NCBI GenBank assembly: GCA_018645325.1
Contig: JABGOU010000036.1
Coordinates: forward strand, 1-41,733
Length of the DNA stretch: 41,733 nt
Direction of reading: 5' to 3'
From: Desulfobacula sp.
GTDB lineage: Bacteria > Desulfobacterota > Desulfobacteria > Desulfobacterales > Desulfobacteraceae
Shown: in pieces, positions 1 to 41,733 of the stretch
Layout: each line of letters opens with the position of its first letter
How positions within the stretch are numbered: position 1 is the first letter of the stretch
The notes under the pieces: model-generated
The model's input: only the letters and a program-made list of their open reading frames with translations
The model's database searches: none
Told to the model about the DNA's origin: nothing
Position numbers and translations under genes: made by a program

Positions 1-138
1 ATATATAAAGGTAAGAAGTTAAAAATATCCATATTAAGGATAAATGCTTCTATGATGTGTTTGTTTTTTGGATTGCGATTGAACAATAAAATTCATCACG
101 GATGTGGGGGATACTGTGGGGGGAGGGAATTTCAGAAA
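1..138. other. Non-coding window edge, nothing recognised
   Basis: I see no credible reading frame, RNA fold or repeat here. The stretch lies downstream of the leftward tRNA and is G-rich around 105-128. It may belong to a feature that starts outside the window. Confidence 0.5.
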
Positions 139-172
139 CAAAAAAGGGTCTCAGAAAAACTCCAAGACCCTT
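139..172 (-). terminator. Rho-independent terminator of the tRNA
   Basis: The 8-bp perfect arms AAGGGTCT (144-151) and AGACCCTT (165-172) are separated by 13 nt. Read on the minus strand, the hairpin is followed by a run of six T. It lies just past the 3' end of the tRNA, so the tRNA appears to be a one-gene transcript. Confidence 0.85.
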
Positions 173-182
173 GTAATTATTT

Positions 183-259
<77 letters not shown>

Positions 260-270
260 TCACAGAAGGC

Positions 271-299
271 AATATATAGAAACATCATGTTTCTGTCAA
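271..299 (-). promoter_or_regulatory. Sigma-70 promoter of tRNA-fMet
   Basis: On the minus strand TTGACA (294-299) is followed after exactly 17 nt by TATATT (271-276), a 6/6 and 5/6 match to consensus. The predicted +1 is about 5 nt before the mature 5' end of the tRNA. The spacer contains a small palindrome (AGAAACAT/ATGTTTCT). Confidence 0.85.
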
Positions 300-342
300 G
301 TTTTTTAATTGTGTTTTCTTAATTGTTTTGTATTGAGATGTT

Positions 343-1302
343 TTAATCTTCCAGGGCCCTTCGAAGCTCATCAATGGAAGCTGTGGCTGTTCCGACCTTA
401 GCCACAACAATTCCGGCCGCTGCATTGGCCACCATTGCACTTTCTTTAAAAGATGCACCCGTGGCAAGGCCGAGACCTAAAAGAGAAATGGCTGTATCAC
501 CGGCACCGGAAACATCAAATATCTGCTGGGCTTTGGATTCAATGGTATAGGGATCGCAGCCCTTGTCAAACAAAACCATGCCGTCCTTACCACATGTAAT
601 TATGAGCCGTTCAAGTTTAACCTGGTCCATGATTTTATATCCAGCAGCAAAAAGATCCTTTTCCGATGTTATATCCATATTTGTTGCAAAGCCGGCTTCT
701 TTTTTATTTGGTGTAAGTATGGATACCTGTTTATATTTTGAAAAATCAAGGGACTTTGGATCAGCCAATATCATTACATTGTGTTTTTTTGCCAGTTTAA
801 CGGTCTTTTGAATGAGCTCTCTTGTGAGAAGTCCTTTATCATAATCTGAAAGAATTATAAGATTGGCACGTAAAATTTTATCCTCAATTTTTTTAACCAG
901 TTTTTCAAGCGTATCTTTATTGATATTGTGCTTTATTTCCCGGTCAATCCTCAACACCTGCTGGTTTGAGGCAATCACTCTTGTTTTTCTTGTTGTAGGC
1001 CTTTGCTTTTCGCTTATGATCCCATCAGTTTCAATGCCCATGTTTTCAAGTTTTTCAAATATCATTTGGCCGGCTTTACCAGTTCCTGCAGTTCCAATGG
1101 GCAGGACACCTGCTCCCATGGCCACAAGATTATGAATCACATTGCCCGCACCCCCAAGGGTATGACTTTGTTTTTGTACGCATACCACGGGGACGGGTGC
1201 TTCCGGAGAAATCCTGTCCACGCTTCCCCACAGGTATTCATCAATCATCAGATCCCCTATGACAAGAGCTGTTACATTTTTAAAATCATCAATATTAATC
1301 AT
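343..1302 (-). CDS. rfaE1: D-glycero-beta-D-manno-heptose-7-phosphate kinase (kinase domain only)
   Basis: This 319-aa PfkB/ribokinase-family sugar kinase phosphorylates heptose-7-phosphate to the 1,7-bisphosphate in ADP-heptose synthesis for lipopolysaccharide. The N-terminus reads VIGDLMIDEYLWGSVDRISPE, typical of the HldE kinase half, with the LGGAGNV substrate loop at 49-55 and the catalytic GAGDT at 266-270 (Asp269 as base). It lacks the C-terminal nucleotidyltransferase of fused HldE, so a separate RfaE2 is expected elsewhere. Its ATG overlaps the TGA of thrH by one base (TGATG), implying translational coupling. Family assignment is firm; substrate specificity follows from sequence likeness. 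Confidence 0.88.
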   Translation of the reverse strand: MINIDDFKNVTALVIGDLMIDEYLWGSVDRISPEAPVPVVCVQKQSHTLGGAGNVIHNLVAMGAGVLPIGTAGTGKAGQMIFEKLENMGIETDGIISEKQRPTTRKTRVIASNQQVLRIDREIKHNINKDTLEKLVKKIEDKILRANLIILSDYDKGLLTRELIQKTVKLAKKHNVMILADPKSLDFSKYKQVSILTPNKKEAGFATNMDITSEKDLFAAGYKIMDQVKLERLIITCGKDGMVLFDKGCDPYTIESKAQQIFDVSGAGDTAISLLGLGLATGASFKESAMVANAAAGIVVAKVGTATASIDELRRALED

Positions 1303-1907
1303 CAGATTTCCAATAATGATGCAATCATGGTTTTAAGCTCCGTATAGTTCCCTGTCACCGGGATATCAGGAAAATCATTAAGAACAGAGTCTGGCGGGCA
1401 AAAGAAAAATCCCTGATCCGCTTCTTTTATCATCCCGATATCATTATAGGAATCTCCAAAAGCAATTACGTGATAATTCATTGCCTTTAATGCTTTTACC
1501 GCTTCTTTTTTCTGATTTTCTATCCTGAGGATATAGTCTGTGATATTGCCTTTTTTATCAATGGTCAGACTGTGACAAAGGAGTAATGGATAATTTAATT
1601 TTGCTATCAACGGTTTTGCAAACTCTTCAAAAGTATCTGACAGCATAATAATTTGAGTGTGTTCCCTGATCCAGTTTAAAATATCCAATGCACCTTCAAG
1701 GGGCTCAAGAGTTGCAATTACATTTTGTATATCCTGAATCTTTAAATTATTTTCTTTGAGTAAAGAAAGCCTCTTTTTCATTAATACATTATAATCGCTT
1801 ATATCCCGGGTAGTGAGCCGAAGCTCTTCTATCCCGGTTTTTTTTGCAACATTAATCCATATTTCCGGAAGGAAAACTCCTTCTAAATCCGCAACCAATA
1901 TCTTCAT
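1302..1907 (-). CDS. thrH: ThrH-type phosphoserine phosphatase / homoserine phosphotransferase
   Basis: This HAD-superfamily protein of 201 aa begins MKILVADLEGVFLPEIW, the ThrH signature, with nucleophile Asp7 in DLEG in place of the usual DxD. The motif IV region reads AFGDSYNDIGMI. ThrH proteins dephosphorylate phosphoserine and can pass the phosphate to homoserine. I chose the start at 1907 rather than nine codons upstream because AGGAG lies 7 nt before this ATG and the longer version would overlap hom. It sits 4 nt after hom, which makes homoserine, so a role in threonine synthesis is well supported by context. Confidence 0.87.
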   Translation of the reverse strand: MKILVADLEGVFLPEIWINVAKKTGIEELRLTTRDISDYNVLMKKRLSLLKENNLKIQDIQNVIATLEPLEGALDILNWIREHTQIIMLSDTFEEFAKPLIAKLNYPLLLCHSLTIDKKGNITDYILRIENQKKEAVKALKAMNYHVIAFGDSYNDIGMIKEADQGFFFCPPDSVLNDFPDIPVTGNYTELKTMIASLLEI

Positions 1908-1911
1908 CACT

Positions 1912-3225
1912 CTACTCCTGGTCAGTTTCTTCAATCCTAATCACTATGGGCCTACCTACAACTGAATCTGTTTTTGAAATTTGTTTCAACGCCTTTTGCA
2001 CCCAGGCTTCCTTGGCAATATGTGTAATCATTACAACAGGTACTTTCCCATTGGTTTTTCGCCCCTTTTGGTGGACTGATTTAATACTGATATTATTTTC
2101 ACCCAGAATCCCGGAAATTTTAGCCAGCACTCCAGGATGATCCTGGGCTTCGAACCTGAGATAATATCTTGTGTAAAGCTCGTCCATGGGAAGAATCGGC
2201 ATTGGTTTAATATTATCTTCAGGATATCCCAGAATGGGAACCCGCCTTTTGGTCCCTGAAATAATGTTTCTTGCAATATCTGCAATATCACTCAATACTG
2301 CACTGGCTGTGGGCATCATACCTGCCCCATGTCCATAGAGCATGGTCTGTCCTGTTGCATCGGCATCAATGACAATTGCATTCATGGACATCTCTACATG
2401 GGATAATGGATTTGAACCCGATATCATTGTGGGATGTACCCTTGCTTCCACATAGTCGTCATGGATTTTTCCAATGGCTAAAAGCTTGATGGTATACCCA
2501 AAGGACCGTGCAAATTCAATATCCACGGGTGTAATGTTTCTAATACCTTCCACATGAATGTCTTTTAAATTGATTTCCATGCCGTGGGCAAGGGAATTTA
2601 AAATGGCAAGTTTGTGGGCTGTATCAAATCCATCTATGTCCAAAGAGGGTTCAGCTTCTGCATATCCTAAGTCCTGGGCATGCTTTAGAGCCTCTTCAAA
2701 CCCTGACCCTTCACGGGAAATTTTAGTAAGGATATAATTGCAGGTTCCATTTAAAATTGCTGACATGGACTTGATATCATTGGCCACCAGGGATTCTCTC
2801 AAAGACTTGATAATGGGCATGCAGCCACCACAGCTTGCTTCAAAGCCCAGATCAACCAGATTTTTTCCGGCCACCTTTACAAGATCATTTCCAAAAGAGG
2901 CCAGAAGAGCTTTGTTGGCCGTTACCACATGTTTTTGATTTTCAAGGGCATCCAGAATAAATTTTTTAGCAAGGGTTTCACCCCCAATGGTTTCCACAAT
3001 AATATCTATCTGTGGATCATTGATGATCAAATTTGCATCAGAAACAAGGCTGGTGTCTCCAAGATCAAGTCCACGATCTGTAGTCGTATCAATATCAGCA
3101 ATAGTTTTAAGCTTTAAAGCAGCCCCTATTCTGGATTCCAGCAATTGTTTTTTTTCTTTTAACAGTCTTGCCACTCCCGTTCCGACAACTCCATATCCTA
3201 AAATTCCAATGTGGATTGTTTTCAT
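1912..3225 (-). CDS. hom: Homoserine dehydrogenase
   Basis: This 437-aa enzyme reduces aspartate semialdehyde to homoserine, feeding threonine and methionine synthesis. The Rossmann motif GxGxxG lies at residues 10-15 (ILGYGVVGTG). The catalytic core includes ILNGTCNYILT and EPSLDIDGFDTAHK, and a C-terminal ACT domain starts near YYLRFEAQDHPGVL, so feedback control by an amino acid is likely. The frame extends 30 codons upstream, but MKTIHIGIL is the natural start because upstream residues do not resemble the family. The stop is TAG, with no second in-frame stop for 19 codons. It heads the hom-thrH-rfaE1 operon. Confidence 0.93.
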   Translation of the reverse strand: MKTIHIGILGYGVVGTGVARLLKEKKQLLESRIGAALKLKTIADIDTTTDRGLDLGDTSLVSDANLIINDPQIDIIVETIGGETLAKKFILDALENQKHVVTANKALLASFGNDLVKVAGKNLVDLGFEASCGGCMPIIKSLRESLVANDIKSMSAILNGTCNYILTKISREGSGFEEALKHAQDLGYAEAEPSLDIDGFDTAHKLAILNSLAHGMEINLKDIHVEGIRNITPVDIEFARSFGYTIKLLAIGKIHDDYVEARVHPTMISGSNPLSHVEMSMNAIVIDADATGQTMLYGHGAGMMPTASAVLSDIADIARNIISGTKRRVPILGYPEDNIKPMPILPMDELYTRYYLRFEAQDHPGVLAKISGILGENNISIKSVHQKGRKTNGKVPVVMITHIAKEAWVQKALKQISKTDSVVGRPIVIRIEETDQE

Positions 3226-3350
3226 TCTCTTTTGATTCTCCGATATCACTGTCCATTTAAAATATAATAAATACAATACCCGAACAAAAACCATCAATTT
3301 TTCCGAGTACTGCACAGGACTTAAAAAAATTTCAAATTTCGATCAGGCAC

Positions 3351-3379
3351 TAAATACAATATTCAATTGATGTTGTCAA
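3351..3379 (-). promoter_or_regulatory. Possible promoter of the hom-thrH-rfaE1 operon
   Basis: On the minus strand TTGACA (3374-3379) stands 17 nt before TATTTA (3351-3356). The -35 box is perfect and the -10 box is poor. If used, it gives a leader of about 120 nt before hom. It lies back to back with the purM promoter. Confidence 0.4.
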
Positions 3380-3386
3380 AAAGCTT

Positions 3387-3415
3387 TTGACTTTTCACTG
3401 CATTCTGTTTATCAT
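3387..3415 (+). promoter_or_regulatory. Sigma-70 promoter of purM
   Basis: TTGACT (3387-3392), a 17-nt spacer and TATCAT (3410-3415) match consensus 5/6 at each box. The predicted transcript starts about 45 nt before purM. Confidence 0.7.
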
Positions 3416-3465
3416 TGCAGGGTTTAAAAAGGTATAATAAACGTAATTTTCAAAGGCGGCCTTAT

Positions 3466-4509
3466 ATGAGCAATCCCTTAACATATGCAGATTCAGGTGT
3501 TGATATAGACAAAGCAAATAAACTAATTGATAGAATTAAAGATATTGCAAAATCCACTCCCCGATCAGGGGTAATGGGTGAAATAGGCGGATTTGGTGGC
3601 CTTTACTCCCTGAATCTTTCCAATGTTGCCAATCCAGTTCTTGTCAGCTCAACAGACGGGGTGGGAACTAAGCTTAAAATAGCTTTTATGATGGACAAGC
3701 ATGATACCATTGGCATTGATCTTGTGGCCATGTGTGTTAACGATATTATTGTACAGGGTGCAAAACCCTTGTTTTTTCTTGATTATCTGGCCATGGGAAT
3801 TCTTGACAATGCTGTAGCTGAAAAAATCATCATGGGAATTGCCAATGGCTGCAATCAGGCTGGATGCTCTTTGATCGGCGGGGAAACAGCAGAAATGCCC
3901 GGGCTGTACCAAAAAGGGGAATATGATCTTTCAGGGTTTTCCGTGGGTATTGTTAACAACGATAAAATCATAGACGGTTCTTATATCAGAAACGGCCATA
4001 AACTAATCGGTCTTGCCTCAAGTGGATTGCACAGCAATGGTTTTTCCCTTGTTAGAAAAATATTGTTTGATAAATCCAAGTATACTGTGGATACCAAGCT
4101 CAATGAACTTGACCTGACACTTGGAGAGGAACTCCTTAAACCAACAACCATTTATGTCCCGACCATTTTAAGTCTTTTAAGAGATCTGCCTATTCACGGC
4201 ATAGTACATATCACGGGCGGCGGCATTGATGAAAATATCATCCGGGTCATACCTGACGTATGTAAAGCAATTGTTCACAAGGATGCATGGGAAATCCCTC
4301 CTGTTTTTAAAATTCTTCAAAAAGAAGGGTCTGTTTCAGATTTTGAAATGCAGAGAACCTTTAACAATGGCATTGGAATGGTAATTGTGGTACCGGATGC
4401 ATCTGCCCAGGAAGTCATGGACCGGCTCGGGGCAATGAATGAAAAAGCATATTTCATCGGTGAGGTTGAATCCAGGGAAAATCAAGAGAGCCAGACCCAT
4501 TGGGTTTAG
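3466..4509 (+). CDS. purM: Phosphoribosylformylglycinamidine cyclo-ligase (AIR synthetase)
   Basis: This ATP-dependent enzyme closes the imidazole ring in purine synthesis (FGAM to AIR). The 347-aa length matches the family. It begins MSNPLTYADSGVDIDKAN, and shows the PurM signatures SSTDGVGTKLKIA, ALIGGETAEMPG-like (SLIGGETAEMPG), GLASSGLHSNGFSLVR and HITGGGIDENIIR. The start at 3466 is preferred over 3415 because the 17 extra residues are not family-like. It ends with TAG, followed two codons later by an in-frame TGA. tsaD follows after 30 nt and may be co-transcribed. Confidence 0.95.
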   Translation: MSNPLTYADSGVDIDKANKLIDRIKDIAKSTPRSGVMGEIGGFGGLYSLNLSNVANPVLVSSTDGVGTKLKIAFMMDKHDTIGIDLVAMCVNDIIVQGAKPLFFLDYLAMGILDNAVAEKIIMGIANGCNQAGCSLIGGETAEMPGLYQKGEYDLSGFSVGIVNNDKIIDGSYIRNGHKLIGLASSGLHSNGFSLVRKILFDKSKYTVDTKLNELDLTLGEELLKPTTIYVPTILSLLRDLPIHGIVHITGGGIDENIIRVIPDVCKAIVHKDAWEIPPVFKILQKEGSVSDFEMQRTFNNGIGMVIVVPDASAQEVMDRLGAMNEKAYFIGEVESRENQESQTHWV

Positions 4510-4539
4510 GCCTGACGGGTCATATCCTTTGTTTGTATC

Positions 4540-5541
4540 ATGATAGTACTTGGAATTGAATCATCCTGCGATGAAACCGCAGCCTCCATTGTCAAGGATG
4601 GCACAAAAATCCTTTCTTCCATAATTGCGACCCAGATTGATGTTCATCATAAATATGGTGGCGTTGTACCTGAATTAGCATCGCGAATGCACATAGAAGC
4701 CATTACCCCTGTGGTGGATGAGGCCATAAAAAAAGCAGATATCAGTCTTGAAGATATTGATGCAGTTGCAGCAACAAGGGGCCCCGGACTGATCGGTGCC
4801 CTGCTTGTGGGATTTACCTTTGCGAAATCTCTTGCCTGGGCACGACACCTTCCCTTTGCCGGTGTCAATCATTTGGAAGCCCATATTTATTCACTTTTTC
4901 TTAGCAATTCTAAACCTGAGTTTCCCTTTATTGCCCTGGTGGTTTCAGGAGGACACACCAATATCTACCATGTCACCTCATATACCAATTTTGAACTCAT
5001 GGGACAGACCAGGGATGATGCAGCCGGAGAAGCCTTTGATAAAGTGGCAAAAATGATGGGATTAGGCTACCCTGGAGGCCCGATAATTGAACGCCTTGCC
5101 AAAACAAAAAATCCGGCTTCTATAAAATTCCCTAGAACTTTGCTTGAAAAAGGCAGTTTTGATTTCAGCTTCAGCGGTCTAAAGTCCTCTGTTGCAAGGT
5201 ATATCCATGACAACAAGATTGCAACACCCGATGAAAAAGCTCAGATAGCAGCATCTTTTCAAGAGGCAGTCATTGATGTTCTTTCACAAAAACTGATAAC
5301 TGCAGCCCTCCATAAAAACTGCCGGAATATAGGTGTTTCAGGCGGAGTGTCTGCCAATCAAACCTTTGTAAACAAATTAACCCAAAAAGCAAATTTTCAA
5401 AAAATCAATATTTTTGCCCCACCCGTTGAACTCTGCGGGGATAATGCAGCCATGATAGCAGCCAGAGGATATATCATGATTCAACAAGGACAATTGTGCC
5501 GGTTGAGCCATGATGTATTTTCAAGAACAAAAATAGACTGA
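4540..5541 (+). CDS. tsaD: tRNA N6-adenosine threonylcarbamoyltransferase
   Basis: This 333-aa ASKHA-fold metalloenzyme transfers threonylcarbamoyl to A37 of ANN-decoding tRNAs together with TsaB/TsaE. The start MIVLGIESSCDETAASIV is diagnostic, and metal-binding histidines are visible at His51 (ASRMHIEAI) and in VNHLEAHIYS. Further family motifs are ALVVSGGHTNIY, GEAFDKVAKMMGLGYPGG, FDFSFSGLKSSV and the C-terminal ELCGDNAAMIA. Length and motifs are complete. No strong Shine-Dalgarno is visible before the ATG. Confidence 0.96.
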   Translation: MIVLGIESSCDETAASIVKDGTKILSSIIATQIDVHHKYGGVVPELASRMHIEAITPVVDEAIKKADISLEDIDAVAATRGPGLIGALLVGFTFAKSLAWARHLPFAGVNHLEAHIYSLFLSNSKPEFPFIALVVSGGHTNIYHVTSYTNFELMGQTRDDAAGEAFDKVAKMMGLGYPGGPIIERLAKTKNPASIKFPRTLLEKGSFDFSFSGLKSSVARYIHDNKIATPDEKAQIAASFQEAVIDVLSQKLITAALHKNCRNIGVSGGVSANQTFVNKLTQKANFQKINIFAPPVELCGDNAAMIAARGYIMIQQGQLCRLSHDVFSRTKID

Positions 5542-5629
5542 CATTATTCCAAAAACGAAAATTTGATGGTGGATTTGGATTGAGCAAGAGTTCCTTTTTA
5601 AACCATATACAAGTCTGGCGATAAATTAA

Positions 5630-5757
5630 CTTGTGTTTGAACGAAAACTCACCCATCTACTGCGTTGCTGCAAAAGTTTGACATCCTCATGTACAGGAGT
5701 ACACTCCGGTTTCAAACTTTCTTGCGCCTTGTATATGGGCAATTTTTCGCCCAAACA
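5630..5757. repeat. Large imperfect palindrome between tsaD and nagZ
   Basis: Nested inverted arms occupy most of this 240-nt gap between convergent genes. AAAGTTTGA (5673-5681) pairs with TCAAACTTT (5712-5720), CCCAT (5652-5656) with ATGGG (5735-5739), and the outer GTTTGAACGAAAA region with TTTTTCGCCCAAAC near 5745-5755. The 13-mer GTGTTTGAACGAA at 5633-5645 recurs at 16434-16446 inside another large palindrome. It may act as a bidirectional transcription barrier or be a copy of a dispersed repeat family. Confidence 0.65.
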
Positions 5758-5781
5758 AGGGTTTCCGGTCAGGCACGAACT

Positions 5782-6780
5782 TTATTGGTAGATGTATTGT
5801 TTCTTAATCCTTAAGATTCTTTCCAAAGATTTTTCACCCATTAAATAAAGATTTTCATCCTCTTTAAGCCGTTGGAAAATTTCATGATAAGCTTTATCAA
5901 TAACAGGGCCTTTATGACAGATCAGAGCCATGTCAATTCCAGATATTAAAATCTGCTGTATACATATTTTAATATCATGCTCAATGGCTTTCATGTCCAG
6001 ATCATCCGTCATCACAAGGCCATCATATCCCATCCGGCTGCGTAAAAGATCTCTGGCTATAAAAGGAGACAGACTTGCCGGCCAATGGGCATCAAGCCTG
6101 GGATATAAAATATGAGACAGCATGATTCCTGCTACATCCTGATTTTTCGCCTCCACAAAAGGAACCATGTCTGATTGCATGAGGCTCTCAAAATCAATAT
6201 CCAGGACTGGAAGATGAAAATGAGAATCTTCAACAGTTCTACCGATACCAGGGAAATGTTTGGCCACGGCCATGACACCTTTTTTTTGAAGGCTAAAAAT
6301 AATTTGGGAGCCCAGCTTTGAAACGATTTTTGCATTTCCTTTAAACACCCTTTTTTTCATAATGCTGTCCACCCCTTCTGGTTCAATATCCAGAACCGGG
6401 GCAAAATTCATATTGATCCCCACCTGTTTCAACTCATGGGCTGTAATGGAGGCAAAGGTTTTTGCATCCTCAACAGACTTAATAAAAGGATTGCCCTTAA
6501 ACACGGTAAAAGGTTTTTGAAGCCTTGCCACAACCCCTCCCTCCTGATCTACAGCAATAAAAAGCGGGGGAAGGCCACATGCTTTTGCATAGGCCTGGCA
6601 TTCGGAGCAAAGACTTGTCACCTGTTCCGGGGATTGAATATTATATTTAAAAAGGATGATGCCGCAGGCCTTAATTTCGCCAATAATATATTTCAGTTCA
6701 TCGTTGAGTTCAACACCGTCAAACCCCAGCATCAATCTCTGCCCGGCCATTAATTTTTGAGTTATTATGCTTTTATCCAT
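5782..6780 (-). CDS. nagZ: Glycoside hydrolase family 3, NagZ-type beta-N-acetylhexosaminidase
   Basis: This 332-aa protein should remove N-acetylglucosamine from muropeptides in cell-wall recycling. The family-3 barrel motifs are AVDQEGGVVARL, AVAKHFPGIGRTVEDSHFHLP (substrate-binding Lys-His and the His/Asp pair of NagZ) and the nucleophile region GLVMTDDLDMKAI. No signal peptide is visible, consistent with a cytoplasmic NagZ. Its ATG is preceded on the minus strand by AAGGAA at good spacing. It is convergent with tsaD and appears monocistronic. Confidence 0.88.
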   Translation of the reverse strand: MDKSIITQKLMAGQRLMLGFDGVELNDELKYIIGEIKACGIILFKYNIQSPEQVTSLCSECQAYAKACGLPPLFIAVDQEGGVVARLQKPFTVFKGNPFIKSVEDAKTFASITAHELKQVGINMNFAPVLDIEPEGVDSIMKKRVFKGNAKIVSKLGSQIIFSLQKKGVMAVAKHFPGIGRTVEDSHFHLPVLDIDFESLMQSDMVPFVEAKNQDVAGIMLSHILYPRLDAHWPASLSPFIARDLLRSRMGYDGLVMTDDLDMKAIEHDIKICIQQILISGIDMALICHKGPVIDKAYHEIFQRLKEDENLYLMGEKSLERILRIKKQYIYQ

Positions 6781-6820
6781 CTTATTTCCTTGACTAATCC
6801 CTTATTTTCTTGACTAGCAC
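6781..6820. repeat. Two tandem 20-nt units at the nagZ translation start
   Basis: 6781-6800 and 6801-6820 are near-identical 20-mers, both containing CTTGACTA. The copy next to the gene includes the nagZ ribosome binding site (AAGGAA on the minus strand). In the second copy that site is degraded to AAGAAA. Confidence 0.6.
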
Positions 6821-6909
6821 ATGGTTTAAATATTAGAACATTCATTTTTAAAAAGCCTATTCACATTGACAAAGATTAACCTTTTTAAAAAGTATAACCC
6901 TGGAATACC

Positions 6910-7038
6910 ATGAAAACCGGGACTTTTAAATCAGATTTTATTTTACTCTTTGTTGCCATCATCTGGGGATTTGCCTTTCATTTAATCATTATCGGCAGGC
7001 TGTCCAAACGATTTAACTCATGCTTGCAGGTATGCTGA
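6910..7038 (+). pseudogene. Remnant of a DMT/EamA-family transporter (N-terminus only)
   Basis: A 42-codon frame starts at the ATG at 6910 and encodes a hydrophobic start containing DFILLFVAIIWGFAFHLI. This closely resembles the first transmembrane helix of EamA (drug/metabolite) exporters. After about 26 residues the likeness ends and a TGA stops the frame at 7036-7038. The rest of the roughly 300-aa transporter is absent. A MITE-like repeat begins 41 nt later, so decay or deletion associated with that element is plausible. It could be a short unrelated membrane peptide, but the WGFAF motif favours a remnant. Confidence 0.5.
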
Positions 7039-7078
7039 TCTCTCAATTGCATTATAAAAAATAAATATTTGAATTTCT

Positions 7079-7181
7079 GTAATTGTTCAGCCCGTTAAAA
7101 AAAGTTATTCCCAAAGCCCTGTCTGATGGATATTTGCAGGAGGTTAAGGGCGATTTCAAGCGTAAGAGCTTAAATAATTAC
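7079..7181. repeat. MITE-like palindromic element, internally deleted copy
   Basis: The outer arms GTAATTGTTCAGC (7079-7091) and GCTTAAATAATTAC (7168-7181) enclose sequence nearly identical to the element at 26331-26466. Shared blocks include CCCGTTAAAAAAAGTTAT and GCCCTGTCTGATGGATAT. This copy lacks about 33 nt, namely the second inner arm. It lies upstream of rocD and may carry or disrupt regulatory sequence there. Confidence 0.8.
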
Positions 7182-7259
7182 GAATTTCTTAACTTTTTTT
7201 CAAATTTATGGTATTCAAATTAATGCGGTAACAAACTTTTTATAAAACAAAGGGTAATA

Positions 7260-8459
7260 ATGAATACAAAAGAAATTATCGAACTGGAAAATAAATTCGG
7301 TGCAAAAAATTACAAACCCCTGGATGTAGTTCTTGAAAAAGGCAAAGGCATTTGGGTCTGGGATGTTGAAGGCAACAAATACATGGATTGTCTGGCTGCC
7401 TATTCTGCAGTTAATCAGGGACACTGCCATCCAAAAATCATTAAAAAAATGAAAGAACAGCTTGATAAGCTTTGTATCACATCCAGGGCATTTAGAAACG
7501 ATCAACTTTCTTTGTTTTATAAAGATATCTGCAACCTTACCCATTCACATATGGTTCTCCCCATGAACAGCGGCGCAGAAGCTGTGGAGACAGTGATTAA
7601 AGCCGTCAGGAAATGGGGGTACACAACAAAAAATATTGATGAAGGAAAAGCTGAAATCATTGTTTGTGAAAACAATTTCCATGGGAGAACACTGACCATT
7701 ATCGGATTTTCCACAGAAGAGCAGTACAAGGAAGGATTTGGTCCTTTTACACCGGGATTCAAGGCTATTCCTTTTGGAGATGCCAGGGCTCTTGAAAATG
7801 CCATAACAAAAAATACTGTGGCATTTCTTGTGGAACCCATCCAGGGTGAAGCCGGTGTAATTGTTCCTCCCAAAGGATATTTAAGGGCTGTCAGAGACAT
7901 TTGCACAAAAAACAATGTAGCCCTGGTTTTTGATGAAATCCAGACAGGACTTGGCAGAACAGGAAAACTATTGGCTGAAGAACATGAAGGCATTGAATCC
8001 GATGTCACCTTAATAGGCAAGGCTTTATCCGGTGGTTGCTATCCAGTATCAGCCGTTCTTTCCAATGCTGAGGTTCTAGGTGTCTTTCTTCCGGGTGAGC
8101 ATGGTTCTACTTTTGGCGGAAATCCCGTTGCATGTGCTGTAGCAAGAGAAGCCCTTAAGGTCCTGGTGGATGAGGGCATGATTGAAAATGCTGCGAAACT
8201 GGGAGATTATTTCCAGAAGAAACTAAAAGAGATATCAAGCCCATATGTGAAAGAAGTCCGAGGAAAAGGGCTTTTAATAGGTGTTGAGCTGAAACACGAT
8301 GCAGGAGGAGCAAGGCCTTTTTGCGAAACACTAATGAAAAAAGGTCTTTTGTGCAAAGAGACCCATGAACATGTTATCCGTTTTGCCCCGCCCCTGGTCA
8401 TAACAAAAAAAGACATTGACTGGGCACTTGAAAGAATCAGGGAGGTTCTTATCCCTTAA
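7260..8459 (+). CDS. rocD: Ornithine aminotransferase
   Basis: This 399-aa class-III PLP aminotransferase converts ornithine and 2-oxoglutarate to glutamate semialdehyde and glutamate, linking arginine and proline metabolism. It opens like RocD ([20 protein letters not shown]), followed by [14 protein letters not shown], the PLP-phosphate loop NSGAEAVET, the Asp-containing [14 protein letters not shown] and the Schiff-base lysine in [22 protein letters not shown] lies just before the ATG. The last 11 nt overlap the end of the convergent His-rich gene. Acetylornithine or 4-aminobutyrate aminotransferase is less likely given the N-terminus. Confidence 0.9.
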
Positions 8460-8823
8460 GTTTTTTTAACGCCTCTCGAAGCTGCCGGGTGACGTCTTCG
8501 GACAATTGCCCGGCTTTTTCAATATTTTCAGCTATCTTATCAAGCCCAGCCTCTTTTGCCCGCTCCGCCCAGGTATAAAATGTATCTTTGTGACTGTCAT
8601 TGTGATCAATCCAGTGGCCAAACAATTTCTCCAGCTTTTGTTCAAAGGTCATTTCCCGGGGTTGGTCATGGGAATGATTATGGTCATGCCCGTGGCTATT
8701 ATGTGAGTGGTCGTGATCATGGGAATGACCATGGTCGTGTGAGTGGTCGTGATCATGGGAATGACCATGGTCGTGCGAGTGGCCTTGATCATGGGAATGA
8801 TCTTTATCGTGATGATTTGTCAT
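8449..8823 (-). CDS. Histidine-rich, probably metal-binding small protein
   Basis: A 124-aa protein in two parts. Residues 1 to about 55 are a His/Asp/Ser/Gly-rich tract, mainly [12 protein letters not shown] units encoded by 36-nt repeats. Residues 58-124 are an acidic/basic amphipathic domain beginning [19 protein letters not shown] and ending KKLKG. Such His tracts bind Zn, Ni or Co in metal stores and chaperones, but the C-terminal domain is not one I can name. No signal peptide or membrane segment is visible, so it is probably cytoplasmic. The LarA racemase nearby needs nickel-derived cofactor, though a link is speculative. Low-complexity shadow frames exist on the other strand. Confidence 0.8.
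8705..8812. repeat. 36-nt tandem repeats coding the His-rich tract
   Basis: Two almost identical 36-nt units (8705-8740, 8741-8776) are followed by a degenerate third (8777-8812). Each codes for 12 residues of alternating His with Asp, Gly or Ser. This is coding repetition, not a CRISPR, since units are directly abutting without spacers. Confidence 0.9.
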
Positions 8824-9032
8824 ACTATTTCTCCATTCATTTTTTTAAGACCCGCAGGTTCCGGTATTTTCCAGCTGACCGTCCGCTAATGGCTAAAAGT
8901 GTTTTTTTAAATTTTTAAATATATGGCTCTTCATTGATACTCTTGTTATACCACACCTGGCAAGAATTTTTTATTGTAAAATACGACTGGTATTGCTATG
9001 GAAATAGAAATTTATTAGGAGACATGCAATAG

Positions 9033-9671
9033 ATGAAAGCCTTAATTTTTTATTTTATGATCTTTATCATGGTACTTTGTTTATTTCCTTTGCTTATCCA
9101 GGCTGAAACAGGCTATGTCACAGACAGGCTGATTTTAAGCTTCAGGCAGGGACCGGACAAGACTTCTGAAGTAATTAAACCATTGTTAAGCGACACCCCT
9201 GTTATTATTCTGGAAGAAAAAAATGAATTCTATAAAATAGAACTTCAATCTAAGGAAATAGGCTGGGTAGGAAAAAATTATATCAGTTTTGAATTGCCTA
9301 AAACGGTTATTATTGATCAATTAAAAAAAGAAAACGACGAACTTAAAAACCAAATTTCCGAATTAAACTTACAGATAGCTGAATTAAAAAAGTTGAAAAC
9401 AAATCTTCTTTCAGAAAAAAATAAAAAATACGATGAGTTGATAAAAAACGATAAAAAAATTCAAAAGATTATTCAAGAAAACAAATCATATCAAAAGGAA
9501 AACTTAAATCTCTCCGGAAAACTTAAATTATTAGAAACTAAAAATGATGATCTTTTTAAAACAGGTCTGATCAAATGGTTCCTGTCCGGAGTTGGTGTTC
9601 TGCTTTTAGGTTGGCTTTTAGGGATGTCCGTGTCTTCAAAAAGGCGAAAATCCAATTCCTTGATTAGCTGA
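9033..9671 (+). CDS. SH3-domain/coiled-coil membrane-anchored protein
   Basis: The 212-aa protein has a signal peptide (residues 1-24, ending IQAETGY), a bacterial SH3-like domain (about 25-88, with GWVGKNYISFELP at its end), a Lys/Glu/Asn-rich coiled coil (about 90-178), and a C-terminal transmembrane helix (about 183-202) followed by basic residues SSKRRK. This order matches the SH3-and-anchor family (TIGR04211 type), whose exact role in the envelope is unknown. AGGAG lies 12 nt before the ATG, which is long. A two-codon ATG-CAA-TAG frame sits between the two. It is convergent with larA, 23 nt away. Confidence 0.83.
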   Translation: MKALIFYFMIFIMVLCLFPLLIQAETGYVTDRLILSFRQGPDKTSEVIKPLLSDTPVIILEEKNEFYKIELQSKEIGWVGKNYISFELPKTVIIDQLKKENDELKNQISELNLQIAELKKLKTNLLSEKNKKYDELIKNDKKIQKIIQENKSYQKENLNLSGKLKLLETKNDDLFKTGLIKWFLSGVGVLLLGWLLGMSVSSKRRKSNSLIS

Positions 9672-9694
9672 CTATCATAAGGAATGGGGTCAAC

Positions 9695-10939
9695 TTATTT
9701 CACTAAAGGAACTATAAGTCCGCCATCCATCAGAAACAAAACACTTGAGTCCTTACCCTTTTCTTCCAATGCCATGTCAATGGCTGTCTGTAGATCGTCA
9801 AAAGGTTTAATAAATAATTTAGAAATAATTTGGGGCTCAACATCCGTCACTCCCCACATTTGGGCCCAAAGTCCTATTTCAGCCATTTTAGCAGCTTTGT
9901 GATATCCCAGAACATAACCTTTTTCAATGGTTTCAAGGGCGGCCCTGGGAGTGTCGCTTGATCCCAGCAGATCTGCAAAGGCTTTTCCGCCTATGCCGCA
10001 CCTGCATTTTGCAACAAGGATCATTATCCCATCTTTTTTCAGGGCCAGCTTTGCATTATCAATACCCTTCTGGGCCTGGTACAGATCAATATCCTGGGGA
10101 AATTTCACTATGGATACAACAATGTCGGCCTTTTCTTCCAGGGGGGCTGCAAATACCTCATTGGCAATTTCAATTGCAGCATGAAAAGAATCATTGATAT
10201 GACCGCAGCATGTGGCATAGACTTTGTGATTTTTATCCAGAACCGTCATAATAGAAAAAATTTCCTGTTTTACGGTTTTAATGGCATCAATCATATCCTC
10301 GTGAACGGGATTTCCTTCAAGTGCCAGGGCCTTAGCTTCCGGTGCAAGGGCAAGCTTATGATTCTGTTCTATTGTTTTATAACCTGCAATCCCAGGCAGA
10401 AAAGATTTTCTTCCCCCTGTATACCCTGCAAAATAATGGGGTTCCACAGAAGAAATAATGACTATCTTATCTGCCTCAACACCGGCTTTGTTGACATACA
10501 TACTTGTTCCGTTGGTGGACTTACCCAGAAAAACCATATCTTCTTCAACCCTTGCATCATGCACAATAATCCGATCTTTGATTTCTTCATAAAAGGAACC
10601 GAAAATCTGAAGATATTCTTCCCTGGACGGTCCCCTGTGCGCACCTGTTGCAATAATAAAATTATAATCTATGCGTTTCAGGTCATCAAAGATAAATTCA
10701 AGAATTTTTGTTGTGGGAGTGGGTCTTGTGGCATCATTTACAATGACAAGCACCTTTTTGGCATTACTTAAAAAATCCTTAAAACTTTTGCTGTTGATGG
10801 GGTTATTGATAGAATCTTTTATATTTTTATCTTCATCACCTATTGTAACATCGTTTGCTTCAAGAAAATCTACCTTGATATCATCACTGATTGTTGCTGA
10901 CATGGAACCGTCTTTTCCATAGGGAACATCAATTTTCAT
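9695..10939 (-). CDS. larA: LarA-type nickel-dependent 2-hydroxyacid (lactate) racemase
   Basis: The 414-aa protein matches LarA, which interconverts D- and L-lactate with a nickel-pincer cofactor. The DATRPTP motif lies at 69-75. His101, His168, Lys178 (GGRKSFLPG) and His194 correspond in spacing to the catalytic histidines, cofactor-bearing lysine and nickel-binding histidine of the Lactiplantibacillus enzyme. It ends an operon with a D-lactate-type dehydrogenase, so racemising L-lactate for oxidation is a sensible role. LarB, LarC and LarE (cofactor synthesis) are not in this window. Some LarA homologues act on other 2-hydroxyacids, so the substrate is inferred. AAAGGAG precedes the ATG by 7 nt. 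Confidence 0.86.
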   Translation of the reverse strand: MKIDVPYGKDGSMSATISDDIKVDFLEANDVTIGDEDKNIKDSINNPINSKSFKDFLSNAKKVLVIVNDATRPTPTTKILEFIFDDLKRIDYNFIIATGAHRGPSREEYLQIFGSFYEEIKDRIIVHDARVEEDMVFLGKSTNGTSMYVNKAGVEADKIVIISSVEPHYFAGYTGGRKSFLPGIAGYKTIEQNHKLALAPEAKALALEGNPVHEDMIDAIKTVKQEIFSIMTVLDKNHKVYATCCGHINDSFHAAIEIANEVFAAPLEEKADIVVSIVKFPQDIDLYQAQKGIDNAKLALKKDGIMILVAKCRCGIGGKAFADLLGSSDTPRAALETIEKGYVLGYHKAAKMAEIGLWAQMWGVTDVEPQIISKLFIKPFDDLQTAIDMALEEKGKDSSVLFLMDGGLIVPLVK

Positions 10940-10951
10940 AAAACCGCTCCT

Positions 10952-11899
10952 TTAGCGTATGGGACCCATATTATTGAGTTTATCCACAAAAGTATCAATT
11001 TCAGCCTGGAATAATGATTTATCCCCGGCAGGAATCTGGACGAGCTGAATCCTTTCGGGATCAATATCAATGCTTTTAAAGGTATTACGAAGAGTTTCGA
11101 CAATTTTTTTGGCTCTTAGATTACCGTTATGCTGACAGTCATCATCGGGACAGACGGCAGCCATAACACCCCAGGCATTATGAAGAAAAGGAGCCATCAG
11201 CAAATAGGGTTCAAGACGTCCACCACACATGTTCACAAGTATCTCATAATTATTGTCCCGGGTTTCAGAATCAGGAAGTACGGAAGCCTGAAGCTCGGGA
11301 AAATATGACCAGTTACAGGCAAAAATTATGGCCTTGGAAGATTCATGGGTATTTAAAAAATTTGAAGCTTTCTCAATAAGCTCATCTCTGCCCGTTCCAA
11401 AATTATTTTCAATTTTAGCTGCTCCTGCAGGGCAGACCTCAAGACAGATGCCGCAGGCCTGACATTTGGCCGGATCAGTAGCAATGCCTTTTCCATCATA
11501 ATTTCTTGCTTCATGGGGACATGCCCCCACACAAATAAGACAACGGGCACAATTTAATTTAGTTATCGATGTTGTCCCGGGACCTTCAAGTCCCATCTCA
11601 ACAAGATCTTTTCTGGCATCAGTAAAAATTTCAGTTAAAGGAACTCCTGAAGAACAGGCTGCTTCACACCGTTTGCAATAAAAACATGAGAACATTTTAT
11701 CTGCTGCAGACTCTGAAGGTTCCACCTCTCCTGTTATCAGCCCAAAAGCCGTAATTATTTTTGCCCTTGGTGCATCAGATTCCCAGCCCGTATGCTTGAA
11801 CATGGGACAATGTTCAAAACAGTATCCGCACCTGATGCAACTTGCCAGTGTGCCTTGCCATTTTTCAAGATTTTTAAATTCTTTTATTTTATTTTCCAT
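10952..11899 (-). CDS. Fe-S electron-transfer protein fused to an MvhD-like domain
   Basis: In 315 residues the protein carries four Cys quartets: 21/24/27/31, 72/75/78/82, 117/120/123/127 and 146/149/152/156, each fit for a [4Fe-4S] cluster. A C-terminal domain (about 188-300) resembles MvhD, the [2Fe-2S] subunit linking hydrogenase or dehydrogenases to heterodisulfide reductase. MvhD cysteines are seen in FACNWSYF, NMCGGRLEPY and CPDDDCQHNGN, but the usual second Cys of CNWC is Ser. It lies between the FAD dehydrogenase and larA with small gaps, so it should accept electrons from 2-hydroxyacid oxidation and pass them to an Hdr-like complex or quinone. It lacks the CCG domains of GlcF/LldE. 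Confidence 0.82.
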   Translation of the reverse strand: MENKIKEFKNLEKWQGTLASCIRCGYCFEHCPMFKHTGWESDAPRAKIITAFGLITGEVEPSESAADKMFSCFYCKRCEAACSSGVPLTEIFTDARKDLVEMGLEGPGTTSITKLNCARCLICVGACPHEARNYDGKGIATDPAKCQACGICLEVCPAGAAKIENNFGTGRDELIEKASNFLNTHESSKAIIFACNWSYFPELQASVLPDSETRDNNYEILVNMCGGRLEPYLLMAPFLHNAWGVMAAVCPDDDCQHNGNLRAKKIVETLRNTFKSIDIDPERIQLVQIPAGDKSLFQAEIDTFVDKLNNMGPIR

Positions 11900-11917
11900 G
11901 GAATTAACCTTTTTATT

Positions 11918-13351
11918 TTAACTGTTCACAGAATATCTCAAATTAGTTGCAGTCACCCAGTCTTCCGGGGCCTGAGAGAGTTTACCAGGGTTTAAGATAT
12001 TATTGGGATCAAATGCTTTTTTGATACCGGCCAGAAGATTTAATGAATCTGCTTTTTCAACTTTAAATGATTCTGCTTTGGAAAGCCCAATACCATGTTC
12101 GGCACTGGTGGTTCCATTAACAGACCGGACATATTCATAAATTTCAGTGATTGCCTTTTTGGCAGCATCCCACTGGTCTTTTCTTTTTGTATCCATTAAA
12201 ATTTTGGTGTGCATACACCCGGAGCCGCAATGGCCATAGGCCGTCATTACAATATTATGTCGATCGGCTACTTCATGGACCTTGCCGGCCAATTCCGCCA
12301 TTTTTGAATAAGGAACTGCCATGTCGTCGGCAAGGGATGTGCTGGCAAGATTGTCATCATATTTTGAGAGTGCAGGAAACAGTTTTTTGCGACCCATAAA
12401 AATTTTTGCCCGTTCCTTTGGATCATAGCTGGCATGAATATCCTTGCCATTGTGTTTCTCACATATTTTCTTCATCTTGTCGATTTCATAATCAACAGCT
12501 TCTTTTACCATACCGTCTGCTTCAAAAATTAATGCTGCGGCAACCTCTTTAAGTCCTAGATCCATTGTTTTGTTGACAGCTTTTATGGCAACAGAGTCCA
12601 CAAGTTCCAGCATGGATGGAATCGAACCCGAGGCCATGATGGAACCGATGGCTTCGCCGGCATCTTTAAGGGCATCAAAATTGGCAACCCCCATGCATCT
12701 GAATTCCGGGATCGGAACAAAGCTTAATGTGGCTTCAACCACAATTCCCAGGGTCCCTTCAGACCCGACTATGAGTTTGTGTAGCTGGTAGCCCGAGGCT
12801 TCAACCCTTGTATGGGAGCCAAGTGTGACAAGATCGCCATTTGGCAGGACTACCTTCATCCCAAGAACGGCATCTCTTGTTGCACCATATTTTACAGACC
12901 TCACCCCGCTGGCATTGTTGGCAATTTCACCGCCAATGGTGGCAATCCTGGAAGAGGCAGGTGTGGGAGGATAAAATACCCCATATTGTTTTAAGGCAAG
13001 ATTAAGATCATCATCAACAACACCGGGCTCAACCCTGCAATACACATCCTTAAGGTTTATTTCGAGAATTTTGTTCATTGCCTTCATATCCAGCATAATC
13101 CCGCCCTGAATCGGAACGGTCTGACCGCACATTCCTGAGCCGCCCCCCCGTGCGATAACAGGGATACCATTCCCATTGGCATATTTCATTATTTCCTGAA
13201 CCTGTTGCGTTGTTTCAGGCTTGACAATAGCCCAGGGCATGGCATGATGCACGGAAGAATCTGATCCATACACATATAGGTCTGAAGGATCTGTTTTAAC
13301 ATTGCGCTCCCCGACAATTTCTTTTAATCGGGTGACATCAATTGGTTTCAT
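11918..13351 (-). CDS. FAD-linked D-lactate/glycolate-type dehydrogenase (GlcD family)
   Basis: This 477-aa flavoprotein oxidises a 2-hydroxyacid, probably D-lactate, to the 2-oxoacid. The PCMH FAD domain covers about residues 35-215, with VIARGGGSGMCGQTVP, GEIANNASGVRSVKYGATRD and LIVGSEGTLGIVVEATL. The C-terminal cap carries the family signature SAEHGIGLSKAE. A strong GGAGG precedes the ATG. The gene leads a three-gene operon with the Fe-S/MvhD protein and larA, which makes racemisation plus D-specific oxidation of lactate the likely pathway. Glycolate or 2-hydroxyglutarate as substrate cannot be excluded. Confidence 0.88.
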   Translation of the reverse strand: MKPIDVTRLKEIVGERNVKTDPSDLYVYGSDSSVHHAMPWAIVKPETTQQVQEIMKYANGNGIPVIARGGGSGMCGQTVPIQGGIMLDMKAMNKILEINLKDVYCRVEPGVVDDDLNLALKQYGVFYPPTPASSRIATIGGEIANNASGVRSVKYGATRDAVLGMKVVLPNGDLVTLGSHTRVEASGYQLHKLIVGSEGTLGIVVEATLSFVPIPEFRCMGVANFDALKDAGEAIGSIMASGSIPSMLELVDSVAIKAVNKTMDLGLKEVAAALIFEADGMVKEAVDYEIDKMKKICEKHNGKDIHASYDPKERAKIFMGRKKLFPALSKYDDNLASTSLADDMAVPYSKMAELAGKVHEVADRHNIVMTAYGHCGSGCMHTKILMDTKRKDQWDAAKKAITEIYEYVRSVNGTTSAEHGIGLSKAESFKVEKADSLNLLAGIKKAFDPNNILNPGKLSQAPEDWVTATNLRYSVNS

Positions 13352-13503
13352 TCGGAGGTCCTCCTTTTTTTAAAATCTGTTGAATCTTCTATATTTATAC
13401 AATTATTTTTAATTCTGAACGACTAATACTTCCATAAAGATTTGAAAATTTCAATCTTAATTCGCAAGTTGTCAAACAATTTTTAAAAATTTTTCAAATT
13501 TTG

Positions 13504-13548
13504 ATCCTTTCAACTACCATCAATGAAAGGATAATTTTTCAGTATAAT
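13504..13548 (+). promoter_or_regulatory. Palindrome plus -10 box upstream of aconitase
   Basis: Perfect 9-bp arms ATCCTTTCA (13504-13512) and TGAAAGGAT (13524-13532) stand 10 nt before TATAAT (13543-13548). No good -35 box exists at proper spacing, so the palindrome may bind a regulator at an activated or repressed acnA promoter. A second candidate further down is TTGATA at 13561 with a weak TACTTT at 13584. The whole 304-nt gap also has to hold the promoter of the divergent lactate operon, which I could not place. Confidence 0.45.
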
Positions 13549-13655
13549 ATGAATTGTGTCTTGATATATTATGAGTTTAATATTACTTTATAGAAGCTAG
13601 CGCCGAATGAAAAATCCGCTAATTTTCCCAGTTAAAATTTCTTAGGAGCAAATAA

Positions 13656-16307
13656 ATGTCTGATAATAGTTTAAAACAAAAGCTTGCCCTGGGCAGCCAG
13701 GAGTTTATTGTCCACAACATCACATTACTTGAAAAAATGGGACTTGCAAAAATCAATTCCATACCTTTTGCAGCAAGGGTCTTAATAGAAAACCTGGCAC
13801 GGAATATGGATTCAAAAATCATTCAATGGTCAGACATTCTAACTGCCGCAAAATTCTATGAAACAAATCCTCAAAATTCCGAACTGATTGCATTCTATCC
13901 AGCTCGAGTCCTTATGCAGGATTTCACAGGAGTTCCTGCAATTGTTGATTTTGCCGCCATGAGGGATGCAGTTAAGAAGGCGGGAAAAGACCCCAGACAA
14001 ATTAATCCTCTGGTCCCTGTTGATCTTGTTATTGACCACTCAATCCAGGTAGATCATTTCAAGGAAAAAAATTCATTCTTCTTAAATGCACAAAAAGAAT
14101 ATGAGCGAAACAAAGAAAGATATCAGCTCTTAAAATGGGCCCAGAAAAGTTTCGACAATTTCAGGGTAGTTCCTCCGGAATCCGGAATTTGTCATCAAAT
14201 TAATCTTGAATATCTTGCCACTGTTGTTTCAACAAAACAGACTAAAGATGGTCTTGTGGCTTTTCCGGATACCCTTGTTGGTACGGATTCCCACACCACC
14301 ATGATCAACGCCCTTGGAGTTCTTGGCTGGGGTGTTGGCGGTATTGAAGCTGAAGCCGTCATGCTGGGGCAGCCCTATTATATGAATCTCCCCGAGATTA
14401 TCGGCGTGAATTTTATCGGTAAGCCGCAAGAACAGATTACTTCAACGGATATTGCACTGTATGTGACTAATATATTACGCAAAGAAAATGTTGTTGAGAA
14501 AATTGTTGAATATACAGGAGAAGGTTTAAAGTACCTGACATTGACGGATCGTGCCACCATATCCAACATGTCTCCTGAATATGGCGCTACAGCCGGTTTT
14601 TTCCCCGTTGATGATCATACCTTGAAATACCTTAAAAAAACAAACAGGTCAGAAACCGCTGCCCTTGTTGAAGCATATTGTAAGGCCTGTGGACTATTCA
14701 ATTCTCACGATAATGACATAAAATTTTCCAAAAAAATCGACATTGATCTTTCATTGATTAAAATTTCCATTGCAGGACCTTCAAGACCCCAGGACAGGAT
14801 TTCTCTTCCAGATGTAAAAGAAAAGGTAAGAAAAATCTTTGACCTTGAAAACAGAAAAAAACTACAGATCAATCCCGAAAACAATCCTCTGGCGCTCACC
14901 AACGGAAGCGTGGTAATTGCAGCCATTACATCCTGCACAAATACATCCAATCCCTATACCATGATCGGTGCGGGCCTTGCTGCTAAAAAAGCCGTGGAAA
15001 AAGGCCTGTCCATTCCCTGGTATGTCAAATCCTCTTTGTCCCCGGGGTCCAGAGTGGTCCTGGATTACCTGAAAGGCTCAGGACTAATGAACTATTTCCA
15101 GGAGCTTGGATTTAACAATACGGGTTTTGGATGCATGACCTGTATAGGAAACAGCGGCCCACTTGATCCTTTTATTGAAGAATCCATTAAAGCCAATGAT
15201 ATGGATGTCATGTCCGTTCTTTCGGGTAATAGGAATTTTGAGGCAAGAATACACCAGGATGTTAAAGGCAATTTTTTAATGTCACCCATCCTTGTGGTGA
15301 TTTATGCCATTGCCGGAAGAATAGATATTGATTTTAAAACCGAACCCCTTGGGATTTCAAAAAAAGGTGGCCCTGTCTTTATGAAGGATATCTGGCCTGA
15401 GGCTGAGGAGATAAATCATTTTGTGGAAACCTATGTTCATGAGAAATTTTTTAAAGATCAATATGCCCATATTTTCAAGGGGGACAAGCTTTGGCAGGAA
15501 CTTGATGTGGAAGAAAGCACCACCTTTAAATTTAATAAAAATTCCACCTATATCAGAAAACCACCCTTTTTCAAAAATTTTCCCTTGGATCTGCCGGATC
15601 TTAAGAATATCAAAGATGCCAGAGCTCTTCTTGTGCTGGGGGATTCCGTCACCACAGATCACATTTCTCCAGCCGGTGCCATTCCTGTTGATTATCCCGC
15701 TGGAAGATACCTAATTGAAAAGGGTGTAAAACCCTGGGAATTCAATTCCTATGGATCCCGCCGGGGAAACCATGAAGTAATGATGCGAGGTACCTTTGCC
15801 AATATCAGGATAAAAAACCAGCTTGTCTCTGACAGCGGTGGACTGACCTTAAAATTTCCTGAAAATGAACAAGGCTATGTTTTTGATGTCTCTCAAAAAT
15901 ACCAGGATGAAAAAACAGATCTTTTTGTTTTCGGCGGAAAGGAATATGGAACCGGATCTTCAAGGGACTGGGCAGCCAAAGGCACTATTCTTTTAGGGGT
16001 AAAGGCGGTTATTGCCACATCTTTTGAAAGAATACACAGGTCCAACCTTGTGGGTATGGGGGTTTTACCACTTATCTTCAAAGAGAACGAATCTTTTGAA
16101 TCCCTGGGATTTAAAGGCGATGAAACCTTTGAAATCAGCAATGTAAATCAGATCAAGCCCAATGGCCTTTTAATTGTAAAAGTTTTAAAAGGTGGCAAAG
16201 AAAAAGAATTCCAAGTCATTGTTAAACTCAATACTGATATTGAAATCGACTATATCAAAAACGGCGGAATCCTTCACTATGTTCTACGACAGATGATCAA
16301 AGCTTAA
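13656..16307 (+). CDS. acnA: Aconitate hydratase (AcnA/IRP1 type)
   Basis: This 883-aa [4Fe-4S] enzyme isomerises citrate to isocitrate in the TCA cycle. The start KQKLALGSQEFIVHNITLLE is like AcnA. Cluster ligands are Cys427 (SCTNTSNP), Cys493 and Cys496 (GCMTCIGNSG). The C-terminal swivel domain includes GDSVTTDHISPAGAIP and GGKEYGTGSSRDWAAKG. The length is normal for AcnA (about 890). TAGGAG lies 9 nt before the ATG. Its presence beside malic enzyme suits an organism that oxidises acetyl groups fully through the TCA cycle. Confidence 0.96.
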   Translation: MSDNSLKQKLALGSQEFIVHNITLLEKMGLAKINSIPFAARVLIENLARNMDSKIIQWSDILTAAKFYETNPQNSELIAFYPARVLMQDFTGVPAIVDFAAMRDAVKKAGKDPRQINPLVPVDLVIDHSIQVDHFKEKNSFFLNAQKEYERNKERYQLLKWAQKSFDNFRVVPPESGICHQINLEYLATVVSTKQTKDGLVAFPDTLVGTDSHTTMINALGVLGWGVGGIEAEAVMLGQPYYMNLPEIIGVNFIGKPQEQITSTDIALYVTNILRKENVVEKIVEYTGEGLKYLTLTDRATISNMSPEYGATAGFFPVDDHTLKYLKKTNRSETAALVEAYCKACGLFNSHDNDIKFSKKIDIDLSLIKISIAGPSRPQDRISLPDVKEKVRKIFDLENRKKLQINPENNPLALTNGSVVIAAITSCTNTSNPYTMIGAGLAAKKAVEKGLSIPWYVKSSLSPGSRVVLDYLKGSGLMNYFQELGFNNTGFGCMTCIGNSGPLDPFIEESIKANDMDVMSVLSGNRNFEARIHQDVKGNFLMSPILVVIYAIAGRIDIDFKTEPLGISKKGGPVFMKDIWPEAEEINHFVETYVHEKFFKDQYAHIFKGDKLWQELDVEESTTFKFNKNSTYIRKPPFFKNFPLDLPDLKNIKDARALLVLGDSVTTDHISPAGAIPVDYPAGRYLIEKGVKPWEFNSYGSRRGNHEVMMRGTFANIRIKNQLVSDSGGLTLKFPENEQGYVFDVSQKYQDEKTDLFVFGGKEYGTGSSRDWAAKGTILLGVKAVIATSFERIHRSNLVGMGVLPLIFKENESFESLGFKGDETFEISNVNQIKPNGLLIVKVLKGGKEKEFQVIVKLNTDIEIDYIKNGGILHYVLRQMIKA

Positions 16308-16327
16308 AATTGTATTTTGTAAAAAGC

Positions 16328-16548
16328 ATTTACAAACTTGCTATACCTTCCAGTTCCAGGGTGATTGCCTTACGGGAGCATTATGGATCAGGGCTTACAA
16401 GCTCTTGATTACAGTAGCGGTTAAGCCGCCATGGTGTTTGAACGAAGAATGAGCGAGTTCATGGCGGTCAGCGAAAGTAATCATAGAGCTTGTAGCAATG
16501 TCCATCCAGCGGACGTAAGGCAATCGGCCTGGAACTGGTTATGTAAAT
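16328..16548. repeat. Giant imperfect hairpin between acnA and maeA
   Basis: A nested palindrome of about 220 nt. Perfect arm pairs are ATTTACA (16328-16334)/TGTAAAT (16542-16548), CCAGTTCCAGG (16350-16360)/CCTGGAACTGG (16528-16538), GATTGCCTTACG (16363-16374)/CGTAAGGCAATC (16514-16525) and CCGCCATG (16427-16434)/CATGGCGG (16460-16467). A further 20-nt pair with single-base bulges lies at 16393-16412/16477-16496. The terminal loop holds GTGTTTGAACGAA. The right flank is partly duplicated 43 nt downstream (GGACGTAAGGC at 16511 and 16554). No protein frame fits, so it is a repeat element or structured RNA. Confidence 0.85.
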
Positions 16549-16653
16549 CCCGTGGACGTAAGGCGATAATCCAGGAATGGGTTATGCAAAATTTCTTATG
16601 GCAAATATCCAGGGATTTCAAATACTTTTTCCCTTTGTTTAGGATTTATGATA

Positions 16654-16689
16654 AAATACCCGGTACAGTTTTTTTAGGGGTATTTTTTA
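16654..16689 (+). terminator. Terminator or leader attenuator just before maeA
   Basis: AAATACCC (16654-16661) and GGGTATTT (16678-16685) form an 8-bp stem followed directly by a T-rich end. It lies 33 nt before maeA and 350 nt after acnA. A -10-like sequence (TATGATAAAAT) immediately precedes it. It could end acnA transcripts or attenuate maeA. Confidence 0.6.
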
Positions 16690-16721
16690 GTTAATTGTAA
16701 TTTAAGGAATTTTTTTTAGTC

Positions 16722-18455
16722 ATGGAAATTAATCATTATGAATTTAAGTATGGCGAGTTTGGAGAAACCTTAGGGGTTCATATCAACCTGAGGGGTTTTG
16801 ATGTTCTTCGCTTCAATAATATAAGTAAAGGTACAGCCTTTACTATTAAGGAAAGGCGGAAGCTTAAACTAAGCGGTTTTCTGCCTCCAAGGGTCAAAAC
16901 CCTTGAAGATCAAGTCAAGTCAAGTCTTGATATTGTTGATCAAAAAGAAAGTGATATTGAAAAATTTGTTTATATCCGAAGTCTTTATGACAGGAATGTT
17001 GTTCTTGCCCATGCAGTCATAGCAAGTGATATAACAAAGTTTTTACCCATTATCTATACCCCCACGGTAGGTCTTGCCTGCCAGCAGTACTCCAGATTAT
17101 TCCGGGGAGCAAATGGCATCCACTTTTATCCCGGCAATATTGATTATGCAGAATATATTTTACGAAACTATACAGATCAGGACATCGGGATTGCCGTAGT
17201 AACCGACAACCAGGGAATTTTAGGGATTGGTGATCAAGGAGCCGGCGGAATATCCATCTGCCTTGGAAAATTGATGCTCTATACACAGGGTGCCGGAATT
17301 GCTCCCTGGCACTGCCTTCCCATATCCCTTGATGTGGGCACGGATAATGAAGAGCTGTTAAATGATCCAGACTATCTGGGTTGGCGGCATAAACGCCTCA
17401 AAGGCGATGAATATTATGCATTCATTGAAAAATTTGTAATAGCTTTTAAGAAGCGTTTTCCTCATGCTTTATGTCAGTGGGAGGACTTTTCAAAACAAAC
17501 GGCTTTTACTGTCCGGGATAAATACCTTAAAGAATTGATTTCCTTTAATGATGATATCCAGGGAACCGGATCCGTTGCCCTTGCCGGAATCCTTGCTGCC
17601 ATGAAGGTGACAAAACAAAAAATGACAGACCAGGTTTATCTTGTCAGTGGTGCCGGTGCAGGTGGCATTGGCATAGCCGAGCAGATCCAGACGGAACTCA
17701 TGGAACAGGGCCTTAATGAAAAAGATGCAATTGCCAAAATTTTCACTATGGATTCAAGGGGAATCGTAACCAATGACAGAGAACTTGAACCCTATAAGAT
17801 AAAATTTGCTAAAGATCCTAAAACATTGGCCTGGTTAAAAACACCTGAAGACAATACGCTTCTGGCCACGATTAAAAATGAAAAGATTACTGTATTAATC
17901 GGTACATCAGGACAGCCCGGACAATTTACAAAACAAATCGTTAAAGCCATGTGTGAAAATTCAGATAGACCGGTTATTCTTCCTTTGAGTAACCCAACCA
18001 CAAAAGCGGAAGCTCTTCCCAAAGATATCTATGAGTGGTCAAATGGTAAAGCGCTTGTGGCAACGGGATCTCCTTTTGATCCGGTTCATTACAATGGCAA
18101 AGACTATCGAGTAGGACAAATGAACAATTCATTTATTTTCCCGGGTGTAGGACTGGGTGTTGTGGCATCGGGTGCAACAGAAGTTCTGCCCGTCTTCTTT
18201 TCTGCTGCAGCCCATGCCGTTGCGGAATTTGTCAGTAAAGACGACATTAAAGACGGCATCCTTTTTCCATCCCTGGATAAATTAAGAGCAGTCTCTCTGG
18301 AAGTTGCCAAAAGAGTCGGCGCCGAAGCCATAAAGGCTGAGGTCACACAAAAAGATTGTGCTTTCTCAAAGTTTAATCATAATAATGATCCTGAAAGGCT
18401 CAATACCATTGTGGATAAAATGTGCTGGAGTCCCAAGTACTTTGATCAGCTTTAA
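16722..18455 (+). CDS. maeA: NAD-dependent malic enzyme (SfcA/MaeA type)
   Basis: This 577-aa enzyme oxidatively decarboxylates malate to pyruvate. It has the long malic-enzyme architecture: the N-terminal domain with KIIYTPTVG-like IIYTPTVGLACQQYS, the metal and malate site around LISFNDDIQGTGSVALAGIL, and the Rossmann motif VSGAGAGGIGIAEQI near the centre. LPLSNPTTKAEALP and the tail MNNSFIFPGVGLGVVA complete the family. The length fits E. coli MaeA (565) rather than short bacterial MaeB-like forms. A terminator-like hairpin stands right before its poor ribosome site (AAGGA, 13 nt from the ATG), so expression may be controlled at leader level. Confidence 0.94.
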   Translation: MEINHYEFKYGEFGETLGVHINLRGFDVLRFNNISKGTAFTIKERRKLKLSGFLPPRVKTLEDQVKSSLDIVDQKESDIEKFVYIRSLYDRNVVLAHAVIASDITKFLPIIYTPTVGLACQQYSRLFRGANGIHFYPGNIDYAEYILRNYTDQDIGIAVVTDNQGILGIGDQGAGGISICLGKLMLYTQGAGIAPWHCLPISLDVGTDNEELLNDPDYLGWRHKRLKGDEYYAFIEKFVIAFKKRFPHALCQWEDFSKQTAFTVRDKYLKELISFNDDIQGTGSVALAGILAAMKVTKQKMTDQVYLVSGAGAGGIGIAEQIQTELMEQGLNEKDAIAKIFTMDSRGIVTNDRELEPYKIKFAKDPKTLAWLKTPEDNTLLATIKNEKITVLIGTSGQPGQFTKQIVKAMCENSDRPVILPLSNPTTKAEALPKDIYEWSNGKALVATGSPFDPVHYNGKDYRVGQMNNSFIFPGVGLGVVASGATEVLPVFFSAAAHAVAEFVSKDDIKDGILFPSLDKLRAVSLEVAKRVGAEAIKAEVTQKDCAFSKFNHNNDPERLNTIVDKMCWSPKYFDQL

Positions 18456-18470
18456 CAAAAATTAAATACC

Positions 18471-18520
18471 TTGGCCAATTGCCCTTTTCTTAGGATAATT
18501 GGCCAAAAATTTTCTCTTCT
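18471..18520 (+). terminator. Terminator after maeA
   Basis: Ten-bp perfect arms TTGGCCAATT (18471-18480) and AATTGGCCAA (18497-18506) are followed by an A/T-rich tract containing TTTTCTCTTCTTT. The T-run is interrupted, so efficiency is uncertain. Confidence 0.65.
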
Positions 18521-18670
18521 TTAATTTTAACTTCTATATCAAGCTTCTTTTTATCTAATATTTTCCTTCTCCATACCCGTTCAAGTCAGTTTACCTTTCC
18601 TTCTCTGGATGGGGCATGTTGACAGGTCCCAAAATACTCATCATAATTTTAATTCTTTGTATATTTCAGC

Positions 18671-18726
18671 TTGACATAGGATTATCTGTTTGCTCTAATA
18701 TATAGAACAGTGTTCTGCATACAGAA
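18671..18726 (+). promoter_or_regulatory. Promoter and operator of the IclR-family gene
   Basis: TTGACA (18671-18676), a 17-nt spacer and TCTAAT (18694-18699) make a strong sigma-70 promoter (6/6 and 5/6). Two overlapping palindromes lie over and just after the predicted +1: AGAACA-G-TGTTCT (18704-18716) and TTCTG-CATA-CAGAA (18713-18726). Their placement suggests autorepression by the regulator encoded next. No other gene lies in the 18521-18670 stretch. Confidence 0.7.
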
Positions 18727-18751
18727 TAATTTAATTATAAAGGTCTTCTGC

Positions 18752-19531
18752 ATGACCCTTGAAAAGAAGAAATCCATATACAGCCCGACATCACCGGCAG
18801 TGGAACAGGCAGCACAATTGCTGCTTTGCCTTGGAAAAAACAATGATATGGGGTTGACAACAATCTGTAAAGAGATTGGAATCCACAAAAGCAAGGGATA
18901 TTCCATATTAACGGCATTGTCCCGATATGATTTAATTACAAAAGACAGCCTGACAAAAACCTATTCCCTTGGACCGGCCCTTATACCTCTGGCAAGAAAA
19001 GCAAGGGATAAAATTGATATCAACGCCATTGCAAAAGATCATCTTCAAAAGCTTGCCCATGAAACCAAGGCAAGCGTATTGCTGGGTATCATCTTTAATG
19101 ATCAATTCTATATTGCAGGAAAATATGATGGAAACGACAAGCTTTCAGTTACCGTCCGACAACACCAATCCCTGCACATAACTCACGGGTCCCATGGGAA
19201 AGCTATTTTTGCCTTCCTCAATGAAAAAGATCAGCAAAGAATCATTAAATCAAATCAGCTCTTTTTTCATGGCGATATTGAATCTTTTGATAAAGAAAGG
19301 CTAGATCAAGAGCTTATGTTCTGCCGTAAAAACGGATATGCAGTTGATAATGGTGAGATAACACCGGGAATCACTGCTGTGAGTGCACCTGTTTTTGATC
19401 ATAACAATGAAGTGGCTGCAGGCATCGTGCTTGTAGGAACTTTTACTAAAGACAAGTTTGAAACCTTTGGAAAACTGGTTGCAACGACAGGCCGGATCAT
19501 TTCCAATCAGGCCGGAGCTCAATTATCATAA
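18752..19531 (+). CDS. IclR-family transcriptional regulator
   Basis: A 259-aa protein with an N-terminal winged helix-turn-helix (about 13-70: LTTICKEIGIHKSKGYSILTAL) and the C-terminal IclR effector-binding domain (about 85-255, with ITHGSHGKAIFAFL and the tail motif ITAVSAPVFDHNNEVAAGIVL). IclR proteins sense small organic acids or aromatics. It precedes the molybdoenzyme modules by 27 nt in the same direction and is likely their regulator as well as its own. I chose the ATG at 18752, preceded by AAAGG. The frame extends 14 codons further up, but that part overlaps the operator palindromes. Confidence 0.86.
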   Translation: MTLEKKKSIYSPTSPAVEQAAQLLLCLGKNNDMGLTTICKEIGIHKSKGYSILTALSRYDLITKDSLTKTYSLGPALIPLARKARDKIDINAIAKDHLQKLAHETKASVLLGIIFNDQFYIAGKYDGNDKLSVTVRQHQSLHITHGSHGKAIFAFLNEKDQQRIIKSNQLFFHGDIESFDKERLDQELMFCRKNGYAVDNGEITPGITAVSAPVFDHNNEVAAGIVLVGTFTKDKFETFGKLVATTGRIISNQAGAQLS

Positions 19532-19558
19532 TTTATAATAAAAATCAGGAATAGATAA

Positions 19559-22006
19559 ATGGGAAAAAGTAAAACAAATATCGTTAAAACAACCACCTGG
19601 TCTGCAGGACCGGGATGCCACGGTGGCTGCGGCGTTCTTGCTCATATTAAAGACAATAAGCTCATAAAGATAGAAGGTGACCCGGATCACCCATGGAACC
19701 AGGGTCGTCTTTGTGCAAGAGCCCTTGCCATGACCCAGTATATTGATCACCATGATAGATTGAAATCCCCCCTTAAACGCGTTGGGAAACGGGGAGAGGA
19801 TCAATTTGAGGAAATATCATGGGATGAGGCCTTTGATATTATCGAAGAAAAGATGAAAACCATCAGGGATGATTTCGGTCCTGAAAGCATGATTTTTTCT
19901 ATGGGAACCGGTCGGGATATCGGACCGTGGATTTGCATGCTGGCCTATGCATATGGCAGCCCCAATGTCATGTTTGCTTTGAGCGGAAATGCATGTTACA
20001 GCCCGAGAATTGCAGCCCTTGATACGGTGCAGGGAGATTATTGTGTATTTGATGCTGCCCAGTGGCTGCCGGGTCGGTATGATCACCCGGAATACAAGGT
20101 GCCCGAATGCATGATCATCTGGGGGTATAATATTGCTGCCACCTGCCCTGACAACCTGTTTGGACACTGGATCATTGATTTAATGAAAAAAGGGACAAAA
20201 ATCATCACTATTGATCCAAGACTTTCCTTTTTTGCCTCGCGTTCAAAACACTGGCTCCAGATCAGACCGGGAACGGATGCCGCCCTTGCCCTTGGATTTT
20301 TACACGTGATCATCAAGGAGGAGCTTTATGACCAAAATTTTCTTGAAACCTTTACAGATGCCCCAAGACTGGTCAGAAACGACACAGGTAAATTATTAAG
20401 AGAATCTGATGTTGTAAAAGAAGGATCAAGGGAAAATTTTGTTGTTTTTGACAACCCAAAAAAGGCCATCATTATCTGGAACACTCAGAAACAAGAATAT
20501 TCAATTAGCGACTCAAACCCCGCATTTACAGGTACCTTTGAAATACAACTATTAAACGGGAATACAATTGCATGCACAACGGTATGGGATAAATTCAAGA
20601 AAAACTGTGCTTTCTATACACCCCAAAAAGTTGAGGAGATCACCCTTGTTTTGGCACCCGATATTGAAAAGGCTGCCCGGTTTTATGCAAAAGCCAAACC
20701 AGCGTCCATCCACTGGGGCGTTCCCATTGACATGACTCCGGAAATCACTCCCCTGTGCCATGCCATAGCCGCTTTATGGGCTTTGACCGGCAACCTTGAT
20801 GTACCCGGTGGAAACGTATTTACCCGCTCTGCATTTAATGCCGTTGCCTATGCTTTGCCAGGAGCCGAAGGTGTAATCAAATTAAAAGATCAGGCCCAGG
20901 ACAAAACACGGATCGGCAAAGATGAATATGGGCCCTTTAATAAATTTATATGGCGATGTCAGACGGACAAGGTCATTGAACAGATTTTCAGTGAAAAGCC
21001 CTACCCTGTCAAGGGATTATGGATGCAGACCTGTAACCCTTTATCCGGTATTGGACTTGATCCGAAACTCTGGCAAAAGGCCTTGGAAAAACTGGATTTT
21101 ATTGTCGGGGTTGACCTTTTTATGACACCTTCCTTAAGATATGCCGATATCATATTATCCGCTGCCACCTTTCTTGAAAAAGACGGGGTACGATCCTGGT
21201 GGGTTCCCTTACAGACCATTAACAAGGCCTTAACAGTGGATGGCTGCAGGCCTGATGTGGAGATTAACTTTGAGCTGTCAAAACGCTTTGACCCTGATTT
21301 TAAATGGGAAACCATTCATGATCTTTTTGATGAAATCCTTGAACCCTCTGGAATGAACTTTGAAAAACTTTCTAAAAAAGGCTGGGCCCTGCCCCCGGAA
21401 AACCATGCTTCAAGACCCTATTTTCGTCATGAAAAAGGATTGTTAAGATCAGATGGGAAACCAGGATTTACAACACCATCTGGGAAATTTGAACTTTACG
21501 CAACCTTAAGAGAAGATTGGGGCCTTGAGGCCATGCCTTATTTTAAAGAACCGCCCTTTACTCCAATCTCAAGACCGGACCTGTTTAAAGATTACCCTTT
21601 GATTCTGGGGACGGGCAGACGGTCCCCGGCCTTTTTCCATTCAGAACATCGCAATATCCCATGGCTGAGAACTCTTGACCCGGACCCTGTAGTGGAAATC
21701 CACCCTGAAACCGCAAGAAAAAATAAAATCTCAAATGGCGAATGGGTGATAGTTGAAAACTGGATGGGAAAAGCCAGATTCAAGGCCAAAGTAACAAAGA
21801 TCGTTCCGCCATGGATGGTTATGGCTGCCCATGGATGGTGGTTCCCGGAAGAAAAAGATGACCCTTTATTTCACACATTTGAATCCAATATCAATATGCT
21901 GATTCCCATGAATGAACAGGGAAAAGACGGACTGGGAACACCCATGAAGCATCTTTTATGCAGAATAAAAAAAGAAGTATTGGGGGTTAAAAACAATGAA
22001 ATCTAA
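19559..22006 (+). CDS. DMSO-reductase-family molybdo/tungstopterin oxidoreductase, copy 1
   Basis: This 815-aa catalytic subunit has the usual order: Fe-S domain (1-60), bis-MGD-binding core, and C-terminal molydop-binding domain (about 670-800, from PLILGTGRRSP). Cys146 in SGNACYSPR sits where the metal ligand is expected. The N-terminal cluster motif is unusual: Cys20-x3-Cys24-x27-Cys52 is kept, but the first Cys of the normal CxxCxxxC is Gly17. No Tat signal is present, so it should be cytoplasmic. The start codon of the small Fe-S partner overlaps its end by 11 nt. The substrate is unknown; oxidoreductase, hydroxylase, dehydroxylase and hydratase chemistry all occur in this superfamily. 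Confidence 0.85.
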   Translation: MGKSKTNIVKTTTWSAGPGCHGGCGVLAHIKDNKLIKIEGDPDHPWNQGRLCARALAMTQYIDHHDRLKSPLKRVGKRGEDQFEEISWDEAFDIIEEKMKTIRDDFGPESMIFSMGTGRDIGPWICMLAYAYGSPNVMFALSGNACYSPRIAALDTVQGDYCVFDAAQWLPGRYDHPEYKVPECMIIWGYNIAATCPDNLFGHWIIDLMKKGTKIITIDPRLSFFASRSKHWLQIRPGTDAALALGFLHVIIKEELYDQNFLETFTDAPRLVRNDTGKLLRESDVVKEGSRENFVVFDNPKKAIIIWNTQKQEYSISDSNPAFTGTFEIQLLNGNTIACTTVWDKFKKNCAFYTPQKVEEITLVLAPDIEKAARFYAKAKPASIHWGVPIDMTPEITPLCHAIAALWALTGNLDVPGGNVFTRSAFNAVAYALPGAEGVIKLKDQAQDKTRIGKDEYGPFNKFIWRCQTDKVIEQIFSEKPYPVKGLWMQTCNPLSGIGLDPKLWQKALEKLDFIVGVDLFMTPSLRYADIILSAATFLEKDGVRSWWVPLQTINKALTVDGCRPDVEINFELSKRFDPDFKWETIHDLFDEILEPSGMNFEKLSKKGWALPPENHASRPYFRHEKGLLRSDGKPGFTTPSGKFELYATLREDWGLEAMPYFKEPPFTPISRPDLFKDYPLILGTGRRSPAFFHSEHRNIPWLRTLDPDPVVEIHPETARKNKISNGEWVIVENWMGKARFKAKVTKIVPPWMVMAAHGWWFPEEKDDPLFHTFESNINMLIPMNEQGKDGLGTPMKHLLCRIKKEVLGVKNNEI

Positions 22007-22334
22007 CAAAAACGGCCTTCTGATTGATTATGAATATTGTACAGGATGTTTTGCATGCACGGTTGCCTGCTGCCAGGAACATGGATGGGAAGCTCCTTTA
22101 AGCGGCATTAAAGTGATGGAAATCGTTCAGGATTTACCAAAAGACAAAGCATATCTCACCTTTTTGCCCTTCCCCACGGAGCTTTGTGTGTTGTGCGCAA
22201 AAAGGACTATAAAAGGTCTTGATCCGACCTGTGTTAAACACTGCATGGCAAATTGCCTGTCATATGGAAATTTAAAGGAACTGGCCAAAGAACTTGAAAA
22301 AAAACCAAGAATGGTTCTCTGGTCTCCCAGATAA
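21996..22334 (+). CDS. Small two-cluster ferredoxin-like subunit, partner of copy 1
   Basis: A 112-aa Fe-S protein resembling the first and last parts of DmsB/NrfC subunits condensed into one domain. Cys15, 18, 21 and 25 (CTGCFACTVAC) form one quartet. CVLC and the later CVKHC region give a second, with extra cysteines at CC (25-26) and ANC. Electrons from the molybdoenzyme probably leave through it. The ATG lies inside the end of the upstream gene, so the two are translationally coupled. There is no membrane subunit in the module, which suggests a soluble enzyme. Confidence 0.83.
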   Translation: MKSNKNGLLIDYEYCTGCFACTVACCQEHGWEAPLSGIKVMEIVQDLPKDKAYLTFLPFPTELCVLCAKRTIKGLDPTCVKHCMANCLSYGNLKELAKELEKKPRMVLWSPR

Positions 22335-22374
22335 ATTCAAACAGATAGGTTAAAATCCTATAAGGAGAAATGAC

Positions 22375-24810
22375 ATGAAAGATGATGGCGTAAAAATAAT
22401 TAAAACCACAACCTGGTCACCGGGTCCGGGTTGTCATGGCGGCTGCGGAATATTGGTTCATGTCAAGGATGAGAAAGTCATAAAGGTCGAAGGCGACCCG
22501 GATCATCCCTGGAATCAGGGAAGATTATGCTCGCGATGCCTTTCCATGACACAATACATGTACCATAAAGACAGATTGAAAAAACCATTAAAAAGGGTGG
22601 GTGAACGTGGAGAAGGCAAATTTGAAGAAATTTCATGGGATGAAGCATTTGATCTGATCGAAACAAAAATGAAAAAGATACGGGATGATCATGGCGCGGA
22701 ATCGTTTATCTTTCACCAGGGAACAGGCCGGGATATCGGTGGCTGGATTTCCATGCTGGCCTATGCCTATGGAAGTCCCAACTGGATGTTTGGGCTTTCC
22801 GGCATCTCATGCTATACGCCTCGCCTGATGATGATGTCCATCACCCAGGGGGATTTTGCAGTTGTGGACGCATCCCAATGGCACGAAAAAAGATATGATG
22901 ACCCTGAATATGTAATGCCTGAAACAGTGACCGTCTGGGGCCAAAACCTTCCTGCAACCTGTCCGGACGGCTTCTTTGGCCACTGGTATGTAGACCTGAT
23001 GAAAAAAGGGACCCAGTTTCTGGTAATTGATCCTCGATGTACCTGGATTGCTTCCAGGGCAAAGCTCTGGCTTCAACTGAGGCCGGGCACTGATGCCGCA
23101 CTTGCCCTTGGATTTATCCATGTCATGGTCAAAGAGGATCTAATAAACACGGAATTTATTGAGAAATGGACAAACTCCCCGTTTCTGGTGAGAACAGATG
23201 GAGAATGCCCAGTTCTATTAAAAGAGAGCGATCTCAAAAAAGACGGATCTAAGACCAACTTCATTGCTCACGACCCTGTTTCAGACAGCACTATAGTATG
23301 GGACACTGAAAAACAAGCATATGACAGATATGGGTTAAAACCTTCCATGGAGGGAGAATTCAATATATCCCTTACTGATGGTTCAAAGATAAAAGCAAAA
23401 ACAGTCTGGACTGTTTATAAAGAGAATGTTGAGCAGTATACACCTGAAAAAGTATCTAAAATCACCTGGGTACCTGCAGATAAAATTCAAAAAGCTGCCC
23501 GGATGTACGCAAAAAGCAAACCCTCAGCCCTGCACTGGGGACTCCCCATTGATACCATCCCTTCAACCATTCCTACATCCCAGGCAATAAATCATCTCTG
23601 GTGTCTGACCGGAAATCTTGACAACCCCGGTGGTAATGCCATTGCAAGATATGCCTATGATGTCGTGACCTATCCCTATCATGCCGGTGGTTCGGTCTTA
23701 AGTCTTCCCCCTGAAGTAGCGGCAAAAAGGATCGGGATGAATGATTATGGTCCGATAAAAGATTTCAGAGCATGGGCCCAGCCGGATAAAGTTTTGGAAC
23801 AGATCTTTTCAGGTGATCCCTATGAAGTCAAAGGCATGTGGATACAGACTGCCAATCCCATTGCCTGCACGGGCATGGAACCCAAAAAATGGCGGGATGC
23901 CATTAAAAAACTTGATTTCACCGTTTGTGTAGATCTTTTTATGACACCAACTGCCATGCTTTGTGATGTTATTTTGCCTGCGGCTACTTTTCTTGAAAAA
24001 AATTCATTAAGGGCATGGTGGGTGCCGTTGAATGCCATTAAAAAAGTGGTGGAAGTGGGTGAATGCAAATCTGATATCGATATCAATATTGAACTTTGCA
24101 AACGATTCATGAAAGACTTTCCCTATGAGAATACAGAACAGCTTTTTGACAAACTTTTAAAATCTGCAGATATCACGTATAAAGATCTTTGTGACAAGAC
24201 CTGGATGATTCCTCCCAAGGGTCACCCCAGCAGACCTTATTTTCGGCATGAAAAAGGTTTGCTCAGAGAAGATAAACACCCGGGATTCAGAACACCATCC
24301 GGTAAAATTGAGCTTTTTTCCTCCTGGCTTGAAAAATGGAAACTTGATCCAATGCCCTATCATGAGGAACCTCCCTATAGCCCTGTCAGTACACCCGATC
24401 TCTTTAAGGATTACCCCTTAATACTTTGTACGGGTCGGCGAATGGGGCCTTATTTCCACTCAGAACACAGACAGGTACCATGGCTTCGTGAACAGCAAAC
24501 CGATCCCGTGCTTGAAATCCACCCGGATACAGCACAAAAATACGGGATATCAAATGGAGAAAAAGTCTGTGTTGAAAACTGGCTTGGAAAAATCACGGTT
24601 AGAGCTCTGCTCACACAAGTTATTCATCCTGATATTGTAATGGCTGAGCATGGCTGGTGGTTTCCGGAAAAAGAAGGTAAGGAACCAAGTCTCTTTGGGG
24701 TCTGGGAAGTTAATGTTAACCAGCTTATCCCCATGTCCCATGAAGGGAAAGGTGGTTTGGGTTCCCCCATTAAAAGTATGTTGTGCAAAGTATACCCTAA
24801 CGTTGCATAA
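22375..24810 (+). CDS. DMSO-reductase-family oxidoreductase, copy 2 (paralogue)
   Basis: The 811-aa protein is collinear with copy 1 over its whole length and shares long identical blocks (for example GDPDHPWNQGRLC and RPYFRHEKGLLR). Cys20, Cys24 and Cys52 are kept, Gly17 again replaces the first cluster Cys, and an extra Cys55 is present. Cys146 (SGISCYTPR) is the predicted Mo/W ligand. Differences concentrate around residues 110-190 and 430-470, so the copies may act on different substrates or conditions. AAGGAG precedes the ATG. The last 19 nt form one arm of a large palindrome that follows. Function is not recognised beyond the superfamily. Confidence 0.85.
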   Translation: MKDDGVKIIKTTTWSPGPGCHGGCGILVHVKDEKVIKVEGDPDHPWNQGRLCSRCLSMTQYMYHKDRLKKPLKRVGERGEGKFEEISWDEAFDLIETKMKKIRDDHGAESFIFHQGTGRDIGGWISMLAYAYGSPNWMFGLSGISCYTPRLMMMSITQGDFAVVDASQWHEKRYDDPEYVMPETVTVWGQNLPATCPDGFFGHWYVDLMKKGTQFLVIDPRCTWIASRAKLWLQLRPGTDAALALGFIHVMVKEDLINTEFIEKWTNSPFLVRTDGECPVLLKESDLKKDGSKTNFIAHDPVSDSTIVWDTEKQAYDRYGLKPSMEGEFNISLTDGSKIKAKTVWTVYKENVEQYTPEKVSKITWVPADKIQKAARMYAKSKPSALHWGLPIDTIPSTIPTSQAINHLWCLTGNLDNPGGNAIARYAYDVVTYPYHAGGSVLSLPPEVAAKRIGMNDYGPIKDFRAWAQPDKVLEQIFSGDPYEVKGMWIQTANPIACTGMEPKKWRDAIKKLDFTVCVDLFMTPTAMLCDVILPAATFLEKNSLRAWWVPLNAIKKVVEVGECKSDIDINIELCKRFMKDFPYENTEQLFDKLLKSADITYKDLCDKTWMIPPKGHPSRPYFRHEKGLLREDKHPGFRTPSGKIELFSSWLEKWKLDPMPYHEEPPYSPVSTPDLFKDYPLILCTGRRMGPYFHSEHRQVPWLREQQTDPVLEIHPDTAQKYGISNGEKVCVENWLGKITVRALLTQVIHPDIVMAEHGWWFPEKEGKEPSLFGVWEVNVNQLIPMSHEGKGGLGSPIKSMLCKVYPNVA

Positions 24811-24970
24811 AAATTATATAAAAAAGATGAAACAGTCAAAATTTTTACCCTTCGGGAAAGCCATGAAGCCCTCATCTTCTTCGTTATCAAGATTTTGCAG
24901 TAGTCGACTACAGCTGCAACCTTGCTGCCTTGAATATGAGAGCTTCATGGCTTTTGCAACATTAGGGTAT
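24792..24970. repeat. Large palindrome between copy 2 and its ferredoxin
   Basis: Nested arms: ATACCCTAACGTTGCAT (24792-24808) against TTTTGCAACATTAGGGTAT (24952-24970), with one mismatch and small offset, and AAAGCCATGAAGC (24857-24869) against GCTTCATGGCTTT (24942-24954), 13 bp perfect. CTCAT pairs with ATGAG, and the centre is TAGTCGACTA (24901-24910). The outer arm lies in the coding end of copy 2. The matching gap between copy 1 and its ferredoxin has no such element. It may be an inserted repeat that lowers or separates ferredoxin expression. Confidence 0.8.
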
Positions 24971-24992
24971 ATAAAACGAAAGGATAAATAAA

Positions 24993-25328
24993 ATGTCAGA
25001 ATATGGAATGCTTATCGATTATGAATATTGTACGGGCTGCAAGACTTGTGAAGTTGCCTGTAAACAGGAATACGCACGCCCTGCCGGAAAAGTGGGAGGA
25101 GTCGAAGTAACAGAATACATTCACACTCTTCCCAATGACAAATTGTTTATCACCTATATTCCAAATTTTACGAGAGCCTGTATTTTTTGTGCCGGTCGCG
25201 TAAAAGAGGGTCTGGAACCATCCTGTGTAAAACATTGCATGGCAAGGATATTAACATTTGGTAAAATTGATGACCTGCAAAAACTAATCCCGAAAAAAAG
25301 AAAAGCCATGCTATGGACCAAGGGATAA
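24993..25328 (+). CDS. Small two-cluster ferredoxin-like subunit, partner of copy 2
   Basis: A 111-aa paralogue of the protein at 21996-22334. Cys13, 16, 19 and 23 (CTGCKTCEVAC) and the later CIFC, SCVKHC cysteines give eight in all, enough for two [4Fe-4S] clusters. It starts after a good AAAGGA site, 182 nt beyond copy 2 across a large palindrome. It ends 5 nt from the convergent cytochrome gene. The close likeness to the first ferredoxin shows that the two-gene module was duplicated as a unit. Confidence 0.83.
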   Translation: MSEYGMLIDYEYCTGCKTCEVACKQEYARPAGKVGGVEVTEYIHTLPNDKLFITYIPNFTRACIFCAGRVKEGLEPSCVKHCMARILTFGKIDDLQKLIPKKRKAMLWTKG

Positions 25329-25333
25329 TTTGA

Positions 25334-26038
25334 TTATTCCTTTGGGTGACAGCTTTTGCAGGATGAAGGTGCCGGTCCCTTACCCTTGGGATCACCTTTT
25401 TCCTTGTTGTAATCCTTATGGCAGCCAATGCAATTGGCGTGGATGGCTTCAAAATGGTACTTGGCTATTTTTTCTTCTTTAGAAAGTTTTTCGCCTTTTG
25501 GTTTTTCTGTTTCCTTATGGCACTCAATACAGTTCTTAACAGGATCATCATAAGTTAACTCGATGGGTTTTCCTTTTTCATCATGGTGACAACTGCCGCA
25601 GGCAATTGAATATTTTTCCACATGCTCTTTATGGGTAAATTGCACAATCCCTTTTGAATGTTTTTGGTACAAGGGATTATTCATGGCAATAATATCTATT
25701 GAACCTTTTTCCACCACTTTAGCAGTCTTGGTTTCAACTTTGGGCTTGGTTTCGACTTTGGGCTTCTCAACTTCAGCTATCGGCTGAACAGCTACTTCTT
25801 CAGATTTTGCTTTGACTGAATCCGGCTCGCTTTTTAGAGCTTTTTTCGCAATTGATATTTTTTCCTTTGCATTTGTTGTAACTTCTTGGTCAGAATGAAC
25901 TCTTGTTTGAGCCTTTTTTGATTTTTTATGAATGGTTTCAACAGATTCATTCGAAGGGATTGAACCATAACTCAAGGAAAGTATAAGTATTAAAATGATT
26001 ATTAAAATAATGTTTTGTCCGTTTGATTCACTAGTCAC
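25334..26038 (-). CDS. Membrane-anchored tetraheme cytochrome c3-type protein
   Basis: The 234-aa protein has an N-terminal hydrophobic segment (about 9-26), which is a signal anchor. A long Lys/Glu/Val linker follows (about 35-125, with repeated PKVETK units), then a class-III cytochrome domain. Four heme sites are visible: CGSCHH, CIECHK, CIGCHK and CKSCHP, plus axial histidines in FTHKEHVEKY. It should carry electrons in the periplasm. The start is GTG, chosen because AGGAG lies 8 nt before it. It is convergent with the molybdoenzyme module, so a functional tie is possible but unproven. Confidence 0.87.
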   Translation of the reverse strand: MTSESNGQNIILIIILILILSLSYGSIPSNESVETIHKKSKKAQTRVHSDQEVTTNAKEKISIAKKALKSEPDSVKAKSEEVAVQPIAEVEKPKVETKPKVETKTAKVVEKGSIDIIAMNNPLYQKHSKGIVQFTHKEHVEKYSIACGSCHHDEKGKPIELTYDDPVKNCIECHKETEKPKGEKLSKEEKIAKYHFEAIHANCIGCHKDYNKEKGDPKGKGPAPSSCKSCHPKE

Positions 26039-26330
26039 GCTTTCTCTCCTAATTTACCTATCTAAAAAAAATTACTCCCAGTCCAATGAAATGGCTTTAC
26101 CTTGAAATCAACTAAAAATCAAACAAATTTTTCTTTACTATACCTGCTGCAATTGATAATCACATCTATCTATGCAGATATTTACATTTTTTTTATTTCA
26201 TCGTTTTTATAATTCATAAACTATAGTACAGTCAAAGTACTTATGAAACATTTAAAAAAAACATTATCCATTGTCCAAATTAAACAAAATTTTTAAACCT
26301 GCTGGAAAGGCACAGCTTTTGTAAATACTT

Positions 26331-26466
26331 TGTAATTATCAGCCCGTTAAAAAAAGTTATCCTCAAAGCCCTGTCTGATGGATATTTGCAGAAGGTTAAG
26401 CAAATAGCCTCGAAACGAATATCCATCAGACAGGGCGGTTTCAAGCATAAGAGCTGAATAATTACA
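26331..26466. repeat. MITE-like palindromic element, full copy
   Basis: The outer arms GTAATTATCAGC (26332-26343) and GCTGAATAATTAC (26453-26465) match except for one extra base. The inner arms GCCCTGTCTGATGGATAT (26368-26385) and its exact complement (26419-26436) pair over 18 bp. A deleted relative lies at 7079-7181. There is no coding capacity. The element sits 29 nt before the histidine kinase, in an otherwise featureless 456-nt gap (26039-26494) that must also hold the cytochrome promoter. Confidence 0.85.
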
Positions 26467-26494
26467 ATACTTTTAATTTCACCAAGGGTATATC

Positions 26495-28414
26495 ATGATT
26501 CAAAACGCCACAAATGAAGAGCTAAAAATTAAGATAAAAGACCTGGAGAACAAACTCTTGGAGGCAAGTAATGCCTGTCAAGTTACAAAAAAGGCCAGTA
26601 AAAACTATAAAAGATTTTTAAGATTTTTACCCTACCCGGTTATTGTAAGGGATGCAAAGGGATTGATTACCTATCTAAACCCCGCATTTTCAAAAACCTT
26701 TGGCTGGACTTTAAGTGAATTAAAAGGGAAAAAAGGGGACCAATATGTCCCCAAATTGCTTAAAACTGAGCTGACCGACAAAATAAAAGCCCTGCCGGCT
26801 CATAAAAACGTCCTGGAATTGAGCACTAAAAGGCTAACAAAAGATGGCAAAATTTTGGATGTGATGCTACGAGCCGGAGTGGACAAGGATCAGAACAATA
26901 ATCCTGAAGGCATGATCATTGTCTTAAGAGACATGACCATGGAAAAAAGAATCCAGCGCAATCGTGATGCCGTGGCCCGGATAAGCCAGGTTCTTCCCCA
27001 GTACCCTGATTTAAGAAAACTTCTTTTCTATGTAAACACTGAAATAAAAGAACTCCTTGAAACCCAAAGCGCTAATACAATTTTACTCAATGAGACTCAA
27101 AAAGAATTTTATTTTTTAAGTGCCACCCACGACGACCCGACCACAAGGGAGCGTATTGAAAAAGCCCGTTTCCCCGTTGACGAACTCCTGTCGGGCCAGG
27201 TGGTTAAAACCGGTAATTCCATTATTGTCAATGACCTTTCAGATGGCAGAAACCAATATAAATCCAGGGACCAGAATCTTGGGTACAAAGTTAAAAATGT
27301 AATTCTTGTGCCTTTAAGGAATAAAGATCGCATTATAGGAATTCTTGCAGCGGATAATAAAAAAACCGGGGATTTTGATGATACGGATCTTGAAACTTTA
27401 AATACCATTGCAGCCACGGTGGCCCTTTCAATTGAAAATGCCAGAGTTTCAAGGGAATTGAGAAAAGCCTATGAAGAGTTAAAAAGCCTTAACAAGGCAA
27501 AAGATAAAATGATAAACCACTTGTCCCATGAGCTGAAAACCCCTGTGGCTATTCTCTTAAGCTCTTTTAAAATCCTTTCAAAAAAGTTGGCGGATTTTCC
27601 TGAAGGGACCTGGCGTCCAACCATTGAAAGAATTAACAGGAACCTGGATCGTATTATCGGGATTGAAGGTGAAGTGTATGATATTGTCGAAAATAAGGAG
27701 GTCTTTCATCATAAAATTTTTTCCCTTATCCTGGAACAATGCCAGGATGAAATAGAAGCCCTTATTGCAGAGGAAACCGGTGAAAAAAAAGTCCTCACCA
27801 AAATACGAAAAAAAATTGACGATATTTTCAATCCCAGGGATCTTGTTGTCAAAGATATTTTTATGGATCAATTTGTTAAAAAAAGAATCAAAGCCATTGA
27901 GCAGGATATGGCTTTTAGAAATATTTCAATTATTAAAAGCCTTGAATCATCTTCTTATATCAGCATGCCTTTTGAACCCCTGAAAAAAACAGTGGATGGC
28001 CTTATCCGGAATGCAGTTGAAAATACACCTGATGGGGGGAAAATAGAGGTCTTTGTGATAAAAAAAGATAATGGAGTAGAGTTTATGGTTAAAGATCATG
28101 GAATCGGTCTCACAACCGAAGCCCAAAAAAGAATTTTTGAAGGTTTTTTCTCCACACAGGAAACAATGAATTACTCTTCAAAAAAACCCTATGATTTTAA
28201 TGCAGGGGGAAAAGGTGCCGACCTTCTGCGGATGAAAATATTTTCAGAAAGATTTAATTTTAAAATTTCCATGACATCAAATCGATGCCGGCGTATTCCA
28301 GAAAACAAGGATGCCTGTCCCGGTTCAATACAAGAATGCAAAAAAATTAAAGGACCTTCATGTGATGGCATGACAATTGTTAAATGTTTTTTCCCTTTCT
28401 CAAAACAGAGTTGA
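26495..28414 (+). CDS. Cytosolic PAS-GAF sensor histidine kinase
   Basis: The 639-aa kinase has a short coiled coil (1-35), a PAS domain (about 40-155), a GAF domain (about 165-320), a dimerisation/phosphoacceptor motif NHLSHELKTPVAIL, and an ATPase domain (N-box IRNAVENTPDGGK, G1 VKDHGIGL, G2 GGKGADLL). No transmembrane segment is seen, so it senses internal signals. Between G2 and the last strand is a short insertion with five cysteines (RCRRIP, DACPG, QECKK, PSCDG and KCFF), perhaps a metal or redox site. No response regulator gene adjoins it. The next operon has a sigma-54 promoter, but a link is not shown. Confidence 0.86.
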   Translation: MIQNATNEELKIKIKDLENKLLEASNACQVTKKASKNYKRFLRFLPYPVIVRDAKGLITYLNPAFSKTFGWTLSELKGKKGDQYVPKLLKTELTDKIKALPAHKNVLELSTKRLTKDGKILDVMLRAGVDKDQNNNPEGMIIVLRDMTMEKRIQRNRDAVARISQVLPQYPDLRKLLFYVNTEIKELLETQSANTILLNETQKEFYFLSATHDDPTTRERIEKARFPVDELLSGQVVKTGNSIIVNDLSDGRNQYKSRDQNLGYKVKNVILVPLRNKDRIIGILAADNKKTGDFDDTDLETLNTIAATVALSIENARVSRELRKAYEELKSLNKAKDKMINHLSHELKTPVAILLSSFKILSKKLADFPEGTWRPTIERINRNLDRIIGIEGEVYDIVENKEVFHHKIFSLILEQCQDEIEALIAEETGEKKVLTKIRKKIDDIFNPRDLVVKDIFMDQFVKKRIKAIEQDMAFRNISIIKSLESSSYISMPFEPLKKTVDGLIRNAVENTPDGGKIEVFVIKKDNGVEFMVKDHGIGLTTEAQKRIFEGFFSTQETMNYSSKKPYDFNAGGKGADLLRMKIFSERFNFKISMTSNRCRRIPENKDACPGSIQECKKIKGPSCDGMTIVKCFFPFSKQS

Positions 28415-28733
28415 ACACCTGTCAGGATTAATTTTTCTTAAGTTTACGTTTACCGTATCTTTTTACCCCAACATATTAAGGTTTATTATTGCCGCAATCG
28501 AATATTGATTCACTATTGCTTTTCAAACACGCATTTTAACACTCAACCAACTGATATAATAAGAAAATTAAAAAAATCAAATTAAAAAAATTATAGAGCC
28601 TACAAAATATATTCTTTTATTTCAAGACCTTATCCAATTATAACACAGTCATATTTGACTCAACTTTTATTTGCTGTCAATCGTCAGAACTCAATAGTGC
28701 TATCAAATCAGTTAATTCCATTTTACATCCATC

Positions 28734-28749
28734 TGGTATGCAATTTGCT
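28734..28749 (+). promoter_or_regulatory. Sigma-54 (-24/-12) promoter of the methylamine operon
   Basis: TGGTATG-CAAT-TTGCT matches the consensus TGGCACG-N4-TTGCW with the invariant GG and GC at correct spacing. It stands about 90 nt before the flavoprotein gene. A candidate activator site, TTGAC-N16-GTCAA, lies at 28655-28680. The rest of the AT-rich 28415-28733 gap shows nothing else I can name. Confidence 0.7.
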
Positions 28750-28837
28750 TTTCCAACTCATGTGTAATAAAAAATAATTAAATTTCCATTATAATTTATG
28801 GTTTTATATAAACCTTTTACTATCAGGAGGTAAAAAC

Positions 28838-31285
28838 ATGAGCAGTCAATTACCAACCCACGCCCAGGTAGTTATTATCGGTGGCGGTATTGTCGGTTGC
28901 AGCACGGCATATCATCTAGTAGAACTTGGATGGAAAGATGTAGTAGTGCTGGAACGTAAAAGAATTTCTTCGGGTACGTCCTGGGCCGCAGCAGGCCTTT
29001 TGGGACAGCTTTGGCCCACAAGTCCTTTGACCAAACTTGCAAAGTATGGAGCTGACCTCTATGCCGGGCTGGAAGCAAAAACAGGACAGCCCACAGGATA
29101 TAAGCGAAACGGATCACTCAGAGTGTCTCGGACCCAGGCCAGAAGAAGTGAATACTTGAGAGCCCTGGGTATGGCACGTGCCTTTGGTATCAAAATGGAA
29201 GAAATCAGCTTTGAAGAAGCCAAACGATTTATACCGGTTATGAACACGGATGATTTGACTGGTGTATGGTATCAACCCGATGACGGTGTTACAAATCCCG
29301 AAGACACGACCCAGGCCCTGGCCAAAGGAGCGCGTATGGGAGGGGCAACTATTCTGGAAAATATTAAGGTTCTTGATATCGAGATGAGCCAGGGTATGGT
29401 AACCGGTGTAAAAACCGATAAAGGAAATATCCAGTGTGAGTATGTTGTCAATTGTGGTGGCATGTGGGCAAGAGAAGTTGGCAAAATGGTGAATGTAAGC
29501 CTCCCTCTGGTTGCGGCAGAGCATATGCACATGACAACGGAACCCATTGAAGGTGTTTATAAAGGAATGCCCTATTTAAGGGATATGGATGGTTATATCT
29601 ATATCAAAGAAGAAATGGAAGGACTTCTGATGGGCGGATTTGAGCCCATGGCAAAGACCTGGGGAGTTAAAGGTATTCCTGAAAATTTTGAATATACCCA
29701 GCTTGATGAAGACTGGGACCAGATGGATCTGTTCATTCAAAATGCCATCATAAGGGTTCCAGCCTTTGCTGAAGCAGGTGTCACCAATCTAACCACTGTT
29801 CCTGAAAGCTTTACACCAGACACAGCTTATCTTCTGGGGGAAGCTCCTGGAGTCAAAAACTTTTTTGTGGCCTGTGGTATGAATTCTGTTGGAATCACAA
29901 GCGCAGGAGGTGCAGGAATGGCCCTTGCCACATGGATTGTTCAGGGCTACCCTGAAGAGGATCTATGGCCTGTGGATGTCAGACGATACAATAAATGGCA
30001 GAACAACCTCAAATACATTGAAGAGCGTGTCAATGTGGAATCAGTTGGCAACCTTTATACGGATCACTGGCCTTTTAAACAGCCCACGTCATCCAGGGAT
30101 GTTTTAAAAACCCCTATTCATGACAGGTTAAAAGACCTGGGCGCATGTTTTGGTGTAGTTTCAGGCTGGGAACGAGCCAACTGGTTTGCTCCAAAAGGAG
30201 TGGAACCCAAGTATGAATACAGCTGGGGTCGTCAAAACTGGTTTGAATTTTCTGCCAAAGAGCACATGAACGTAAGGGAAAATGTAGGTATTTATGATCT
30301 GACTTCAATGGGTAAATTCCTCATGCAGGGCAAGGATTCTCAAAAGGTTCTCCAGATGATCTGTGCCAATGATGTGGCAGTGCCTGTAGGCAAAGTTGTA
30401 TACACCCAGATGCTGAACAAAAGAGGCGGCATCGAAGCTGACCTCACGGTAACTAAAATGGAGGAAAACAAATTCTTTATTGTAACGGCCGGTGCAACCA
30501 CCACAAGGGATTTTGACTGGATCATGCGCCATATACCCGAAGATGCTAATGCTGTTTTAACCGATGTAACCTGGTCCTATATAATGCTTGGAGTCATGGG
30601 CCCAAATTCCAGGGATCTTTTGAACAAAATAACTGATGAGGATCTTTCAAATGAAGCTTTCCCCTTTGCCACTGCAAAACAAATTCATGCAGGATATGCA
30701 ACGGCCTTTGCCGTGCGCATGAGTTTTGTTGGAGAGCTGGGATGGGAACTATATATCCCAACACCCTTTGCCCAGGACATTTTTGATAAACTTATGGAAG
30801 CAGGGAAAGAATTTAATGCAGGGCTCTGCGGTCTCCACGCCCTGGATTCTCTGCGCTTAGAAAAGGGTTACCGCCACTGGAGCAGCGACATTTCCCCGGA
30901 TACAACCCCCTATGAGGCAGGTCTTGGATTTGCAGTTCGGCTCAACAAGGATGATTTCATCGGCAAAGCCGCCCTTGTCAAGCAAAAGCAAGAAGGCATA
31001 AAACAAAAACTGGTTATTTTTACAATTGATGATCCTGAACCTTTGATCTACCACGATGAGCCCATTTATTGTAATGGTGAAATTGTTGGTGAAAACACCC
31101 ATGGTTCCTATGCACATGTCACAGGCAATTCCATTGGCATGGTTTACCTTTCCAATGAAAAAGGAATTACGGATGAATGGATAATGGATGGGGACTATGA
31201 AATAGAGGTGGAAGATAAAAAATATCCCATCACCATTCATTTAAAAGCTCCTTATGACCCTGAAGGAAAATCAATCAAAGTATAG
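28838..31285 (+). CDS. Dimethylglycine/sarcosine dehydrogenase-like flavoprotein with GcvT domain
   Basis: The 815-aa protein has an N-terminal DAO-type FAD domain (GGGIVGCSTAYHL at 15-27), and a C-terminal GcvT-like folate-binding region (about 425-810, with GELGWELYIPTPFAQ and LRLEKGYRHW). Relatives oxidatively remove N-methyl groups from dimethylglycine or sarcosine, pass formaldehyde to tetrahydrofolate and reduce ETF. The relatives bind FAD covalently through the His of WHAAG; here residue 50 is Ala (SWAAAGLL), so FAD should be non-covalent. It leads the operon with mttB and etfBA, which supports an N-methyl amine substrate and ETF as acceptor. It ends TAG, backed up by TGA two codons on. 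Confidence 0.87.
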   Translation: MSSQLPTHAQVVIIGGGIVGCSTAYHLVELGWKDVVVLERKRISSGTSWAAAGLLGQLWPTSPLTKLAKYGADLYAGLEAKTGQPTGYKRNGSLRVSRTQARRSEYLRALGMARAFGIKMEEISFEEAKRFIPVMNTDDLTGVWYQPDDGVTNPEDTTQALAKGARMGGATILENIKVLDIEMSQGMVTGVKTDKGNIQCEYVVNCGGMWAREVGKMVNVSLPLVAAEHMHMTTEPIEGVYKGMPYLRDMDGYIYIKEEMEGLLMGGFEPMAKTWGVKGIPENFEYTQLDEDWDQMDLFIQNAIIRVPAFAEAGVTNLTTVPESFTPDTAYLLGEAPGVKNFFVACGMNSVGITSAGGAGMALATWIVQGYPEEDLWPVDVRRYNKWQNNLKYIEERVNVESVGNLYTDHWPFKQPTSSRDVLKTPIHDRLKDLGACFGVVSGWERANWFAPKGVEPKYEYSWGRQNWFEFSAKEHMNVRENVGIYDLTSMGKFLMQGKDSQKVLQMICANDVAVPVGKVVYTQMLNKRGGIEADLTVTKMEENKFFIVTAGATTTRDFDWIMRHIPEDANAVLTDVTWSYIMLGVMGPNSRDLLNKITDEDLSNEAFPFATAKQIHAGYATAFAVRMSFVGELGWELYIPTPFAQDIFDKLMEAGKEFNAGLCGLHALDSLRLEKGYRHWSSDISPDTTPYEAGLGFAVRLNKDDFIGKAALVKQKQEGIKQKLVIFTIDDPEPLIYHDEPIYCNGEIVGENTHGSYAHVTGNSIGMVYLSNEKGITDEWIMDGDYEIEVEDKKYPITIHLKAPYDPEGKSIKV

Positions 31286-31336
31286 ACCTGAAAGACTATT
31301 GATCGCTAAATGGTAAATTGAATAAAGGAGTGTAAA

Positions 31337-32806
31337 ATGAAGAGACCTATTAAGTCCGGCAAGCTTCAAAGCGGCGGCTTCAGTCTTAACGTCCTCACGG
31401 AGGATGAATTGTATGAGATTCATCTGGGGACCCTTGAAATACTGAAAACCACGGGGGTGTATGTGGAAAGTGAGGAGGCCAGAGAAATTTTTAAAATCGG
31501 TGGCGCCAGTGTCAATGAAAAGACAAAGGTGGTTACCTTTCCCAACTATCTGGTGGAAGAGTGCATCAATTCGACTCCGGATACCTTTCACGCCTATGGC
31601 CGAATCCCTGAAAGCGATGTGGCATTAGAGGCAAACAGGGTAACCTTTACTAACTTTGGTGAAGGGATTATGTTTGTGGACCCCTATACAGGCGAACACC
31701 GGGAAACAACTAAAAAGGATGTAGAGATGGCTTCCCGGCTCATCGATTACCTGGAAAATATTGAAACCTATGAACGGTGTATGCTCTCCCATGACAAGCA
31801 CCATTCCGTACAGGCCCTGCACAATGCTGAAGCCTCTTTGACCAATACTACCAAACACCACTGGCTGGGACCTGTGGATCGGTATCAATGCGGCAAAATC
31901 CTGGAGATGTGCTGGGCCATTGCAGGGGGTGAAGACAAATTTCGGCAAAGACCTTTCCTTACCTTTGTCACCTGTCCAATAAGTCCCTTAAAGCTGTCCT
32001 CCCACCATTGTGAAATTATTATAGAGGCTGCCATGAACGGTATAGGGGTCAACTGCATCGGCATGGCTATGTCAGGCGGGTCCTCTCCCATCCACATTGC
32101 AGGTACCCTTGTGCAGCAAAACGCAGAAGTGCTGGCAAGCCTTGTATTGAGCCAGCTGGTTAAAAAAGGTGCTGCTTTTATTTATGGCAGTTCCACCTGC
32201 CCTCTTGACTTAAAACAGGCAACTGCCACGGTTGGATCACCGGAAACCGCTTTGATCAATGCCGCGGTGTCGAGACTTGCCAGGTATTACAGCCTGCCCG
32301 TTTTTGCAGCCGGTGGCTAGGGCGACAGCAAAGTTACCGATTATCAGTCGGGTCACGAAAAAACCATCACAGGTCTCTTACCGGCGTTGTCAGGGTGCAA
32401 CGTAATTTACGGTTCTGGAATGCTGGAAATGGGAATTACTTTCGACCTGGCACAACTTATATTGGACAATGAGGTGGCCGGATTAATCAAAAGAGCTGTA
32501 GGCGGTATTGAGGTCAATGATGAAACCCTTTCTTTGGATACGATCAAGGAGGTCGGACCCTTTAAGGATTATCTTGCCCACGAAACCACCTATAAGAACA
32601 TGCGGTTGACCACAAGTCCTAAGCTAATGGATCGAAAGATGAGACCCAGATGGGAAAAAGCCGGTTCAAAAGACGCTTATGAGCGGGCCTGCGATGAGGT
32701 AAAACATATCCTCGAGACCTATCAACCCCCACAACTTTCAGATGAGGTACTCAAAAATGTACGCGCCATTATTGAAGGTGCCGAAGCTGAACTGGGAGTT
32801 AAGTAA
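31337..32806 (+). CDS. mttB: Trimethylamine methyltransferase MttB with pyrrolysine at codon 328
   Basis: Two fragments (327 codons, and the part after 32320) join in one frame across a single TAG into a 489-residue MttB; archaeal MttB is about 495. Upstream of the TAG is FAAGG and downstream GDSKVTDYQSGHEKT, the context of the pyrrolysine in archaeal MttB (residue 334 there). No other stop interrupts the frame, and conservation continues to the end. MttB moves a methyl group from trimethylamine to a corrinoid protein, with pyrrolysine in the active site. GGAG precedes the ATG. pyl genes and a corrinoid partner are needed but lie outside the window. A pseudogene is unlikely since only this codon is affected. 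Confidence 0.93.
32318..32320 (+). other. In-frame UAG read as pyrrolysine
   Basis: The amber codon falls exactly at the pyrrolysine site of MttB. The frame then stays open for 161 further codons to the TAA at 32804-32806. Automatic gene calling will split the gene here. Confidence 0.92.
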
Positions 32807-32814
32807 TAAATCAA

Positions 32815-32846
32815 TGCGGGCCAGACCCTTAAAACCTGTGCCCGCA
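32815..32846 (+). promoter_or_regulatory. Intercistronic hairpin between mttB and etfB
   Basis: TGCGGGC (32815-32821) and GCCCGCA (32840-32846) form a 7-bp GC-rich stem with an 18-nt loop. No T-run follows, so it is more likely an mRNA-stabilising or processing element than a terminator. Confidence 0.5.
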
Positions 32847-32877
32847 CCAAACACAAAAAAGAGTAAGGAAATCAACA

Positions 32878-33645
32878 ATGCGCATTTATGTGTGTGTCAA
32901 ACATGTCCCGGATACTGCTGCAAATATTAATATTGTTAATGATACTGGCTATGATAGGCAAGTAAAATACGTTGCCAACCCCTATGATGAATATGGGGTG
33001 GAAGAGGCGGTCACATTGGTGGAAAAGGCAGGAGAAGGTGAGGTCATTGCCGTGTGTGTGGGAAATGAAACCTCTGCAAATACTTTAAAATCAGTCATGG
33101 CAATGGGAGTTCACCGCAGCATACTGGTGAAAACAGATGAACAATTCTCCTCCAGCGCTTTGATTGCAAAGGCCCTGGCAAAAGTAATTGAAGAAGACGG
33201 GTCAGGCGATCTTATTTTTATGGGAAAACAATCTGTGGATAGTGAAGGAATGCAGACACCATACAGACTGGGAGCTGAACTGAACCTTCCCGTTGTCACA
33301 GGAGTTGTGAATTTTTCTTTGGAAGGTTCAAAAACTATCGTTCAACGTGAGATAGATGGTGGGGCAAGGGAATCTTTAAGCATGGGAACCCCATGTATCA
33401 TCGGTGCAACCAAAGGGTTAAACGAACCCCGATTCCCCAAACTGCCCGCCATCCTCAAAGCCAAGAAAAAAGAGATTAAAATAATTGAAATATCCAGTTT
33501 GGAAATTGTGGATGATGCTGGATGCCGACTCAAAAAACTTGAACCCGTAAAAGAACGATCCAATGCCAGAATCCTGGAAGGAACCACCGAGGATATCGTT
33601 AACTCCCTGGTAAAAATTTTAAGAGAAGAAGAAAAGGTTATTTAA
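32878..33645 (+). CDS. etfB: Electron transfer flavoprotein, beta subunit
   Basis: The 255-aa protein begins MRIYVCVKHVPDTAA and contains NPYDEYGVEEAVTLVEKAGEGEV and the AMP/nucleotide-loop region FMGKQSVDSEGMQTPYRLGAEL, all typical of EtfB. With EtfA it accepts electrons from flavoprotein dehydrogenases. Its place directly behind the dimethylglycine-dehydrogenase-like gene and mttB suggests a dedicated acceptor for that enzyme. etfA follows after 9 nt with a strong AAGGAG site. I see no sign of a bifurcating type (no linked Bcd/Fix-like partner), but this cannot be decided from sequence alone. Confidence 0.92.
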   Translation: MRIYVCVKHVPDTAANINIVNDTGYDRQVKYVANPYDEYGVEEAVTLVEKAGEGEVIAVCVGNETSANTLKSVMAMGVHRSILVKTDEQFSSSALIAKALAKVIEEDGSGDLIFMGKQSVDSEGMQTPYRLGAELNLPVVTGVVNFSLEGSKTIVQREIDGGARESLSMGTPCIIGATKGLNEPRFPKLPAILKAKKKEIKIIEISSLEIVDDAGCRLKKLEPVKERSNARILEGTTEDIVNSLVKILREEEKVI

Positions 33646-33654
33646 GGAGAAGTC

Positions 33655-34599
33655 ATGTCAAAGATAGGTGTATTCATTGAAACTGCGGATCAAAAGATTA
33701 AGAAAAGTGTTTTGGGAATCATTTTTGCAGCTTCACGGGGTGGAGATGTTGTGGGATTCGTACTGGACGGACTTGCCTCAAAATACAAAAAGAGTCTGGA
33801 AGAATACGGTGTCACAGAGCTTGTGAACCTCACCGCTTCCGGCATCGAGTTCTCAAAATATCCTGAAGCAGCCGGAGAAGCCCTGGCTCAAGGGGTTAAG
33901 GCATTTGGAGTGGCTGCCCTTTTAGGCGTTTCCAGTCCCATAGGCAATGACCTTCTGGCCAGGACAGCCATTGCATTAAAAGCCCCCCTGGCCCTGGACT
34001 GCATGGATGTGGATTTCACAGACAATAGTGTTAAAAAATCTCACTTTTCTGGCAAGGCCATTGCCACAATAGAAATGACAGCCAGTCCATTTGTGTGCGG
34101 GATACGGCCCAATAGTTTTGATGCAGTACAAAAACCTGTGACCTGTAATCTTATAGATCACAATCTTACGGTTTCAACAGAAGGTGCCATTACCATAACT
34201 TCAGTTGACAAAAAAGGTTCGGGCCAGAAAGATCTTACCGAGGCCAATGTCATTATCACGGGAGGCAGGCCCATTGGATCCAGTGAAAACTTTGCACTGT
34301 TAGAAGACTGCGCTAAAATTCTGGATGCAGCAGTGGGAGCCTCAAGAGCTGCGGTGGATTCAGGTTATGCACCCCATTCAATGCAGGTGGGACAGACCGG
34401 CAAAATTGTCAGCCCCAAACTCTATATCGGATGTGGCCTGTCCGGTTCTGTGCAGCATTTTGCCGGTATGAAGACCTCCAAGGTAATCGTTGCTATTAAC
34501 ACGGACAAAGATGCCCCTATTTTCTCAAAATCAGATTACGGTATCATCGGTGACCTGTTTGAGGTGGTGCCGGCACTGACAAAAGCCTTGCAAAAATAG
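33655..34599 (+). CDS. etfA: Electron transfer flavoprotein, alpha subunit
   Basis: The 314-aa protein has the C-terminal FAD-binding half of EtfA: GGRPIGSSENFALLEDCAKIL, GASRAAVDSGYAPHSMQVGQTG, and KLYIGCGLSGSVQHFAGM through INTDKDAPIFSKSDYGIIGDL. The N-terminal half matches the EtfA fold. It forms the heterodimer with EtfB and passes electrons on, probably to a quinone oxidoreductase elsewhere. It ends in TAG with a TAA four codons later. mttB2 follows after 90 nt. Confidence 0.92.
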   Translation: MSKIGVFIETADQKIKKSVLGIIFAASRGGDVVGFVLDGLASKYKKSLEEYGVTELVNLTASGIEFSKYPEAAGEALAQGVKAFGVAALLGVSSPIGNDLLARTAIALKAPLALDCMDVDFTDNSVKKSHFSGKAIATIEMTASPFVCGIRPNSFDAVQKPVTCNLIDHNLTVSTEGAITITSVDKKGSGQKDLTEANVIITGGRPIGSSENFALLEDCAKILDAAVGASRAAVDSGYAPHSMQVGQTGKIVSPKLYIGCGLSGSVQHFAGMKTSKVIVAINTDKDAPIFSKSDYGIIGDLFEVVPALTKALQK

Positions 34600-34689
34600 A
34601 AGGGAACATAATACTTTAGGGTCCACTCAAAAAACTCCAACTTTTGATCAGGCATTAACTTTATGTAATAAAATCAGGATAAAAAAATA

Positions 34690-36141
34690 ATGACTCCCAA
34701 TACCTTTTGCAATTCCAGGACAAGAAAACTTGTCAGAACTAAAATCGTGGGAGATGAAGATCTTCCCAGAATCCATGAGGCAAGCATAGATCTTCTGGAA
34801 AATACCGGAATTATATTTGAACACGAAAAAGCCCTTGAAATCTTTAAAAAACAAGGTGCAAAGATACAAGGAAAAACCGTATTTATTCCCAGGGCCATGG
34901 TGGAAAAAGCTATGGATCAGACTCCTGCAGTCTATCGGCATACAGCAAGGAATAAAAACCAATCCGTCACCATCGGGGACGGTATTGCACCCCACCCTAA
35001 TCTGGGATCTGTGTTCTGTGAAGACATGGACAAAGGAAAACGCAGGGGACTTCTTGAGGACTATGCCAATTTTCAAAAGCTTTCCCAGGCCAGTGATCTT
35101 GTGAAACTAACAGGAGCCATACCCGTGGCACCCAGTGATGTTCAACCATCTGAGCAAGCACTTTATATGATTTATGAAACCATTAAACACACGGACAAAC
35201 CCTTCATTGGAATCTCCACCAACGCTAAAAAAGCAGAAGAGTCCCTGGCAATGGTTGAGATGGTATTTGGTGAAACCTATCTTAAGGATCATCATTGTGT
35301 AGGTGTCAGTACAACTGCCTTGAGCCCGTTGAAATTCGGGACACATACCCTTGAATCCATCATTGCCTATGCCCAAAAAAATCAGCCGGTCTATATCATT
35401 CCCAGTGCAATGGCAGGTGTGACTTCTCCAATGACGCTTTTTGGCAGCATTATCCAGCAGAATACTGAAATTCTGGCCGGCATGACGCTAATTCAGCTGA
35501 TCAATCCAGGTGGTCCGGGAGTGTATTGCCCGGCATCTACCATGGCGGACTTGAGAACTGCCATCTGCGTCTATGCACCACCGGAACAATTTCTTATCAA
35601 TTCCACCTGTCTCCAGATGGCCATTGATTTTTATAAAGTTCCCACAAGGATTATGGCCGGCATGACCGACTCAAAGGAAGTGGATATTCAAGCAGGCTAC
35701 GAAACCATGCAGAATATGTTAATGGGACTTTTGACAGGGGGACACATGGTGGAACAGGTGTTTGGTGTTTTAGATGCCATCATGACCATCTCCTATGAAA
35801 AATTCATCATTGACGAAGAAATGCTGAGCCGGGCAATACGGATCTGCGAAGGGGTGGATACCTCAGAGGGTGAAATGTCTCTGGATGTGATAAAAGAGAC
35901 AGGTCCCGGCGGAAGTTACCTGACCCACCCCGACACCTTTAAACGATTCAAAAACCAGTGGCTTCCCACTGTCTCGTGCTGGACTTCCTATGACAAATGG
36001 GAATCCTCAGGAAAACAGAGCGTTATGGAAAGAGCAAACAAAAAATATAAGCAAATTCTTGAAACTCGGCCTGAAATGATGATTTCAAAGAGCCTGGACA
36101 GGGATCTTACAGCCTTTCTGAAAAAGGTAAAAGGAATGTAG
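34690..36141 (+). CDS. Non-pyrrolysine MttB-family methyltransferase (MtgB-like)
   Basis: The 483-aa protein belongs to the MttB superfamily (KIVGDEDLPRIHEASIDLLENTGI start; ESIIAYAQKNQPVYIIPSAM; GLLTGGHMVEQVFGVLDAI). At the pyrrolysine position it has Met325 (IMAGMTDSK, against AAGG-Pyl-GDSK), so it is a sense-codon member. Characterised members of this type demethylate quaternary amines such as glycine betaine, feeding a corrinoid protein. Glycine betaine to dimethylglycine would connect well with the flavoprotein that opens the operon, but the substrate is inferred. It ends TAG, then TAA four codons on. Its 3' end overlaps the convergent neighbour by 35 nt. Confidence 0.88.
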   Translation: MTPNTFCNSRTRKLVRTKIVGDEDLPRIHEASIDLLENTGIIFEHEKALEIFKKQGAKIQGKTVFIPRAMVEKAMDQTPAVYRHTARNKNQSVTIGDGIAPHPNLGSVFCEDMDKGKRRGLLEDYANFQKLSQASDLVKLTGAIPVAPSDVQPSEQALYMIYETIKHTDKPFIGISTNAKKAEESLAMVEMVFGETYLKDHHCVGVSTTALSPLKFGTHTLESIIAYAQKNQPVYIIPSAMAGVTSPMTLFGSIIQQNTEILAGMTLIQLINPGGPGVYCPASTMADLRTAICVYAPPEQFLINSTCLQMAIDFYKVPTRIMAGMTDSKEVDIQAGYETMQNMLMGLLTGGHMVEQVFGVLDAIMTISYEKFIIDEEMLSRAIRICEGVDTSEGEMSLDVIKETGPGGSYLTHPDTFKRFKNQWLPTVSCWTSYDKWESSGKQSVMERANKKYKQILETRPEMMISKSLDRDLTAFLKKVKGM

Positions 36142-36637
36142 CTAAACTCATAAATTCACTTATTATTGAATATCGGAAAATAGCAAAAGCCCTTGCCAAC
36201 ACTTTTATTTGAGCCGTGTTCAAATCATGTTTTGCCGATTCTTTCTGGACCGTTAAGGGAATGTCGGTTAATATATTCAGATCATTCATCAAAAAAGACT
36301 GCCACTCCAAGGGTTTCGGGAGATTTTTAAAAATTGATTCCACCTGTCCCATAAATTTATGGGACAGGTCATTATCAGACTCTAAAACAACAGGACCCCG
36401 TTCCTTGCTTCGCCTTATGGAGTCAAGCTTTGACAGCAATTTATGCACTCTTTCAAGGGGTATTTTACCCACCGTCAAATACTCAGGGTCTTTGCCCATT
36501 TCAACATCAATGATTTCAATGGTGTCTTCAATGGACTCTATGGTGGATAAATCTTGTCTTAATAAATTTTCTACAGCGCTTATCCGTCTTGCATGAAGAT
36601 CGTCTACGTCTGCGCTTTTTGCCTGGAGCATCATCAT
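36107..36637 (-). CDS. Conserved-looking hypothetical protein, mostly helical
   Basis: A 176-aa soluble, charged, predicted mainly alpha-helical protein that I do not recognise. It opens MMMLQAKSADVDDLHARRISAVENLLRQ and ends FLLPFSERL. There is no signal peptide, membrane helix or Cys/His metal motif. The frame can start at a GTG at 36646 or an ATG at 36637; GGGTGG lies 5 nt before the ATG, which I prefer. It overlaps the end of the convergent methyltransferase gene by 35 nt. It lies downstream of the sigma-54 regulator on the same strand and could be its operon partner, 143 nt away. Confidence 0.62.
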   Translation of the reverse strand: MMMLQAKSADVDDLHARRISAVENLLRQDLSTIESIEDTIEIIDVEMGKDPEYLTVGKIPLERVHKLLSKLDSIRRSKERGPVVLESDNDLSHKFMGQVESIFKNLPKPLEWQSFLMNDLNILTDIPLTVQKESAKHDLNTAQIKVLARAFAIFRYSIISEFMSLATFLLPFSERL

Positions 36638-36780
36638 ATAGACCACCCAGCACTTCTTTTGGAAGTCATGACTCTATTTCAATTTTTCCTCGCTACATAA
36701 ATACCATAATTACTCACGAGGAAATTCAGTATAACTTGCGGATTCCATTCTTTAAAATAAAATAGTCTCTATAGTTTTTT

Positions 36781-38535
36781 TCATATCCACTGTTCAATCT
36801 TACGGTATAATGTTGAAACTGAAATACAAAGTTTTTGAGCGGCAATTTTTTTTCCCTTTGTTGTTCTGCCATAAATTGAAAGCGCTTTTTCTATCTCTCG
36901 CCGCTCTATCTCTTTAAGTGTACGAACAGGGGTTCTTGGGCTTTCATTGGTTTCTTTGAAAAATGGCTTTTTGAAAATACTTTCAGGTAAGGTTTTATCA
37001 TTTAATATTCCATCATAATCCATCATGTTAATCATATATTCTACAACATTTTCAAGTTCCCTGACATTTCCCGGCCAATCGTTTTGCCTCAGCAGACTCA
37101 GCGTACTATCTTCAATTTTGTTAAAATGTTTGTCAAATTTTTTGACATAGGTTGAAATAAAAAAATCAACCAGATCTGCAATATCCTCTCTTCTTTTTCT
37201 TAAAGGGGATAATTTCATAGGGATTACATTCAATCTGTAATATAGATCTTCCCTGAATTTATTTTCACGAATTAATTCGGGGATATTCTTGTTGGTTGCC
37301 GTTATAATTCTGACATCAATATTGATTTCATTATTCGAACCAATACGAGTCACTTTTTGCTCTTGAAGAACACGGAGTAATTTTGCCTGCAAATAAATCG
37401 GGATGTCCCCTATTTCATCCAGAAAAAGCACACCATTATTGGCAAGTTCAAATTTACCGATTCTGCCTTTGGGGTTCGCTCCGGTAAAAGCACCCTTTAC
37501 ATATCCGAACAATTCACTTTCGAGCAATGAATCAGGTATTGCAGCACAATTAATAGGAACAAAGATCTCATTTTTTCTCTTGCTCTCTTTCCATATGGCA
37601 GTTGCAACAAGTTCTTTTCCTGTGCCGCTTTCTCCTTCTATAAAAACAGTGGACATGGAATCACCAAAGCGTTTTATATCATTTTTTAATTTCTCCATCG
37701 CTTTAGAATTCCCAATAATGTCATCGATACTCCAAATTCCAAAATCACTGTTTAATTCAAATGAATTTGATTTTAATTGCTTTTGCTCTTTAAAAATAAG
37801 AATTTGGACGGAACTTTGTGTCCCGATGTACATGTTATAAATCTGGCCGACGATATAAAATTCATTTTCCTGTATTTTCATCCGGTATTCATTCTCGCCA
37901 TGAATACCATCTCCAGTAGACTTGAGATCCAAATATTCTCCTACACAATTATCGCTGAGTCTCAAATACTTCTTTGTGCTTGAATTTACACTTTTTATGG
38001 TATTGTCTTTGTGCAATACAATCACGCACTGCTCAATTTTATCCACAATATTTGCAAGCGTATTCGTATACATGCGGCTGATTTGTTCTTCATTACATTC
38101 TTTTGCTTTAATGCCTATAAAATCAGCAATCTGTTTAATAAAATTCTGATATACTTTCAGGTTATTTGTGATGATGACTTCTTCTTCATGGGTGATGGCA
38201 AATAATAATATTACCCCCTCCACCTTCTGGTTAAACGTTATTGGCGATGCAACAACTAACCTTTCACTGCAATTGTCCAAATTAGGGCACCCTTTACATG
38301 CCGGGTGCTGCTGTGGATTGCCAACGATGATACTTTCAGAAGTCTGGAAAACCTGTTGGCAAATTTGAGAGCTTGCTTTCATGACCTCCCCAACTTTTTG
38401 CGAGTATGTTCCTGTGCTGGCTATGCGAATAAAGTTCTTATCCATTATTTCAACTTGAGCTTGTGTGATTTGCGAAATAATATCGGCATATTTTATTATT
38501 GTATCTTGTATGGTTAATAAAATGCTTGTTTCCAT
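36781..38535 (-). CDS. Sigma-54-dependent enhancer-binding regulator
   Basis: The 584-aa protein has an N-terminal sensory region (about 1-150) with Cys80-x2-Cys83-x5-Cys89 (HPACKGCPNLDNC), a PAS-like domain (about 160-260), an AAA+ domain (GESGTGKE Walker A, the sigma-54-contacting GAFTGA, and GVLFLDEIGDIP Walker B), and a Fis-type helix-turn-helix at the end (KKIAAQKLCISVSTLYRKI). It activates sigma-54 promoters from a distance. It is divergent from the PLP-enzyme operon, whose promoter is sigma-54 type. The Cys cluster hints at redox or metal sensing. It may also govern the sigma-54 promoter at 28734, but similar binding sites are not obvious there. Confidence 0.92.
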   Translation of the reverse strand: METSILLTIQDTIIKYADIISQITQAQVEIMDKNFIRIASTGTYSQKVGEVMKASSQICQQVFQTSESIIVGNPQQHPACKGCPNLDNCSERLVVASPITFNQKVEGVILLFAITHEEEVIITNNLKVYQNFIKQIADFIGIKAKECNEEQISRMYTNTLANIVDKIEQCVIVLHKDNTIKSVNSSTKKYLRLSDNCVGEYLDLKSTGDGIHGENEYRMKIQENEFYIVGQIYNMYIGTQSSVQILIFKEQKQLKSNSFELNSDFGIWSIDDIIGNSKAMEKLKNDIKRFGDSMSTVFIEGESGTGKELVATAIWKESKRKNEIFVPINCAAIPDSLLESELFGYVKGAFTGANPKGRIGKFELANNGVLFLDEIGDIPIYLQAKLLRVLQEQKVTRIGSNNEINIDVRIITATNKNIPELIRENKFREDLYYRLNVIPMKLSPLRKRREDIADLVDFFISTYVKKFDKHFNKIEDSTLSLLRQNDWPGNVRELENVVEYMINMMDYDGILNDKTLPESIFKKPFFKETNESPRTPVRTLKEIERREIEKALSIYGRTTKGKKIAAQKLCISVSTLYRKIEQWI

Positions 38536-38564
38536 TTGATCTGCTCCGTTGTAATAAAAATTAA

Positions 38565-38620
38565 TTCCTGTTTTAGGAATTTATTCTCAATTTAAGAATT
38601 ATTAATTCCCAAATTGAGAA
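38565..38620. promoter_or_regulatory. Three tandem 15-bp palindromes, likely activator binding sites
   Basis: TTCCTGTTTTAGGAA (38565-38579), TTCTCAATTTAAGAA (38584-38598) and TTCCCAAATTGAGAA (38606-38620) share TTCY-N7-RGAA and start 19 and 22 nt apart, about two helical turns. Sites 2 and 3 are also mirror images through 11-bp arms. They lie about 190-240 nt before the sigma-54 promoter and just upstream of the regulator gene, ideal for enhancer binding and for autoregulation. Confidence 0.75.
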
Positions 38621-38807
38621 TCAAAATAAATTATATCCATAAAAAAACAGACATTGCAACGGATATATAATTTAATTTGTTTTTAACAAATAAAAATCCT
38701 CGAAAGATATTAAGCTTTATTCTTTGAGCATTTACACATTAAAAATCGAGCTGTTTGTTGGTTAAACACAGCAACAATATTTGTGTGAAATCTTGAAAAT
38801 ATTAGAT

Positions 38808-38823
38808 TGGCACTAAAATTGCT
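38808..38823 (+). promoter_or_regulatory. Sigma-54 promoter of the PLP-enzyme operon
   Basis: TGGCACT-AAAA-TTGCT is almost identical to the consensus TGGCACG-N4-TTGCW. It stands about 57 nt before the GTG start of the next gene. Confidence 0.88.
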
Positions 38824-38880
38824 GCCATACAAACAGAGTTGAACCAAAATTAACAGAATTAACAAAAGGGAGATTGACTC

Positions 38881-40248
38881 GTGGGAAATGTACCATTTGG
38901 GCCTACTTATGAAGAAATGCTTTATCCAGACAAGGCACCTTCAGACATTAGACAAAAAGCCATTAAAGCACACAAAGAAGATGAAATGGATCCGGTGAAT
39001 TTGTTCAATATCACATGGAAAGACGAAAACAATCAGGTAAGAAAGATCGTTTTGCCAAAAGAGTTAACCGGTGTAGAGGCCAACATCGTTGTTATGCTGG
39101 GCACTGATTTTCCATCCGGAGCCCATAAAGTCGGCCCTGCTTATTCCATGTTGATGGAGGCCAGTGTTGACGGTATCGTTGAACCGGGGAAAAATACAAT
39201 CCTCGGGCCTTCAACCGGGAACTTCGGTATTGGAACAGCCTATATTTCCAACTTGATGGGTTATAAAGCCATCGTTCCCATGCCCGATAATATGAGCAAG
39301 GAAAGATATGAACGAATTCAACAGTATGGGGGCGAGCTCGACTTAACGCCTGGAACAGAATCTGATGTTATTTTAACGGTATACAGGACGATTGAATTAA
39401 AAAAGAATCCAATCAATTATTCCTTGGATCAGTTTGAGCTTATGTCCAATTATCGCTTTCATCGATATGTAACCGGAAACTCTGCCATTAAAGCTGTGGA
39501 AGATGTAGGTAATGGAAGGATTGCCTGCTATGCCGTTTGTGTGGGTACCGCTGGCACATTTGCTGCCGGGGATGAAATGAAAAAAGCGTTCCCCGAATGT
39601 AAACTTGTGGCTTTAGAGCCCTATGAGTGCCCGACATTAACAAAAGATGCAAGAGGACAGCACCGTATTGAAGGTATTGGTGATAAATTATGTTCCCTTA
39701 TTCAAAATATCAACAACACTGATTTTGTGACATTGGTTCATGATGATGACGCAGTTAAAGCATTGAAAATCATGCGTGACGGTATAGATGTCCTAGTCAA
39801 AATGGGAGTCAATCCTGAGGTTGCAGAAACATATAAAGATCTATTTGGTGTTTCAGGTATGGCAAATATTATTGGTGCGATTAAAATGGCAAAATATCTG
39901 AAACTCGGCCCGGGCGATAATGTTGTGACAATTGCCACAGACGGCTTTGATCGATATCATTCTGTTATCGAAGAATTAGAACAACGGTATCTTGAAACCG
40001 AAGATTTTGTTTTGGAAAGATGGGCCAAGGATATATTTATAGATGCATCAGAAGATAATGTACATGATTTTCGGACCCCGAAAGCCAAAGAACGTCTATA
40101 CGAGCAAAAAGAACAAGACTGGGTCAGATTTGGTTACTCAAAAGAGTTTCTTGAAACATTGAAAGATCAAGATTATTGGGAAGATGAGTATAACAAAATC
40201 CCTGAATGGAATGAAAAAATAAAAACAATGCGAGGCAAAACCATTTAG
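38881..40248 (+). CDS. PLP-dependent fold-type II enzyme (ammonia-lyase/cysteine-synthase-like)
   Basis: A 455-aa tryptophan-synthase-beta-superfamily enzyme. Lys83 in FPSGAHKVGPAYSM is the likely Schiff-base lysine and GPSTGNFG (109-116) the loop near the cofactor. A second glycine-rich stretch, VCVGTAGTFAAGDE, fits the phosphate site. Lyases, racemases and beta-replacement enzymes share this fold, so the reaction is open; deamination of an amino acid is plausible given the racemase-like and TRAP genes behind it. The start is GTG with GGGAG nine nt before it; no upstream ATG fits. It ends TAG, then TAA five codons on. It is driven by a sigma-54 promoter. Confidence 0.8.
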   Translation: MGNVPFGPTYEEMLYPDKAPSDIRQKAIKAHKEDEMDPVNLFNITWKDENNQVRKIVLPKELTGVEANIVVMLGTDFPSGAHKVGPAYSMLMEASVDGIVEPGKNTILGPSTGNFGIGTAYISNLMGYKAIVPMPDNMSKERYERIQQYGGELDLTPGTESDVILTVYRTIELKKNPINYSLDQFELMSNYRFHRYVTGNSAIKAVEDVGNGRIACYAVCVGTAGTFAAGDEMKKAFPECKLVALEPYECPTLTKDARGQHRIEGIGDKLCSLIQNINNTDFVTLVHDDDAVKALKIMRDGIDVLVKMGVNPEVAETYKDLFGVSGMANIIGAIKMAKYLKLGPGDNVVTIATDGFDRYHSVIEELEQRYLETEDFVLERWAKDIFIDASEDNVHDFRTPKAKERLYEQKEQDWVRFGYSKEFLETLKDQDYWEDEYNKIPEWNEKIKTMRGKTI

Positions 40249-40325
40249 CCATTGAGTATTTAACGATTATGAAATGTTGAAAATAAAAAAATGAACAATC
40301 CCCTAATTGATAAAAAAGGAAAAAA

Positions 40326-41057
40326 ATGATTTTTACAGCAAATAAAGGGCAGACCAGTTATGGCGAGGCAATCGGTATTCTTCTGCTTGATACAACCATT
40401 CCTTTTATCCAGGGTGATGTCGGAAATGCGACAAGCTATGACTACCCTGTAAGGTATAAAACAGTAGAAGGGTTAACCGGAGAACGCATCTTTAACCATG
40501 ACTATAGTTTTATTGATAAAATGGTTGCAGGTGCAAAAGAACTTGAACAAGAAGGTGTAAAGGCGATAACCGGTGATTGTGGGTTTATGGCCATCTTTAA
40601 CAGGGAAGTAAAAGAATCTGTCAATATTCCTGTTTTTCTTTCCAGTCTTTTGCAAATCCCGTTTATCAGATCGACACTACCTGATAGCGCTAAAATTGGA
40701 ATTATTACCGCTAATTCTAAGTCTTTGACATCGGAAGTGTTTGAAAAAATAGGTATTTTTGATGAAAAAAACCTGGTCATATATGGCTTGGAAGAAGAAA
40801 AAAATTTCAAAGAAGCAGCAATTGATGAAATAGAAACCTTGGACAGTGATGCGATAAGACAAGAAGTTCTTTGTGTTGCAAAAAAAATCATTGCAGAACA
40901 TCCAGAAACCAGATCATTTCTTCTGGAATGCAGCATGCTTCCACCCTACAGTGAGGCTGTTCAACTCGCCACTGGATTTCCGGTTTATGATTTTATTACC
41001 ATGATCGATTATGCATATTCAACTATCGTAAAGAAACGGTTTGAAGATGTCATGTAA
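40326..41057 (+). CDS. Aspartate/glutamate racemase-family protein
   Basis: The 243-aa protein has the two-cysteine layout of cofactor-independent Asp/Glu/hydantoin racemases: one Cys in TGDCGFMAIF and the other in LLECSMLPPYSEA. Members include racemases, maleate isomerase and decarboxylases, so the exact reaction is unknown. AAGGA precedes the ATG. It follows the PLP enzyme by 77 nt. Stereo-inversion of an amino acid before the PLP step would make sense. Confidence 0.78.
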   Translation: MIFTANKGQTSYGEAIGILLLDTTIPFIQGDVGNATSYDYPVRYKTVEGLTGERIFNHDYSFIDKMVAGAKELEQEGVKAITGDCGFMAIFNREVKESVNIPVFLSSLLQIPFIRSTLPDSAKIGIITANSKSLTSEVFEKIGIFDEKNLVIYGLEEEKNFKEAAIDEIETLDSDAIRQEVLCVAKKIIAEHPETRSFLLECSMLPPYSEAVQLATGFPVYDFITMIDYAYSTIVKKRFEDVM

Positions 41058-41208
41058 AAAGGCATTTTTTTTGTTGAGTAATAAATTGATCACTTATTGG
41101 ATAAACCCTGATGAAAGTTAATTTATAACCTGGATGATACCGCCTAAAAGAAGGACAGTTTTCTGATACCCGGCATTCGTCATCCAAAAAAATGAAAGGA
41201 GTTTGAAC

Positions 41209-41733
41209 ATGAAAAAATTATCTATTGTTTGCATTATTTTATTGTCTCTGATTTGTGCGGGACTGGTATCTGCTGGTGAATACAAGGGTCGGGCAGTGAA
41301 AATCAAAATGGCTTCAGAAGATATTGAAGGCGATTTTATGACCACTTGGGGACAAAAATTTTCTGATGAAATGAAGACATGGTCCGACGGAAAAATTGAT
41401 ATTACTGTGTACCCATACGGCTCTCTCGGGGATATTCGGGATATCAATGAACTCTGCCAATATGGTGTTGTAGGCTCTGTATTCTCAGATTATGGATGGA
41501 TCAGTTCCTTTGTACCTGAAGCCCAGGTCCTCGCCCTTCACTATCTGTGGCCAAAAGAAAGAGCACCAGAGGTTTTGGCATGGGTGATGAAAAACGGAAA
41601 ATTCTTGAACATTCTTGAGAAAAGCTTTAGAAGAGTCGGCCTGGTACCTCTAGGAGTTATGTGGGAAGACTGGATGTGGATCACTTCCAAAAAACCAGTT
41701 AATAAAATGGAAGATTTGAATGGGGTAAAACTT
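41209..41733 (+). CDS. dctP: TRAP transporter substrate-binding protein (DctP family), truncated by window end
   Basis: The first 175 residues are present. A signal peptide (MKKLSIVCIILLSLICAGLV, cut near SAGEYKG) precedes a DctP fold with KIKMASEDIEGDFMTTWGQKF, ITVYPYGSLGDIRDINELCQ and the late motif SKKPVNKMEDLNGVKL. It binds an organic anion or zwitterion in the periplasm for a TRAP permease, expected just past the window. AAAGGAG lies 7 nt before the ATG. It is likely part of the sigma-54 operon and imports the compound acted on by the two upstream enzymes. Confidence 0.87.
   Translation, partial: MKKLSIVCIILLSLICAGLVSAGEYKGRAVKIKMASEDIEGDFMTTWGQKFSDEMKTWSDGKIDITVYPYGSLGDIRDINELCQYGVVGSVFSDYGWISSFVPEAQVLALHYLWPKERAPEVLAWVMKNGKFLNILEKSFRRVGLVPLGVMWEDWMWITSKKPVNKMEDLNGVKL

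Follow-up and report, generated by a model that had tools for sequence, protein, structure and literature searches.

The window is the whole 41,733-nucleotide contig (C88) of the 4.39-Mb draft genome of a marine, sulfate-reducing Desulfobacula sp. (G000; 157 contigs, 90.3% complete). It carries a line of five genes that probably constitute an operon (Table 1): a dimethylglycine dehydrogenase (DMGDH)-like gene, a pyrrolysine-type trimethylamine:corrinoid methyltransferase gene (mttB) with an in-frame UAG, the electron transfer flavoprotein (ETF) genes etfB and etfA, and a second MttB-family gene that has no UAG, with gaps of 51, 71, 9, and 90 bases between them. The best PDB match of the first gene product is dimethylglycine dehydrogenase (4p9s, E 2e-145). 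Among solved structures, the last gene product comes closest by alignment score to glycine betaine methyltransferase, matching 9yce and 2qne at about 318 bits and the pyrrolysine-type MttB 7xcl at 134 bits.

Table 1. Features of the mttB locus, with positions in the window
Feature	Position	Strand	Basis
Dimethylglycine-dehydrogenase-like flavoprotein (DAO + GCV_T), first gene of probable operon	28838..31285	+	Pfam
mttB with in-frame UAG, pyrrolysine-type trimethylamine:corrinoid methyltransferase	31337..32806	+	TIGR02369, PF06253, alignment with PDB 7xcl/7xcm
UAG codon 328, very probably a pyrrolysine codon	32318..32320	+	Aligned with Pyl334 of 7xcl
Rfam PYLIS_3 (RF02510) match	32318..32417	+	69.9 bits against a gathering threshold of 38
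Hairpin GCGUUGU-CAGGGU-GCAACGU, about 65 nt after UAG	32384..32403	+	Fold and comparison
etfB, electron transfer flavoprotein beta subunit	32878..33645	+	PF01012
etfA, electron transfer flavoprotein alpha subunit	33655..34599	+	PF00766, PF01012
Second MttB-family protein without UAG	34690..36141	+	PF06253

The TAG at codon 328 is the sole stop before the end of the mttB frame, and read-through gives a product of 489 residues, with 161 codons between the TAG and the terminal TAA. With 682.1 bits against a cut-off of 525, this product passes trimeth_pyl (NCBIfam TIGR02369), a curated equivalog model, and it also matches Pfam MTTB. Residue 328 lies opposite a residue that the PDB chains 7xcl and 7xcm of M. 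barkeri MttB show as X or K, and that is Pyl334 according to Li et al. 2023 (PMC9842639; PDB 7xcl/7xcm/7xcn). The initial annotation had described a lone in-frame TAG in a full-length MttB, placed at the residue that is pyrrolysine in archaea, and both the model score and the structural alignment bear this out. The residues to which the same study assigns roles (Gly110, Met249, Tyr364, and Gly372 in M. barkeri) have kept counterparts at positions 108, 243, 358, and 366, all positions having been counted by eye on the PDB alignment; both Gly108 and Tyr358, taken as the test of active-site membership (Gly110 and Tyr364 of M. barkeri), are present. The pyrrolysine position is thus common to the two enzymes, which differ in gene neighbourhood and at Thr111 of M. 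barkeri, where the window protein has Glu109. Phylogenetically, the window protein falls within a subclade of 24 TAG-containing MttB proteins that forms one branch (99% SH-aLRT). Glu occupies the Thr111 position in 71 of 87 bacterial TAG-MttB proteins, and Glu109 was dropped as a candidate mark of the subclade because 47 of the 63 TAG-MttB proteins outside it also have Glu. The M. barkeri study reported Gly110 to be invariant in a set of 66 sequences, but 22 of the same 63 proteins have Ser at this position.

A scan of named genomes recovered 34 best homologue loci, and codon 328 is TAG in all of them. The six peptide patterns used in the scan do not span residue 328, so the presence of UAG at this place cannot be attributed to chance. 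The nearest homologues are those of two Desulfobacula metagenome-assembled genomes (95%) and one Desulfocapsaceae metagenome-assembled genome (88%), followed by Desulfocicer vacuolatum (87%) and Desulforhopalus singaporensis (83%). Downstream of the TAG, dN/dS ranges from 0.046 to 0.101 in six of six comparisons, indicating purifying selection on the 161 codons that the initial annotation had called open and conserved, as they indeed are. Upstream of the TAG, dN/dS is 0.030 to 0.068 in the five computable comparisons (the sixth being saturated), and in each of these five it is below the downstream value. The somewhat higher ratio after the TAG would suit a UAG that is a true stop or a decaying remnant, in a lineage that has lost pylD and pylSn and whose mttB is becoming a pseudogene. 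This is very unlikely, given that selection beyond the UAG is still strong and that the same genome keeps other genes of this kind open. Among 28 MTTB-family matches in the draft genome, which include some pieces at contig ends and amount to a large set of methylamine or betaine methyltransferases, five are full-length mttB genes with one TAG each (the window gene and four more). These five and a TAG-containing mtbB are all open under read-through.

The genes for pyrrolysine synthesis and insertion bear on the same question. A tRNA-Pyl gene (pylT) with a CUA anticodon was found by ARAGORN downstream of the TAG-mtbB (L025:640-713). Over their cut-offs are pylSc (319 bits, cut-off 178), pylC, which adjoins it (393 bits, cut-off 248), and pylB, which is on a different contig (508 bits, cut-off 348); the fact that these four genes pass their models argues against a lost system. 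No pylD scores over cut-off in the 90.3%-complete draft assembly, nor does the assembly contain an intact pylSn. Only a pylSn remnant is located directly before the intact pylB (contig C103:133611-133709; L051:11612-11710); it covers 33 of the 89 positions of the model and contains a TAG. Comparison with the congener G014 indicates that most of the 3' part of this remnant is gone, and it is a second, broken copy. Taken at face value these gaps favour the loss of pyrrolysine decoding, and of the 22 genomes with PylSc over cut-off, this draft is the only one without PylD or an intact PylSn. Gene order points elsewhere. A contig of G014 has the order mtbB (3' part), tRNA-Pyl, a thioesterase-like gene, pylB, pylD, and pylSn. 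The end of contig C90 of the draft genome repeats this order from mtbB through tRNA-Pyl to the thioesterase-like gene (a name given by eye) and breaks off after 17 codons of a second pylB (its start also read by eye); it matches G014 at 79% over 630 positions and at 87% over 385 positions. Because the break falls where G014 has pylB-pylD-pylSn, the absence of pylD and intact pylSn is best read as an effect of the contig edge, and synteny suggests that the sequence just past this edge most likely carries pylD and a second pylSn. The idea that pyrrolysine decoding has been lost was therefore set aside as not the most likely reading. The initial annotation had proposed that this cell decodes UAG as pyrrolysine, had suggested a search for the pyl genes, and had named their absence from the complete genome as contrary evidence. 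That search supports the proposal with pylT, pylSc, pylC, and pylB, and on its face contradicts it in the matter of pylD and intact pylSn, which the synteny at the contig edge explains.

Pyrrolysine genes and TAG-mttB also go together across relatives. In a set of 97 genomes (this draft and 96 relatives), TIGR02369 is matched over cut-off in 26, each with at least one TAG, and PylSc is found over cut-off in 21 of these 26, compared to 1 of the 71 others (Fisher test, with kinship ignored). Of the five TAG-mttB genomes that lack PylSc over cut-off, G010 has PylSn, G021 has PylD and PylSn, G036 has PylD, and G023 and G088 have none of PylSc, PylD, and PylSn. PylSn without PylSc or PylD over cut-off was observed as one copy in G042 (2 contigs, listed as 100% complete) and as two copies in G010, where TAG-mttB is present; such orphan PylSn proteins may have a role of their own.

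UAG is nonetheless a common stop codon in this genome. It ends 64 of 323 open reading frames of at least 200 amino acids in 540 kb, or 58 of 317 once the six that belong to mttB and mtbB are set aside, versus 16 of 110 in G007, a genome in which PylSc, PylSn, and PylD were not found; no avoidance of UAG as a stop is seen. With so many UAG stops a general leakiness is imaginable, by which a near-cognate or suppressor tRNA would insert a standard amino acid at codon 328, and PDB chain 7xcm does carry K at the pyrrolysine position. Such a reading is exceedingly improbable in view of the tRNA-Pyl with its CUA anticodon and the PylSc that are present, of the retention of TAG in 34 of 34 homologues with no drift to a sense codon, and of the co-occurrence of TAG-mttB with PylSc from genome to genome. 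UAG 328 of mttB is very probably decoded as pyrrolysine, by tRNA-Pyl that would be charged by the split synthetase PylSn plus PylSc.

Pyrrolysine-containing MttB has already been published for Desulfobacula-like Deltaproteobacteria (Kivenson, Paul and Valentine 2021, PMC8318568), so the finding of the initial annotation is a correct new example of a known enzyme. In the sections of that paper concerned with MttB and its genes, the bacteria have the same lineage neighbourhood, the same enzyme, and the same place for the UAG (327 of 485 there), and pylB, pylC, pylD, the synthetase, and tRNA-Pyl are reported. What differs here, relative to those sections, is that a single draft genome contains five full-length mttB genes with TAG as well as a TAG-mtbB, the scattering of pyl genes over contigs, the DMGDH-like/ETF operon, and a hairpin downstream of the UAG.

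The operon raises the question of substrate. Four of the 34 loci (L151, L152, L153, and L164) show the full order DMGDH-like gene, mttB, etfB, etfA, and five more (L154, L156, L159, L160, and L161) show parts of it, counts that are limited by flank length because many of the loci are short. Desulfocicer vacuolatum DSM 3385 and Desulforhopalus singaporensis DSM 12130 are among the relatives with this operon. Codon 261 of mttB encodes Gln in 24 of 24 subclade members and His in 61 of the 63 other TAG-MttB proteins. That the subclade forms one supported branch with its own residue at this position, and that DMGDH-like and ETF genes share an operon with mttB in close orthologues, would fit an enzyme acting on dimethylglycine or another tertiary amine instead of trimethylamine. 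This alternative is unlikely, since the window protein passes the trimethylamine equivalog model TIGR02369 and since mttB genes beyond the subclade, too, often have a DMGDH-like gene within 6 kb (16 of 63, versus 9 of 24 inside, with many flanks short), so that the DMGDH link is not special to the subclade. For the latter reason the DMGDH-ETF context, considered as the mark of a new substrate, was demoted to a rival explanation. The non-UAG MttB-family gene next door likewise has Gln in the codon-261 motif (by eye), and in the DMGDH-like protein Ala replaces the His of the motif TWHAAGL of rat dimethylglycine dehydrogenase, a His that carries FAD covalently.

The window MttB thus probably takes its methyl group from trimethylamine. 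Trimethylamine (or a close tertiary amine) would most likely bind at the pyrrolysine imine, and MttB would transfer one methyl group to a corrinoid protein whose gene lies elsewhere; the DMGDH-like flavoprotein and ETF would then probably oxidise a remaining N-methyl group to methylene-tetrahydrofolate. No gene for the corrinoid protein MttC was detected within 6 kb of the window mttB by tblastn with three MttC-like queries. The same holds within 6 kb for 46 of 63 TAG-MttB genes outside the subclade and 18 of 24 inside it, many of them with short flanks, and a nearby MttC was counted as usual, not defining, for membership in the pyrrolysine-type MttB family.

A cell in which only a few genes use UAG for pyrrolysine has to distinguish these codons from ordinary stops. 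Because UAG is not avoided as a stop in this genome, some mark for the UAGs that are to be read through would make sense. Synonymous codon choice was compared relative to the codon usage of each gene, separately for the subclade (24 genes) and the other TAG-mttB genes (63), and is most conserved in a region that opens shortly ahead of the UAG and extends some 33 codons beyond it. Stretches of 33 codons beginning at codon 322 rank first in both sets, and the stretch 329-361 ranks 9th (subclade) and 11th (other TAG-mttB) of 456, compared to 190th of 456 in nine homologues without TAG. When every possible stem of five pairs with a loop of 3 to 8 was scanned over the whole gene against synonymous shuffles, one stem led by a wide margin: it was present in 27 of 36 representatives (under 80% identity) versus 1.1 expected, and in 71 of 87 genes of the full TAG-mttB set versus 3.0 expected; the second-best stem is the inner register of the same hairpin. 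The conserved form, RUUGGC-AGGU-GCCAAY, is a six-pair stem spanning +68 to +83 as counted from the U of the UAG. The hairpin of the window is a local form of it that lacks one of the six conserved pairs, keeps the other five, and has two additional pairs on its outer side. One of the 87 TAG genes (L175) was left out when the hairpin site was compared, on account of a gap near the site.

The outer pair of the conserved stem is formed by the third positions of codons 350 and 355, and it varies in a compensatory manner. Among 85 distinct rows it is G-C in 39, A-U in 36, G-U in 2, and another combination in 8. It is Watson-Crick in 77 of 87 TAG genes, where 18.5 would be expected from codon usage, and in 2 of 9 genes without TAG, where 1.6 would be expected. 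No other codon pair among the 330 testable pairs five codons apart is as strong. Related sequences inflate such counts, an objection that is answered in part by coupled changes seen across separate sister pairs. Among 41 disjoint nearest-neighbour pairs, eight differ at the first site of the outer pair, and all eight differ at the second as well, six by A-U/G-C exchanges and two with involvement of a non-pairing combination. Two more nearest-neighbour pairs differ at the second site alone, with G-U as the result.

The hairpin is largely confined to mttB genes with UAG. The set of genes without TAG was enlarged from 9 to 68, of which 28 encode Gly353 and Asn355, and identical stretches were counted once. 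All six pairs are present in 62 of 90 distinct TAG genes but in only 1 of 68 homologues without TAG, and at least five pairs in 83 of 90 versus 6 of 68. The A of the loop is kept in 82 of the 90 TAG genes, in contrast to 4 of the 28 genes without TAG that encode the same Gly and Asn. Of the 44 matches to the exact 16-mer RTTGGCAGGNGCCAAY across the 97 genomes, 43 fall within the 59 TAG-mttB places. The 16-mer occurs in 25 of 26 TAG-mttB genomes and none of the 71 others, and the reversed control pattern has no match. The looser pattern RTTGGCNNNNGCCAAY is found in this genome at three places, all of them TAG-mttB genes (reversed control, 1 match), and is not matched by the window mttB or its paralogue on contig C57. 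The possibility that TTG at codon 351 is a start for reinitiation was set aside as the less likely reading, since TTG, CTG, and ATG are seen at this codon but so is TTA with a matching GCT, a pattern that pairing would explain better. Nine letters, GGGTGCAAC, are shared by the hairpin arm at 32393-32401 and the T arm of tRNA-Pyl at L025:640-713 (by eye), which may be due to chance.

Folding programs give the hairpin little prominence. RNAalifold on 86 sequences predicted only two of the hairpin pairs (-0.1 kcal/mol), and four of four single-sequence folds were unremarkable compared to shuffles (z -0.96 to -1.63), so the case for the hairpin rests on comparison. As to its role, the hairpin may favour decoding of the UAG over termination, and the chance that it is such a recoding element is put at about even. 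A role apart from recoding, as a DNA palindrome, as an RNase or pause site, or as a guard against transcription termination after failed read-through, has a probability only slightly below one half. Bacterial SECIS hairpins lie nearer to their codon than the roughly 65 nt found here, and the element is an inverted repeat in which G-U is rarer at the outer pair than expected (2 versus 6.9), a rarity that would also suit a DNA palindrome. These features are set against the near-restriction of the exact form to TAG-mttB, by which a genome-wide operator is excluded, against the retention of the loop A in TAG genes and not in comparable genes without TAG, and against the presence of a hairpin in mtbB at nearly the same distance from the UAG.

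For mtbB, the comparison covered genes with TAG only. A stem at +74 to +89 is present in 17 of 20 TAG-mtbB genes (2.8 expected, z 9.4) and is the second in its list; its loop, AGAU, is already contained in a stem-loop of the Rfam element PYLIS_2 (RF02509, mtbB), where it occupies positions 81-84 as counted on the printed line. The mtbB of this genome matches PYLIS_2, as the window mttB matches PYLIS_3 (RF02510, mttB), each match starting at the UAG. A stem at -4 from the UAG is first in the mtbB list by a hair (8 of 20, 0.7 expected, z 9.6), and RF02509 may already cover part of it. Unlike PYLIS_2, PYLIS_3 does not describe the hairpin in question: no hairpin at +68 to +83 (model positions 69-84) appears in its structure line, the last stem of which pairs positions 77, 79, and 80 with 95, 96, and 98 (counted on the printed line), and only three of the six mttB hairpin pairs would form in its printed consensus (by eye). 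The PYLIS_3 match of the window may rest on conserved coding sequence. In the parts of Have et al. 2013 (PMC3639795) that deal with these elements, the mttB region is said to show no sign of common structure, and PYLIS elements are reported as not essential. The mttB hairpin appears to be new, as no earlier description was found among the papers listed by literature searches, judged by titles and the openings of abstracts.

Tentatively, and with a probability nearer to one third than to one half, bacterial pyrrolysine genes may share a cis-acting recoding hairpin that marks their UAGs for pyrrolysine where UAG is still a common stop. Its form may be about six pairs closed by a four-base loop, AGGU or AGGN in mttB (+74 to +77) and AGAU in mtbB (+80 to +83). 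To judge by the Rfam consensus, archaeal mttB may have only a weak form of it or none, and the hairpin could perhaps be recognised by an RNA-binding factor that acts in trans, for instance a PylSn paralogue. A hairpin with compensatory synonymous changes, found almost only in mttB genes with UAG, provides a target by which the recoding question can be addressed with reporters.

Other genes of the window were noted by eye. Two large oxidoreductase genes of the molybdopterin type, each followed by a small ferredoxin-like gene, occupy 19559-25328 and look like a tandem duplication. A short protein with long His-Asp repeats, encoded at 8449-8823, is probably metal-binding.
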